This document shows positions 1 through 64,000 of a DNA stretch of 64,000 nucleotides, in pieces (the stretch's first letter is position 1; the number at the start of each line of letters is the position of its first letter). Source of the stretch: Flavobacterium sp. Lineage in GTDB: Bacteria > Bacteroidota > Bacteroidia > Flavobacteriales > Flavobacteriaceae. Where the stretch lies: assembly GCA_015234525.1 (NCBI GenBank), contig JADGMX010000049.1, positions 186,001 through 250,000 on the forward strand. Reading direction: 5' to 3'. A program made the translations under genes and the position numbers. Under the pieces are notes generated by a model. The model had not been told where the DNA came from and made no database searches. It saw only the letters and a list, made by a program, of their open reading frames with translations.

Positions 1-2
1 AT

Positions 3-197
3 GGTGTCGAAATCGATTATTGTCCGCAATGCCGTGGCGTATGGCTTGATCGTGGCGAGTTAGATAAAATCATCGAACGATCAAATCAATATGCTGCGCC
101 TCGAGAACCGCAACCGGATTCCCGTCATTCGTACCGAGAAGATTATAAATATAAAAAGAAAAAAGACTCGTTTCTTGGTGATTTATTTGATTTTTAG
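3..197 (+). CDS. TFIIB-type zinc-ribbon protein, C-terminal part (5' end outside window)
   Basis: Open frame from the window edge: GVEIDYCPQCRGVWLDRGELDKIIERSNQYAAPREPQPDSRHSYREDYKYKKKKDSFLGDLFDF*; CPxC plus WLDRGELDKI motif of zf-TFIIB proteins. Not in the ORF track because it is truncated. Confidence 0.8.
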   Translation, partial: GVEIDYCPQCRGVWLDRGELDKIIERSNQYAAPREPQPDSRHSYREDYKYKKKKDSFLGDLFDF

Positions 198-284
198 CCA
201 CTTGTAAAATCAATTTTCAACCGAATAAAATTGCCGATAATTTCTTGCAAAATGCAATATCTCATTTACCTTTGCATTCGCTCC

Positions 285-359
285 GGGCGATTAGCTCAGC
301 TGGTTCAGAGCACTACCTCGACAAGGTAGGGGTCACTGGTTCGAACCCAGTATCGCCCA
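285..359 (+). tRNA. tRNA-Val (GAC)
   Basis: Cloverleaf: acceptor GGGCGAT/ATCGCCC, anticodon stem CTACC-TCGACAA-GGTAG, T-arm GGTTCGAACCC. CCA not encoded. Confidence 0.95.
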
Positions 360-360
360 C

Positions 361-391
361 AAGCCGAAACATTATTGCTTCGGCTTTTTTT
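361..391 (+). terminator. intrinsic terminator after tRNA-Val
   Basis: AAGCCGAA-N10-TTCGGCTT followed by T-tract. Confidence 0.8.
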
Positions 392-495
392 ATGTTTTTA
401 CTTTTTTTCACAGTAATCAATCGTTAATGTAATCAAAACAAAATTTGTTCTTCGCAACGGCTTGTGTAACTTTAAGTTGCTAAAAATCCAATCTT

Positions 496-1743
496 ATGAA
501 CAAATCAATGATTACCCTGGTTGCAGCAGCTGCGTTTATTTCCTGTAACAACAAAGCAGCCGGTACGCAACAACAAGTAGAACCGACAACAACCGAAACA
601 ACAACTTCGAACCAGCTTCCACCTGTCGAAGACCGACAACCTAATACTACGATCAAGCCCGCTTTTCAAGGTCAGACCCGCATCGCAGGCGTTAAGACAT
701 CAACAGTCTATTCTCATAAAGTAATCGCCGACGGACTCGCAAAGCCATGGTCAGTTAAAGAACTTCCGGATGGACGACTGTTAGTTACCGAGAAAGGCGG
801 AACACTTCGCATTGTTACTCCAGAAGGCGCAATCTCAAAAGCAATTACAGGCTTGCCACCGGTAGATGCGAAAGGGCAGGGCGGACTTCTCGATGTTCTC
901 CTCGATACCGATTTTGCAAATAACAGAATGCTTTATTGGACCTTTTCTGCAAAAACCAATAGCGGAAACCTGACCGCTGTCGCTAAAGGGAAACTCTCGG
1001 CAGATGAAAGCAAGGTAGAAAGCCCGACAATTATTTACCGCGCCGATCCTGCATACGACGGCGACAAACATTTTGGCTCTCGCATTGTATTCGACAAAGA
1101 CGGAAACTTAATCGTAACTACGGGCGAACGCTCCGATTTGGCCACCCGACCACAAGCACAACTGCTGAATTCAGCATTGGGAAAGGTCATCCGTATAACA
1201 AAGGACGGAAAACCAACCTCGGGGAATCCGTTCGCTGATAAGGCAGACGCAAAGCCGGAAATTTATTCATACGGACACCGCAACCCACAAGGACTTGCCA
1301 TTCATCCCGCCACAAAAGATATTTGGGTAAGCGAAATGGGTCCACAAGGTGGCGACGAAATCAACCTGATTGCTGAAGGTAAAAACTACGGATGGCCAAC
1401 AATCACTTACGGCGAGGAATATAGTGGAAAAGTAATCGGCGAGGGCATCGGACAAAAGGAAGGTCTCGAGCAACCGGTTTACTATTGGGATCCGGTTTTA
1501 TCACCAAGCGGAATGACATTTTATGCGGGCAACGCAATTCCGGAGTGGCAAAATAATCTGTTCATTTGCGGGTTGAACAGCAAGCATATCGCCAGATTGG
1601 TAATTAAAGACAATAAAGTGGTGGGCGAGGAGCGCCTATTGGCCGACGAAGGTCAGCGTTTTCGCGACATCACCGAAGGCAAAAACGGCGTATTGTATGC
1701 TGTTACTGATGAAGGCCGACTTTACAGAATCGCCAAACAGTAA
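496..1743 (+). CDS. PQQ-dependent sugar dehydrogenase (glucose/sorbosone dehydrogenase family), lipoprotein
   Basis: Lipobox-like signal (AAAAFISC); LAKPWSVKELPDGRLLVTEKGG, YGHRNPQGLAIHP, SEMGPQGGDEINLI motifs. Confidence 0.88.
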   Translation: MNKSMITLVAAAAFISCNNKAAGTQQQVEPTTTETTTSNQLPPVEDRQPNTTIKPAFQGQTRIAGVKTSTVYSHKVIADGLAKPWSVKELPDGRLLVTEKGGTLRIVTPEGAISKAITGLPPVDAKGQGGLLDVLLDTDFANNRMLYWTFSAKTNSGNLTAVAKGKLSADESKVESPTIIYRADPAYDGDKHFGSRIVFDKDGNLIVTTGERSDLATRPQAQLLNSALGKVIRITKDGKPTSGNPFADKADAKPEIYSYGHRNPQGLAIHPATKDIWVSEMGPQGGDEINLIAEGKNYGWPTITYGEEYSGKVIGEGIGQKEGLEQPVYYWDPVLSPSGMTFYAGNAIPEWQNNLFICGLNSKHIARLVIKDNKVVGEERLLADEGQRFRDITEGKNGVLYAVTDEGRLYRIAKQ

Positions 1744-1747
1744 TGGC

Positions 1748-2257
1748 ATGAGCGATTCTCTTGAAAAAACAGGCAGTTTTATCGAAAGACACGGGACAGA
1801 TGTGCTACGATTTTCGCTTGCTGTGGTTTTTTTCTGGTTCGGTTTTTTGAAGTTCTTTGGCGAGTCGTCTCCAGCGGAAGAAATTGCGTCGCGGACTATC
1901 GAAGTCATCTCATTCGGCTTGCTGAAGTCCGATATTGCAATGCCGCTTTTAGCAGTAATCGAGTGTAGCATTGGCATCGGATTAATTTTAAAAAACTTGA
2001 TGAGGTTCGCCGTTCCCCTGTTGTATTTTCAAATGGCAGGCGCAATTCTGCCATTGGTCATTTTCCCAATCGAAACCTGGGATCGCCCGTTTGTTCCAAC
2101 GTTGCTCGGTCAGTACATTATCAAAAACTGCGTGCTCATCTCGGCGGCAATCGTGCTGGGCGTCGTGGCAAAAGGCGGCGAACTGATCACAGATCCTTCG
2201 TTGGCGCAGGATGCAAAGGAAATTGAAGAAGAGAAAGTTGAAAAGAACAATGATTAG
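1748..2257 (+). CDS. DUF417/DoxX-like small membrane protein
   Basis: Hydrophobic protein; start MSDSLEKTG, just downstream of the previous stop, preferred over the track start at 1697, which lies inside the upstream CDS. Confidence 0.6.
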   Translation: MSDSLEKTGSFIERHGTDVLRFSLAVVFFWFGFLKFFGESSPAEEIASRTIEVISFGLLKSDIAMPLLAVIECSIGIGLILKNLMRFAVPLLYFQMAGAILPLVIFPIETWDRPFVPTLLGQYIIKNCVLISAAIVLGVVAKGGELITDPSLAQDAKEIEEEKVEKNND

Positions 2258-2283
2258 AAGCAGATTGTTTTTTGGTTCTGCTG

Positions 2284-2363
2284 AATCAATGTCCCGCTGT
2301 TCGCTATATCTTTTTCTAACCTTTCAGGATTAGAAAAAGGATGCCGCTGCCATCGGGGCTATC
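2284..2363 (+). repeat. Dispersed hairpin element, copy A
   Basis: TCCCGCTGTTCGCTATATCTTTTTCTAA...TTAGAAAAAGGATGCCGCTGCCATCGGGGCTA; perfect 10-bp internal inverted repeat (2310-2319 / 2330-2339). Confidence 0.8.
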
Positions 2364-2365
2364 AT

Positions 2366-2477
2366 TAATGTGGTAATTTATCAATGTAGCAATGTAACAA
2401 TGTGGAAATGTAGCAATGTGAGAATGTGGGAATGTAACAATGTGCGAATGAAACAATGCGGGAATGTGGCAATGTGA
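2366..2477. repeat. 8-bp degenerate tandem repeat, 14 units, consensus NAATGTRR
   Basis: Units in exact register: TAATGTGG TAATTTAT CAATGTAG CAATGTAA CAATGTGG AAATGTAG CAATGTGA GAATGTGG GAATGTAA CAATGTGC GAATGAAA CAATGCGG GAATGTGG CAATGTGA. Confidence 0.9.
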
Positions 2478-2523
2478 GTAGAAATGAAGCCATTAATCAA
2501 TTTAAAAACAGAAGATTATAAAA

Positions 2524-3054
2524 ATGAAACTATCTAACACCTTCAAAATATTAATTGTTTCAGCAATTGTGGTCAGTTTGTATTCATGCAGATCAATACC
2601 AAAAAAGGCAGTTGCGGTCAAGCCGTTTTACAAAGACAAATACCTTGGAAAATGGTATGAGATCGCGCGAATCGACTTCAGGTTTGAGAAGAATATGAAC
2701 AATACCACCGCCAATTATTCTTTAAAAGACGATGGGAAAATCAAAGTTGTCAATCGGGGGTACAACTATAAAAAGAAAGAGTGGAAGGAATCTGTTGGAA
2801 CCGCAAAATTTGTGGACGACGAAAATGTGGGCATGCTTAAAGTGTCGTTCTTCGGCCCGTTCTATTCAGGGTACAACGTACTTGCTATCGATGAGGGTTA
2901 CAATTATGCGCTTGTTGCAGGAAAAAACACAGACTACCTTTGGATATTATCCCGCGAAAAGACGATTCCGCAAGAAATCAAAAACCAATATCTGGAAATC
3001 GCAACAAACGCAGGTTATGACACAAATGATTTGCTGTGGGTTGAACACGATTAA
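2524..3054 (+). CDS. lipocalin family lipoprotein (Blc-like)
   Basis: Lipobox (SLYSC); YLGKWYEIARIDFRFE, NTTANYSL, YLWILSREKTIP motifs. Confidence 0.9.
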   Translation: MKLSNTFKILIVSAIVVSLYSCRSIPKKAVAVKPFYKDKYLGKWYEIARIDFRFEKNMNNTTANYSLKDDGKIKVVNRGYNYKKKEWKESVGTAKFVDDENVGMLKVSFFGPFYSGYNVLAIDEGYNYALVAGKNTDYLWILSREKTIPQEIKNQYLEIATNAGYDTNDLLWVEHD

Positions 3055-3262
3055 ATCGCTGAGGTTGTCCAGCTCTGATTCTGGATGGAATTCGGCAGTA
3101 TCGTTTTAAATTCATTAGCTGAACAAGCGGCGATTAAAGCTTCCGGCAGTTATATTTTAGAACTAGAAACGGGACATTGTAGTATTGGATGTTCTCGCGC
3201 CAGGGGTAGAGGCAAGTGCCGTGCACAGCCGATGACCCGACCCTTGGGTGGCGCCCAAATAA

Positions 3263-3292
3263 AAAAGCCACAGAAAAGATCTGTGGCCTTTA
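3263..3292 (-). terminator. intrinsic terminator (fumC side, possibly bidirectional)
   Basis: AAAAGCCACAG-AAAAGAT-CTGTGGCCTTT with A/T tracts. Confidence 0.75.
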
Positions 3293-3307
3293 TTTTATAG
3301 ACAAAAT

Positions 3308-4708
3308 TTAGTTTTTGATTGTGCCAACCATCTCTTCAGGTTTTACCCACTGATCGAAATCTTCGGCCGAAACATAGCCTAATCTTACGGCTTCGTCTTT
3401 AAGTGTCGTGCCGTTTTTATGTGCGGTTTGAGCGATTTCAGCCGATTTATAATATCCGATTTTGGTATTTAGCGCTGTAACCAACATCAACGAATTGTCG
3501 ACAAGTTCCTTGATTCGCTTGTAATTTGGCTCGATTCCGCTTGCACAATGCTCGTCGAATGACATACACGCATCGCCAATAAGCCTGGCCGATTGAAGGA
3601 AATTCGCCGCCATCACAGGCTTGAACACGTTAAGTTCATAGTGGCCTTGCATTCCGCCCACTGAAATCGCAACGTCGTTTCCAAGGACCTGCGCGCAAAC
3701 CATGGTAAGGGCTTCCGACTGCGTTGGGTTGACTTTCCCAGGCATGATAGACGAGCCCGGTTCGTTTTCCGGAATGATGATTTCGCCAATTCCCGAGCGC
3801 GGGCCTGACGCCAGCATTCGGATGTCGTTTGCAATTTTATTCAGCGATACCGCCAATTGTTTCAGTGCGCCGTGACTTTCAACGATTGCGTCGTGGGAAG
3901 CGAGGGCTTCAAATTTGTTTGGTGCAGTTTTAAATGGAAATCCGGTAAATTCAGCAATGTATTTTGCGACCAAAACATCGTATCCGTCCGGCGTGTTGAG
4001 TCCGGTTCCGACAGCAGTTCCGCCAAGAGCAAGTTCAGACAAATGCTCAAGGGTATTTTTCAAAGCTTTTAAGCCGTAGTCGAGTTGCGCGGCATAACCC
4101 GAAATTTCTTGTCCGAGTGTAAGTGGTGTTGCATCCATCAGGTGCGTGCGACCGATTTTTACCACGTTTTTGAATTCTTCTGATTTCGCTTTAAGCGTAT
4201 CGCGAAGTTTCTCGACACCCGGAATTGTAATATTTACGACAGCTTTGTAAGCCGCAATATGCATTCCGGTTGGGAAGGTATCGTTAGACGACTGCGATTT
4301 GTTGACATCGTCGTTTGCTTTAACAACAGGTTCGCCTTCGCCGATTTTAAAACCGGCCAAAACTTGTGCCCGGTTGGCCACAACCTCGTTTACGTTCATG
4401 TTGCTTTGCGTTCCTGAACCTGTTTGCCAGATTACAAGCGGAAATTGATCATCGAGTTTGCCTTCGAGAATTTCGTCGCAAACTGCTGCAATCGCATCGC
4501 GTTTCTCGATTGAAAGTACGCCAAGATCGTGATTGGCATAAGCCGCCGCTTTTTTAAGATAGGCAAAACCCTCGATAATTTCTTTGGGCATCGAAGCTGA
4601 GTCGCCTATTTTAAAGTTGTTTCTTGAACGCTCGGTTTGTGCGCCCCAATATTTGTCGGCCGGGACTTTAACCTCGCCCATGGTGTCTTTCTCGATTCTA
4701 TAGTTCAT
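3308..4708 (-). CDS. fumC: class II fumarate hydratase
   Basis: [38 protein letters not shown] fumarase/aspartase signature. Confidence 0.97.
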
Positions 4709-4855
4709 TATGTATAGGGATTAGGAATTGTCAAATGGTTATTGTTGCATCAGTACTTTAAAATAGTACGTTTCTGCAATGGACACAAAATTACACATTA
4801 ATACACTTTGGTAAAAATTGATTTCAAAATTATTGGAGAGAAAAAATATAACACT

Positions 4856-4863
4856 TACATTTG
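4856..4863 (+). promoter_or_regulatory. putative Bacteroidota -7 element TACATTTG
   Basis: Matches TAnnTTTG, with TTG about 20 nt upstream (4833); precedes the small ORF at 4891. Confidence 0.5.
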
Positions 4864-4890
4864 CCTAACATACAAAAACCACCGACAGCC

Positions 4891-5076
4891 ATGTTTGAAT
4901 TTCAGCAATATTTAGGCTTTTTGCTTTTCCTTTCCATCCTGACACTAGGATTTTGGTTAATGTTCTTTTTGGTAGGTTTCGTCTCATACTGGGTAGGCGG
5001 AGCGAGCTATGAAATGTACAAGGAGCGTAGAGCAAAGAAAAAACATAAAGATTTAGACAATCAGTCGAAACTGTAG
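4891..5076 (+). CDS. small hypothetical membrane protein
   Basis: MFEFQQYLGFLLFLSILTLGFWLMFFLVGFVSYWVGG...; ATG at 4891 preferred over the track's TTG at 4861, which lies in the putative -7 element. Confidence 0.6.
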   Translation: MFEFQQYLGFLLFLSILTLGFWLMFFLVGFVSYWVGGASYEMYKERRAKKKHKDLDNQSKL

Positions 5077-5092
5077 TCTATGTCATTAAATT

Positions 5093-5123
5093 AAAGGGAA
5101 GCTTAATCGGCTTCCCTTTTTTT
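5093..5123 (+). terminator. intrinsic terminator after small ORF
   Basis: AAAGGGAAGC-TTAATC-GGCTTCCCTTTTTTT. Confidence 0.8.
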
Positions 5124-5152
5124 GTATTACCTAGGCATTAAAGTATTTTAAT

Positions 5153-5185
5153 AAAAAAGGGAAGTCAAACCGACTTCCCTTTTTC
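5153..5185 (-). terminator. intrinsic terminator of TonB-receptor gene
   Basis: AAAAAAGGGAAGT-CAAACCG-ACTTCCCTTTTTCTT, reading on minus strand. Confidence 0.8.
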
Positions 5186-5190
5186 TTGTT

Positions 5191-7659
5191 TTATCCCTGG
5201 AATTCCTCGTCTCCCATATTCTCACGTTGAGGTTGGCGATCGCGTTCCGATTTTTTGCGGTTAAATCTGTATGTAAACGAAAGGTTCACTGAGCGGACTC
5301 GCCATTGCATTTCTGAATATGAATTAAGCTCAGGCAGGTTTGTTTCATAAATACGCTTACGTGAATTGAAAACATCCTGAACGTTCAAGGTCAACGTTCC
5401 CTGATCTTTTAGTACATCTTTACTAAAGGCCAAATTTGCTGCCGCGATGCCTCGTACTTTGCCTTGAGCCGTTGTTTGTGGCGCATTGTAAGTGAAGTTA
5501 GTTTGCCATTCTATGTTATAAGGCAAGGTCACTTTTGAGGTCAATCTCGCGAACCATGAAAATGCAATGTTGTCAAAGTTCTGCGTGATTTCTTCGTTCT
5601 GGCTGTTCACATAACTGTAATCACCCTGAGTTTCATTTCTGAAAAGGTTGAAGTTGCTGTTTAATCTCCACCATTTAAAAGGATTGTAGTTAGTTGTGAA
5701 TTCGAATCCGAAACGGTATTCAGTTGCAAGGTTAATTGGTGTTGTGATAATAATCGGAATCAAAGCTTCAGTTCCGTTTTCAATCACCGATGCAAAATCG
5801 CCGGATTCACGACGAATATACTGAAACGAATCGGTTGTGTGATTCAAATACATCGACGTGCTAAAAGTAAAGTCTCTCATCCGCAACAAGTATCCTAAAT
5901 CGAAGGCATTTGAAAACGCCGGATCTAAATCAGGATTTCCTTGAAACAAGTTGATGTTACTCGAATAATTTGAAAACGGATTGATCTGGCGGCCACGCGG
6001 ACGTGAAATTCGTCGGCTGTAGCTTAACGAAACGCTGCTTTCACCTGAAAGTTCATAAGTAAAAAATGCGCTCGGGAAGAAGTTGTTATACTTTTTGTTG
6101 TTGAAATCGTTTGTGGTTAATTGATTGATCTCGATGTTCGAATCTTCCCAGCGAAGCCCAAGCAATACTGAAAACTTGTTGAATTTCGTTCCGTACTGCG
6201 TATAAAGTGCGTTGATCTTTTCCTTGTACTCAAGCATGTTTGTATAACGCTGATCTGAAATATACTGGTTGGTTTCAGTATCCAAAAAATCAACTTTGTA
6301 ATCAGTTAGCAAATCGTTGAAATCGCCGCTGTAACCGGCTTCAAACTGCGAATCTTTACCAAGTGGCAACACATAGTCAACCTGAAACTGATTGCTGGTT
6401 TGCTTTTGTTTGTTGTCCGTTTTTTCTAATCCGAAATTGATATCTGAGTAATCGTAGTCATTTTCGAGTTCGAACGACGCATCAACAGTTAATGTATGAC
6501 CGTCTTTCTTAAACTTTTTCACCAAATTGGTCGAGTATTCAACTTCTTCATCATCGCTTTTCTGATTGTTGAAACGACGGTTTGTAAAAAGGAAGTTGCG
6601 ATCGGCATCGAAGTTATCGATAATCACATTATCAGGATTGTCACCGCGATTTTTTCGGATTCGCACTTGGTTTGTCCAGGTAGTTGAGTCGTCTAAATAC
6701 CATTCCATTCCGAAATTCGTATTCAGACCTCTGTTCAAGCGGTCATTTTCACGACGTTCGTTGGTATAACTCCGTGGCGAACCATCGGGCAATAAATATT
6801 CAGTATTGGTAATCGAATTTCCCGGTCCTGTTCTGTAATTGTACCCGGTAGTTGTAAATAAGTTGAAATCCTCAGTTTTATAGTTTAGATTGGCTGATAC
6901 ACCATAAGTTTCAGGATCACCGACCGAAGCGATAAAGGTTCCGTTCAGTCCGAGGTTCTTACCTTTTTTAAGGATGATATTTAATAATCCGCCGCCACCT
7001 TCTGAATCGTATCTCGCTGAAGGATTGGTCACCACTTCAACTTTCTCGATGGCATCAGCAGGAATTAATCGCAAAGCCTCAGAAATATTAATGGCATTCG
7101 ACGGGCGACCATCAATCAAAATACGGACATTTTCATTTCCGCGTAAGCTGATTGTACCCTCGGCATCTACCGCAACCGATGGAATGTTATCCAAAACATC
7201 ACTTACAGTTCCACCTTTTACCATTAAATCAGCTCCAACGCTGTAAACTTTTTTATCAAGTCGGATGTCAACGGTTGTTCGCTCGGCTCTGATTACAACT
7301 TCATCAAGTTGATTGATGTCTTCCGAAAGTTGAATCGTTCCCAGAGAAATATCGCCGGTAATTGTGCGGTTTTGAAGCTGAACTAATTTAAAGGAGATAA
7401 ATTCGATGTTGATGTCGTAATTTCCGGTTGGAACATCGATACTAAAACTACCGGTTGCATCAGTGATTCCGCCGGAAACTGCTGTAGTTTGACCGGGACG
7501 AACAAACGTAACTGTCGCGTATTCAAGAGGTTGTTTTGAGGTTTTTTCGATGACGGTTCCGGTAACTTTGACTCTTGCACCTTGAGGAGGTTGGGCAAAC
7601 GAATTAAATGAAAAACATACCAGTAAAATCAGGGCGAATAATGATCGTAATGTACTCAT
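5191..7659 (-). CDS. outer-membrane beta-barrel TonB-dependent receptor with N-terminal carboxypeptidase-regulatory-like domain
   Basis: Signal peptide; GTVIEKTSKQPLEYATV CarboxypepD-like domain; plug domain VSDVLDNIPSVAVDAEGTISLRGNENVRILIDGRPS; barrel C-terminus. Confidence 0.9.
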   Translation of the reverse strand: MSTLRSLFALILLVCFSFNSFAQPPQGARVKVTGTVIEKTSKQPLEYATVTFVRPGQTTAVSGGITDATGSFSIDVPTGNYDINIEFISFKLVQLQNRTITGDISLGTIQLSEDINQLDEVVIRAERTTVDIRLDKKVYSVGADLMVKGGTVSDVLDNIPSVAVDAEGTISLRGNENVRILIDGRPSNAINISEALRLIPADAIEKVEVVTNPSARYDSEGGGGLLNIILKKGKNLGLNGTFIASVGDPETYGVSANLNYKTEDFNLFTTTGYNYRTGPGNSITNTEYLLPDGSPRSYTNERRENDRLNRGLNTNFGMEWYLDDSTTWTNQVRIRKNRGDNPDNVIIDNFDADRNFLFTNRRFNNQKSDDEEVEYSTNLVKKFKKDGHTLTVDASFELENDYDYSDINFGLEKTDNKQKQTSNQFQVDYVLPLGKDSQFEAGYSGDFNDLLTDYKVDFLDTETNQYISDQRYTNMLEYKEKINALYTQYGTKFNKFSVLLGLRWEDSNIEINQLTTNDFNNKKYNNFFPSAFFTYELSGESSVSLSYSRRISRPRGRQINPFSNYSSNINLFQGNPDLDPAFSNAFDLGYLLRMRDFTFSTSMYLNHTTDSFQYIRRESGDFASVIENGTEALIPIIITTPINLATEYRFGFEFTTNYNPFKWWRLNSNFNLFRNETQGDYSYVNSQNEEITQNFDNIAFSWFARLTSKVTLPYNIEWQTNFTYNAPQTTAQGKVRGIAAANLAFSKDVLKDQGTLTLNVQDVFNSRKRIYETNLPELNSYSEMQWRVRSVNLSFTYRFNRKKSERDRQPQRENMGDEEFQG

Positions 7660-7895
7660 AAAAGGGTTTAAAATGTGCTTTGAGTCAGCAAAAGTACGGT
7701 TTGCTATAGGTCTTAGCTACTAAAGGATTGTTAAAACCACGACCGGTAAACGGTAATTGTGAATTGTTTAATCAGATAAATCGGTGACAATCAACTGTAA
7801 AGTTTAAAGCGCGATTTTGACGCAGAATTTTCCACAGATGCAAGTCGGTCAAATCAGCCATAAAAACTGTAAATTAGTGCAGCAAAAACTCAACT

Positions 7896-8879
7896 ATGTT
7901 TATAGAACAAGCCAATTTACCGGATAACAAATTTTGGAAGTACATTGTCGGAACAGTCTGCATTATCATGGCGATTTTCATCGCACAAATTCCGCTAGTC
8001 ATTGCCATTACTGCTCAAACTTTCGCGACCGATCAGCCATTTCCGGTAAGTAACGAAGAGATGATGGGAATTCTCGACTCGAATTTAATGTTGTTTTTGA
8101 TGCTTTTGTCTTTTGCCGGCGGGCTTGCGATGGTTTTTATTATTGCGAGATTTTTGCACAAACAATCCCTACGCGGACTAACAACGGCGCGGCCGAAAAT
8201 TGACTGGAAGCGTGTTCGATTTGCATTTTTGTTGTGGGCGGCGATTACATTCGCAAGTCTGGCGGTTGACTATACGATGTCGCCCGAAGACTATGTCTTT
8301 AATTTTAAACCGATTCCGTTTTTGATTCTTGTGGTTGTGGCTGTGATTATGATTCCGCTTCAAACAAGCGCCGAAGAATATATTTTCAGATCGTATCTAA
8401 TGCAGGGAATCGGAATTGCCGCCGGGAACCGATGGGTTCCTCTTCTCTCAACATCGTTGATCTTTGGGCTGATGCACATCGCAAATCCGGAAGTGACAAA
8501 AATGGGAAATATCATAATGATATATTATATAGGAACCGGTTTATTCTTAGGAATCGTAACTTTGATGGACGACGGAATTGAACTTCCACTTGGTTTTCAC
8601 GCGGCAAATAACCTGGTTGGAGCGCTGCTTGTAACCTCTGAATGGACGGCATTTCAAACGGAATCACTCTTGAGAGATGTGTCTGATCCAAGTGCCGGAT
8701 TCGACGTCATTTTACCTGTTCTGGTCGTATTTCCGCTGTTGTTGCTTTTCTTCAGCAAGAAATACAAATGGACAAATTGGAAAGAAAAACTAACCGGAAA
8801 TATCACATATCATGCAAACACTATATCAGAATCAACAAATGGTGAACCCGACTTACAACGACGTTCATCCGAATTTTAA
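7896..8879 (+). CDS. CPBP family intramembrane metalloprotease
   Basis: TSAEEYIFRSYLMQ (EExxxR), FGLMHIANP, GFHAANN motifs. Confidence 0.9.
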   Translation: MFIEQANLPDNKFWKYIVGTVCIIMAIFIAQIPLVIAITAQTFATDQPFPVSNEEMMGILDSNLMLFLMLLSFAGGLAMVFIIARFLHKQSLRGLTTARPKIDWKRVRFAFLLWAAITFASLAVDYTMSPEDYVFNFKPIPFLILVVVAVIMIPLQTSAEEYIFRSYLMQGIGIAAGNRWVPLLSTSLIFGLMHIANPEVTKMGNIIMIYYIGTGLFLGIVTLMDDGIELPLGFHAANNLVGALLVTSEWTAFQTESLLRDVSDPSAGFDVILPVLVVFPLLLLFFSKKYKWTNWKEKLTGNITYHANTISESTNGEPDLQRRSSEF

Positions 8880-9888
8880 GTTAAACGGATTCCACCTCGA
8901 CCGCGACGATATGTGCCGATTGGCATACAGTTTTATTAAAGAAGGTGAGGATTTTGAACGATCTGTGGGCGATTTTTTACTTGATTGGTTTGATCACCGC
9001 GATCATCTTGAATTGACGACGTCAGGAACAACGGGCGCTCCGAAAACGATCCGAATCAATAAGCAAGCGATGGTAAATTCGGCAGTAGCAACCGGGCGTT
9101 TCTTTGACCTGGTATCCGGAAATCGAATCTTGCATTGTCTGCCAACAAAGTATATTGCCGGAAAAATGATGTTCGTACGCGGATTTATTCTTGGCTTGGA
9201 TATGGATTTTGTGGCTCCAACGTCAAATCCACTTGAAAAAAACGACGAAAAATATGACTTTGCGGGAATGGTTCCGCTTCAGGCTAAAAATTCGCTTGAC
9301 AAACTCGACTCCATTAAAAAGCTGATTATCGGCGGAATGAAAATTCACCAAACACTTGAAGAGGAACTTTTAAAACTGCCGACTGAAGTTTACGAAACCT
9401 ACGGAATGACCGAAACCATCACTCACATCGCCGCAAAACGGGTTGGGGAGAATGCCTTTACGGTGTTGCCCAATGTGACGATTTCATACGATGACCGAAA
9501 TTGTCTTGTGATTCATGCCCCGGCGATTTCTGACGATGTAATCACTACCAACGATTTGGTCGAACTCGTAAACGAAAACCAATTTGTATTTTTAGGCCGT
9601 GTGGATAATGTAATTAATAGTGGCGGAATTAAATTGATTCCCGAAAAAATAGAGGAAAAACTTGGCGGAAAGATTGATCGTACGTATTTTATTTCAAGTT
9701 TGCCGGATGACACGCTTGGCGAAAAAGTGATTTTGGTTGTTGAAGGCGAACCGTTTGAAATCGATCAAGAAGCCTTTAAGTCGCTCGATAAATACGAAAA
9801 ACCACGTCAGGTAATTTTCGTTCCGACAATTAAAGTTACGGCGACGGGAAAAATCATGCGAAGCGAAACGCTCGAAGGTTATTTGTAA
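8812..9888 (+). CDS. menE: AMP-binding enzyme, MenE-like (o-succinylbenzoate-CoA ligase)
   Basis: LTTSGTTGAPKTIRINKQAM (AMP-binding), YETYGMTETITHIA, FLGRVDNVINSGGIKLIPEKIE, ATGKIMR. Start may be ATG 8839; either way it overlaps the CPBP gene. Confidence 0.75.
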   Translation: MQTLYQNQQMVNPTYNDVHPNFKLNGFHLDRDDMCRLAYSFIKEGEDFERSVGDFLLDWFDHRDHLELTTSGTTGAPKTIRINKQAMVNSAVATGRFFDLVSGNRILHCLPTKYIAGKMMFVRGFILGLDMDFVAPTSNPLEKNDEKYDFAGMVPLQAKNSLDKLDSIKKLIIGGMKIHQTLEEELLKLPTEVYETYGMTETITHIAAKRVGENAFTVLPNVTISYDDRNCLVIHAPAISDDVITTNDLVELVNENQFVFLGRVDNVINSGGIKLIPEKIEEKLGGKIDRTYFISSLPDDTLGEKVILVVEGEPFEIDQEAFKSLDKYEKPRQVIFVPTIKVTATGKIMRSETLEGYL

Positions 9889-11492
9889 ATAATGTAATAA
9901 CGGTCGGTGTCAACTTTGATATCGGCCTTTTTTAATTTTGATCGCAGCCTCCTGGTTTGCAACTTTGTAGTTGGAATCAAACGGATGGTTTCATCGCCAA
10001 CAGCAACATCAATCGGCATTTCGAAGTTCTCAATTGTGTTTTTCCACCTGTAGCTCAAACCGTTTTTAACCAATTTAATTTCGAGTTCCGGAATTTTAGT
10101 GCCTTTCAGATACTGATCAAAAACCGGTGTTAAATTCATAGCTGAAGACGTATTAAAATATTCAACAACAGTTTGTCCGTCAATGATCTGATGGCGGAAA
10201 GTCTCAGCAAAACCTTTTAGAATTGACCACCATTTCTGATCGTCAGCAATAATATGGCGAAGGGTATTCAGCATCAAAGCGCCTTTTGGATACATGTCAT
10301 TTGACCCTTTTTTGTTGACGCCAAATGTGGAGATGATTGGCGAAAAATTGCGGACATTCCCTTTGATGCCCGTTAAGTACTGGATCGCTTTTTCGTAGCC
10401 TTGCGTACATTCGACATAAACAGCCTCGGAGTAAGTCGTAAAACTCTCATGAATCCACATATCGGCAATGTCGATTGACGTTACACTGTTGCCAAACCAT
10501 TCGTGGCCACTTTCGTGGATGACGATATAGTCGAACAACATTCCGATTCCCGTTCCCGAAAGATCAGATCCGCGGTACCCTTTGAGAAAGTGATTTCCGT
10601 ATGCAACCGCACTCTGATGTTCCATGCCCAGATATGGCGTTTCAACAAGTTTGAATCCGTCATTTGCAAATGGATAGTCGCCAAATTTTGATTGAAAGCA
10701 GTCCATCATGGTTTTCACCTCAGAAAAATGTCTTCGGGCAACATCTTCGTTATATCGCAAAACATAATAGTCCAGGTCGATGTTGCCATGGTTCTCGTGA
10801 ATGTGCGCGTAATCGGCGATATTTACCGTAATGTTGTAGTTGTTGATAGGCGAGAGAACTTCCCATTTCCATGTCGTATAATCAGCGTCCAATTCTTCTG
10901 ATCCTAGAAATCGTCCGTTTGAAACATTCATCAAACCATTTGGCACTGCAACGCTTACCGACGCACCAAAATCAGGTTCGTCGCTCTGTGAATCCTTGCA
11001 CGGATACCACAAACTTGCGCCTGTACCCTGAACCGCAACACCGATCCAATGATTACCATTCTTATCGCGATCCCATACAAAACCGCCGTTCCACGGTGCG
11101 CTTGGCGCGATTCTCGGATTTCCGGAATAATAAAAACTCAGTTGATGTTTTCCGGTTTCTTTTCCGCCAAGATCAACAAAAACAGCGTCAAATTCGCGTT
11201 CGTATTTTAAGATTTTGCCATCTTGAACAATGCTGTCAACTGTCATATTCTCGAACAAGTCGATTTGAATCGTGTTGGCGTTATTCAGTAGTTTATAGGT
11301 GATGTGATTAACACCCGACAAAAATTTTCGGTCGGGGTCAATGCGGATGTCGAGAGCGTATCTCAATACGTCGTAATCGGTGCGCTCCTTTGATAAGCCG
11401 CCTTTAAGACTGTCGCGTCTGCTAAATCCTTCTTGTGAAAACGAAAAGGTTGAAGTCAGGATTGCGGCTAGTATCAAAAACTGACGTTGCAT
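9879..11492 (-). CDS. M1 family metallopeptidase
   Basis: GMEHQSAVAYG (GxMEN-like) and HESGHEWFGNSVTSID (HExxHxxxG) motifs; signal peptide. Confidence 0.92.
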   Translation of the reverse strand: MQRQFLILAAILTSTFSFSQEGFSRRDSLKGGLSKERTDYDVLRYALDIRIDPDRKFLSGVNHITYKLLNNANTIQIDLFENMTVDSIVQDGKILKYEREFDAVFVDLGGKETGKHQLSFYYSGNPRIAPSAPWNGGFVWDRDKNGNHWIGVAVQGTGASLWYPCKDSQSDEPDFGASVSVAVPNGLMNVSNGRFLGSEELDADYTTWKWEVLSPINNYNITVNIADYAHIHENHGNIDLDYYVLRYNEDVARRHFSEVKTMMDCFQSKFGDYPFANDGFKLVETPYLGMEHQSAVAYGNHFLKGYRGSDLSGTGIGMLFDYIVIHESGHEWFGNSVTSIDIADMWIHESFTTYSEAVYVECTQGYEKAIQYLTGIKGNVRNFSPIISTFGVNKKGSNDMYPKGALMLNTLRHIIADDQKWWSILKGFAETFRHQIIDGQTVVEYFNTSSAMNLTPVFDQYLKGTKIPELEIKLVKNGLSYRWKNTIENFEMPIDVAVGDETIRLIPTTKLQTRRLRSKLKKADIKVDTDRYYIIYK

Positions 11493-13120
11493 CAGACTTG
11501 GATTACACCTAAATTAAACTTTTTCTCGATAGGAGCGTGGTTTGCAGCTTCAATTCCCATTGAGATCCATGTTCGGGTGTCGATCGGGTCAATAATGGCA
11601 TCGGTCCACAATCGCGAGGCTGCATAATATGGAGAAACCTGAGCGTCATAACGGGCTTTGATTTTGTCGAATAGTGCTTGTTCGGTTTGTTCGTCAACGG
11701 TTTCGCCTTTTGCTTTAAGCGATGAAGCTTCAATTTGCATCAGCACTTTTGCAGCTTGGGTTCCGCCCATAACAGCGAGTTCAGCACTTGGCCAGGCAAA
11801 GATCAATCGTGGATCATAAGCTTTGCCACACATCGCATAATTTCCGGCGCCATACGAATTTCCGACTACAACGGTAAATTTTGGAACAACAGAATTGCTG
11901 ACCGCATTCACCATTTTCGCACCGTCTTTAATGATTCCGCCGTGCTCTGATTTCGATCCGACCATAAAACCGGTGACATCCTGAATAAAAACAAGTGGAA
12001 TTTTCTTCTGGTTGCAATTTGCGATGAATCGTGTGGCTTTGTCCGCGCTATCTGAATATATAACGCCTCCAAATTGCATTTCACCTTTCTTCGACTTGAC
12101 AACTTTTCGCTGGTTAGCGACAATTCCGACCGCCCAACCATCAATTCGCGCATAGCCTGTAATTAAGGTTTGGCCATAGCCGTCCTTGTATGCTTCAAAT
12201 TCGGAATTATCAACCAAACGCTTGATAATTTCCATCATATCGTATTGTTCAGCGCGCGATTTCGGCAAGATTCCGTAAATGTCTTTTTCGTCTAAGGCCG
12301 GTTTTTCGGCTTTTATCCGATTGTATCCTGCTTTGTCAAAATCGCCTATTTTGTCTACAATATTTTTGATTGTATCAAGTGCATCTTTGTCGTCTTTTGC
12401 CTTATAATCGGTAACGCCCGAAATTTCGCAATGCGTTGTTGCTCCGCCGAGTGTTTCGTTGTCGATGCTTTCGCCGATGGCTGCTTTAACAAGGTAACTG
12501 CCTGCTAAAAATATCGATCCGGTCTTATCGACAATCAGCGCTTCATCGCTCATAATCGGAAGGTACGCTCCGCCGGCAACGCAACTTCCCATGACCGCCG
12601 CAATTTGGGTAATTCCCATGCTGCTCATCACCGCGTTATTTCTAAAAATCCGGCCAAAATGTTCCTTATCCGGAAAAATCTCATCCTGAAGCGGAAGATA
12701 AACGCCGGCGCTGTCAACCAAGTAAATAATCGGCAGTCTGTTTTCTATGGCGATTTCCTGAGCTCGCAGGTTCTTTTTGCCGGTTATCGGAAACCAGGCT
12801 CCGGCTTTTACCGTTGCGTCGTTGGCAACAACAATGCATTGTTTTCCGCGAACATATCCAATTTTAACCACAACGCCACCCGAGGGACATCCGCCGTGCT
12901 CTTCGTACATTCCGTCGCCGGCAAAGGCGCCAATTTCAATGCTTTTTTTATTTGGGTCAAGCAGATAGTCAATTCGTTCGCGAGCGGTCATCTTTCCTTC
13001 CCCGTGAAGTTTTTCGATGCGTTTGACTCCGCCGCCAAGTTTGACCTTTGCGAATTTTTGCTTTAAATCAGTTACTAGTAGTCGGTTGTGATCTTCGTTT
13101 TTGTTGAAGTTTAAATCCAT
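11492..13120 (-). CDS. acyl-CoA carboxylase, carboxyltransferase (beta) subunit
   Basis: Carboxyltransferase family; GGCPSGGVVVKIGYVRGKQCIVVANDATVKAGAWFPITGKK, GNSYGAGNYAMCGKAYDPRLIFAWPSAELAVMGG. Confidence 0.93.
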   Translation of the reverse strand: MDLNFNKNEDHNRLLVTDLKQKFAKVKLGGGVKRIEKLHGEGKMTARERIDYLLDPNKKSIEIGAFAGDGMYEEHGGCPSGGVVVKIGYVRGKQCIVVANDATVKAGAWFPITGKKNLRAQEIAIENRLPIIYLVDSAGVYLPLQDEIFPDKEHFGRIFRNNAVMSSMGITQIAAVMGSCVAGGAYLPIMSDEALIVDKTGSIFLAGSYLVKAAIGESIDNETLGGATTHCEISGVTDYKAKDDKDALDTIKNIVDKIGDFDKAGYNRIKAEKPALDEKDIYGILPKSRAEQYDMMEIIKRLVDNSEFEAYKDGYGQTLITGYARIDGWAVGIVANQRKVVKSKKGEMQFGGVIYSDSADKATRFIANCNQKKIPLVFIQDVTGFMVGSKSEHGGIIKDGAKMVNAVSNSVVPKFTVVVGNSYGAGNYAMCGKAYDPRLIFAWPSAELAVMGGTQAAKVLMQIEASSLKAKGETVDEQTEQALFDKIKARYDAQVSPYYAASRLWTDAIIDPIDTRTWISMGIEAANHAPIEKKFNLGVIQV

Positions 13121-13260
13121 AGAAAAGTTCTTGAAATATTTCGAGATTATGCGCTAAAGTACAAAAATCAACTATTTAAGTTAGGTTCGCGGCAACACAA
13201 AACAGTTATAAATGACAAAGAACAGCGCGAACTGTTCTTTGATGTCTGAGGTTATTGCAA

Positions 13261-14391
13261 TTAGCTAAAGAATTCGGTCAGAAAGTTAATTAGATCTGTC
13301 TTTATTGCCGGGTTGACTGAAGCGGCCAATAAAAGCGAAATCAATAAACCGATAGCCGCATAAAGGAAGTCTTTCCCAATCATTTTCATCGCTTTATTCT
13401 TATGTTTTTTGCCTTTTTTGATTCTCGCCAGATTAACCGCGATTTCACGGCCGCCAATTAATCCAAGGAAAACCCAGGTAGTACTCATCGGTACGGTGCT
13501 GATAAATAATTTGTAGATCAATATCAATGCGTATGAAAGGTCAATCAATGTAGCGGCGCGTACATCTGAAATGCGGACTTTTTCACTGACAACTTTCTGA
13601 ATCTTATCGCCTCGCAATTTGAATAATAATCCAAGTCCGATGAAAATTACGGCGCAAAACAAAAAGAATTGTGTTCCGCTAAGTTGTCGTGGAAGAAATA
13701 CGGCGATATTCGCACCGTCCTGCATCACCCATACTGCCCAAAGAAGGCCGCTTACAAACCATTGAGCAACATTCCAACTCGGACTGACTTTTCGGCTTTT
13801 AAAGTTTTTTCGGATATAATTGTAACCGTAATACCATATAAGTGCCGAGACCACAAATGCAATCAAATAGCCGGAAACGCTCTTCGAGACCATTGAAGTG
13901 ATGCCTTCAGACGAGGAGCTAAATACGCTTAACATTAAAAAAGTTGTCGATACCGGCATGCGCAACCTGGTAAGGATCAGCAATACTAACGGCGCCATTA
14001 GCATAAAGAACGAGAAATTTTCCGGGTGTGGATAGCTCGAAGTGCCGTCGGGTTTTAGCAATCGTTGATAGGTTACATCACCATCAAAATAAAAGTAACT
14101 AAAACTTACAACAGCAAGAAATATGACTCCAATGTAAAGCCACATGATATACCATTTTCTTTCTTTATTGCTTTCGATAAAAGTCCCCAGCGACTGGATG
14201 CTGTCATTAGAAACTGTTGCATACGAAGCGGTTAAAAATCCGATCCACATGGCAATATGTGGCTGATTGTAGAACACGGCGCTCAGAATAAATATTGAAA
14301 CAATAATCGTTAAGAATATCTTTTCATTTGAAAAACGCTCAATAATTCCAAGTGGTGGTAGCGTATTATTCTTTTTAAACTTTAATTTCAT
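13261..14391 (-). CDS. divergent PiT-like inorganic phosphate transporter homologue (multi-pass membrane protein)
   Basis: Two-fold PiT-type motif arrangement: SNDSIQSLGTFIESN ... MPVSTTF and WVMQDGANIAVFL ... VPMSTTWVFLGLIGGREIAVNLA. Confidence 0.7.
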   Translation of the reverse strand: MKLKFKKNNTLPPLGIIERFSNEKIFLTIIVSIFILSAVFYNQPHIAMWIGFLTASYATVSNDSIQSLGTFIESNKERKWYIMWLYIGVIFLAVVSFSYFYFDGDVTYQRLLKPDGTSSYPHPENFSFFMLMAPLVLLILTRLRMPVSTTFLMLSVFSSSSEGITSMVSKSVSGYLIAFVVSALIWYYGYNYIRKNFKSRKVSPSWNVAQWFVSGLLWAVWVMQDGANIAVFLPRQLSGTQFFLFCAVIFIGLGLLFKLRGDKIQKVVSEKVRISDVRAATLIDLSYALILIYKLFISTVPMSTTWVFLGLIGGREIAVNLARIKKGKKHKNKAMKMIGKDFLYAAIGLLISLLLAASVNPAIKTDLINFLTEFFS

Positions 14392-14414
14392 TCTGCATAG
14401 TTTAATTCGTGGTG

Positions 14415-14422
14415 CAAATATA
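14415..14422 (-). promoter_or_regulatory. putative -7 element TATATTTG (minus strand)
   Basis: CAAATATA on plus strand, about 24 nt upstream of the ATG of the 13261..14391 gene. Confidence 0.45.
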
Positions 14423-14616
14423 TCAACTACCGAAATTCAACTCTTGATATAATATTAAGATATTGTTATCATGTAACCTTCAATCTAAAATGCCTTTCAA
14501 CTTGTTTATTTTGTGCGCAGTTTACGCGTAAATTTTAAACTTCAATCAATCATCAGAAATTCTTTATGCTAACAATCTGTTAATGTTACCATAACATTCG
14601 ACTGATATTCGATTGA

Positions 14617-14624
14617 TATATTTG
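14617..14624 (+). promoter_or_regulatory. putative -7 element TATATTTG (plus strand)
   Basis: Matches TAnnTTTG, about 18 nt upstream of the DUF47 gene ATG (14642). Confidence 0.5.
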
Positions 14625-14641
14625 CGGCTAAATTCTAAGCT

Positions 14642-15286
14642 ATGTCACTTAACGACTTTTTCCAATTTTTTGTTCCGAAAAATAAAATCTTCTATCCACT
14701 TTTCGAACAAGCGGCTGCAAATCTGATTCTGATGGCCGAAACACTTCACGAAGGTGTCAATGCGCCAAAAGGTGAACGGGATGCATATTTCAAGAAAATC
14801 GAAGACCTCGAAGCAATTATCGACGAAATCACACATAAAACTCACATCGAGCTCAGCAAAAACTTCATCACCCCATTCGATCGTGAAGATATTCACGCCC
14901 TTGTAAAATCGATCGATGACGTTGCCGATTACCTTCACGGCGCTTCAAGTCGCATGCGCTTATACCAGGTTGAAAAAATTACTAAATCCATCCGCAAACT
15001 TACCGAGATCAATCTTGAAGCTTGCCAAAACATCGGTGTAGCGGTTAAAGAACTTAAGGACATGAAGAACCTTAAAGCCATCGCAGCTGCCTGTAAACGG
15101 ATCAACAAGCTTGAAAGCAAAGCCGATAACGTCTTTGACAAAGCCGTTGCCGATATCTTCGAGAACGAAACCGACGCAAAGAACATCATCAAATACAAAG
15201 AGGTTCTTTCAGCGCTGGAAACCGCGTCCGACAAGTGTAAAAGTGTTGCAAATGTATTAGAATCAGTTGTCGTAAAACATTCTTAA
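14642..15286 (+). CDS. DUF47/PhoU-like Pit accessory protein
   Basis: FEQAAANLILMAETLHEG, DEITHKTHIELSKNFITPFDREDIHALVKSIDDVADYL motif. Confidence 0.93.
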   Translation: MSLNDFFQFFVPKNKIFYPLFEQAAANLILMAETLHEGVNAPKGERDAYFKKIEDLEAIIDEITHKTHIELSKNFITPFDREDIHALVKSIDDVADYLHGASSRMRLYQVEKITKSIRKLTEINLEACQNIGVAVKELKDMKNLKAIAAACKRINKLESKADNVFDKAVADIFENETDAKNIIKYKEVLSALETASDKCKSVANVLESVVVKHS

Positions 15287-16566
15287 TGGAATTTACTCTC
15301 TTACTTATAATTATCGTTCTGGCGCTGATTTTCGACTACATCAACGGTTTTCATGATGCCGCGAACGCCATCGCCACAGTAGTTGCCACAAAAGTACTTT
15401 CGCCATTTCAGGCCGTTCTTTGGGCCGCGGTGTTCAACTTTGCGGCATATTGGGTTTTTGGTTTTGGTGTTGCCGATACGGTCGCGAAAACCGCCGACAC
15501 CTTGGAAATTAACCTTGTGGTAATATTAAGCGGAGTCATCGCCGCTATTATGTGGAATCTTTTTACATGGTGGCAAGGAATTCCGTCGAGTTCATCACAT
15601 ACGCTAATCGGTGGTTTCGCCGGAGCAGCCATTGCTCACGCAGGCTTCGATGTGGTAAACTGGTATTCTGAAAAAGCCGGACAATTGCCAAGCGGAGTCG
15701 TTATCATTATCGTGTTTATCGTCTTTGCACCGCTTCTCGGAGCGCTCGCGTCCTACTTAATCTCCATCTGGCTGCTCGCTTCTTCAAAGAAAACATTGGC
15801 GCCAAAGATTTTTACCGTCTTGTTGATGTTGGGAACCATATTTTTTGTCGAAAGCCAAATGATCTATTACCAGGACATTTCAGCACCGAGATTCGAGTCG
15901 CATTTCTGGAGCGTAGTCTTCGAGTCGCACAACATAAAGTGGTTCCTGGTTGCATTCATCATTCTTTCAATTTCAACGTTTTGTCTGCTTTTCAGCCGAC
16001 TAAATCACATGCAATCGGATTACTGGCTTAGAAAAATGCAATTGCTTTCATCGGCAGCGTTCAGTCTTGGTCACGGTGGTAACGATTCGCAAAAAGTAAT
16101 GGGTATCATTGCTGCAGCCGTGGTGGTTTACATTCATACATCCGGATTAACCACGGCTGATATGCCGACCTGGTTGGCAGTCGAATTGCCTCAAGGTGAA
16201 GCCATGGGATCAATGCCGGCGTGGATTCCGCTTGCCTGTTATTCCGCAATTGCAATCGGTACGCTTAGCGGTGGCTGGAAAATCGTCAAAACAATGGGTT
16301 CCAAGATCACCAAAGTAACTTCTTTTGAAGGTGTTGCCGCAGAAACCGCCGGTGCCTTAACGCTTTACTTTACAGAAACACAACACGTTCCGGTAAGTAC
16401 AACCCATACCATCACGGGATCGATTATCGGTGTCGGACTCACCAAACGCGTTTCGGCAGTTCGTTGGGGTGTAACGGTCAGCTTGATTTGGGCTTGGGTG
16501 CTCACCATTCCGGTCTCAGCACTTATCGCCGCACTGATTTACTGGCTCTTAAGCATATTTATATAA
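15286..16566 (+). CDS. pit: inorganic phosphate transporter, PiT family
   Basis: DYINGFHDAANAIATVVATKVL, PSSSSHTLIGG, LGHGGNDSQKVMGI, HVPVSTTHTITGSIIGVG motifs. Confidence 0.95.
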   Translation: MEFTLLLIIIVLALIFDYINGFHDAANAIATVVATKVLSPFQAVLWAAVFNFAAYWVFGFGVADTVAKTADTLEINLVVILSGVIAAIMWNLFTWWQGIPSSSSHTLIGGFAGAAIAHAGFDVVNWYSEKAGQLPSGVVIIIVFIVFAPLLGALASYLISIWLLASSKKTLAPKIFTVLLMLGTIFFVESQMIYYQDISAPRFESHFWSVVFESHNIKWFLVAFIILSISTFCLLFSRLNHMQSDYWLRKMQLLSSAAFSLGHGGNDSQKVMGIIAAAVVVYIHTSGLTTADMPTWLAVELPQGEAMGSMPAWIPLACYSAIAIGTLSGGWKIVKTMGSKITKVTSFEGVAAETAGALTLYFTETQHVPVSTTHTITGSIIGVGLTKRVSAVRWGVTVSLIWAWVLTIPVSALIAALIYWLLSIFI

Positions 16567-16570
16567 CGAG

Positions 16571-16598
16571 AAAATCCGCTGTTTTTAGCGGATTTTTT
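16571..16598 (+). terminator. intrinsic terminator of the DUF47-pit operon
   Basis: AAAATCCGCT-GTTTTT-AGCGGATTTTTTT. Confidence 0.85.
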
Positions 16599-16605
16599 TG
16601 TTTTA

Positions 16606-16683
16606 TTAGGAGCTATTTCCTGCTTTCGGCTTTATCTCTCCGCTAGCGCTTCGAGGATATCGCCTCAATCAGGGCTAGGGCTT
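16606..16683 (+). repeat. Dispersed hairpin element, copy B
   Basis: TTAGGAGCTATTTCCTGCTTTCGGCTTTATCTCTCCGCTAGCGCTTCGAGGATATCGCCTCAATCAGGGCTAGGGCTT. Confidence 0.85.
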
Positions 16684-17655
16684 GGTCAATTGTTTAAGCA
16701 GCGCCCATTGTTTTAATGCTTGTCTGGCGTCAACCGCGGGATAACCCAAAACGGTCTTTCCGGCTTCAACATCTGCGGCAACTCCGCTTCCGGCGCCAAC
16801 CATCGCGCGATCTCCGATGGTTATATGGTCTTTTATCGATGCGCTTCCACCAATCATCACACCGTCGCCTAAGGTAACCGATCCGGCGAGACCGCTGTTG
16901 CCCGCCATAATGCAGAATCTTCCGAGTTTGGAGTTGTGTCCGATCTGAACCAAATTGTCGATTTTACAACCGTCACCCAAGATGGTAGACGAAAATTTCC
17001 CTCGATCCACACTCGAATTGGCACCGATCTCAACGTGATTGCCAATAATCACATTTCCAATCTGCGGAATTTTCACTAATCCGCGTTCAGGATCAGGGCG
17101 GAAACCAAATCCGTCGGCACCGATAGTCGAATTGGGATGGAGAATGCAATTTGAGCCAATATGACAACGCTCGCGTACCACGGCTCCGGGCCAAATAACG
17201 GTATGATCGCCAATGGTCGATTCATCGAGGATGGTCACATTTGGGTAAATGGTTACGTTTCTCCCGATGGTAACTTTTGGACCTATATAACTGCCGGCGC
17301 CGATGAGGCTGTTTGAACCAATTTTCGCAGTCGGATGAACTACTGCCGACGGATGAATGTCGGTGTCGAATTGAGGTAGTGCGGGAGCAAACAACTCGAG
17401 GACTTTACACATCGAGAGTTCAGCGTTTTTGACTTTGATGAACGCGCGATTTTTACCGGGTTCAATCGAGATGTCGTGATTGACTACCGCCGCCGCCGCA
17501 TTGGAAGTAAGCCACAGTTTTTCGTATTTGCGACTGCCGATGAATGTTATGTTTTCCTGGGTTGCAAGTTCGATTTGTTCGGGCGAGAAAATGTTGCTGG
17601 TGGTCTCACCGATAATGGTTCCGCCAACGACGTCGTTGATCTCTTGTAGTGTCAT
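16675..17655 (-). CDS. lpxD: UDP-3-O-(3-hydroxymyristoyl)glucosamine N-acyltransferase
   Basis: Hexapeptide repeats; IGADGFGFRPDPERGLVKIPQIGNVIIGNHVEIGANSSVDRG and LVQIGHNSKLGRFCIMAGNSGLAGSVTLGDGVMIGG. Confidence 0.95.
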   Translation of the reverse strand: MTLQEINDVVGGTIIGETTSNIFSPEQIELATQENITFIGSRKYEKLWLTSNAAAAVVNHDISIEPGKNRAFIKVKNAELSMCKVLELFAPALPQFDTDIHPSAVVHPTAKIGSNSLIGAGSYIGPKVTIGRNVTIYPNVTILDESTIGDHTVIWPGAVVRERCHIGSNCILHPNSTIGADGFGFRPDPERGLVKIPQIGNVIIGNHVEIGANSSVDRGKFSSTILGDGCKIDNLVQIGHNSKLGRFCIMAGNSGLAGSVTLGDGVMIGGSASIKDHITIGDRAMVGAGSGVAADVEAGKTVLGYPAVDARQALKQWALLKQLTKP

Positions 17656-17737
17656 CAGTATTATTTTGGCTCAAATAAAGGCAAATAAAACCATAATTGT
17701 ATAAATATTAAAAATAATGTCGAAAGTAGTTCAGATT

Positions 17738-17823
17738 GCAGCCCCGATGGGAAGCGATATCCTATATCAAAGCCGGCGCGAAGCCGGCTTTGGTATAGAT
17801 AAAGCGGACAGCGGGAATTGCTG
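17738..17823 (-). repeat. Dispersed hairpin element, copy C (inverted)
   Basis: Reverse complement GGGCAGCAATTCCCGCTGTCCGCTTTATCTATACCAAAGCCGGCTTCGCGCCGGCTTTGATATAGGATATCGCTTCCCATCGGGGCTGC; 10-bp GC-rich internal stem. Confidence 0.85.
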
Positions 17824-17835
17824 CCCAAATCATTT

Positions 17836-18931
17836 TTATTCGGATTTCTGGCCCATCATCATCAAATAGGCCTTTAGAAACTCGTCAATTTCGCCGTTCA
17901 TCACGCCATCAACATCGCTGGTTTCGTGCTGAGTGCGGACATCCTTGACCAATTTATAAGGATGCATGACATAGTTGCGAATTTGTGAACCCCACTCAAT
18001 TTTCATTTTATTGGCTTCGATTTCGTCGCGCAATGCCTGCTTTTTCTTGAGTTCGATTTCGTACAACTGTGATTTTAGAAGCTGCATCGCCTTGGTTTTG
18101 TTGTCGAGTTGCGAGCGCGTTTCCGAGTTTTCGATAATAATCCCGGTAGGATGGTGACGAAGTCGGACGGCAGTTTCAACCTTGTTGACATTCTGGCCAC
18201 CGGCGCCGCTGGAACGCATGGTTTCCCAGGAAATTTCCGACGGATTAATCTCAATTTCGATAGTATCATCAGCCAGCGGATATACATAAACTGACGCAAA
18301 TGAGGTATGTCGCTTGGCATTTGAGTCAAAAGGCGAGATGCGAACCAGTCGGTGGACACCGTTTTCACCCTTGAGATATCCGAACGAATAATCGCCTTCA
18401 AATTCGAGGGTAACGGTTTTGATACCGGCAACTTCTCCCGCTTGAAAGTTAAGTTCGCGGATTTTGTAGCCTTGTTTCTCGCCCCACATCATGTACATCC
18501 GCATGAGCATTTGCGCCCAATCGCAACTTTCGGTTCCGCCGGCGCCGGCCGTTATTTGCAAAACTGCGCTCATGCTATCGCCTTCATCGGAAAGCATGTT
18601 TTTGAACTCGAGGTTTTCGATATGCGCGTTCGTGATCTCGTATTGTTGGTCGAGTTCTTCGACGGTGAGTTCACCTTCTTTGTAAAATTCGTAGGCGAGT
18701 TGAAGCTCGTCAGCAAGTGCGGTTGCTTTATCGTAATCCTCGACCCATTTCTTCTTGGAACGCAGGTTTTTGACGATTATCTCGGCTTCCCGGGCGTTGT
18801 TCCAAAAATCAGGTGCAAAGGTTTTTTCTTCTTCGTTGGTAATTTCTACAAGCTTGGCATCAACGTCAAAGATACCTCCTTAGCGCACCAAGACGCTCTA
18901 CAATACCTTTGATTTGTTCGGTATTTGTCAT
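17836..18931 (-). CDS. prfB: peptide chain release factor 2, expressed through +1 programmed frameshift at TGA 18868-18866
   Basis: Main frame has RF2 motifs (GAGGTESCDWAQML, SSGAGGQNVNKVETAVRL). Zero frame on minus strand: ATG ACA AAT ACC GAA CAA ATC AAA GGT ATT GTA GAG CGT CTT GGT GCG CTA AGG AGG TAT CTT TGA C; after +1 shift GAC GTT GAT GCC AAG CTT GTA, in frame with the track ORF 17836..18597. Confidence 0.96.
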
Positions 18932-18982
18932 AGTAATCATGTAATTTTGTTCTTCACAAAAATACCATTCATTTTTATATAT

Positions 18983-20008
18983 ATGGAAATAAATTTGGTC
19001 AGCGACACCGTTACTAAGCCGACCCCTGAAATGATGCAATTCATGTTCAAGGCGCAGGTTGGTGACGATGTTTACAAGCAGGATCCGACAGTAAATGAAT
19101 TAGAGGCGCGAGTGGCGAAAATGTTTGGGGTAGAGGCTGCGCTGTTTTTTCCGTCAGGGACGATGGCAAACCAGACTGCGATAAAATTATTGACCAATCC
19201 CGGTGATGAACTCATTGCCGACAAGTATGCACATATTTACAACTTTGAGGCTGGCGGCGTTGCTTTTAACAGTGGCGTAACCTGTAATCTTCTCGATGGC
19301 GATCGCGGTATGATCACGGCTTCGCAGGTTTTATCGGCAATAAATCCGCCGGATTTTTATCATAGTCCGCTAACAACATTGGTTTGCGTTGAAAACACGA
19401 CCAATAAAGGCGGTGGTGCCTGTTACGATTTAGAGGAATTGAAAAAAATCAGGATGGTTTGCGATAAGTACAACCTGAAATTTCATCTGGATGGCGCCCG
19501 ACTGTTCAATGCAATGGTTGCCAAGCACCAGCGACCGGATCAATTTGGCGAACTTTTTCATACCATCTCTATTTGTCTTTCAAAAGGATTGGGCGCTCCG
19601 ATCGGTTCGATATTGTTATCAGATCATGCGACTATTAAAAGAGCGTTGCGAATTCGCAAGATATTTGGCGGCGGAATGAGGCAATCGGGATTTTTGGCGG
19701 CAGCGGGGATTTTCGCATTGGAGAATAATATCGGCCGACTGACCGAAGATCACCGTCGCGCCCGCGAATTGGGACGAGCGCTTACGGCAAAATCCTGGGT
19801 TAAAACCGTTGAGCCAATTGAGACCAACATCGTTATTTTTTCTGTGCGCGATGGATTGACAGAGCGGCAAGTCATCGATAAACTCAACGAGCGAAGTATT
19901 GCCATAAGCGCACTTGGCAAGGGAAAACTCAGATTAGTCACGCATCTTGATTATCGCGAAGTGATGCATTCGTATGTTCTGGAAACGCTCTCAAAGCTTG
20001 ATTTTTAA
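18983..20008 (+). CDS. low-specificity threonine aldolase family protein
   Basis: MEINLVSDTVTKPTPEMMQFMFKAQVGDDVYKQDPTVNELE; PLP-lysine region SICLSKGLGAPIGS. Start ATG 18983 preferred over 18914. Confidence 0.92.
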   Translation: MEINLVSDTVTKPTPEMMQFMFKAQVGDDVYKQDPTVNELEARVAKMFGVEAALFFPSGTMANQTAIKLLTNPGDELIADKYAHIYNFEAGGVAFNSGVTCNLLDGDRGMITASQVLSAINPPDFYHSPLTTLVCVENTTNKGGGACYDLEELKKIRMVCDKYNLKFHLDGARLFNAMVAKHQRPDQFGELFHTISICLSKGLGAPIGSILLSDHATIKRALRIRKIFGGGMRQSGFLAAAGIFALENNIGRLTEDHRRARELGRALTAKSWVKTVEPIETNIVIFSVRDGLTERQVIDKLNERSIAISALGKGKLRLVTHLDYREVMHSYVLETLSKLDF

Positions 20009-20335
20009 CTATTTGAACATATTGCCAAGTCCGGGAATATCCGGCATTCCATCTTTAGCGGCGGCGGCGAGTTCAGCTTCGTTGATCTGACTTGCGCGCG
20101 TGATTGCTTTGTTGAGTACAAGAACCAGGTAATCTTCAAGTTGTTCTTTGTCTTCAAGTAACGAATCGTCGAGAGTGATGCTGCGTATTTCGCGATTTGC
20201 GGTCAAGGTAACCTTCAGCATACCGTCGCTACTTTGCTCATCAATAAGGACTGTGTCGAGTCGCTGTTTTGTTTCTTCCACTTTCTTTTGAGCTTCCTGA
20301 AGTTTGCCCATCATTCCCATTAAATCACCGAACAT
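20009..20335 (-). CDS. YbaB/EbfC family nucleoid-associated protein
   Basis: [29 protein letters not shown]; small acidic C-terminus; typical length. Confidence 0.93.
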
Positions 20336-20428
20336 ATCATTAAATTTATAAATTAGTCACACAAATTTAGGCAAATAACTTCAATGGCTCAGCAAGCTAA
20401 AACGTACTTTTGCCCTTTATATCACTTC

Positions 20429-22495
20429 ATGAAAAAATCATTTAACATAGCGCCGCCGCTCGCGGATAAAAAGCCCAAAAAACTTCGGAAACACAATCAT
20501 ATCCGCATTGACGATTACTATTGGCTGAACGATCGCGAGAATCCGGAAGTCATCGATTATTTGAACCGTGAAAACGATTATTATCACGCGGCGACAGCTC
20601 ATACCGACGACTTTCAAAAGCAGTTATTCGAAGAAATGAAATCGCGTATCAAAGAAGACGATCAATCGGTCCCGTTCTTATATAATGGCTATTATTATAT
20701 CACGCGATACGAAAAGGGGCAAGGTTATCCGATTTACTCCCGAAAAAAAGGCAGCCTTTCGGCCGATGAAGAAATCATGTTTAACTGCAACGAAATGGCT
20801 AAGGATCATTCGTTTTTTCAGTTAGGCGGCCTGAGCATTTCGCCCAATAACCGATTTGCGGCATTTACAACAGACGTTGTCGGTCGCAGGATGTTTACTT
20901 TAAAAATAAAGGATTTGCAGACCGGTGAGATTTTCCCTCAGGAAATCATCAACACTACAGGAAATGCCGCTTGGGGAAATGACAACAAAAGCCTTTTTTA
21001 CACCACTCAGGATCAGGGCACATTGCGCGCCAGTAAGGTTTTCCGACATGAACTCGGCACGGCGGTCGGCAAAGACACGCTGATCTACGAAGAAACCGAT
21101 GAAACTTTTACGGTGGAAGTCGCAAAGTCGAAGTCGCGCAAGTATATTTTCATCGAAGCAGAAAGCACCCTTACAACCGAGTACAGGTTTGTAAATGCTG
21201 ATACGCCGACTGAAGAGTTTAAAATTTTTCAAAAACGCGTACGTGGACTCGAATATGGTCTTGCGCATTACGGCGATAGCTTTTACATCAGGACAAATAA
21301 AGACAACGCCGTCAACTTTAAATTGATGAAAACTCCGGAGACAAAAACTGCCAAAAGATATTGGGTTGACCTCATTGGACATCGGGAGGATGTTTTGCTA
21401 GAAGATATCGAGATTTTCAATGAGTATTTGGTGGTCGAAGAGCGATCAAACGGATTGAATAAACTTCGAATCATCAAGTGGGCGGATCAAACTGAATACT
21501 ACTTGCCATTTGATAGTGAAACATATAGCGTTTATACGACTTCAAATGTTGATTTTAACACACATTTGCTTCGTTATAGTTATCAGTCGCTTGCCACGCC
21601 AACATCTGTTATCGATTATAACATGAAAACCGGTGAGAAGACGATTTTAAAAGAACAATCGGTTTTAGGAGGAAATTTCGACAAGGCAAATTATGTCGAA
21701 GAACGCCTCTGGGCTACAGCCGACGACGGAACTAAAATTCCGATTTCGGTTGTCTACCGCAAGGGTCTGAAAAAAGATTCTAAAAATCCGGTTTTGCAGT
21801 ACGCTTATGGATCATACGGGGTTACTATGGATGCTTATTTTTCTTCCGGAAGGTTGTCATTGCTAGATCGGGGGTTTATCTATGCCATTGCGCACATCAG
21901 AGGTGGCGAAGACATGGGCCGTCAATGGTACGAAGACGGAAAATTACTCACGAAAATGAATACGTTTACCGATTTTATCGCGTGTTCGAAATTTTTGATC
22001 GACCAAAAATATACGTCGCCCCAGCATTTGTATGCTGAAGGTGGTTCGGCTGGCGGATTGCTGATGGGTGCAGTCGTAAATATGGCCCCGGAACTTTACA
22101 ATGGCGTGATTGCGCAAGTCCCATTTGTGGATGTTGTTACCACCATGTTGGATGACAGCATTCCGCTGACCACCGGCGAGTACGACGAGTGGGGGAATCC
22201 GAATAAAAAAGAATATTACGATTATATGTTGGCGTATTCTCCTTACGATAACGTAAAGCGGCAATCCTATCCAAACATGCTGATTACAACCGGACTTCAC
22301 GATTCGCAAGTGCAATATTGGGAACCTGCAAAATGGGTTGCCAAACTTCGCACCCATAAAACCGACGACAATTTATTGCTTTTGCACACCAATATGGAAG
22401 CCGGACACGGTGGCGCTTCAGGCCGATTTGAAGCATTAAAAGAGGTGGCAAGGGAATTTAGTTTTTTGCTAGATTTAGAAGGAATTAAAAGCTAG
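20429..22495 (+). CDS. S9 family peptidase (oligopeptidase B/prolyl oligopeptidase)
   Basis: [38 protein letters not shown] (GGSAGG); C-terminal [13 protein letters not shown] at 20429 preferred. Confidence 0.94.
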
Positions 22496-22572
22496 TTAGA
22501 ATATTTTTAGTAAATTTGCGAGGATTTGGGGCTATCAGTTTTGGCTGTATTTTCCTCAACAACTTATATTTT

Positions 22573-23613
22573 ATGAAAGAAGAGATAAAGGCTTACAACA
22601 ATATCTTAGAGTTGATAGGGAATACACCACTTATTAAGCTCAATAAAATCACAAACGGTTTTGCAGGTAATTTTTATGCTAAAGTAGAAGCTTTCAATCC
22701 CGGACACTCCACAAAAGACAGAATTGCCTTATATATTATTGAAGAAGCTGAGCGCAGAGGAATACTTTCGCCAGGCGATACCATTATAGAAACTACTTCA
22801 GGAAATACCGGATTCAGCATTGCGATGGTTAGTATCATCAAGGGTTATAACTGTATTCTTGCCGTTAGTTCAAAATCATCGAAAGACAAAATCGATATGC
22901 TGAGAAGCATGGGTGCAAAAGTTTATGTTTGCCCGGCGCACGTTTCAGCTGATGATGAACGCTCATACTATAATGTTGCAAAACGACTTCATGAGGAAAC
23001 AAAAGGATCGGTTTATATTAATCAATACTTTAATCAACTCAACATCGATGCGCATTACAAAACTACCGGTCCTGAAATTTGGGAACAAACCGGCGGTCAG
23101 ATTACGCATCTTGTTGCTTGTAGCGGTACCGGTGGAACGATTTCCGGTGCGGCAAAATATCTGAAAGAACAAAATCCGGCGATTCGTATCCTTGGAGTTG
23201 ACGCTTTTGGATCGGTGTTGAAGAAATATCACGAAACCCGCGAATTCGATAATGCGGAGATTTACCCATACAGAATTGAAGGTTTAGGTAAAAACCTGAT
23301 CCCGTCGGCAACTGATTTCGATCTGATCGACAAATTCATGAAAGTCACCGATGAGGAAAGTGCGCACACAACCCGTGAGATCGCCAAAAGCGAAGGGCTG
23401 TTTGTAGGGTATACTTCCGGAGCTGTCATTCAGGCCATCAAGCAATATGCAGAGGACGGTGAATTCGACCAAAACAGTAAAGTTGTCGCCATTTTCCCGG
23501 ATCACGGTTCGAGATATATGAGCAAAGTTTTCAGTGATGACTGGATGAACGAACAGGGATTCTTCGATAGCGTTAACCTGGAAGAAGCACAAAAAATAGA
23601 ATTTATTAAATAA
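22573..23613 (+). CDS. PLP-dependent cysteine synthase/cystathionine beta-synthase-like protein
   Basis: [51 protein letters not shown] motifs. Confidence 0.92.
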
Positions 23614-23640
23614 GCATTAAAATTCCGCACAAAAAAAAAT

Positions 23641-23671
23641 CCAGATTCCAATAGTTTTAATTGGATCTGGA
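23641..23671 (+). terminator. intrinsic terminator
   Basis: CCAGATTCCAAT-AGTTTTA-ATTGGATCTGG followed by AATTTTTATT. Confidence 0.7.
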
Positions 23672-23727
23672 ATTTTTATTATTTGAAAACGACCGATTTT
23701 ATTTTCGGTTTGTTCGACGTTGCGTGA

Positions 23728-23792
23728 GCGATGGAAGCGGCGTCCTTTTGTGAGGATTGCGAACAAAAGACACAGCGGACAGCGCGACCCCA
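23728..23792 (-). repeat. Dispersed hairpin element, copy G (inverted)
   Basis: GCGATGGAAGCGGCGTCCTTTTGTGAGGATTGCGAACAAAAGACACAGCGGACAGCGCGACC; reverse complement fits the family arms, with internal CTTTTGT/ACAAAAG arms. Confidence 0.7.
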
Positions 23793-23849
23793 ACGATTAA
23801 GCCAATTTTACCGACTCATATCATTTGGGGGCACGCCCAAAACCAAAAT

Positions 23850-24569
23850 TTACTCCGCAGTTTCAGTCATCGTGTGATAAACGTTCTGAACGTCATCGTC
23901 TTCCTCGATTTTTTCCAAAAGTTTCTCGACATCGGCAACTTGCTCGGCTGAAAGCTCTTTGGTCACTTGCGGAATCCGCTCAAATCCCGACGATAGAATG
24001 TCGAATCCGCGGCTTTCAAGTTCCTTCTGAATCGCGCCAAAACTCTCGAACGGCGCATAAATCATAATCCCATCTTCGTCCAGAAACACTTCCTCAACAC
24101 CAAAATCGATAAGCTCAAGCTCAAGTTCCTCCACATCGAGATCCGCTTTTGCGATCCTGAAATTGCAAATGTGATCAAACATGAATTCGACCGATCCCTG
24201 AGTGCCCAAACTTCCGTTGCATTTGTTGAAATAGCTGCGAATGTTGGCAACCGTTCGGTTGTTGTTGTCGGTTGCGGTCTCGATTAAAATCGCAATTCCG
24301 TGTGGGGCATAACCTTCGAAAAGCACTTCTTTATAGTTGGCGGTATCTTTGTCGGTTGCCTTTTTAATGGCGCGCTCCACGTTGTCTTTCGGCATGTTGG
24401 CCGACTTTGCGTTTTGGATTACCGCACGCAACCTCGAGTTCGATTCGGGATTCGGACCGCCTTCTTTCACCGCCATGACGATGTCCTTGCCAATTCGAGT
24501 AAAAGCTTTGGCCATCGCTGACCAACGTTTCATTTTTCTGTTCTTTCTAAATTCGAAAGCTCTTCCCAT
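23850..24569 (-). CDS. YebC/PmpR family DNA-binding transcriptional regulator
   Basis: MGRAFEFRKNRKMKRWSAMAKAFTRIGKDI; GPNPESNSRLRAVIQNAKSANMPKDNVERAIKK. Confidence 0.95.
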   Translation of the reverse strand: MGRAFEFRKNRKMKRWSAMAKAFTRIGKDIVMAVKEGGPNPESNSRLRAVIQNAKSANMPKDNVERAIKKATDKDTANYKEVLFEGYAPHGIAILIETATDNNNRTVANIRSYFNKCNGSLGTQGSVEFMFDHICNFRIAKADLDVEELELELIDFGVEEVFLDEDGIMIYAPFESFGAIQKELESRGFDILSSGFERIPQVTKELSAEQVADVEKLLEKIEEDDDVQNVYHTMTETAE

Positions 24570-24578
24570 AAGAGATAA

Positions 24579-25667
24579 TTAATTATTTGGTTTGTAAAAT
24601 GGCGTTTTTACGACCTTTGCCGGAACGTCATTTTTTCTGATTCTGATAAAAATTTCACTGTCAATCGAGCTGTTTTCAATCGTCACATAGCCAAGTCCGA
24701 TGCCTTTGTTTAATGACGGAGCCATAGTTCCCGAGGTGACAATTCCGATATTGTTGCCGTTTTTATCGACAATTTCGTAATCATGACGAGGTACGCCGCG
24801 CTCTAAAAGTTCAAAACCGACAAGTTTTCGCGTCACGCCTTCTTCTTTTTGTTTCTTCAGGTTTTCAGAGTTGACAAAATCCTTGTTGAATTTCGTGATC
24901 CAGCCAAGCCCGGCTTCAAGTGGCGAAGTGGTATCGCTGATGTCATTTCCATAAAGACAAAAGCCCATTTCGAGTCGCAACGTATCGCGCGCCGCCAAAC
25001 CGATTGGCTTGATTCCAAAACGTTCACCGGCTTCAAAAACCTTGTTCCAGATTTGTTCAACTTCCGAATTTTTGCAATAAATTTCAAATCCGCCCGAACC
25101 GGTATAACCCGTGGCTGAAATGATTACGTGCTCAACTCCGGCAAACGGACCAACTTCAAAATGATAGAATTTAATCGCAGAAAGATCAACTGAAGTCAAT
25201 GTTTGCATGGCTTCAACCGCCTTTGGACCCTGAATGGCGAGCAGCGAGTAATCGTCTGAAATATTTCGAAGTTCAGCACCAACGGTATTGTGTTTCGAAA
25301 TCCATTCCCAATCCTTATCGATATTTGACGCGTTCACCACCAGCAAATACTGATCATCCTTCATTTTATAAACAATCAAATCATCTATGATTCCGCCGGT
25401 TTCATTCGGAAAACACGAATATTGCGCTTTGCCAACCGTTAAAACCGAAGCGTCGTTGCTGCAAACTTTCTGGATAAGATCAAGCGCGTTTGGTCCCGAA
25501 ATCAGAAATTCGCCCATATGAGAAACATCGAAAACGCCCACTTTAGTGCGTACAGTTTCATGTTCAATATTTACACCTTCGTACTGAATCGGCATGTTAT
25601 AGCCTGCAAAAGGCAGCATTTTAGCTCCAAGTTTTTCGTGAATATGCGTCAGCGCTGTATTTTTCAT
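24579..25667 (-). CDS. gcvT: glycine cleavage system aminomethyltransferase
   Basis: [53 protein letters not shown]. Confidence 0.96.
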
Positions 25668-25777
25668 GTCTTTAGCGGCGTTTTTTTTGCCGACGCTAAT
25701 TTATCGCTTTTTGTCGGTATTGCAAACTGTGGCGCGTGTTGTTTTCGGCACGTGGTTGTGCGGATAATTTGTGATTT

Positions 25778-25887
25778 TAGGAGCTGTTTCCCGCTATTGC
25801 TACAATCTTTTTTGCCAGATATCAGTTCTCGGTATTTAGTGCATGGTCGGCAAAAAAGGATTTTCGCTTCTATCGGGGCTATGGCGG
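25778..25887 (+). repeat. Dispersed hairpin element, copy D
   Basis: AGGAGCTGTTTCCCGCTATTGCTACAATCTTTTTTGCC...GGCAAAAAAGGATTTTCGCTTCTATCGGGGCTATGGC; perfect 10-bp inverted repeat 25807-25816 / 25849-25858. Confidence 0.8.
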
Positions 25888-26032
25888 TTTAGCTAACTTC
25901 AAAAAACCGGTTTATTTTAACAAAGGAACTGCATCAAACCGAAAGGAAAACCGCCAATTGGCCAATGATGCGAAAAACTACAACTAGTCTTTAATTCATT
26001 TTTGGTTATGTTTGTAGTCGAAAAAAAACGAC

Positions 26033-26818
26033 ATGCAAACATTGCGGACCGTTAACGTCACCAGATACATCACGCCGCTTCGTGAGGGAGGATCGCTTCC
26101 TGCGCTTGCCGAGGCCGACGACGATTTTAAATATGTGCTCAAATTTAGAGGCGCGGGTCATGGTGTAAAAGCTTTGATCGCCGAACTCATTGGCGGCGAG
26201 GTTGCTCGGGCGCTGAACTTGCCGGTTCCCGAACTTGTGTTCTCAAACCTCGACGAGTGTTTCGGCCGAACCGAAGCCGATGAAGAAATTCAGGATCTTC
26301 TGCAAGGAAGCCAAGGGTTAAATCTTGCGCTTCATTTTTTGTCGGGAGCCATTACATTTGATCCCGCTGTAACGGATGTTGAGGCCAGATTATCGTCGGA
26401 AATCGTTTGGCTTGATTCATTTATCACCAACGTCGATCGTACTTTTAGAAACACCAACATGCTGATCTGGCATCGCGAACTTTGGCTGATCGATCATGGC
26501 GCGTGTTTGTACTTTCATCATTCGTTCACCAATTGGGAACAACATGCCAAAAGCCCGTTTGCCTTAATTAAAGATCATGTTTTGCTTCCAAATGCAACCA
26601 TGCTTGACCAAGCCGACGCCAGTTTCAAATCGATTCTCACCGATGAAAAGCTGCGTAAAATTGTAAATCTTATCCCGGATGATTGGCTCAATTGGGAAGA
26701 TGCTGACGAATCGCCGGATGAGCTGCGCGAGGTGTATTTCAATTTCCTTTCGTTGCGACTCAAAAATTCAGAGATATTCATAAAAGAAGCAAAAGATGCC
26801 AGAGAAAAACTTATATGA
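26033..26818 (+). CDS. HipA-like kinase domain protein (stand-alone)
   Basis: YVLKFRGAGHGVKALIAELIGGEVARALNLPVPELVF (ATP-binding region), NVDRTFRNTNML (catalytic loop-like), WLIDHGACLYFHH (metal-binding D). Confidence 0.8.
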   Translation: MQTLRTVNVTRYITPLREGGSLPALAEADDDFKYVLKFRGAGHGVKALIAELIGGEVARALNLPVPELVFSNLDECFGRTEADEEIQDLLQGSQGLNLALHFLSGAITFDPAVTDVEARLSSEIVWLDSFITNVDRTFRNTNMLIWHRELWLIDHGACLYFHHSFTNWEQHAKSPFALIKDHVLLPNATMLDQADASFKSILTDEKLRKIVNLIPDDWLNWEDADESPDELREVYFNFLSLRLKNSEIFIKEAKDAREKLI

Positions 26819-27179
26819 ATATGCCGTCATTCGCGTGATGCCAAAGGTGGAGCGTGAAGAATTTTTAAATGTAGGCGTTGTTGTTTTTTGCAAAAAAGCC
26901 AAATATTTGAAATGCCTTTATACAATCGATGCCCGGCGGTTGTCGGTTCTTTGCACGGAATTCGACCTCGACCAGTTGTCTAAAAATATGGATGCCTTTA
27001 GAAAAATTGTCGATGGCGATAAATCTGGCGGTCCAATCGCACAACTCGATTTACCGTCGCGATTCCGGTGGTTGACTGCCGTAAGAAGTTCGGCGATTCA
27101 AACTTCCAGACCGCATCCCGGATTATCAACCGACCTCGACCAAACACTTAACCGACTTTACAACGATCTGGTTTTATAA
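26796..27179 (+). CDS. DUF3037 domain protein
   Basis: YEYAVIRVMPKVEREEFLNVGVVVFCKKAKYL; overlaps the kinase gene by 23 nt. Confidence 0.8.
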   Translation: MPEKNLYEYAVIRVMPKVEREEFLNVGVVVFCKKAKYLKCLYTIDARRLSVLCTEFDLDQLSKNMDAFRKIVDGDKSGGPIAQLDLPSRFRWLTAVRSSAIQTSRPHPGLSTDLDQTLNRLYNDLVL

Positions 27180-27198
27180 CCGGTAAAATATATTAGAA

Positions 27199-28707
27199 AT
27201 GGACAATTGTCATTACATCAGTTCGAAAATACTAACCCTCGACGACCTTCGCGATATTATCGCATCAAATAAAACATTGGCACTTTCAGAAGAAGCGCGG
27301 ATTAACATCGAAAAATGCCGCACGTACCTCGACCGGAAAATGGAATCTTCAGATGATGCTATTTACGGAATCAATACCGGTTTTGGCTCGCTTTACAACA
27401 TCAAAATCCCAAAATCAGATTTAGCCACCTTGCAGAAAAACCTGGTTATGTCGCATGCTTGCGGAACCGGAACTGAAGTTCCGACGGAAATCGTTAAGAT
27501 CATGCTTCTGCTAAAAGTTCAGTCGCTTAGTTATGGATATTCAGGTGTGCAACTTGCCACCGTTGAACGATTGATCGAATTTTACAACAGCGACATTCTG
27601 CCGGTAGTGTATGAACAAGGTTCGCTGGGAGCGTCGGGCGATTTGGCGCCGCTAGCACATCTTTCTTTGCCGCTGCTTGGTGAAGGCGAGGTTAATTTTA
27701 ATGGCGAAAAGCAAAATGCTGCTGACGTACTTCGTGAGATGAATTGGCAAGCTATTGAACTCCAATCGAAAGAAGGACTTGCGCTTCTGAACGGAACGCA
27801 GTTTATGAGCGCTTACGGAACACATATCTTACTTAAAACAGAGAAGCTCAGTTATTTAGCTGATTTGATTTCAACTATTTCATTAGAAGCTTTCGACGGA
27901 AGGAAAGAGCCGTTTCACGAGATGATTCATTTCATTCGGCCGCACAAAGGTCAGATTGTTACAGCAAAACGGGTCTTGTCATTCCTGGAAGACAGTGAGA
28001 TTATCTCGCAACCCAAAAAGCACGTACAAGATCCGTATTCATTCAGATGCATTCCGCAGGTTCACGGTGCTTCAAAAGACGCAATCGACTACACTAAAAA
28101 AGTTTTCAAGACTGAAATCAATTCGGTTACAGATAATCCGAATATCATTATCGACTCAGATGAAATTGTATCAGGTGGTAATTTCCACGGTCAGCCGCTT
28201 GCCATCGCATTAGATCTTCTTGCCATCGCACTAGCTGAACTTGGTAGCATCTCAGAACGCCGCACCTATCAATTGATTTCTGGGCTTCGCGGTTTGCCCG
28301 CATTTTTGGTCAACAACGCCGGCTTGAACTCCGGGTTTATGATTCCGCAATATACTGCTGCTAGTATCGCCAGTCAGAACAAGCAATTGGCTGCCCCGGC
28401 AAGTGTCGACAGCATTGTATCGAGCAACGGCCAGGAAGATCATGTAAGTATGGGAGCAAACGCCGCTACTAAAGCACTTCGAGTGGTTAATAATCTCGAG
28501 ACGATTCTTGCAATTGAACTGATGAACGCATCGCAAGCAATTCATTTCCGTGAACCGTTAAAGTCGAGCTCGTTTATCGAGAGCTTTTTGAAACTTTATC
28601 GTGAAGAAGTTCCGTTTGTGAGCGAAGACCGAATTTTACATTACGATATTTTGAAAACCGTCGAATTTATCAGAAGTTTTCAGATCGACGATGAAGTATT
28701 GAACTAA
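27199..28707 (+). CDS. hutH: histidine ammonia-lyase (HAL/PAL family)
   Basis: MIO motif GSLGASGDLAPLAHLSLPLLGEGEV; NLVMSHACG carries the Ser-His pair typical of histidine-specific members. Confidence 0.9.
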   Translation: MDNCHYISSKILTLDDLRDIIASNKTLALSEEARINIEKCRTYLDRKMESSDDAIYGINTGFGSLYNIKIPKSDLATLQKNLVMSHACGTGTEVPTEIVKIMLLLKVQSLSYGYSGVQLATVERLIEFYNSDILPVVYEQGSLGASGDLAPLAHLSLPLLGEGEVNFNGEKQNAADVLREMNWQAIELQSKEGLALLNGTQFMSAYGTHILLKTEKLSYLADLISTISLEAFDGRKEPFHEMIHFIRPHKGQIVTAKRVLSFLEDSEIISQPKKHVQDPYSFRCIPQVHGASKDAIDYTKKVFKTEINSVTDNPNIIIDSDEIVSGGNFHGQPLAIALDLLAIALAELGSISERRTYQLISGLRGLPAFLVNNAGLNSGFMIPQYTAASIASQNKQLAAPASVDSIVSSNGQEDHVSMGANAATKALRVVNNLETILAIELMNASQAIHFREPLKSSSFIESFLKLYREEVPFVSEDRILHYDILKTVEFIRSFQIDDEVLN

Positions 28708-29282
28708 TCGATAAAAGTTCTGAATGTAAGATTGATGCGCGGTTGAGAAACTTTTTTGGTTTTTGGCAAGGCATGAAGCCAGTATTGCTGAACTTCACCG
28801 CGCATCAATAAAATACTTCCACTTGAAAGCATAAATGACTTTTTGATTTCTTCAGATTTGTGTTTGAAGTGAAAGATTCGATTTGCTCCAAAACTTACCG
28901 AAGCTATCGCACCATTTGGCAACATCGATTTTTCATTGTCGCTGTGCCAAGACATCCCGTCAGATCCATCGTTATAAAAATTCAGCAAACAGGAATTGTA
29001 CGTAAACCCGGTAATTTGCTCAACGCGATTTTTGATTTCGAGTAGGAGGGGCGTCCACCCAAGGGCTGTTTTCACCCTACCTGAATATTTATACTGAAAT
29101 TCGCGGTCGCCGTACCATGCGGCTTTACGGTTCATCACATACCGCTTCCCATAAACCTGGATTTCGTCGGCGCGCCAATTAACTTCGAATTTGAGGATTT
29201 TGAAATAGTTGGTTGCCGTTTCAAATGTAAACGCGTTTTCAAATAAATTGACGACGCCATTTTTAGGCAACAAATTTTCCAT
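28704..29282 (-). CDS. alkB: alpha-ketoglutarate-dependent dioxygenase, AlkB family
   Basis: NSCLLNFYNDGSDGMSWHSDNEKSMLPNGAIASVSFGANRIFHFKHK (HxD and C-terminal RxNLTFR). Confidence 0.92.
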   Translation of the reverse strand: MENLLPKNGVVNLFENAFTFETATNYFKILKFEVNWRADEIQVYGKRYVMNRKAAWYGDREFQYKYSGRVKTALGWTPLLLEIKNRVEQITGFTYNSCLLNFYNDGSDGMSWHSDNEKSMLPNGAIASVSFGANRIFHFKHKSEEIKKSFMLSSGSILLMRGEVQQYWLHALPKTKKVSQPRINLTFRTFID

Positions 29283-29283
29283 T

Positions 29284-30663
29284 TTATTCCTGTTTTGAGT
29301 TGAATTTCAGTGTTTTTTCGATCGCCTTGATCATTTTTCCGGCAATGTCGATATTTGTGGCACCCTCAATTCCTTCAAGACCAGGCGAGGAATTCACTTC
29401 CAGAAGTAGCGGCCCTTTTGATGATCGGATGATATCTACACCGGCAACTTTAAGATCCATCGCTTTTGCGGCTTTAACAGCAATCCGACGTTCTTCAGCC
29501 GTAGGTTTAATGACACTTGCCGTACCACCAAGGTGAATGTTTGCGCGGAATTCGCCCGCTGGAGCTTCACGTTGGATTGAAGCTACAACTTTTCCATCGA
29601 TTACAAAGCATCTGATGTCTTTGCCGTTGGCTTCTTTGATGTATTCCTGAACCAGGATGTTTGCATTTAAACTTTTAAACGCGTTGATTACTGATTCGGC
29701 AGCTTTCTTGGTTTCAGCGAGAACGACACCTTTTCCCTGAGTTCCTTCCAGAAGTTTTACGATAAGTGGAGAGCCACCAACCATTTTGATCAAATCGTCG
29801 GTATCTAAAGGCGAATTTGCAAACCCGGTCGTAGGAATGTCGATGCCGTTGTTTAACAACAGCTGAAGCGAGAATAATTTGTCGCGCGATTGCGTAATGG
29901 CAGAAGCCGAATTTAGGCAAAAAACTTTCATTCCTTCAAACTGGCGAGTTAACGCGCAGCCGTAAAAAGTAATGCTTGGGCGGATACGCGGAATAATCGC
30001 GTCGAATTCGTTGAGGATTTTCCCACCGCGGTAATGGATTTCAGGCTTTGTCGCATCGAGTTTCATGTAACATTCTTTGATGTTTAAGAACTGCATTTCA
30101 TGACCTCGGATTTCGCCCGCTTCCATGATTCGGCGGTTGCTGTAAAGTTCCGGATTGCTGGCCAAAACTCCGATACGAAGACCAGGTTTTGATCGCACCG
30201 AATTTTTATAAATTTCCTGAATATTATCACCGGAATGACTGATCAAAAAGCTTTGCTCGGGATCAACTAAGGCGCGGCCACTCATTGCTTCACGTCCGAG
30301 TAGCATTCGGTATCCCATTGAATCCCGATTGGTCAGTGTGAGTTCGATCGGCCATTGATCATCGCCGAGCTGGAGTGTGGTGCGAATCACAAATCGACTT
30401 TCTCGGAAACCACTCGAACTTTTAACCATTCGCCGATCAACCATTGGCGCTTCGCACGAAATAATGGTTTTTAGGTTTTTTTGAATCGGATTGATGTCAA
30501 ATTTCACCCAATTCGCACCGTCTTTTACGAACGGCGAGATATTGATAGCATGAAGTGCCGAGGTTTTTGCTCCCGAATCAACCCGGGCTTTAATTGTTGG
30601 TATTCCGAGGTCGGGAAACGAAAGCCATTCTTCGCTTCCGAGTATTACTTTTTGCTGTGTCAT
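29284..30663 (-). CDS. rimK: fusion of RimB/PF05618 retropepsin-like domain with RimK-type ATP-grasp glutamate ligase
   Basis: N-terminal [16 protein letters not shown] (DSGA) domain of about 145 aa; C-terminal Rim[64 protein letters not shown]. Confidence 0.9.
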
Positions 30664-30732
30664 CTGCTAATATTTCGGGATAAAATTAGTTTGTTTTTTC
30701 TTTGAAAAAGCGTCTGGTTGTCAAATCGTGAT

Positions 30733-30764
30733 AAAAAAAAAGAACCTACTGATTAGTAGGTTCT
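30733..30764 (-). terminator. intrinsic terminator overlapping the 3' end of clpC
   Basis: Minus strand AGAACCTACT-AATC-AGTAGGTTCT-TTTTTTTT; the clpC stop TAG lies within the hairpin. Confidence 0.85.
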
Positions 30765-33295
30765 TCTGCTTTTTGAACTTTCACTGAGAGCTCCTGCGAA
30801 GTATCGTCCGGAAGGTCCATGAATATCTCGTCACCACTGGTGATTTTCGAAATGATGATCTCCTCGGCTAGGGCGTCTTCAACATATTTCTGGATTGCAC
30901 GTTTTAGTGGACGAGCGCCAAACTGTTTGTCGAATCCTTTGTCGGCAATGAACGCTTTCGCTTTGTCAGAAAGATTGAGTTTGTAGCCTAAGTCTTCGAT
31001 TCGCTTGTAAAGTTTTTTCAATTCGATTTCGATGATCAAATCGATATGTTCTTTTTCAAGCGGATTAAAGACGATAACATCATCAATTCGGTTTAAGAAC
31101 TCAGGCGCAAATGTTTTCTTCAACGCATTTTCAATGATTCCTTTCGAATGTTCATCAGCTTGGGAAGCACGTGCTGCAGTTCCAAATCCGACGCCCTGAC
31201 CAAAATCCTTAAGCTGACGCGCGCCAACGTTTGAGGTCATGATAATGATTGTGTTTTTAAAATCAATTTTACGGCCTAAACTATCGGTAAGGAAACCATC
31301 GTCAAGAACTTGAAGCATCATGTTGAATACATCTGGGTGAGCTTTTTCGATCTCGTCAAGTAAAACAACACAATATGGTTTTCTGCGAACTTTTTCAGTC
31401 AACTGACCACCTTCTTCGTAACCAACATATCCCGGAGGCGCTCCAACTAATCTGGAGATTGCAAATTTCTCCATGTATTCACTCATGTCGATACGGATCA
31501 GTGAATCTTCAGAATCAAATAATTCTTTTGCCAGAACTTTTGCCAATTGCGTTTTTCCAACTCCGGTTTGACCCAGGAAGATAAACGAACCAATCGGTCG
31601 GTTCGGATCTTTTAATCCCGCGCGATTCCGCTGAATCGATCTTGCAATCTTAAGAACCGCTTCTTTTTGACCGATTACTTTATTTTCGATCAATTCCGGC
31701 AATTTTGCCAACTTGTTGCTTTCAGTCTGAGCGATTCGGTTAACCGGAATTCCGGACATCATCGAAACAACATCAGCGACATTATCCTCGGTAACTTGAA
31801 TTCGGTTGTTTTTCGAATCTTCTTCCCATTGTTCTTGTGCAAGTGCAAGTTCTTTTTCGATTCGTTTTTCATCATCGCGAAGTTTTGCGGCTTCTTCGTA
31901 TTTCTGCTTTTTAACGACAGTGTTCTTAAGCTCGCGCACATCTTCAAGTTGACGCTCGAGATCCAAAATTTGCTTTGGAACATCGATATTGGTAATGTGA
32001 ACCCGGGAACCCGCCTCATCTAAAGCATCGATGGCTTTATCCGGAAGGAAACGATCACTCATATATCTGTTAGTTAATTTTACACAAGCTTCAATTGCTT
32101 CCTGGGTGTAAATAACGTTGTGGTGATCTTCGTACTTATTTTTGATGTTGTTCAATATCAAGATTGTTTCATCAACAGATGTCGGCTCAACGATCACTTT
32201 TTGAAAACGGCGCTCAAGTGCACCATCTTTTTCAATATACTGACGATACTCATCTAACGTAGTTGCGCCAATGCATTGAATCTCACCGCGGGCAAGCGCA
32301 GGTTTAAACATATTCGAAGCGTCAAGTGAACCGGTAGCGCCGCCGGCACCAACAATTGTATGAATCTCGTCGATAAACAAAATAATGTCATCGTTTTTCT
32401 CGAGTTCGTTCATTACGGCTTTCATTCGCTCTTCAAACTGACCGCGGTATTTTGTACCGGCGACTAAGCTCGCAAGGTCAAGGGTAACTACACGTTTGTT
32501 AAATAAGATTCGCGATACTTTCTTTTGTATGATTCGGAGCGCGAGTCCTTCAGCTATTGCTGATTTACCAACACCGGGTTCACCGATAAGCAGCGGGTTA
32601 TTTTTCTTCCGACGGCTTAAGATCTGCGAAACGCGTTCAATTTCTTTTTCTCGGCCAACAACAGGATCTAACTTGCCTTCTTCGGCCATTTCTGTTAAAT
32701 CTCGCCCAAAATTATCCAACACCGGAGTCTTGGACTTTTTATTTGACTTATTGGCAGGATTATTAAAACTGCTTTCTTTTAAACTGTCATCTTGTCCGGA
32801 ATCTTCGTTATACGACTCATTTCTCGGCAAGTTTTCGAGGAATTCTTCTTCGTTTGGACTCATATTTAAGTATTGTTCTTTGGCGGTGTCGTAATCGATT
32901 TTCAGTTTGTTCAGCAATTTTGTTGTCGGATCATTCTCGTTTCGAAGAATGCACAATAGCAAATGCGCCGTACTGATTGAATTACTTTGAAAGACTTTGG
33001 CTTCGAGGAACGTCGTTTTTAGGGCTCGTTCGGCTTGTCTTGTCAAATGCAGGTTTTTTTTCTCGTTGCTAATTTCGATATTAGGGCTGGCGGGGCTTAG
33101 GATCTCAACTTTTCGTCGAAGATGATCCAGATCAACAGATAGATTGTTCAGTATATTGATGGCTTTGCCGTTACCGTCTCTCAAAATTCCCAACATAAGA
33201 TGTTCAGTACCTATAAAGTCGTGCCCTAGTCTGAGCGCTTCTTCTTTACTATAGGTAATGACGTCTTTTACTCTTGGTGAAAAATTATCATCCAT
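30746..33295 (-). CDS. clpC: ATP-dependent Clp protease ATP-binding subunit ClpC
   Basis: Clp-N repeats, GEPGVGKSAIAEGLA and GQTGVGKTQLAKVLA Walker A motifs, UVR-like KYEEAAKLRDDEKRIEKEL. Confidence 0.95.
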   Translation of the reverse strand: MDDNFSPRVKDVITYSKEEALRLGHDFIGTEHLMLGILRDGNGKAINILNNLSVDLDHLRRKVEILSPASPNIEISNEKKNLHLTRQAERALKTTFLEAKVFQSNSISTAHLLLCILRNENDPTTKLLNKLKIDYDTAKEQYLNMSPNEEEFLENLPRNESYNEDSGQDDSLKESSFNNPANKSNKKSKTPVLDNFGRDLTEMAEEGKLDPVVGREKEIERVSQILSRRKKNNPLLIGEPGVGKSAIAEGLALRIIQKKVSRILFNKRVVTLDLASLVAGTKYRGQFEERMKAVMNELEKNDDIILFIDEIHTIVGAGGATGSLDASNMFKPALARGEIQCIGATTLDEYRQYIEKDGALERRFQKVIVEPTSVDETILILNNIKNKYEDHHNVIYTQEAIEACVKLTNRYMSDRFLPDKAIDALDEAGSRVHITNIDVPKQILDLERQLEDVRELKNTVVKKQKYEEAAKLRDDEKRIEKELALAQEQWEEDSKNNRIQVTEDNVADVVSMMSGIPVNRIAQTESNKLAKLPELIENKVIGQKEAVLKIARSIQRNRAGLKDPNRPIGSFIFLGQTGVGKTQLAKVLAKELFDSEDSLIRIDMSEYMEKFAISRLVGAPPGYVGYEEGGQLTEKVRRKPYCVVLLDEIEKAHPDVFNMMLQVLDDGFLTDSLGRKIDFKNTIIIMTSNVGARQLKDFGQGVGFGTAARASQADEHSKGIIENALKKTFAPEFLNRIDDVIVFNPLEKEHIDLIIEIELKKLYKRIEDLGYKLNLSDKAKAFIADKGFDKQFGARPLKRAIQKYVEDALAEEIIISKITSGDEIFMDLPDDTSQELSVKVQKAEEPTNQ

Positions 33296-33561
33296 TATAT
33301 TTGGAATTGTAGGTTTTAAATTCAGTTATCTGTCGTCGCGTTTTGCAAAAACTGTTCCCTGAGTGGACTATGACAGCTAAGTGACAAAAAAATATCCTAA
33401 TAAAAAACCGCCTTAAGATTAATTTATCAACTTAATAACCGATCCGCTTTGTTAATAAAACGGTGAAATTTGGGTTGTCTTAATATACGAAAAATGGGGC
33501 AAAAAGCTTATATTAGCAGGAATTTTTTTTGTAACGAAATATTTAAATTATTTAGCACACT

Positions 33562-36120
33562 ATGGCTGACTCAGATAGGTTAATTCCGATTAATATTGAG
33601 GATGAAATGAAATCAGCTTACATCGATTATTCGATGTCGGTAATTGTATCCAGGGCGCTTCCGGATGTTCGCGACGGATTAAAGCCTGTTCACAGACGAG
33701 TTCTTTACGGAATGTATGAACTTGGCGTTCTATCTAACCGCGCACATAAAAAGTCAGCGAGAATTGTCGGTGAGGTTTTAGGTAAGTATCACCCCCACGG
33801 AGATACCTCAGTTTACGATACGATGGTTCGTATGGCGCAAGAATGGAGTCTGCGATATTTGCTTGTCGATGGTCAGGGTAACTTTGGATCAGTCGATGGC
33901 GATAGTCCGGCGGCAATGCGTTATACCGAAGCCAGAATGCGCAAGATTTCTGAAGAATTGCTTGCTGATATCGATAAAGAGACAGTTGACTTCCAACTTA
34001 ATTTCGATGACACGTTGTATGAGCCGAAAGTCATGCCGACCAAGGTTCCAAACTTATTGATAAACGGTGCCTCAGGTATTGCTGTTGGTATGGCAACCAA
34101 TATGCCTCCACACAACCTTACTGAGGTTGTCGACGGAATTCTGGCATACATCGATAATTCGGATATCGAAATCGACGAACTCATCACACATATTAAAGCA
34201 CCTGATTTCCCGACGGGCGGAATCATTTACGGATATGACGGCGTTCGTGAAGCTTTCAAAACCGGCCGTGGTCGCGTTGTTATTCGTGCAAAAGTTAATT
34301 TTGAAGAAGTAGATGGACGTGAAGCCATCGTGGTGACCGAAATTCCATATCAGGTTAACAAAGCGGAAATGATCAAAAAGACCGCTGAACTTGTCAATGA
34401 GAAAAAAATCGACGGAATCGCCAATATCCGCGACGAGTCGGATAGAAGCGGTATGCGAATCGTATATATATTAAAGAGAGATGCCGTTCCAAACGTTGTC
34501 TTAAATACGCTTTATAAATTTACGCAACTGCAGTCGTCTTTCAGTGTTAACAACATTGCACTTGTCAATGGAAGGCCGCAAATGCTGAATCTAAAGGATA
34601 TGATCCACCATTTTGTGGAGCATCGTCATGATGTGGTCGTTCGCCGCACGCAATTCGAATTGCGAAAAGCTGAAGAACGCGCCCATATTCTCGAAGGATT
34701 AATCATTGCATCTGATAATATCGATGAAGTAATTCGACTTATCCGGGCATCAAAAGACGGCGATGAGGCTCGAACAAAATTGATTGAAGCCTTTAAACTT
34801 TCTGAGATTCAGGCTCGTGCCATTGTCGAGATGAGACTTCGTCAATTAACCGGTCTTGAACAAGATAAATTGCGCGCTGAATACGAAGAGATAATGAAAC
34901 TCATCCAACGCTTAAAAGATTTGCTTGCCAGCAAAGAATTAAGAATGGAGCTTATCAAAGAAGAATTACGCGAAATCAGCGAAAAATACGGTGATGCTCG
35001 TCGTTCACAAATCGAGTACGCGGGTGGAGATGTTAGCATCGAAGATCTTATTGCCGACGAAAGTGTAGTAATCACCATTTCTCACGCCGGTTATGTGAAA
35101 CGCACGCCGCTATCGGAATACAAAACGCAAAATAGAGGCGGTGTCGGTCAAAAAGGTGTGGCCACTCGGGATCAGGATTTCCTTGAACATTTATTTGTGG
35201 CGACAAACCATCAATATATGATGTTCTTCACGCAAAAAGGAAAGTGTTTCTGGATGCGGGTTTACGAAATTCCGGAAGGTAGCAAAACCAGCAAAGGTCG
35301 TGCGATCCAAAACCTGATCAATATTGAGAGTGACGACAAGGTAAAAGCATTCATCTGTACTCAGGATCTTAAAGATCAGGATTATATCAATAGTCATTAT
35401 GTGATCATGGCCACTAAAAAAGGTCAGGTTAAAAAGACATTGCTCGAACAATACTCACGTCCACGTCAAAACGGTATCAATGCGATTACCATCCGCGAAG
35501 ACGATGAACTATTAGAAGCAAAACTGACAACCGGCGAAAGCCAGGTTCTGATCGCGGTAAAGTCCGGGAAGCTTGTTCGTTTTGAAGAAGGAAAAACAAG
35601 ACCGATGGGAAGAAGCGCATCTGGAGTACGTGGAATTACCCTGGCAAACGAAACCGATGAAGTGATTGGCATGGTATCTGTAAACGACATGGGTAGCGAA
35701 ATTCTGGTCGTTTCGGAGAAAGGTTACGGAAAACGCTCCGCACTCGACGAATACAGAATTACCAATCGCGGTGGAAAAGGTGTGAAAACCCTGAATATTA
35801 CCGAGAAAACAGGTAGCTTGATTTCAATCAATAGCGTAACGGATGCTGACGATTTGATGATCATCAACAAATCAGGGCTTACAATCCGCATGGAAGTTTC
35901 CGACCTTCGTGTCATGGGTCGTGCCACTCAAGGTGTCCGATTAATCAATATCAAAGGCAACGACTCGATTGCAGCTGTCACAAAAGTGATTCGTGAGGAA
36001 GAAGTTATCGTTGAAACCGAAGATGGCGAAACCGTGCTGAATGTCGAAGCGATATCAAACCCTGAAATTTCTGACGATATTGCCCAACAACCGGATATCG
36101 AGGAACAAGAGGAAGAATAA
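33562..36120 (+). CDS. gyrA: DNA gyrase subunit A
   Basis: [85 protein letters not shown]-terminal GyrA-box-like repeats. Confidence 0.98.
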
Positions 36121-36134
36121 TTAAATTTAATTTT

Positions 36135-37466
36135 ATGAGAAATACATTTGGAGTAGCTGTAGCAGCGTTGCTGATATCATCGGCATCATTTGCTCAGAAA
36201 GACGAGTTAAAAACATTAAAGAAACTTTACGGAAGAGATAAATTGTCTGACAAAGACATGACAGAATATAAATCTACTGTTGCTAAAGCCGAAAGTTTCT
36301 TAAGTAGCGCAAATGAAGACGATAGAACTTACATCAATTTCTATAAGTCAATGGCGCCAATCTTGGAATTACAGCGTAAAATGACGGGAGATCCGGCTCA
36401 AAACACGGCTGCAATTGCTCAGGAATTGACTCCGGCAAAAATCAACGAACTTGCCGCATCGCTTAATTCAGTTCTTGAATACGAAAAGAAAACCGGCAAA
36501 AAAGTCTATACCAAAGACATCGAAGAAACCGTTAAAAGCTTCTCGCCACTTTTGCTTAATTACGCGATTCAACTTGGTTCAAACAAGAGAGGAGCTGAAG
36601 CATCATCGCTTCTGTACAGCCTTTATACTTTAGACAAAACGAATCAGGACAACTTGTATTATGCTGCGAGTTACGCCGTAAATTCAAATGACTACGATAC
36701 CGCTCTGAAATATTACGACGAACTTAAAGCGCTTAAATATTCTGGTGAAACCACGCTTTATTACGCTCAAAACGTAGCATCTGGTAAAGAAGAATCATTT
36801 CCGACAAAAGCTGATCGCGATCGTTTTGTTTCGCTAAAAACGCACTCAATGCCACGCGATGAGAAAGTTCCTTCTAAAAGAGGTGAGATCTACAAAAATA
36901 TCGCACTGATTCTGCTTCAAAAAAACCAAGTAGAAGAAGCTAAAGCAGCATTTGTTGAAGCCAAACAAGCAAATCCCGATGATGTATCACTGATGATTAG
37001 CGAAGCCGATCTATATGTGAAATTGAAAGACTATGACACGTATACCAAACTTGTCAACCAAATCCTTCAGAAAAATCCAAAAGATGCTGTTTTAGTTTAC
37101 AACCTCGGTGTAATCAGCCTCGAGGCAAATCAATTGGCAGAAGCCGAAAAACACTTGACCCGCGCTATCGAACTCGATCCGAAAATGGGGAACGCATACT
37201 TAAACCTTGCTGCTATCAAACTTAAGCCGGACGAAGCTCTTGTTAAAGAAATGAACGCACTCGGAACTTCTGCAAAAGAAAACAAGCGTTACGATGAGCT
37301 TAAAAAGCAACGTACCGCAATGTTTCAAAGCGCAATGCCGATCCTCGAGAAAGCACACGAAATCGAACCTGCTAATCAGGACGTAATCGCTAACCTTATG
37401 AGCGTTTACAACTTCCTCGAAATGACCGATAAATACAAAGCATTAAAAGCAAAAAGACAACAATAA
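36135..37466 (+). CDS. tetratricopeptide repeat protein (exported)
   Basis: Signal peptide; TPR units e.g. AVLVYNLGVISLEANQLAEAEKHLTRAIELDPKMGNAYLNLAAI. Confidence 0.85.
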   Translation: MRNTFGVAVAALLISSASFAQKDELKTLKKLYGRDKLSDKDMTEYKSTVAKAESFLSSANEDDRTYINFYKSMAPILELQRKMTGDPAQNTAAIAQELTPAKINELAASLNSVLEYEKKTGKKVYTKDIEETVKSFSPLLLNYAIQLGSNKRGAEASSLLYSLYTLDKTNQDNLYYAASYAVNSNDYDTALKYYDELKALKYSGETTLYYAQNVASGKEESFPTKADRDRFVSLKTHSMPRDEKVPSKRGEIYKNIALILLQKNQVEEAKAAFVEAKQANPDDVSLMISEADLYVKLKDYDTYTKLVNQILQKNPKDAVLVYNLGVISLEANQLAEAEKHLTRAIELDPKMGNAYLNLAAIKLKPDEALVKEMNALGTSAKENKRYDELKKQRTAMFQSAMPILEKAHEIEPANQDVIANLMSVYNFLEMTDKYKALKAKRQQ

Positions 37467-37485
37467 GAAAATTGTCCCCATTAAA

Positions 37486-37515
37486 AAACCGGAGTTTATA
37501 GCTCCGGTTTTTTTA
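37486..37515 (+). terminator. intrinsic terminator
   Basis: AAACCGGAG-TTTATAG-CTCCGGTTTTTTT. Confidence 0.8.
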
Positions 37516-38274
37516 TATGTATTTTTTAATAACCCGCAGTTTATGCGTATGCCTATTGGTTTCAGCATTGTAAATTCCGAGGTGATCTAGCCTGTCAACA
37601 CGAACTTTTCCGCTGGCATGAATAATATAATTGTTATCCATGATTATCCCGACATGCGTGATCCGGCCTTCTTCATTGTCAAAAAATGCCAAATCGCCGG
37701 GTTCACTTTCTTCGATAAAACTAAGCGCTTCACCTTGCAAAGCCTGCTGAGAAGCATCGCGAAGCAAATGATACCCGTTGAGTTTGTAAACCATTTGCGT
37801 AAATCCCGAGCAGTCAATTCCGAACGGCGTTTTTCCGCCCCATAAATAAGGCGCATGCAAATACAAAAATGCAGTCTGAATCAGATCACCCTTAGGCTTT
37901 TGGCCAGTGGTAGCAAGTCCTTCAAACAAAAACGAGTCAGAATTAATCGATTGGTCCTCTAAGAATGAAAGCGACGATCCAAGTGGTATCGGCATTAACA
38001 AATTGTCATTACCGGTCACGTATTCAATCAAATCCGCATTCAAAACAGTAGGAGAGGCGTTAAGCGTTTCGTATTGCTGCTGCGAAATTTCCCGATATTG
38101 CTTCGTATCGACAAATCCCTCATAACCATCCCATGCAAGCTTGATCCGCGACCACATTTTGTCGTACTCAAGAACCTCAAAGTGCTCACCAAAAAGCAAT
38201 TGCGAAACAATTTCACTCCTGTCGCTCGCCTGATCACGCAAAGGCACAATGGCTAAATTGCAAATTCCAAACAT
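37513..38274 (-). CDS. C40 family peptidase (NlpC/P60) with SH3-like domain
   Basis: YLWGGKTPFGIDCSGFTQMVYKLNG; GDLAFFDNEEGRITHVGIIMDNNYIIHASGKVRVD. Confidence 0.92.
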   Translation of the reverse strand: MFGICNLAIVPLRDQASDRSEIVSQLLFGEHFEVLEYDKMWSRIKLAWDGYEGFVDTKQYREISQQQYETLNASPTVLNADLIEYVTGNDNLLMPIPLGSSLSFLEDQSINSDSFLFEGLATTGQKPKGDLIQTAFLYLHAPYLWGGKTPFGIDCSGFTQMVYKLNGYHLLRDASQQALQGEALSFIEESEPGDLAFFDNEEGRITHVGIIMDNNYIIHASGKVRVDRLDHLGIYNAETNRHTHKLRVIKKYI

Positions 38275-38289
38275 CTGCTTTACTGAATT

Positions 38290-38406
38290 ATTAGAAGCTA
38301 TTTCCTGCTATCCGCTTTATCTGCCATTTTTCAGAAAAACGTCGGTATTCATTGACCTCGGATTTCAAAAATGTCAGGATATCGCTCCTATCAGGGCTAG
38401 GGCTTT
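38290..38406 (+). repeat. Dispersed hairpin element, copy E
   Basis: ATTAGAAGCTATTTCCTGCTATCCGCTTTATCTGCCATTTTTCAG...TTTCAAAAATGTCAGGATATCGCTCCTATCAGGGCTAGGGCTTT. Confidence 0.85.
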
Positions 38407-38416
38407 ATCGTACTAA

Positions 38417-39595
38417 TTATATTTTCTCGATAACAATCGCCGATGCGCCACCGCCACCGTTGCAAATTGCCGCTGCTCCAATCCGACCATTGTTCTGATC
38501 AAGTACGCTTAACAACGTTACGATGATTCTCGCGCCTGAACATCCAAGGGGATGACCAAGAGATACCGCGCCACCGTTTACATTCACCTTGTCATTGTCT
38601 AGTCCGAGGATCTTGGAATTTACCAATCCAACAACCGAAAATGCTTCATTGAATTCGAAATAATCAACATCAGATAATTCCAATCCTACTTTTTTCAAGG
38701 CTTTTGGCAATGCTTTGCTCGGGCTTGTTGTAAACCATTTCGGTTCTTGTTCCGCGTCAGCATAACTTTTAATATATGCAAGTGGCTTCAATCCTAACGA
38801 AAGCGCTTTTTCTTCGCTCATCAAAATAACTGCCGCAGCTCCGTCATTAATTGTCGATGCGTTTGCAGCCGTAACAGTTCCTTCTTTAGTAAACGCCGCA
38901 TTTAACGATGCAATCTTATCGAGCTTAACGTTTGTGTATTCTTCGTCTTTAACGACCATAACGGGCTCGCCACGTCGCTGAGGAACGGCCACCGGAACAA
39001 CTTCATCGTCGAATTTTCCAGCGTCCCAAGCCTTTGCGGAACGATCATAAGATTGAATTGCATATTTGTCCTGATCTTCTCTCGTGATCCCGTGTTCAGT
39101 TGCGCACATATCCGCGCAGACTCCCATCGCATTATTGTCATAAGCGTCAGTTAACCCGTCTTTTTGAAGTCCGTCGATCATTGAAGCCGGACCAAACTTA
39201 TATCCATTTCTCAAATGAAGGTAATGCGGAATCATACTCATGTTTTCCATTCCGCCTGCTACAACCACTTCAGCATCGCCCGCCATAATGGCTTGCGCAC
39301 CTTGCATCACAGCTTTCATCCCTGAAGCACAAACTTTATTTACTGTTGTAGCTACAACCGTATCAGGAAGTCCCGCAAAACGCGATGCCTGACGAGCCGG
39401 TGCTTGACCAACTCCCGCTTGAACAACGTTACCCATGATCACTTCGTCAACAAGGTTAACATCGAGGTTTATTTTATCAATAGCGCCTTTAATAGCGGCC
39501 GCACCTAATTGCGGAGCCGGAATTGTTGATAATGCACCCATAAAGCTGCCAATTGGCGTTCGTGCCGCAGAAACTATAACTATTTTTTTATCCAT
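38417..39595 (-). CDS. acetyl-CoA C-acyltransferase (thiolase)
   Basis: MDKKIVIVSAARTPIGSFMGALS; NKVCASGMKAVMQGAQAI; NVNGGAVSLGHPLGCSGARI; AAICNGGGGASAIVIE. Confidence 0.95.
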   Translation of the reverse strand: MDKKIVIVSAARTPIGSFMGALSTIPAPQLGAAAIKGAIDKINLDVNLVDEVIMGNVVQAGVGQAPARQASRFAGLPDTVVATTVNKVCASGMKAVMQGAQAIMAGDAEVVVAGGMENMSMIPHYLHLRNGYKFGPASMIDGLQKDGLTDAYDNNAMGVCADMCATEHGITREDQDKYAIQSYDRSAKAWDAGKFDDEVVPVAVPQRRGEPVMVVKDEEYTNVKLDKIASLNAAFTKEGTVTAANASTINDGAAAVILMSEEKALSLGLKPLAYIKSYADAEQEPKWFTTSPSKALPKALKKVGLELSDVDYFEFNEAFSVVGLVNSKILGLDNDKVNVNGGAVSLGHPLGCSGARIIVTLLSVLDQNNGRIGAAAICNGGGGASAIVIEKI

Positions 39596-39838
39596 GATTT
39601 TCAAGATTTGGTGCGAATTTACGGATTTTAAAAATAATGTTGCGCATTAACCCAATATTCTGGAACACGCGGATGTATCTTAACTTAAATCTCAATTCTA
39701 AATTTGTAGTTGATTGATAGCTAGCTTATTTATAGGTCGACCAAAAAAAACATGAGAAAAATCTACTTATTTACTTGTAAAATATATATTACTAAGTTAC
39801 ATTTGCAACCGCTAAAACGATAAGTTCTTATTAGCATT

Positions 39839-39925
39839 GGAGAGTTGCCTGAGAGGCCGAAAGGACATGTTTGCTAAACATGCGTATGGGAAACTGTACC
39901 AAGGGTTCGAATCCCTTACTCTCCG
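39839..39925 (+). tRNA. tRNA-Ser (GCT)
   Basis: Acceptor GGAGAGT/ACTCTCC, anticodon loop TTGCTAA, long variable arm, T-arm GGGTTCGAATCCC. Confidence 0.95.
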
Positions 39926-39934
39926 CAATACCTT

Positions 39935-40009
39935 CGGGGTGTAGCGTAGCCCGGTCATCGCGCCTGGTTTGGGACCAGGAGGTCGCAGGTTCGAATCCTG
40001 CCACCCCGA
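39935..40009 (+). tRNA. tRNA-Pro (TGG)
   Basis: Acceptor CGGGGTG/CACCCCG, anticodon arm CCTGG-TTTGGGA-CCAGG. Confidence 0.95.
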
Positions 40010-40027
40010 CTTAAGGTTTTTTATGAC

Positions 40028-40104
<77 letters not shown>

Positions 40105-40108
40105 CTTT

Positions 40109-40134
40109 AACCACTGATTTTCAGTGGTTTTTTT
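40109..40134 (+). terminator. intrinsic terminator of tRNA cluster
   Basis: AACCACTGA-TTT-TCAGTGGTTTTTTT. Confidence 0.85.
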
Positions 40135-40249
40135 GGTTTTAGACTTCATCTGGATTTCGCTTTTCCGAAAGTTTTTAAATTCTTTCCGTATCAAACATCA
40201 TCGCGACTTCAACTCAAATTCGTTACTTTTAGATCGTTAATAATTACCG

Positions 40250-40864
40250 ATGATTAAATTTATAACGTCCGTGGTTGCAATTTTTTCTGCAAACTTTGCA
40301 ATTTCTCAGTCTATAGCAGATACGTCATTTGTCAATCTTAAAGATTATAGCACCAATTTCGTGTATGATATGCGTTATGCAACCGATAATAATTTTTTGA
40401 GGGCTAAAGTGTATGATTGCGCCGAATGTATCTTGCGCCTAAACACCGTCAAAGCATTAATTTCAGCTAACGAAGAGTTTGTGGAAAAAGGTTACAAAAT
40501 CAAGATATTCGATTGTTATCGGCCGGTCGACATTCAACGCCGGATGTGGGCAATTGTTCCTAATCCGCGCTATGTCGCAAATCCTGACAAAGGTTCGATC
40601 CACAATAGGGGTGGTGCGGTCGATATCACCTTGGTCGATTCAGATGGTGTTGAATTAGATATGGGAACCGATTTCGATCACTTTGGACCCGAAGCAGCTC
40701 ATGGTGCGGGAAAGCATTCGCGTCAGGTGCAAAAAAACAGAAAACTTCTCAAGAAAGTAATGCTCAAACACGGTTTCAACGCTTTTGCGTCGGAGTGGTG
40801 GCACTACAACTTAGACGGCGCCTCAAAGTATCCGGTTTCAAATCAAAAATGGTTGTGCGATTAA
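40250..40864 (+). CDS. M15 family D-alanyl-D-alanine dipeptidase (VanX/DdpX-like)
   Basis: YKIKIFDCYRPVDIQRRMW; SIHNRGGAVDITLVD; FASEWWHYN (SxHxxGxAxD and ExxWH). Confidence 0.92.
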   Translation: MIKFITSVVAIFSANFAISQSIADTSFVNLKDYSTNFVYDMRYATDNNFLRAKVYDCAECILRLNTVKALISANEEFVEKGYKIKIFDCYRPVDIQRRMWAIVPNPRYVANPDKGSIHNRGGAVDITLVDSDGVELDMGTDFDHFGPEAAHGAGKHSRQVQKNRKLLKKVMLKHGFNAFASEWWHYNLDGASKYPVSNQKWLCD

Positions 40865-41442
40865 TCTTCGATACAACGAAGTGTGTTCATGAAGTATTTC
40901 TCCGGCTGATAGCTTTTGCCGTCAATCTCAGACACTAAGTTCTCTTTTAAAATATAATCGACCGTTTCATCAGCAAATTTAATTCGCATTAATGTGGCCG
41001 GCGATTTTTTAAGTTCTTCAAAAGAATCTTTCATAAACAAAAAGTATCCGTTCATGATTCGGTTGATGTTTCCATCTTCGGTTCTGACCGATGTTCCGCA
41101 GTCATCCTGCTCAACGTGCATCAAGGTAATAATTTTGTTATTGGCCAGTTGCAAGTAAATTCGCGATTTCTTATCAAGACATTTTGCAGGTAAAAATCCT
41201 TTGCTCTTATTGATAAATTGAACGTTTAACGTGGGTAAATTGTCGGTCAAGGCAAGTGAAAAATATAGGTAATTGGAGTTCCCGGCAAAATTCCGCTCAT
41301 ACATTAAATAATCCTTGGTGTTTTTATAACTTCCGATTGAATCAGAAATGTTCACGCTCCAATCGCATGGATCCTGTGCGTATGAAAAAAGAGTGAAGAA
41401 CAAAAAAAGTAAGGGCAATCTCATGGTTGAATTTTGGTGCAA
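40861..41442 (-). CDS. hypothetical secreted protein
   Basis: Signal peptide, no recognised domain; start may be the internal ATG (MRLPLLFLFF). Overlaps both neighbours. Confidence 0.6.
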   Translation of the reverse strand: MHQNSTMRLPLLFLFFTLFSYAQDPCDWSVNISDSIGSYKNTKDYLMYERNFAGNSNYLYFSLALTDNLPTLNVQFINKSKGFLPAKCLDKKSRIYLQLANNKIITLMHVEQDDCGTSVRTEDGNINRIMNGYFLFMKDSFEELKKSPATLMRIKFADETVDYILKENLVSEIDGKSYQPEKYFMNTLRCIED

Positions 41443-42602
41443 AGTAAAACTATTTTACGATTATCGATATCGGTCGTGAAGAAACTATAACATTTTCCGC
41501 CATCCAGAATTTTCCATTTCTTCCGGATTTCTTCTACGGTCTCCGGAAAATTTCGGGTAGTCACATTCATTCTTTGTTTCGAAAACAACTTCATTTCAGC
41601 TTTGTTATACTCGACAATATTTTCGACCAAAAATCTTCTGCCGGGAAAATCGATCAATTCGTCTGAGGTAAATAAGTGCGAATGTTGGTGGAGTTTCTCA
41701 ATGCCGAAAATCTCGGAAATTGCAGCAAAAGCACCGGCTTTCATGATTGCCGCGTTAGGTTCGTACACATATTTTTTAGGAAGCGAATATTTTGAAATAC
41801 CGACCGTCGACGGATTAAAAACCAACCTCTCGGATTCGTCCTGAGTAATATTCACACAAGTGATAATCGGATCCCCATTAAACGACTTGCTAAGTGTCCA
41901 CAGCAGTTCTTTAACCTCGTTATTGACAGCCACAACATGGATGCTTTTCACATTTGGCAATTCGCGTAAACCGGCAGAAATATCAAGTAAAGGCGCGGTT
42001 TTCATCAAAATATTATCCGAATAATTGAAATAAGTTGGCAACAATTCGGGTACATTCGGGATGCAATCGCTCATCATAAAAACCTTGCCTTTGTGATTGT
42101 GTCTTCTGGCCGGATCAACATAAATCCAATCCCATTTTTGGTTGAGATTTTTCAAGATTTCCAAACTATCGCCGGCATATGTTGAAATATTGTCAATCTT
42201 CATTACCTGAAAATTATGACAAACAATCGCTGAAAGATCAATGTCGTATTCGCAATGAGCAACGTTTTCAATTTTTTTCGAAAAGTAGTAATCATCAACA
42301 CCAAAGCCGCCGGAAAGATCAATCAACGACCTGCCGCTGACCAGATTTGATTTGAATCCTGCCGTAATTTCAGACGATGTTTGTTCAATCGACAGCTTTT
42401 CGGGATAGTAAATATCGTCGCAATTAAACCACGTAGGAAGTTTTTCTTTTGCTTTCGATTTGGCAACAATCTGATTGAGAATGACCTTATAGTCAATTTC
42501 CGGGAACGGATTTTTAGTTAAAGCGAGTTTCGAGATGTCTGACGTTAAGTTGCTAGTAATGAAGCGCTGAACATTTTTGCTTAGAATGCGTTGATCCATC
42601 AA
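41421..42602 (-). CDS. class I SAM-dependent methyltransferase with C-terminal THUMP-like domain
   Basis: SLIDLSGGFGVDDYYFSKK (motif I), DWIYVDPARRHNHKGKVF; C-terminal RFLVENIVEYNKAEMKLFSKQRMNVTTRNFP. Confidence 0.75.
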   Translation of the reverse strand: MMDQRILSKNVQRFITSNLTSDISKLALTKNPFPEIDYKVILNQIVAKSKAKEKLPTWFNCDDIYYPEKLSIEQTSSEITAGFKSNLVSGRSLIDLSGGFGVDDYYFSKKIENVAHCEYDIDLSAIVCHNFQVMKIDNISTYAGDSLEILKNLNQKWDWIYVDPARRHNHKGKVFMMSDCIPNVPELLPTYFNYSDNILMKTAPLLDISAGLRELPNVKSIHVVAVNNEVKELLWTLSKSFNGDPIITCVNITQDESERLVFNPSTVGISKYSLPKKYVYEPNAAIMKAGAFAAISEIFGIEKLHQHSHLFTSDELIDFPGRRFLVENIVEYNKAEMKLFSKQRMNVTTRNFPETVEEIRKKWKILDGGKCYSFFTTDIDNRKIVLLCTKIQP

Positions 42603-43690
42603 ATGTCCTTTGTCATTTGTCGTACAATCTTATTTTCGGGCAGAAACTCTTTTGCAACAACCTTAATGATCGTATACAATGGAACCGCGATAATCATTCC
42701 GGCAATACCCGATAAAAAACCGGCGATCAGTATCACTAAAAATATCTCGAGTGGATGCGATTTGACACTGTTGGAGAATATCAGCGGTTGTGAAAGATTG
42801 TTGTCAATTACCTGAACAATCCAAAATCCGATCAATACATAAATGGTTGCAGGCAATATGTCGCTTTGGAAATTTTCGCCCAAATGGCTTAACATAGTCA
42901 AAATTGCCGCAAACACTGAACTGATTAGTGGGCCTATATACGGAATGATGTTCAGAACCGCGCAGAAAAATGCAATTACAAACGCATTTGGAATGCCGAA
43001 AATCAACAAGACAATCAGATATAAAACAAAAATCACAAATAACTGAATTAATAATCCTACAAAATATCGGCTTAGAAGATCGTTAATTGTATCGAGCGAG
43101 TGCAGGATTTTGTCCTTGTGATTTGTAGGTAGAATTTTTTTAATGCCGGTCACAAACATTTTGCGATCCTTGAGAAAAAAGAAAGTGATAAACATGACTG
43201 AAGCGAAACCAATTCCGAAACTGCTTAATGCGTTTAACAAGCCGTTTAAAAACGCCGGAATAAAAGATAAATCCAATTGCGATGCGATTTCATTTGGCTT
43301 AAGCATGTTGTCGCTATCGATATTGTATCCGTCGAGGAAGGTCTTAATTTGTGAAAGCAGCGTGGTGAGTTGAGCCTCGATGTCGAGCGTTGATAGAACC
43401 GACAGATTTTTCCCTTGAGCAACAATCAGCGGAATAAATAATAAAATAAGTCCGACAATTATTGAAACATAAAGTGTCAATGTCAGTATTACCGCTGCTA
43501 AATGTGGAAGTTTGGTCTTTCTGGTTAAAAATTTAATAATCGGATTACCGACCATTGTCAGAATGATGGCGAGCATCAGGTAAATAATAATTGACTGAAT
43601 TTTAAAGAGGAAAATCAGCAGCAAATATAAAATTGCCAAAATGATGACTGCTCGTACAATTCCGTTGGCGATAACTTTTGATGTAAACAT
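42599..43690 (-). CDS. AI-2E family transporter
   Basis: Multi-pass; VCAVLNIIPYIGPLIS-like segment (FFCAVLNIIPYIGPLISSV) and AGMIIAVPLYTIIKVV. Confidence 0.9.
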   Translation of the reverse strand: MFTSKVIANGIVRAVIILAILYLLLIFLFKIQSIIIYLMLAIILTMVGNPIIKFLTRKTKLPHLAAVILTLTLYVSIIVGLILLFIPLIVAQGKNLSVLSTLDIEAQLTTLLSQIKTFLDGYNIDSDNMLKPNEIASQLDLSFIPAFLNGLLNALSSFGIGFASVMFITFFFLKDRKMFVTGIKKILPTNHKDKILHSLDTINDLLSRYFVGLLIQLFVIFVLYLIVLLIFGIPNAFVIAFFCAVLNIIPYIGPLISSVFAAILTMLSHLGENFQSDILPATIYVLIGFWIVQVIDNNLSQPLIFSNSVKSHPLEIFLVILIAGFLSGIAGMIIAVPLYTIIKVVAKEFLPENKIVRQMTKDI

Positions 43691-43727
43691 GTTGTGTGGT
43701 TTACTACAAACTTAGCTAATAAATCGC

Positions 43728-44381
43728 TTAATTATTGAAAATATAATGGATGATATTGGCGCCCATTTTTAAGGCTTTTTCGCGAACGTCAGCGGGATCA
43801 TTGTTCACTTCTGGATCTTCCCAGCCGTCACCTAGGTCGGTTTCATACGTGTATAATAATGCAATTCGGCCTTCTGCAAAAATGGCAAATGCTTGTGGTC
43901 GTTTGCCGTCGTGCTCGTGGATTTTCGGAAGTCCGCCCGGAAAAGCAAATGGCTTCTGGAAAATTTGATGCGTTGAGGGAAGCTCCATTAAATCCCGATC
44001 TGGAAACAATTTCTTGATTTCACCGCGAATAAATTTATCCATTCCGTAATTGTCATCAATGTGGAGAAATCCGCCGCCATCCAGATATTTCCGCAAATTG
44101 GAGATGTCTGTCGAACTGAAAACAACATTTCCGTGACCGGTTAAATGAACGTATGGATAATCAAAAATCTCCGGACTTCCGGGCTCAACTGTTGCAGGCT
44201 TTGGCTTGATCCGCGTTGAAATGTTTTGATTGCAGTACTTAATTAGATTTGGCAAAGAAGTCGGATTAGCATACCAATCGCCACCGCCGTTGTACTTCAC
44301 AAGTGCGATCTCCTGCGATGAGGCTGTGACTGAAATTATCGCCAATAAAAGGAATGCAATTTTTTTCATCGGATTATTCAT
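43728..44381 (-). CDS. DUF4159 domain-containing protein
   Basis: YVHLTGHGNVVFSSTDISNLRKYLDGGGFLHIDDNYGMDKFIRGEIKKLFPDRDLMEL. Confidence 0.88.
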   Translation of the reverse strand: MNNPMKKIAFLLLAIISVTASSQEIALVKYNGGGDWYANPTSLPNLIKYCNQNISTRIKPKPATVEPGSPEIFDYPYVHLTGHGNVVFSSTDISNLRKYLDGGGFLHIDDNYGMDKFIRGEIKKLFPDRDLMELPSTHQIFQKPFAFPGGLPKIHEHDGKRPQAFAIFAEGRIALLYTYETDLGDGWEDPEVNNDPADVREKALKMGANIIHYIFNN

Positions 44382-45078
44382 TTACAAATGCAACGCTGTG
44401 AACGGCAACGATCGCCGCAGTTTCGGTTCGAAGTCGCGTGTTGCCCAAAGATACAGGCTGAAACCCTTTGTCAAGCGCCAATTTAATTTCTTTCGGAGAG
44501 AAATCGCCTTCCGGACCAATCAAAATGATCGTATCTGAATTTGGGTTTAATGCGCTTTTGAGCAGTTTTTTTTCACCGTCTTCGCAATGAGCTATAAATT
44601 TCTGACCGACAATTTCGCCTTTCATGAATTCTGAAAAGCTGATTGGATCGTTTAATTTTGGCAGGTGATAGCGCAACGATTGCTTCATCGCTGATAAAAT
44701 CACTTTAGTCATCCGTTCGGTTTTTAATGTATTTCGTTCCGAATGATCGCAGATAATCGGGGTAATTTCGGTCACGCCGATTTCAGTCGCTTTCTCAAGA
44801 AACCACTCGTACCGGTCGTTCATTTTGGTCGGTGCAACAACCATATGCAATTGAAAATCTGATGGCAATTGCTTTTCCGTTGATGCAATCCGGACTGCAC
44901 ATTTATGGTCTGACGCCGCTATAATTTCGCATGTAAATAATTGTCCTAAACCATTAGTAACAAATAATTTATCACCTTCTTTCTTACGAAGTACTTTAAC
45001 AATATGCCGACTTTCCTCTTTGTCAAAAGTAAAGCTGATCGTGGTATTGTCGATGTCTGAATTATAGAATAATTGCAT
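44374..45078 (-). CDS. rsmE: 16S rRNA (uracil(1498)-N(3))-methyltransferase
   Basis: HIVKVLRKKEGDKLFVTNGLGQLF; ILIGPEGDFSPKEI; VSLGNTRLRTETAAIVAVH. Confidence 0.95.
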   Translation of the reverse strand: MQLFYNSDIDNTTISFTFDKEESRHIVKVLRKKEGDKLFVTNGLGQLFTCEIIAASDHKCAVRIASTEKQLPSDFQLHMVVAPTKMNDRYEWFLEKATEIGVTEITPIICDHSERNTLKTERMTKVILSAMKQSLRYHLPKLNDPISFSEFMKGEIVGQKFIAHCEDGEKKLLKSALNPNSDTIILIGPEGDFSPKEIKLALDKGFQPVSLGNTRLRTETAAIVAVHSVAFVNE

Positions 45079-46101
45079 TTAAAACGAATATCTTGCTTTA
45101 GAAACCACCGATGCGTCTTCAAAAGTGTTTTCTAGGAATTTATAATATGCCGTGATGCCGATCATCGCCGCATTATCAGTTGTGTATGAAAATTTCGGAA
45201 TAAAAACCTTCCAGCCTTTTTTGGCGCCTTCATCCATCAAACGTTGACGTAGTCCGGAATTTGCAGCAACTCCACCGCCAATTGCAATTTGTTTAATTCC
45301 GCTTTGCGAGGCTGCTAAAATTAACTTTTCCATCAAAATTTCGATGATGGTATGTTGGACCGACGCACAAATGTCGGCCATGTTATTTTCGACAAAATCT
45401 GCATCGGCCGCCACTTGCTTCTGAACAAAGTAGAGGATGGCGGTTTTCAATCCTGAAAAACTAAAGTTCAGATCCGGTGCTTTTGGTTTCGGAAAAGTAA
45501 ATTTAAACTTATCTCCGCTTTGAGCAAATTTATCGATCAATGGGCCGCCGGGATAGGGAAGACCAAGGATTTTTGCAGTTTTATCGAACGCTTCTCCAAC
45601 CGCATCGTCGGTAGTTTCTCCTAAAACTGTCATGTCTGAAAAACCATCAACGCGAACAATTTGCGTATGTCCGCCGCTTACTGTTAAAGCTAAAAATGGA
45701 AATTCAGGTTTGTCCTGACCGTTTTCGTCAATAAAATGCGCCAAAATGTGGGCGTGCATGTGATGAACCGAAATAAGCGGAATGTTCAGAGCCAGAGCAA
45801 GCGATTTTGCAAAGGACCCACCAACCAATAGCGATCCCATAAGACCCGGACCTTGGGTAAACGCAATTGCCGATAACTGGTCTTTCGAAATTCCAGATTG
45901 ACGAAGAGCTGCATCAACCACAGGGACAATATTTTGTTGATGGGCGCGCGATGCCAATTCGGGCACAACTCCGCCATATTCCTGATGAATTAGCTGATTT
46001 GCCACAACATTAGACAAAACTTTGTCGTTCTCAAGTACTGCCGAAGCGGTATCGTCGCAAGAACTTTCGATGGCAAGAATATAAACTGGTTTTTGAGACA
46101 T
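45079..46101 (-). CDS. tsaD: tRNA N6-adenosine threonylcarbamoyltransferase
   Basis: AIESSCDDTASAVLEN; VHHMHAHILAHF; LTVSGGHTQIV; IAIGGGVAANSGLRQRL. Confidence 0.97.
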   Translation of the reverse strand: MSQKPVYILAIESSCDDTASAVLENDKVLSNVVANQLIHQEYGGVVPELASRAHQQNIVPVVDAALRQSGISKDQLSAIAFTQGPGLMGSLLVGGSFAKSLALALNIPLISVHHMHAHILAHFIDENGQDKPEFPFLALTVSGGHTQIVRVDGFSDMTVLGETTDDAVGEAFDKTAKILGLPYPGGPLIDKFAQSGDKFKFTFPKPKAPDLNFSFSGLKTAILYFVQKQVAADADFVENNMADICASVQHTIIEILMEKLILAASQSGIKQIAIGGGVAANSGLRQRLMDEGAKKGWKVFIPKFSYTTDNAAMIGITAYYKFLENTFEDASVVSKARYSF

Positions 46102-46278
46102 TAAAGTCGTTCGATTTTTAGTTTAAAATTTGATAAACAGCGGTAAAAAATCTATTTTTACAGCACGTCAAAATTACGGAAATTTCGAGAGGTTTCGGTA
46201 CATTCACGCTAATTTGTAATTGTAGAGATCCTGAGCACCAAAAGCATCAAGAAGATAGTCCTGGGAATAATCCTTTTA

Positions 46279-49200
46279 TTGCTTTCATTGGCTATTGCTC
46301 TTTCATTGCCCATTGTTCAGACTCAGATCGGAAAGTACGTCACTAATCGCATCAATGCCGATTATGGAACTGACATCCATGTTGAGAAGGTCGCAATTAC
46401 GGTCTTCGGTGGCGTGAACTTAAAACAGGTAATCATTCGCGACCATCACAAAGACACGCTCATATTCGCCAACCGGCTGAAAACGAATATTTTAAGTTTC
46501 CGTCAACTTTACAATGGAAGTCTGCTTTTCGGTGATATTTACGCCGGGAAAATGATTCTCAACATGAAAATTTATGAAGGTGAGAAAGAGACGAATCTCG
46601 ATCGGTTCATTCGGCTTTTTGATACCGGCAAACCGTCAGAAGGTAAATTTTTGATGAAGGCAGACCGTGTTTTCGTTACAGATAGCCGATTTGTACTTAC
46701 TGATCTAAATCTTGAAAATCCCAAAACATTAGATCTTCTTGATGTAAACACGTCGCTGGATCGTTTGCAGATCAAAGGCCCGGTAGTGACAACACTCATC
46801 AAAAAGATGTCGTTTGTTGATCATCACGGACTTCGTGTCAATAATTTGGCAACCGATTTTACCTACAGCAAAACCAATATCCTGTTGAAAAAACTCGACA
46901 TGCAGACTGAGAATTCGTCTTTCAAAGGGGATGTCGCGCTGAATTACAACAAAGAAGATTTTAAAGATTTCAACAACAAAGTGGCTTTCGATGTCGATAT
47001 CCGCTCGGCCTCGCTTTCCTCAAACGATATTCGTTATTTCTACAAAGAACTCGGCCCGGACCGTCAGTTTTTGCTTCAGGCGCAGATTAATGGAACTTTA
47101 AATAATTTTGACGCCAAGAATCTTGATTTGGTCGATGCCAATTCGGTTATCAAAGGCGATGTGACGTTTCGCAATTTGTTTTCACCCGAAAAAGGTTTTT
47201 CACTTAGCGGCGATTTTGAGAACCTTTCGTCCGATTATCAAAGTCTGACGAGCCTTCTTCCAAATATACTTGGAAAAAGACTCCCGTCGATGCTTGCCAA
47301 GTTCGGCAGATTCAACATGCGAGGGAAAACCGATGTTTCAACTGAAACTATTTCGGCCGATTTTTACATGTCGACTGCCATTGGAAATGTTCAATCGAAA
47401 CTCGAAATGGCAAATATCGATCATATCGACAACGCGACATATTCGGGTAATGTGATTCTCGAAAATTTCAATTTAGGCGCCTTGTTAAATACGAAGGAAC
47501 TCGGAACAGTCACCTTGAATGCGGATATTGACGGAAAAGGGTTCACTGAAGATTTGCTTGATACCCGATTGAACGGCGATATCTACCGAATCAAAATCCA
47601 CGGGTACAACTACACCAATATCAAAGTCGACGGAAATTTCAAAAAACCATCGTTTACCGGAAGTTTGGTGGTCAACGACCCGAATTTGTTCATGGATTTT
47701 GAAGGTGCGGTCAACCTCAGTCGCAAGGAAATTTTCTACGATTTTCACACCACCATTGATTATGCCAATCTGGTCAATCTGAAAATCAACACCAAAGATT
47801 CAATTTCGATTTTTAAAGGCGATGTCCGAATGCAGGTAGCAGGAAGTTCGATTGACGAATTGCGCGGCGATGTCTTTATCACTCACACATCGTATCAAAA
47901 TAGCAAAGACACGTATATTTTTGACGATTTTACGATCAACTCTTCATTCGATGAAAATAATGTCAAGACGATTTTTATCGATTCGCCGGATATCATTCGC
48001 GGGAAAATGACCGGAAAATTCGAGTTTGCTCAGCTCATAAAAATGGCCGAAAATTCCCTTGGTAGCCTTTATGCCAATTACTCTCCCAACAAGATTAAGA
48101 AAGGACAATATCTTCAGTTTGATTTCTCGGTCTACAACAAAATTATTGAAATCTTCCTTCCCGGAATTTCACTTGGTGCAAACACGACCATTGCCGGAAA
48201 TATTGATGCCGATACAGATGATTTTAAACTGAATTTTAAATCGCCCAAAATATCAGCCTACGAGACGATTTTGGATAGCATTTCACTCCGACTTGACAAT
48301 CAAAACCCGCTTTATAATGCCTATGTTGAGATTGACAGCATCAAAACCAGCATGTATAAAATTTCTGATTTCAGCCTGTTAAATATTACTGCAAATGATA
48401 CGCTGTTTGTCAGATCGGAATTTAAAGGCGGAAACTTAGCGCAGGATTTTTACAATCTCAACCTCTATCATACTATTGATGAAAACAGAAACAGTGTAGT
48501 CGGCATTGACAAATCCGAACTTAAGTTTAAAGATTATTTGTGGTATTTAAACGAGGAAGAAAATACCGAGAACCGCATAATTTTCGATAAATCGCTCAAG
48601 AACTTTACAATTCAAAATGTTGTTTTGTCACATGAAGATCAAAACATCGCCCTTAACGGAACGCTTCGTGGACGAAATTACAAAGATCTTCAGTTGGCGT
48701 TTCACAACATCGAACTCGACAAAATCACTCCGAATCTGGCGAAATTTACCATTGAAGGCGATCTCAACGGAACGGTAAATTACCGACAGGATAACAACGT
48801 TTACAAACCAACGGCAGCGCTTACCATTGATCAGCTCAATATCAACGACACGCCACTTGGCCAACTTGAACTGGATATCAGCGGTGACGAATCGTTCAAA
48901 ACATTTTTCGTAAATGCCGCTATCGAAAACGACGAAACTGAATCGTTTACCGCCTCAGGAGAAGTGGTGGTGGACGGCAGTGAAACCTATACCGACCTTG
49001 ATCTCCGTTTCGACCGACTGAACTTGAAATCATTGAGTTCTTTGGGAGGCGACATTATCACTGATATCACTGGATTTGCGTCAGGAACCGCGCGGATCGA
49101 CGGAAACGTAAAAGATCCTACGATTAACGGCCGGCTTTTTCTCGACGACACCGGATTGACAGTTCCGTATCTAAACGTGCGTTACGATATTGAAAATCGG

Positions 49201-50700
49201 GCGATTGTGGACGTCACCGAAAGTTTATTCATTATCCGAAATCCCGAAATAACGGACTCCAAGTACAAAACAACAGGATACCTAAATGGTCGGGTTCGTC
49301 ACGACAAACTAGCCGACTGGCAACTCAATCTTGAAATTACCTCAGATCGCTTGCTGGCTTTGGATACTCAGGACAGCGAAGATGCGGCCTATTACGGAAC
49401 TGCTTTTATAAATGGTCGCGCCACCATTACCGGTCCGGCCACTGGATTATTCATTAAGGTCAACGCCGAATCTGAAGCGGGAACCGACATCAAAATTCCG
49501 ATCAGCGAAGCCGAATCTGTTGGTACAAACAGTTACATCACCTTTCTGACGCCACAACAAAAATACAACCTTAGTAAAGGAATCGTTGAAGCCCGGAATT
49601 ACAACGGTCTTGAACTTGAATTTGATTTCGATATCACGCCCGATGCTGAAGTTGAAGTAATTTTGGACCGAAATACCGGACACGGAATTAAAGGTCGTGG
49701 TTTCGGATCGCTTTTGTTTAAGATCAATACGCTCGGGAAATTCAATATGTGGGGCGATTTTCAGGCCTATGAAGGAATATATAACTTCAAATACGGCGGG
49801 TTGATCGACAAAAAACTTAATGTCAAAAAAGGCGGCTCAATTATTTGGGAAGGCGATCCAATGCGCGCTGTTCTCAATCTCGAGGCTGTTTATTCTACAA
49901 CCGCCAATCCTGCAGTTCTTCTTGAAAATGCATCATTCAACCGAAAAGTTCCCGTAGAAGTGGTAATCGGAATCCGCGGAAACCTTAGCAATCCTGAACC
50001 TGAATTCGACATCACCTTTCCAACGGTAAGTTCGGTTTTGGAATCCGAGATTCAATACAAATTACAGGACCGCGACACACGCCAAACACAAGCCTTATAC
50101 TTATTGTCATCCGGCGGATTTTTGAGCCCGGAAGGGGTAAGTCAATCCGATTTTGCCGGAAATTTCTTCGAACGTGCCAGCGGACTCTTTAATGATATTT
50201 TTCAGGATGAAGACGGAAAATTTGTGGTAGGTATCGACTATACGTCAGCCGATCGACGTCCGGGACTGGAAACCGACGGGCGATTTGGCTTCACGGTTTC
50301 TACAAAAGTGAACGAGCGAATTACCATCAATGGAAAAGTCGGAGTTCCCGTAGGCGGAATCAACGAGTCGACCATCATCGGCGATGTCGAGGTTCAATAC
50401 CGCGTTAATGAAGACGGAACGCTGAATCTACGCGTGTTCAATCGCGAGAATGACATTAATTACGTAGTTCAGGATATCGGATATACGCAAGGCATCGGAC
50501 TTTCCTATGAAATTGATTTCGACACTTTCAAAGAATTCGTCAACAGGGTATTCAAAAACCTCAAACTCGACCGACTGCCTAAAGTTATCGAAGAAATCCC
50601 GGATTCTGAACCTCACCCTGACTACCTCAATTTCCCGTCTCGCAAACCTGAAGAAGCGCCGGTAAAGATCAACTCAGAGGCCATTCCAACCGAAGATTAA
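46279..50700 (+). CDS. tamB: translocation and assembly module TamB-like protein; true start probably upstream (46213-46234) at a non-standard codon
   Basis: N-terminal anchor followed by PIVQTQIGKYVTNRINADYGTDI; C-terminal DUF490 region (GVPVGGINESTIIGDVEVQYRVNEDGTLNLRVFNRENDINYVVQDIGYTQGIGLSYEIDF). Confidence 0.9.
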   Translation: MLSLAIALSLPIVQTQIGKYVTNRINADYGTDIHVEKVAITVFGGVNLKQVIIRDHHKDTLIFANRLKTNILSFRQLYNGSLLFGDIYAGKMILNMKIYEGEKETNLDRFIRLFDTGKPSEGKFLMKADRVFVTDSRFVLTDLNLENPKTLDLLDVNTSLDRLQIKGPVVTTLIKKMSFVDHHGLRVNNLATDFTYSKTNILLKKLDMQTENSSFKGDVALNYNKEDFKDFNNKVAFDVDIRSASLSSNDIRYFYKELGPDRQFLLQAQINGTLNNFDAKNLDLVDANSVIKGDVTFRNLFSPEKGFSLSGDFENLSSDYQSLTSLLPNILGKRLPSMLAKFGRFNMRGKTDVSTETISADFYMSTAIGNVQSKLEMANIDHIDNATYSGNVILENFNLGALLNTKELGTVTLNADIDGKGFTEDLLDTRLNGDIYRIKIHGYNYTNIKVDGNFKKPSFTGSLVVNDPNLFMDFEGAVNLSRKEIFYDFHTTIDYANLVNLKINTKDSISIFKGDVRMQVAGSSIDELRGDVFITHTSYQNSKDTYIFDDFTINSSFDENNVKTIFIDSPDIIRGKMTGKFEFAQLIKMAENSLGSLYANYSPNKIKKGQYLQFDFSVYNKIIEIFLPGISLGANTTIAGNIDADTDDFKLNFKSPKISAYETILDSISLRLDNQNPLYNAYVEIDSIKTSMYKISDFSLLNITANDTLFVRSEFKGGNLAQDFYNLNLYHTIDENRNSVVGIDKSELKFKDYLWYLNEEENTENRIIFDKSLKNFTIQNVVLSHEDQNIALNGTLRGRNYKDLQLAFHNIELDKITPNLAKFTIEGDLNGTVNYRQDNNVYKPTAALTIDQLNINDTPLGQLELDISGDESFKTFFVNAAIENDETESFTASGEVVVDGSETYTDLDLRFDRLNLKSLSSLGGDIITDITGFASGTARIDGNVKDPTINGRLFLDDTGLTVPYLNVRYDIENRAIVDVTESLFIIRNPEITDSKYKTTGYLNGRVRHDKLADWQLNLEITSDRLLALDTQDSEDAAYYGTAFINGRATITGPATGLFIKVNAESEAGTDIKIPISEAESVGTNSYITFLTPQQKYNLSKGIVEARNYNGLELEFDFDITPDAEVEVILDRNTGHGIKGRGFGSLLFKINTLGKFNMWGDFQAYEGIYNFKYGGLIDKKLNVKKGGSIIWEGDPMRAVLNLEAVYSTTANPAVLLENASFNRKVPVEVVIGIRGNLSNPEPEFDITFPTVSSVLESEIQYKLQDRDTRQTQALYLLSSGGFLSPEGVSQSDFAGNFFERASGLFNDIFQDEDGKFVVGIDYTSADRRPGLETDGRFGFTVSTKVNERITINGKVGVPVGGINESTIIGDVEVQYRVNEDGTLNLRVFNRENDINYVVQDIGYTQGIGLSYEIDFDTFKEFVNRVFKNLKLDRLPKVIEEIPDSEPHPDYLNFPSRKPEEAPVKINSEAIPTED

Positions 50701-50845
50701 CCGTTTTTCGCACGCGCAATTTTAGCCGTTTTTTTAGAAACTTATCAACGAAAACGATTGAAACCTAATCTTTTCTTAAGATAATTTCGAATCTGTTACG
50801 ATTGTCTGCTGCATTTAGTAAATTTACTTTTTAATTGATTTTTAC

Positions 50846-52865
<2,020 letters not shown>

Positions 52866-52871
52866 TTTCAT

Positions 52872-52902
52872 AAAAATCCCGTTTTTAGCGGGATTTGTTT
52901 TT
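52872..52902 (+). terminator. intrinsic terminator of gap
   Basis: AAAAATCCCG-TTTTTAG-CGGGATTTGTTTTTT. Confidence 0.8.
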
Positions 52903-52908
52903 TATTTT

Positions 52909-52990
52909 TGAAGCTATTTCCTGCTGTCGGCTATATCTTTTGTGCGCTAAAGAAGCGCAAAAAAGGATGCCGCTTCCCATCAGGGCTAAA
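52909..52990 (+). repeat. Dispersed hairpin element, copy F
   Basis: TGAAGCTATTTCCTGCTGTCGGCTATATCTTTTGTGCGCTAAAGAAGCGCAAAAAAGGATGCCGCTTCCCATCAGGGCTAAA; internal stem 52937-52948 / 52954-52965. Confidence 0.88.
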
Positions 52991-53015
52991 CCTAACGAGA
53001 AACCATACCCAAAAA

Positions 53016-53867
53016 ATGAAACTAATAGTTGATAGCGGCTCGACCAAAGCCGATTGGATTGCCATAGACGATAACGGTAAAGTTTTATTCACCACACAAA
53101 CCCTTGGGCTCAACCCCGAAGTGCTGCAAAAGGACGAAATCATCACGCGCCTAAGCGACCGATTTGATATTTTGCAAAACAAAAATTCAGTCTCCGACCT
53201 TTTCTTTTACGGCGCCGGATGCGGAACCGACCGAATGAAAAATTTTCTGGCAGAAGTTTTTGAAGAGTATTTTGCAAATGCAAACGTGCTGGTTCACGAA
53301 GATACTTATGCGGCAGTTTACGCAACCACACCAAAGGACCAGGCTGCAATCGTGGCTATTTTGGGGACAGGTTCTAATTGTAGCTTTTTCGATGGAAAGC
53401 AACTTCATCAAAAAGTACAATCACTTGGATACATCGCCATGGATGATTGCTCGGGAAATCAATTCGGACGCCAACTCATCCGAGGGTATTACTTCAACAA
53501 AATGCCAAAAGATCTGGCAACCGAATTCGAAAAATCCTATGACCTCGACGCCGATGTCATCAAGAAAAATTTATACAAAGAGCCTAATCCGAACGCCTAT
53601 CTGGCTACGTTTGCCAAATTTTTGATCCAGCACAAGGATCATCCGTTTTGTCAGCAGATTATCATCAGCGGAATGGAAGATTTTGTCGAAAATTACATCA
53701 AGCAATACGACAATTACCAAGCGGTTCCGGTTCATTTTATCGGCTCGATCGCCTTTTATCTTCAGGATGAACTCCACAACGTGCTATCGGAACACGGAAT
53801 CAAAATTGGAAATGTGCTTCGCCGACCAATCGACGGACTAATTCAATATCACATTCTCAATAAATAA
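53016..53867 (+). CDS. N-acetylglucosamine kinase-like protein (BadF/BadG/BcrA/BcrD ATPase family)
   Basis: MKLIVDSGSTKADWIAIDDNGKVLF; AIVAILGTGSNCSFFDGKQL; real start 53016, as the track's 36-aa extension is translated repeat copy F. Confidence 0.85.
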   Translation: MKLIVDSGSTKADWIAIDDNGKVLFTTQTLGLNPEVLQKDEIITRLSDRFDILQNKNSVSDLFFYGAGCGTDRMKNFLAEVFEEYFANANVLVHEDTYAAVYATTPKDQAAIVAILGTGSNCSFFDGKQLHQKVQSLGYIAMDDCSGNQFGRQLIRGYYFNKMPKDLATEFEKSYDLDADVIKKNLYKEPNPNAYLATFAKFLIQHKDHPFCQQIIISGMEDFVENYIKQYDNYQAVPVHFIGSIAFYLQDELHNVLSEHGIKIGNVLRRPIDGLIQYHILNK

Positions 53868-54238
53868 TGGAAATCGCAATCATCGCCCACGACAATATGA
53901 AAGCTGAAATGGTTCAGTTTCTCAACAAGAACAAAGACCTTTTTAATGAAAGGGGATTTAAATTGGTCGCCACGGGAACTACCGGAAAAAAGGCGGAAAG
54001 AGCCGGGTTTAAAGTCCGAAAAATGCTTTCAGGTCCGTTAGGCGGCGATGCGCAAATCGCAGGTCGTGTTGCTGAAGGAAAAACATCAATGGTATTTTTC
54101 TTTAAAGATCCGCTATCAAGTCATGCGCACGAAGCCGACATCAATATGCTGATTCGTGTTTGCGATGTTCATAACGTTCCGCTTGCCACAAACGAAGCTA
54201 CCGCTCAGTTGCTACTAGAAGCTATTTCGAGGCAATAA
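53867..54238 (+). CDS. mgsA: methylglyoxal synthase
   Basis: IAIIAHDNMKAEMVQFL; ATGTTGKKAER; LSGPLGGDAQIAGRVAEG; FFKDPLSSHAHEADINMLIRVCDVHNVPLATNEATAQLL. Confidence 0.96.
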   Translation: MEIAIIAHDNMKAEMVQFLNKNKDLFNERGFKLVATGTTGKKAERAGFKVRKMLSGPLGGDAQIAGRVAEGKTSMVFFFKDPLSSHAHEADINMLIRVCDVHNVPLATNEATAQLLLEAISRQ

Positions 54239-54602
54239 CCGAAATCTCGATATTTACATTCTTTGGTAACGCCGCAACTTGTACCGTCTCGCGAGCAGGA
54301 GCGTTTTCGTCGGTAAAATAACTGCCGTAAACACCATTGATCTTCACAAAATCATTCATGTCAGTGATAAAAATCGTTGCTTTAACGACATGATTGAAAT
54401 CCATTTCTGCAGCGTTCAAAACTGCTTTTACGTTTTCCATCACCATCTTGGTTTCCTGCTCAATAGTTTCAGTTACCAGCGAACCGTTAGCAGGATCGAT
54501 CGCAATCTGACCCGAAGTATATAACGTGTTGCCAACCAAAACGGCCTGGCTATAAGGTCCGATCGGTGCCGGCGCTTTATCTGTAAAAATAAGTTTCTTC
54601 AT
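54222..54602 (-). CDS. RidA family protein
   Basis: DKAPAPIGPYSQAVLVGNTLYTSGQIAIDPANG; NENAPARETVQVAALPKNVNIEISVIA-like C-terminus. Confidence 0.95.
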   Translation of the reverse strand: MKKLIFTDKAPAPIGPYSQAVLVGNTLYTSGQIAIDPANGSLVTETIEQETKMVMENVKAVLNAAEMDFNHVVKATIFITDMNDFVKINGVYGSYFTDENAPARETVQVAALPKNVNIEISVIASK

Positions 54603-54604
54603 AA

Positions 54605-57277
54605 TTATCTGATTACCCTTTCAGGTTGCGTTCGTTTTTCCCATTTGATATCGCTCAAAACACCTGATTTTACGCCGATGAAAAAGCCCCAGAAGGCGCG
54701 GTCCCCGAAAGGTGTCCAGTTGAAATCCATTCGCCAGCTCATCAAATCGCGTTCAAATCGCAATTGCGTAAAGGTCACGCCTTTTTGAACGAAATCGTAA
54801 CCCGTTGAAACGCCAAATTTCCACTTCGGAGTCAAATCAGCATTAGCGGAAATCATCAGTGAGTTTCCGGTAATTTTGTTTTCGCGTCGTGCGTTTCCAT
54901 ACGTTAATGAATAGGCGAGGGTAAGATCGAAGGGCAACTTCGAGTTAAAGAAACTGGTTACAACGTCTTCTGTCTGATCGTCTTCATCTTCCTCGAACAT
55001 GCTTTCGCGTCGGTCGCTAAAATCGGTATTTGTTCCAAAAAGATCGTCCTCACGACCGCCGTTGCGAACCCCCTGGTTGTTGCGGTCTTTTTTGTTTCCG
55101 CTTCCGGTGCTGGTAAACGAATAACCCAACGTCATGTTTGCACTTGTCATCCGAAACAAGCTTCCGCCATTATCGATATTAAATGTATTAATTCGGCGTC
55201 CGGCATTATCAATCGCATACGGGTCTAATGTCGCTGCAAAGTTTACATTCATCTTGTCCTTGAACAATTGCGTTCCACCGCTAATTCGGACCGGAGACCA
55301 GCCAAGCGAATCGGCTGCAATATTATAACTCGTAGCCAGGTTTAAATTGTTTAACAACATCACTTTTCGGGGTTCACCACCAATCGAATCTTTATCGCGA
55401 ACCTTTGCTTCAAAAGTATTATTTACCGAAAATCCAATGTTATTTGAGTACGTATTTCCCGGTGAGCCAAAAACTCCATTTTCAAATCGGGTGTAATCGC
55501 GAATCATTTGTCCGGTTCCATCGGGATCGTACGTATCGTAATATTGCTCAAAACTAGGCGTGTAGCTATAAGAAACCGACGGTCGGATGACGTGACGAAT
55601 AGCTTGAATTTTCTTGTTTTCACCAAAGTTAAACGTTCCGTAAACCGTAGTTCCCAAACTCGAAGAGAATGAATAAGTCCTGAACGAGTCAAAACCGTTC
55701 ACATCTTGCTGGATCAACGAGTCGCGCTCGGTATCATAAAATCGACGAAGCGTTTTTAGTGTCCAAACTTCCTCGTAGTTTACGCTGGTTGTGGCACTAA
55801 AATACTTGAAAATCTTAAAATTCGTGCTAAGGGGAATCGAGTGCTGAAAACCAACGTTTGCGTCTCGGAACATTTCAGGTTTGAAAAACAGCGAATCAGT
55901 AGTAAGGATTCGGTTTTCGCCGCGTAAATTATACTGCAAATTGATGTTTTTGAAAAATCCTTTTTTGATTCCGTCGCGTGGTGCAAAAGGGAAAATTCGG
56001 TCAACACTTAACTGAAGTGTCGGCAATGTCATATTTATAACCTGCGTATTAGTGTTCTGAGAGTGCGTGGCCGCCAACGAAAGATTAACCTGTGGAACCG
56101 AGTTGAACGTAGTTGAATACGAAATCGACGACGACATGGTATTGGTTAAACTCGATCCAATGTTCACCTGATTTATCGATTCCTGAAAATAAGTACTACT
56201 ACCTAAATTGACCGAGGCGCTAAATCTGGAATTCGGATTCGATTTTGGATCTTTATTGTGACTCCACTGAATATTATAAATCGATCGTCGTGCGTAATCC
56301 GGAAAGCCGCGTTCGCTGTTAATGAGATTCTCAAAACGAATGTTCAAATTTCCGCGAAAGCGATATCTTTTGGCATAATTGGTTTCAAATCGTAAACCGT
56401 AACTTCCGTTTGTGTAATAATCGCCCAGAACCGCGAGGTCATAATTGTCGCTTAATGCAAAATAATACCCTCCGTTTTGCAGGGAATATCCCCGTTGGCG
56501 CGTATCGCCATAGGTCGGAATCAAAATTCCACTCCGGCTCTCGGTTGTCATTGGAAAAAAGGCAAATGGAAGTGCGATCGGCGTTGGAACATCGGCGATA
56601 ACCATGTGGGTGAGGCCAACGACTACCTTTTCGCCGGGAACCAATTTAACTTTATCGGCCTGGAAATAATATTCGGGATTATCGATGTCTTTGGCTGTGG
56701 TAAAACGAGGGTTTTTCATAAAGTAAACCGAGTCGTTTTCTTTTTTGGTCAGTGGCGCTTTAACTTTAAACTCGCCTTGTTCAGTCCGGGAATTCCAAAC
56801 TAAGGCTTTCTTTGTCTTTAGATTAAACCGAATTGAATCAGGTTCGACAATATTTGTTCCCTGTTTAAATTTTGGTCGCTGGATTATCTTTCCGGTCGAA
56901 TCTTTAATGCGCCCGGCGTAAACCTCGTTTTTCTCGTAATCCATGATAATGATACCTGCGGTCAGCTCAATATCCTGATAATAAAGTTCTGCTTTGTCAT
57001 ATAGCGTGATCATTTTGCGCTTCTGATCGATTTTCGCATATTCTTCAGCTTTGTACTTTATTTTATCGGTAAGAAGCGGTTTGGCAGGCTTAATGGTATC
57101 CGAGAGAATTGTATCGGCAATCTTTTCAGCTATCTCGACGTTAACTGTTAGTGAGTCCGACGATTGAGACGCCGGAACTGAAATTGGTTTGATAACCGGT
57201 TCCTGTCCATATGTTTTCGCCGAAACAATTGTTAGGAAGATTGCTGATAAAACGATATTAAATAAGTTTGTGTGCAA
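54605..57277 (-). CDS. lptD: LPS-assembly protein LptD-like outer-membrane protein; TTG start
   Basis: OstA-like N-terminus (YDKAELYYQDIELTAGIIIMDYEKNEVYA); GIKDSTGKIIQRPKFKQG; long beta-barrel. Confidence 0.88.
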   Translation of the reverse strand: MHTNLFNIVLSAIFLTIVSAKTYGQEPVIKPISVPASQSSDSLTVNVEIAEKIADTILSDTIKPAKPLLTDKIKYKAEEYAKIDQKRKMITLYDKAELYYQDIELTAGIIIMDYEKNEVYAGRIKDSTGKIIQRPKFKQGTNIVEPDSIRFNLKTKKALVWNSRTEQGEFKVKAPLTKKENDSVYFMKNPRFTTAKDIDNPEYYFQADKVKLVPGEKVVVGLTHMVIADVPTPIALPFAFFPMTTESRSGILIPTYGDTRQRGYSLQNGGYYFALSDNYDLAVLGDYYTNGSYGLRFETNYAKRYRFRGNLNIRFENLINSERGFPDYARRSIYNIQWSHNKDPKSNPNSRFSASVNLGSSTYFQESINQVNIGSSLTNTMSSSISYSTTFNSVPQVNLSLAATHSQNTNTQVINMTLPTLQLSVDRIFPFAPRDGIKKGFFKNINLQYNLRGENRILTTDSLFFKPEMFRDANVGFQHSIPLSTNFKIFKYFSATTSVNYEEVWTLKTLRRFYDTERDSLIQQDVNGFDSFRTYSFSSSLGTTVYGTFNFGENKKIQAIRHVIRPSVSYSYTPSFEQYYDTYDPDGTGQMIRDYTRFENGVFGSPGNTYSNNIGFSVNNTFEAKVRDKDSIGGEPRKVMLLNNLNLATSYNIAADSLGWSPVRISGGTQLFKDKMNVNFAATLDPYAIDNAGRRINTFNIDNGGSLFRMTSANMTLGYSFTSTGSGNKKDRNNQGVRNGGREDDLFGTNTDFSDRRESMFEEDEDDQTEDVVTSFFNSKLPFDLTLAYSLTYGNARRENKITGNSLMISANADLTPKWKFGVSTGYDFVQKGVTFTQLRFERDLMSWRMDFNWTPFGDRAFWGFFIGVKSGVLSDIKWEKRTQPERVIR

Positions 57278-57405
57278 TGGTATTAATACTATTTTTGTGC
57301 GGTGGTGTGTGTTTTAAGCGCCAAACTTACATTTTAATTTGGGTCAAAAATAAGCAAATAATAAGATTATAATTGACTGTTTCGTATAAATTAACTTTTA
57401 AAAAA

Positions 57406-58563
57406 ATGGGTATTTCACATCATAAAAAAGCACTTTTTCTTCTAACGTTCTTTTGTTTGTCAACTGGGATCTTTGCACAATCCAATAAATTTCGGGTTGC
57501 GCTCGATGCCGGACACGGTGCGAAAGATTTTGGTGCGGTCTATAACGGCGTGATTGAGAAAAACATCGCGCTTTCTGTTGCACTTAAGGTTGGTAAAATT
57601 TTGGAAGCGCATAATGATATTGAGGTCATTTATACCAGAAAGACCGACGTTTTCATTGATCTGATCGAACGCGCCAATATTGCAAACCGTGCAGATGCGC
57701 ACGTTTTTGTGTCGATTCACTGTAACGCGAACAAGAATACTGCGGCCTATGGGACTGAAACCTATGTTATGGGTATGAGTAAAAATGCGTCGAACCTTGA
57801 AGCGGCAAAACGTGAAAACTCGGTTCTGACACTCGAGAAAGATTATAAGGAAAAGTACGGAGGTTTCGATCCGAATTCGCCCGAAACATTAATCGGAATG
57901 ACGCTGATGCAGGAAGAATACCTGGAAAATAGTATTTCGCTTGCCACGAAAATTCAGGATATTTTTACTGATGCGTTACATAAACGCAGTCGCGGTGTGA
58001 AACAGGCGCCATTTATGGTTTTACATAAAGCGTATATGCCGCGAGTACTGATTGAAACCGGATTTATTTCCAACCCCGCTGAAGGTGCTTACTTAGATTC
58101 AGAAGTTGGTCAAAATGAAATTTCAAAAGCTATTGCCGACGCGATTATCAGTTACAAGAAAGAATACTTCGGATCTGGCTCTAATCAGGTTGCATCGACA
58201 ACATCAACCCGTCCGTCACAACGCGTTCCCGACAAACCTGCAGCACCTGTAGTTGACGAAGAAGAAGTTGTGGTTAAAACGCCACCTGTTGCTAAAACTC
58301 CGGTTAAAGCAGGTACGGTTTTTAAAGTACAGCTTGCGGCGAGCAGTACCAAGCTTGATTTAATTCCGTCTAATTTCAACGGATTAAATTCAATTTCAAT
58401 GACTTCTGCAGGCGACCAATATAGATATATGTATGGAGAGGCCGACAGTTACGATGAAGCAAAACGACTGCTTCAGGAAGCAAAAGGTCGTGGTTACAAT
58501 TCCGCTTTTGTAGTCGCATTCAGAGACGGTAAAAAAATAAGTGTTCAGGAAGCCTTAAAATAG
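57406..58563 (+). CDS. N-acetylmuramoyl-L-alanine amidase (Amidase_3) with C-terminal SPOR-like region
   Basis: FRVALDAGHGAKDFGAVYNGVIEKNIALSVALKVG; FVSIHCNANKNTAAYGTETYVMG; VLIETGFISNPAEGAYL. Confidence 0.94.
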   Translation: MGISHHKKALFLLTFFCLSTGIFAQSNKFRVALDAGHGAKDFGAVYNGVIEKNIALSVALKVGKILEAHNDIEVIYTRKTDVFIDLIERANIANRADAHVFVSIHCNANKNTAAYGTETYVMGMSKNASNLEAAKRENSVLTLEKDYKEKYGGFDPNSPETLIGMTLMQEEYLENSISLATKIQDIFTDALHKRSRGVKQAPFMVLHKAYMPRVLIETGFISNPAEGAYLDSEVGQNEISKAIADAIISYKKEYFGSGSNQVASTTSTRPSQRVPDKPAAPVVDEEEVVVKTPPVAKTPVKAGTVFKVQLAASSTKLDLIPSNFNGLNSISMTSAGDQYRYMYGEADSYDEAKRLLQEAKGRGYNSAFVVAFRDGKKISVQEALK

Positions 58564-58586
58564 CGAGTAGTTCGGAGATTTTACAT

Positions 58587-58594
58587 TAAATTTG
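58587..58594 (+). promoter_or_regulatory. putative -7 element TAAATTTG
   Basis: Matches TAnnTTTG; contains the TTG the ORF track used as start for the downstream gene. Confidence 0.45.
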
Positions 58595-58609
58595 TTAAAA
58601 ACAGCTATT

Positions 58610-59575
58610 TTGAAAGTTACCAGAGAAGTAAAGACCGCTATATTAGTTATTGCCTCGATTTTATTATTTATTTGGGGTTACACCTTTCTAAAAGGGAAAG
58701 ATTTACTAAACGATTATAAAAATTTCTACGTCAATTATGATAACGTCGAAGGTTTAGGTGTTTCGGCACCGGTAACCATCAACGGACTTGTGGTTGGTCG
58801 TGTGGTTTCGATCACACTTCAGAATTCGGGAAATCTCGTCGTAGAACTTCAGGTTAAAACCGAGTTTCCGATCTCTAAATCGAGTGTGGTAAATATTTAT
58901 GAACCCGGACTTATCGGTGGAAAACAAATTCAGATTGTACCGAATTTAGCTGATACCAATTTGGCTGAATCAGGTGATACGCTTCAAGGCGGTGTAAAGC
59001 CGGGATTGACTTCCCTTGTTGGTGACCGATTGACTCCGCTTCAGGAAAAAGTTGAGAAGATGGTCGTTAGCGCCGATTTGCTTTTGACCAACATCAATAC
59101 CGTTTTCGACGATAAAACCAAGCAAAATATCAGATCGAGTGTCGACAATCTCAATGCTACGTTAGCTGAATTTAGGACTGCTTCTGCAAATCTGAATTCG
59201 ATCATCGCAGTCAATAATACAAAGATCAACAACTCGATGACCAATATCGAAAAGGCGTCTGCAAATTTTGCAGTAGTCTCGGATACGATCGCAAAGGCAA
59301 ATATTGGAAAAACCATTCGCAGTCTCGAACAAGCACTTGCTAAGGTTGACAATCTGATGACAGAAATCGAATCGGGTAACGGCACACTCGGAAAACTAGC
59401 TAAAGATGATGCGCTTTATAATAATTTGGCGAAATCGAGCAGAGAACTTGAACTGCTTCTGCAAGATGTCCGATTAAATCCAACAAGATATATCAATATT
59501 TCCGTATTTGGCAAAAAGAACAAACCTTATACTGCGCCTAAAGTAACAAACGATACCACCAACAACTCTGAATAA
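58610..59575 (+). CDS. MlaD/MCE family protein; probable TTG start at 58610
   Basis: KVTREVKTAILVIASILLFIWGYTFLKGKDLLNDYKNFYVNYDNVEGLGVSAPVTINGLVVGRVVSI. Confidence 0.9.
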   Translation: MKVTREVKTAILVIASILLFIWGYTFLKGKDLLNDYKNFYVNYDNVEGLGVSAPVTINGLVVGRVVSITLQNSGNLVVELQVKTEFPISKSSVVNIYEPGLIGGKQIQIVPNLADTNLAESGDTLQGGVKPGLTSLVGDRLTPLQEKVEKMVVSADLLLTNINTVFDDKTKQNIRSSVDNLNATLAEFRTASANLNSIIAVNNTKINNSMTNIEKASANFAVVSDTIAKANIGKTIRSLEQALAKVDNLMTEIESGNGTLGKLAKDDALYNNLAKSSRELELLLQDVRLNPTRYINISVFGKKNKPYTAPKVTNDTTNNSE

Positions 59576-59578
59576 CCG

Positions 59579-60907
59579 ATGAATTATCTTGATAATATTC
59601 TGTTTGCGATCATTCTTGTGATCGGATTTGGATTTTTTACAATTAATGTCAGAAAATTAATCCGCAATATTAAACTTGGTCAGGATGTAAACAGAAGTGA
59701 TAATCCTTCATTGCGTTGGGGAAATATGGCTCGCGTTGCTCTTGGTCAATCCAAGATGGTCAAACGACCGATTGCTGCGTTTTTGCACGTCTTGGTTTAT
59801 CTGGGCTTTATTATCATAAACATTGAACTTCTCGAGATCATCATCGACGGTTTGTTTGGTACGCATCGTGTTTTTGCCTCGCTCGGCGTGGTTTACAACG
59901 TGCTTATCGGATCGTTTGAGATTCTCGCGGTACTGGTATTGATTGCTGTTTTCGTGTTTTTGGCTCGTCGCGATGTGACAAAAGTTAAACGACTTAAACA
60001 CCCGGACCTTTCCGGCCGACCGCAAAATGACGCGCACTACATTTTATATTTTGAAATTGTATTGATGTCGCTTTTTCTTTTGATGAACGCGGCTGATTAT
60101 CATTTGCAGAATGTTCCAGGGGGCATTGAGCACTATGTTCAGGCAGGTTCTTTCCCTATTTCACAATTTATATCACCCATCTTTGACGGAATGGCAATCG
60201 GAACCGTTGTTGTTCTCGAGCGACTTTTCTGGTGGATGCATATTGTCGGAATTCTGATTTTCATGAATTACCTTTACTATTCAAAACACCTTCATATTCT
60301 TTTGGCTTTTCCAAATACATATTACGCTGATTTGGATCCAAAAGGAAAATTTGCGAACCTTGAATCAGTTACTAACGAAGTAAAGTTGATGATGGATCCA
60401 AATGCCGATCCGTACGCGGCTGCTGATCCAAACGCGGTTCCGGCAAAGTTTGGAGCTAGCGATGTAATGGATTTGAATTGGGTGCAACTTCTAAATGCTT
60501 ATACATGTACCGAGTGTGGTCGTTGTACTGATGCTTGTCCGGCGAATATGACCGGAAAGAAGTTGTCGCCTCGAAAAATCATGATGGATACTCGCGATCG
60601 GCTCGAAGAAGTAAGTCGGAATATCGACGCAAATAAAGGCGTGTTCGTGCCGGATGACAAAATGTTGCTTCACGATTATACAACTCCCGAGGAAATTTGG
60701 GCTTGTACTACTTGTAACGCCTGTGTTGAAGAATGCCCTGTTAGCATTAGTCCGCTATCAATTATCATGGATATGAGACGCTTTCTGGTGATGGAACAAA
60801 GTGCGGCTCCAATGGCGCTAAACGGCATGATGACCAATGTTGAGAATAACGGCGCGCCTTGGCAGTACAATCAGCAAGATAGACTTAACTGGAAAAACGA
60901 AAATTAA
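59579..60907 (+). CDS. membrane-anchored (Fe-S)-binding oxidoreductase subunit (4Fe-4S dicluster, Hdr-like)
   Basis: N-terminal multi-TM region; CTECGRCTDACPANMTGKKLSPRKI and CTTCNACVEECPVSISP cluster motifs. Confidence 0.9.
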   Translation: MNYLDNILFAIILVIGFGFFTINVRKLIRNIKLGQDVNRSDNPSLRWGNMARVALGQSKMVKRPIAAFLHVLVYLGFIIINIELLEIIIDGLFGTHRVFASLGVVYNVLIGSFEILAVLVLIAVFVFLARRDVTKVKRLKHPDLSGRPQNDAHYILYFEIVLMSLFLLMNAADYHLQNVPGGIEHYVQAGSFPISQFISPIFDGMAIGTVVVLERLFWWMHIVGILIFMNYLYYSKHLHILLAFPNTYYADLDPKGKFANLESVTNEVKLMMDPNADPYAAADPNAVPAKFGASDVMDLNWVQLLNAYTCTECGRCTDACPANMTGKKLSPRKIMMDTRDRLEEVSRNIDANKGVFVPDDKMLLHDYTTPEEIWACTTCNACVEECPVSISPLSIIMDMRRFLVMEQSAAPMALNGMMTNVENNGAPWQYNQQDRLNWKNEN

Positions 60908-60947
60908 CACGCTCTAACGTTGAGTGATTCAATTAAATATTAGTCTG

Positions 60948-61739
60948 ATGACAGAAGATATTAAAGTACCTACAATGGCCGAAATGCTGGCAGAAGGTAA
61001 ACAACCGGAAGTTTTATTTTGGGTTGGATGTGCCGGAAGTTTTGATGATCGTGCTAAAAAAATAACCAAAGCATTTGTAAAAATTCTTAACCGAGCCAAT
61101 ATATCGTTTGCTGTTCTTGGAACTGAAGAAAGTTGCACGGGCGATCCCGCAAAAAGAGCTGGAAATGAATTTTTGTTTCAGATGCAGGCCATGATGAATA
61201 TCGAAGTGCTGAATGCGTACGAAGCTAAGAAAATCGTTACTGCTTGTCCGCACTGCTTCAATACCTTAAAAAATGAATATCCGGAACTAGGCGGAAAATA
61301 CGAAGTTGTTCACCATACGCAATATCTGAAATCACTGCTTGACGAAGGTCGGTTGACGATTGAAGGCGGCCAATTTAAAGGCAAGCGCATTACTTTTCAC
61401 GATCCATGTTATCTCGGTCGCGCCAATAATATTTATGAAGCGCCCCGCGATCTGATCCGTAAACTCGACGCTGAACTTGTTGAAATGAAGCGTTCCCGAA
61501 CCAACGGACTTTGTTGTGGTGCCGGAGGAGCACAAATGTTCAAAGAGCCAGAACCCGGATTTAAAGACATTAATGTCGAAAGAACCGAGGAAGCGCTCAG
61601 CCTTGAACCAAAAATCATTGCAGCGGGCTGCCCGTTTTGCAATACAATGCTTACCGATGGCGTTAAAAGTAAAGAGAAAGAAAGCGATGTTAAGGTGATG
61701 GATGTTGCCGAACTTATCGCAAATGCTCAGGATTTATAG
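60948..61739 (+). CDS. (Fe-S)-binding protein with CCG domains (HdrB/LutA-like)
   Basis: FWVGCAGSFDDRAKKI; ACPHCFNTLKNEYPELGG; FHDPCYLGRANNIYEAPRDLI; NGLCCGAGGAQMF. Confidence 0.9.
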   Translation: MTEDIKVPTMAEMLAEGKQPEVLFWVGCAGSFDDRAKKITKAFVKILNRANISFAVLGTEESCTGDPAKRAGNEFLFQMQAMMNIEVLNAYEAKKIVTACPHCFNTLKNEYPELGGKYEVVHHTQYLKSLLDEGRLTIEGGQFKGKRITFHDPCYLGRANNIYEAPRDLIRKLDAELVEMKRSRTNGLCCGAGGAQMFKEPEPGFKDINVERTEEALSLEPKIIAAGCPFCNTMLTDGVKSKEKESDVKVMDVAELIANAQDL

Positions 61740-61772
61740 ACGACCGGTTTTAAACCTTTAACACCAATCACA

Positions 61773-62255
61773 ATGTACGTTCCTTTTGAAAACCTTCCGG
61801 AAGATTCCCGGATTTGGATATATCAGTCTAACCGTAAATTTTCCGATCAGGAAATGGCTGAAATTGACGCAGACACTAATTCCTTTGTCGAACGATGGTC
61901 TGCTCACGGTATTGGGCTCGAAGCATCGTATCTGCTAAAATATAACCGGTTTATCATTCTTGCGGTAAACCGTGAAGTTCAGGCAGCCACCGGATGCTCG
62001 ATCGACGAATCCGTTCGTTTTATCCAAAACCTTGAGCAGAAATACGACGTAGATCTACTCGACAAAATGAATGTCACTTTCAAACTAGGCGATCATGTCG
62101 CGCATAAACCTTTGGCTGAATTTAAAAAAATGGCCAAGGAAAAAGCGGTTTCAGAAAATACGATCGTCTTTAATAATCTTATCAATACTGTTGGCGAACT
62201 TCACGAAAACTGGGAAGTTCCAGCGGCTGAAAGCTGGCACAGCCGTTTCTTTTAA
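61773..62255 (+). CDS. conserved Flavobacteriia protein of unknown function
   Basis: MYVPFENLPEDSRIWIYQSNRKFSDQEMAEIDADTNSFVERWSAHG...VPAAESWHSRFF; no Walker motifs. Confidence 0.75.
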   Translation: MYVPFENLPEDSRIWIYQSNRKFSDQEMAEIDADTNSFVERWSAHGIGLEASYLLKYNRFIILAVNREVQAATGCSIDESVRFIQNLEQKYDVDLLDKMNVTFKLGDHVAHKPLAEFKKMAKEKAVSENTIVFNNLINTVGELHENWEVPAAESWHSRFF

Positions 62256-62267
62256 TTCTTTCCATCA

Positions 62268-64000
62268 ATGAAGTACTGGATTCTTTTTTTGCTTTTGATC
62301 AGCGACTTTGCATCTGCGCAATATAGCAAAGTTGATTTGCCTCTGCGGCGGATGGAAGAAAAGGCGTGGGTCGACAGTGTCTATAACGCGCTTACTTTTG
62401 ATGAACGCGTCGGGCAGTTATTCATGGTTGCGGCTTACTCAAACAAGGATTCAGCGCATATTCGGTCGGTTGAAAAATTGATAAAACAAAATAGTCTCGG
62501 CGGACTCATTTTCTTTCAAGGTGGGCCGTATCGTCAGGCTCGATTGACCAATCATTATCAGTCGATGTCCAAAGTTCCGCTTTTTATCGGAATTGACGCC
62601 GAGTGGGGACTCGCCATGCGACTCGACTCTGTCAATCGTTTTCCGTGGAATATGACTCTGGGGGCGATTGATGATCTGAAACTCATCGAGCGTGTTGGAG
62701 TAGAGTATGGCAAACAAAGCCGACGATTAGGCATTCATTTTAACTTTGCTCCGGTGCTGGATATCAACACTAATCCGCGAAATCCAATTATCGGAAACCG
62801 GTCCTTTGGAGAGGATAAATACAATGTTACTCAGCGAGCATTGGCACTGATGAAAGGGATCCAGAGTCAAGGTGTTTTTGCAACCGGAAAACATTTTCCC
62901 GGACATGGCGACACTGAAGTTGATTCGCATCATACCTTGCCAATCGTGAGTTTTTCACGAGAACGAATCGATGAAATTGAGTTTTACCCTTACAAAAAAT
63001 TATTTGCCGAAGGACTGGCCTCAGTAATGGTTGCTCATTTAAATGTTCCAAGTCTCGAACCTCGCGAGAATTATCCCTCGTCAATTTCATATAATGTTGT
63101 AACTAATATTCTTCAAAAGGAATTGAAGTTTGACGGTCTGATTTTTACCGATGCGTTGAATATGAAAGGCGCGAGCAACTTCAAACAACCCGGCGACATC
63201 GATCTTGAAGCTTTATTGGCCGGAAATGATATTTTGCTGTTTGCTGAAAACGTGCCGTGGGCGCTCGAAAAAATCTGCGTCGCGTACCAGGACAGCATTC
63301 TGACCGAAGAACGTTTGGCACATTCGGTTAAAAAAATCCTGAAATACAAGTACAAAGCGGGACTTGACAGATATACGCCAATCAATTTTAAGAATTTAGG
63401 ACGCGATCTCAACCCGTCGGTTAACGATGCTTTGCAATACACATTGTACGAAAATGCGATCACTGTCATTAAAAACACCGACAGTATTTTACCAATCCGC
63501 GACCTGAAGCGCGAACGGATCGCCTATGTAAAATTAGGAGACGACGCACATTCGCCTTTTCTAACCACGCTTCAAAAATATACGGAGGTTACTGAAGTTA
63601 CAGAGACCGACATGGACAGTCTGCAGGCGATTTTGAAGAATTACTCAACTGTCATCGTCGGTTTTCACAAAGCTGATGGCGCTTGGAAAAATCATGAATT
63701 TAAAGCCGCCGAACTTAAAAAATTAGATGCACTTGCAAGAAATAATAGAGTAATCCTCGATTTATTTGCGAAGCCGTATTCGCTGTTGCCCATTACAAAT
63801 TTTAAAGATATCGAGGGCATCGTCGTGTCTTATCAAAATACTGATGTTTCGCAGGTGGTATCGGCCGAAATAATTTTTGGCGCTGTGGCATCAAAAGGCA
63901 AATTACCGGTCACGATCAACGACGCATTCCCATTAAATTTTGGCATCAACACTAAGAAAGTTGACAGATTAGGTTTTACTGCTGCTGAAAACGTCGGAAT
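62268..64000 (+). CDS. glycoside hydrolase family 3 protein (beta-N-acetylhexosaminidase-like), 3' end outside window
   Basis: Open frame: MKYWILFLLLISDFASAQYSK...LTFDERVGQLFMVAAYSN...NFAPVLDINTNPRNPIIGNRSFGED...FATGKHFPGHGDTEVDSHHTLP...GH3 motif KHFPGHGDT. Not in the ORF track because it is truncated. Confidence 0.93.
   Translation, partial: MKYWILFLLLISDFASAQYSKVDLPLRRMEEKAWVDSVYNALTFDERVGQLFMVAAYSNKDSAHIRSVEKLIKQNSLGGLIFFQGGPYRQARLTNHYQSMSKVPLFIGIDAEWGLAMRLDSVNRFPWNMTLGAIDDLKLIERVGVEYGKQSRRLGIHFNFAPVLDINTNPRNPIIGNRSFGEDKYNVTQRALALMKGIQSQGVFATGKHFPGHGDTEVDSHHTLPIVSFSRERIDEIEFYPYKKLFAEGLASVMVAHLNVPSLEPRENYPSSISYNVVTNILQKELKFDGLIFTDALNMKGASNFKQPGDIDLEALLAGNDILLFAENVPWALEKICVAYQDSILTEERLAHSVKKILKYKYKAGLDRYTPINFKNLGRDLNPSVNDALQYTLYENAITVIKNTDSILPIRDLKRERIAYVKLGDDAHSPFLTTLQKYTEVTEVTETDMDSLQAILKNYSTVIVGFHKADGAWKNHEFKAAELKKLDALARNNRVILDLFAKPYSLLPITNFKDIEGIVVSYQNTDVSQVVSAEIIFGAVASKGKLPVTINDAFPLNFGINTKKVDRLGFTAAENVG

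Follow-up and report, generated by a model that had tools for sequence, protein, structure and literature searches.

Programmed frameshifting in prfB, the gene for release factor RF2, has been described in two settings that bear directly on the site reported here. In E. coli, the prfB site AGGGGGUAUCUUUGAC (quoted in PMC8710568) consists of a Shine-Dalgarno (SD)-like hexamer, UAU, CUU, UGA and C, and the ribosomes that read it have a free anti-SD. According to the mechanism given in the literature, an element of the AGGAGG type pairs with the 16S tail, strains the P-site duplex and thereby aids the slip, and frameshifting in E. coli is described as the more efficient. The closest counterpart lies in Flavobacterium johnsoniae, where McNutt et al. 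2021 found the sequence AGGAGGUAUCUUUGAC in prfB and explicitly posed the paradox of an SD in this gene despite an occluded anti-SD (PMC8710568). The same work recorded the prfB frameshift in 523/726 Bacteroidia, noted its uniform absence from the Weeksellaceae, and reported that an F. johnsoniae strain freed of the frameshift suffers no obvious fitness loss (PMC8710568). In F. johnsoniae the 16S tail is held by bS21, bS18 and bS6; rpsU carries an extended SD, bS21 is autoregulated by ribosomes lacking bS21, and codon-54 and C-terminal mutants of bS21 were used in that study (PMC9976891). Frameshifting at F. johnsoniae prfB is called low in a passage of Prince et al. 2025 (PMC12421855) that cites Naeem et al. 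2024 (RNA 30:136), and a passage of another paper (PMC13245932), again citing Naeem et al. 2024, states that a non-autoregulated strain grows modestly better at sublethal streptomycin.

The window analyzed here, a stretch of 64,000 nucleotides from a Flavobacterium contig, contains a prfB gene with the following features:

Positions 18866-18931, minus strand: prfB ORF0, 21 aa (MTNTEQIKGIVERLGALRRYL), from ATG (18931) to an in-frame TGA (18868-18866).
Positions 18875-18880, minus strand: AGGAGG, an SD-like stimulator separated by 3 nt (TAT) from the slippery CTT that follows it, assigned from sequence and predicted pairing.
Positions 18865-18871, minus strand: slippery site CTT TGA C, with TGA in the A site and GAC as the +1 codon, assigned from sequence and family-wide invariance.
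Positions 17836-18867, minus strand: prfB main frame (+1), encoding RF2, 343 aa, from GAC (18867-18865) to TAA at 17836.

The minus strand from 18880 to 18865 reads AGGAGGTATCTTTGAC, that is AGGAGG, TAT, CTT, TGA and C, and covers prfB codons 18-22. An earlier sequence-only reading of this DNA had reported that string, with the spacing of the E. coli RF2 site, and it proved correct to the base. Its placement of the resumed main frame at GAC was likewise borne out: the +1 frame reads on as DVDAKLVEITNEEEKTFAPDFW... to 17836, and its product is RF2, matching NCBIfam TIGR00020 prfB at 469 bits (cut-off 370) and containing the Pfam PCRF and RF-1 domains. The full frameshift product is 364 aa long. 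A second in-frame ATG lies upstream at 18940, and the prfB of relatives begins at the equivalent of 18931. Under a first-order model about 1e-5 copies of the 16-mer would be expected in the 64-kb window, and one is observed; termination at TGA is found in 23 of the 179 called ORFs. An RNA structure as an added stimulator was considered and rejected, because the fold of 18895-18790 does not surpass those of shuffled sequences (z -0.6).

As a standard RF2 frameshift that has been described in this genus with an identical sequence, the finding is not new. The site itself does not differ from that of F. johnsoniae, which has it at the same codons, 18-22, and raises the same puzzle, namely why a member of the Bacteroidia with an occluded anti-SD has an SD there; only the species is another. 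Relative to E. coli, the order and spacing of the elements are the same, whereas the hexamer is AGGAGG in this Flavobacterium and AGGGGG in E. coli.

The surroundings of the gene offer several observations of their own. On its upstream side, prfB is divergent from a plus-strand gene for a threonine aldolase-like PLP enzyme (beta-eliminating lyase family), whose ATG lies at about 18983, leaving about 51 bp (18932-18982) between the two. Within this interval, positions 18964-18957 carry TATTTTTG, which is similar to a Bacteroidetes -7 box; if it served as such for prfB, the leader would be about 20 nt long. Just downstream of prfB, the gap that follows the gene contains a Flavo-1 RNA element (Rfam RF01705; 17736-17822, plus strand), and further copies at 2286, 23711, 25783, 38297 and 52913 bring the number in the window to six. 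These are possibly terminator-like or repeat elements.

The lineage looks SD-independent, as the sequence-only reading had held, because SD pairing is no commoner at its gene starts than elsewhere: a pairing of -7 kcal/mol or stronger is predicted for 4 of 178 starts, versus 5 of 178 internal control stretches. An enrichment of A is seen at positions -11/-12 of the starts. A 16S gene was not found in the source assembly, and the anti-SD was therefore read from genomes of the same genus, in which the 16S tail is GGAACACCTCCTTTCT with an intact anti-SD, CACCTCCTTTCT. The organism's own rpsU carries an extended SD, GAGAGGAGGTG, before its start, with a predicted pairing of -20.9 kcal/mol, and the bS21 that it encodes is 64 aa long with Tyr54. 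SD-poor starts, Tyr54 in bS21 and an extended rpsU SD, together with the intact anti-SD of the same-genus 16S tails, are the features of Bacteroidia in which the anti-SD is sequestered.

Judged from its sequence and distribution, the site is almost certainly a conserved +1 programmed frameshift by which RF2 autoregulates its own synthesis, and one at which the SD probably supplies only a modest or conditional boost. The Leu tRNA in the P site would slip from CUU to UUU and translation would resume at GAC to yield the 364-aa RF2; plentiful RF2 would lead to termination at UGA and to the 21-aa peptide. Because the 16S tail would normally be held by bS21, bS18 and bS6 in this lineage, AGGAGG would probably add only a little, or add it under particular conditions, for example in ribosomes short of bS21, and the slip would occur without it. 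The site, its frames and its conservation come from the present analysis, and the literature supplies the mechanism and the sequestration; that the SD acts conditionally is our inference. A bS21 mutation reportedly raises frameshifting in the study of Naeem et al. 2024, in which an SD-less Winogradskyella site is also said to work as well as the native site.

Conservation in the genus and in the family gives two different pictures of the SD. The 16-mer AGGAGGTATCTTTGAC is present in 80/80 of the nearest named relatives and, in exact form, in 291/300 genus genomes, versus 2/300 for the reversed pattern. Eight of the nine exceptions could be classified: three are without the frameshift, two keep AGGAGG with the spacer changed synonymously to TAC, one has AGAAGG in place of AGGAGG, and two (L347 and L348; AGACGATATCTTTGAC) have AGACGA, which is no SD, and keep the frameshift. 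Across the Flavobacteriaceae, a survey of 113 genomes, nearly one per genus, found the frameshift retained in 99, with CTTTGAC invariant in all 99. A strong SD accompanies it in 46 of these (AGGAGG in 44, AGGGGG in 2) and is missing from the other 53, where AGGCAC is the commonest replacement (34 genomes). Against the 16S tail of the genus, the AGGAGG of the window has a predicted pairing energy of -12.5 kcal/mol and AGGGGG one of -10.7 kcal/mol, whereas AGGCAC and the further variants without an SD that were calculated pair no more strongly than -2.7 kcal/mol.

The near-constant 16-mer of the genus and the strong predicted pairing of its AGGAGG are both what would be expected if the anti-SD were freely accessible during elongation and AGGAGG had the full effect of the E. 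coli element. The sequence-only reading had offered such accessibility as one of two implications of the retained SD, the other being regulation. We regard full accessibility as improbable. It sits poorly with the low frameshifting reported for F. johnsoniae in the passage noted above (PMC12421855), and it is weakened further by a condition that the sequence-only reading had itself named as refuting, relatives without the SD that keep the frameshift: these are 53/99 frameshift-bearing family genomes and, in the genus, 2-3 of 300 (two with AGACGA, one with AGAAGG). Regulation, on the other hand, may still apply, because the near-perfect conservation within the genus indicates selection on the prfB SD.

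Somewhat less probable again is the view that AGGAGG has no function and is kept only through its coding for Arg-Arg or through shared ancestry. Clades with the frameshift but no SD would be in keeping with it. Yet AGG accounts for 5% of Arg codons in the 179 other ORFs of the window, AGGAGG encodes just 1 of their 120 Arg-Arg pairs, and none of 80 relatives differs in the prfB hexamer, whereas adjacent codons show synonymous variation. Because AGG is rare here and the hexamer is nevertheless nearly invariant in the genus, the comparison indicates that constraint is acting on the hexamer as DNA, beyond the encoded protein alone. The early in-frame TGA of prfB might also suggest a sequencing error or a pseudogene, a reading that we reject as having next to no likelihood, since hundreds of genomes share this TGA at the equivalent position and the remainder of the gene is intact. 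The preferred reading is thus an autoregulatory frameshift with a modest or conditional SD.

A possible lead to the loss of the SD elsewhere in the family comes from bS21. We compared 80 frameshift-bearing family genomes, picked as 40 with and 40 without the prfB SD. At least two bS21 genes are present in 12/40 genomes with the SD versus 32/40 without it. A strong SD precedes the classical bS21 gene in nearly every case, whereas the second type, as read here, has none. This second paralogue, of a KRKHRN type (MLKIIVKDGENIERALKRYKRKHRN...), is SD-less and co-occurs with SD-less prfB sites (family genomes L284-L340); in six genomes with an SD-less prfB, the sole bS21 gene type is SD-less. At least one SD-less bS21 gene was scored in 38/40 SD-less-prfB genomes versus 12/40 SD-bearing ones (raw Fisher p 1e-9), a count in which the window's own genome replaces G296 (rpoB not found), about 17 genomes were scored as having an SD-less bS21 from the presence of a second gene, with SD absence extrapolated from those pairs whose sequences were read, and the single-copy SD-bearing genomes G246, G249 and G229 were assigned an SD-bearing bS21 with the gene unread. 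An rpoB tree of 79 of the 80 genomes plus the window's own yields about six independent pairs for this association, of which 2-3 agree and 0-1 go against it, and after this correction for kinship the link between prfB SD loss and an SD-less bS21 is not significant. That loss of the prfB SD in the Flavobacteriaceae tracks the state of bS21, such that genera with an SD-less bS21 lost the SD and kept the slippery stop, is accordingly a tentative and rather doubtful proposal, and we put the link forward as a hypothesis, not a result. Under it, the 16S tail would stay sequestered through an unregulated supply of bS21, leaving the prfB SD useless.

The site confirms, in another Flavobacterium, the published paradox of an intragenic SD that is maintained where the anti-SD is hidden. 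What comparison adds is that the genus keeps this SD almost always, whereas more than half of the family genomes sampled that bear the frameshift no longer have it. Its absence goes together with SD-less bS21 genes, and this suggests where to test whether the composition of the ribosome controls the use of the SD.
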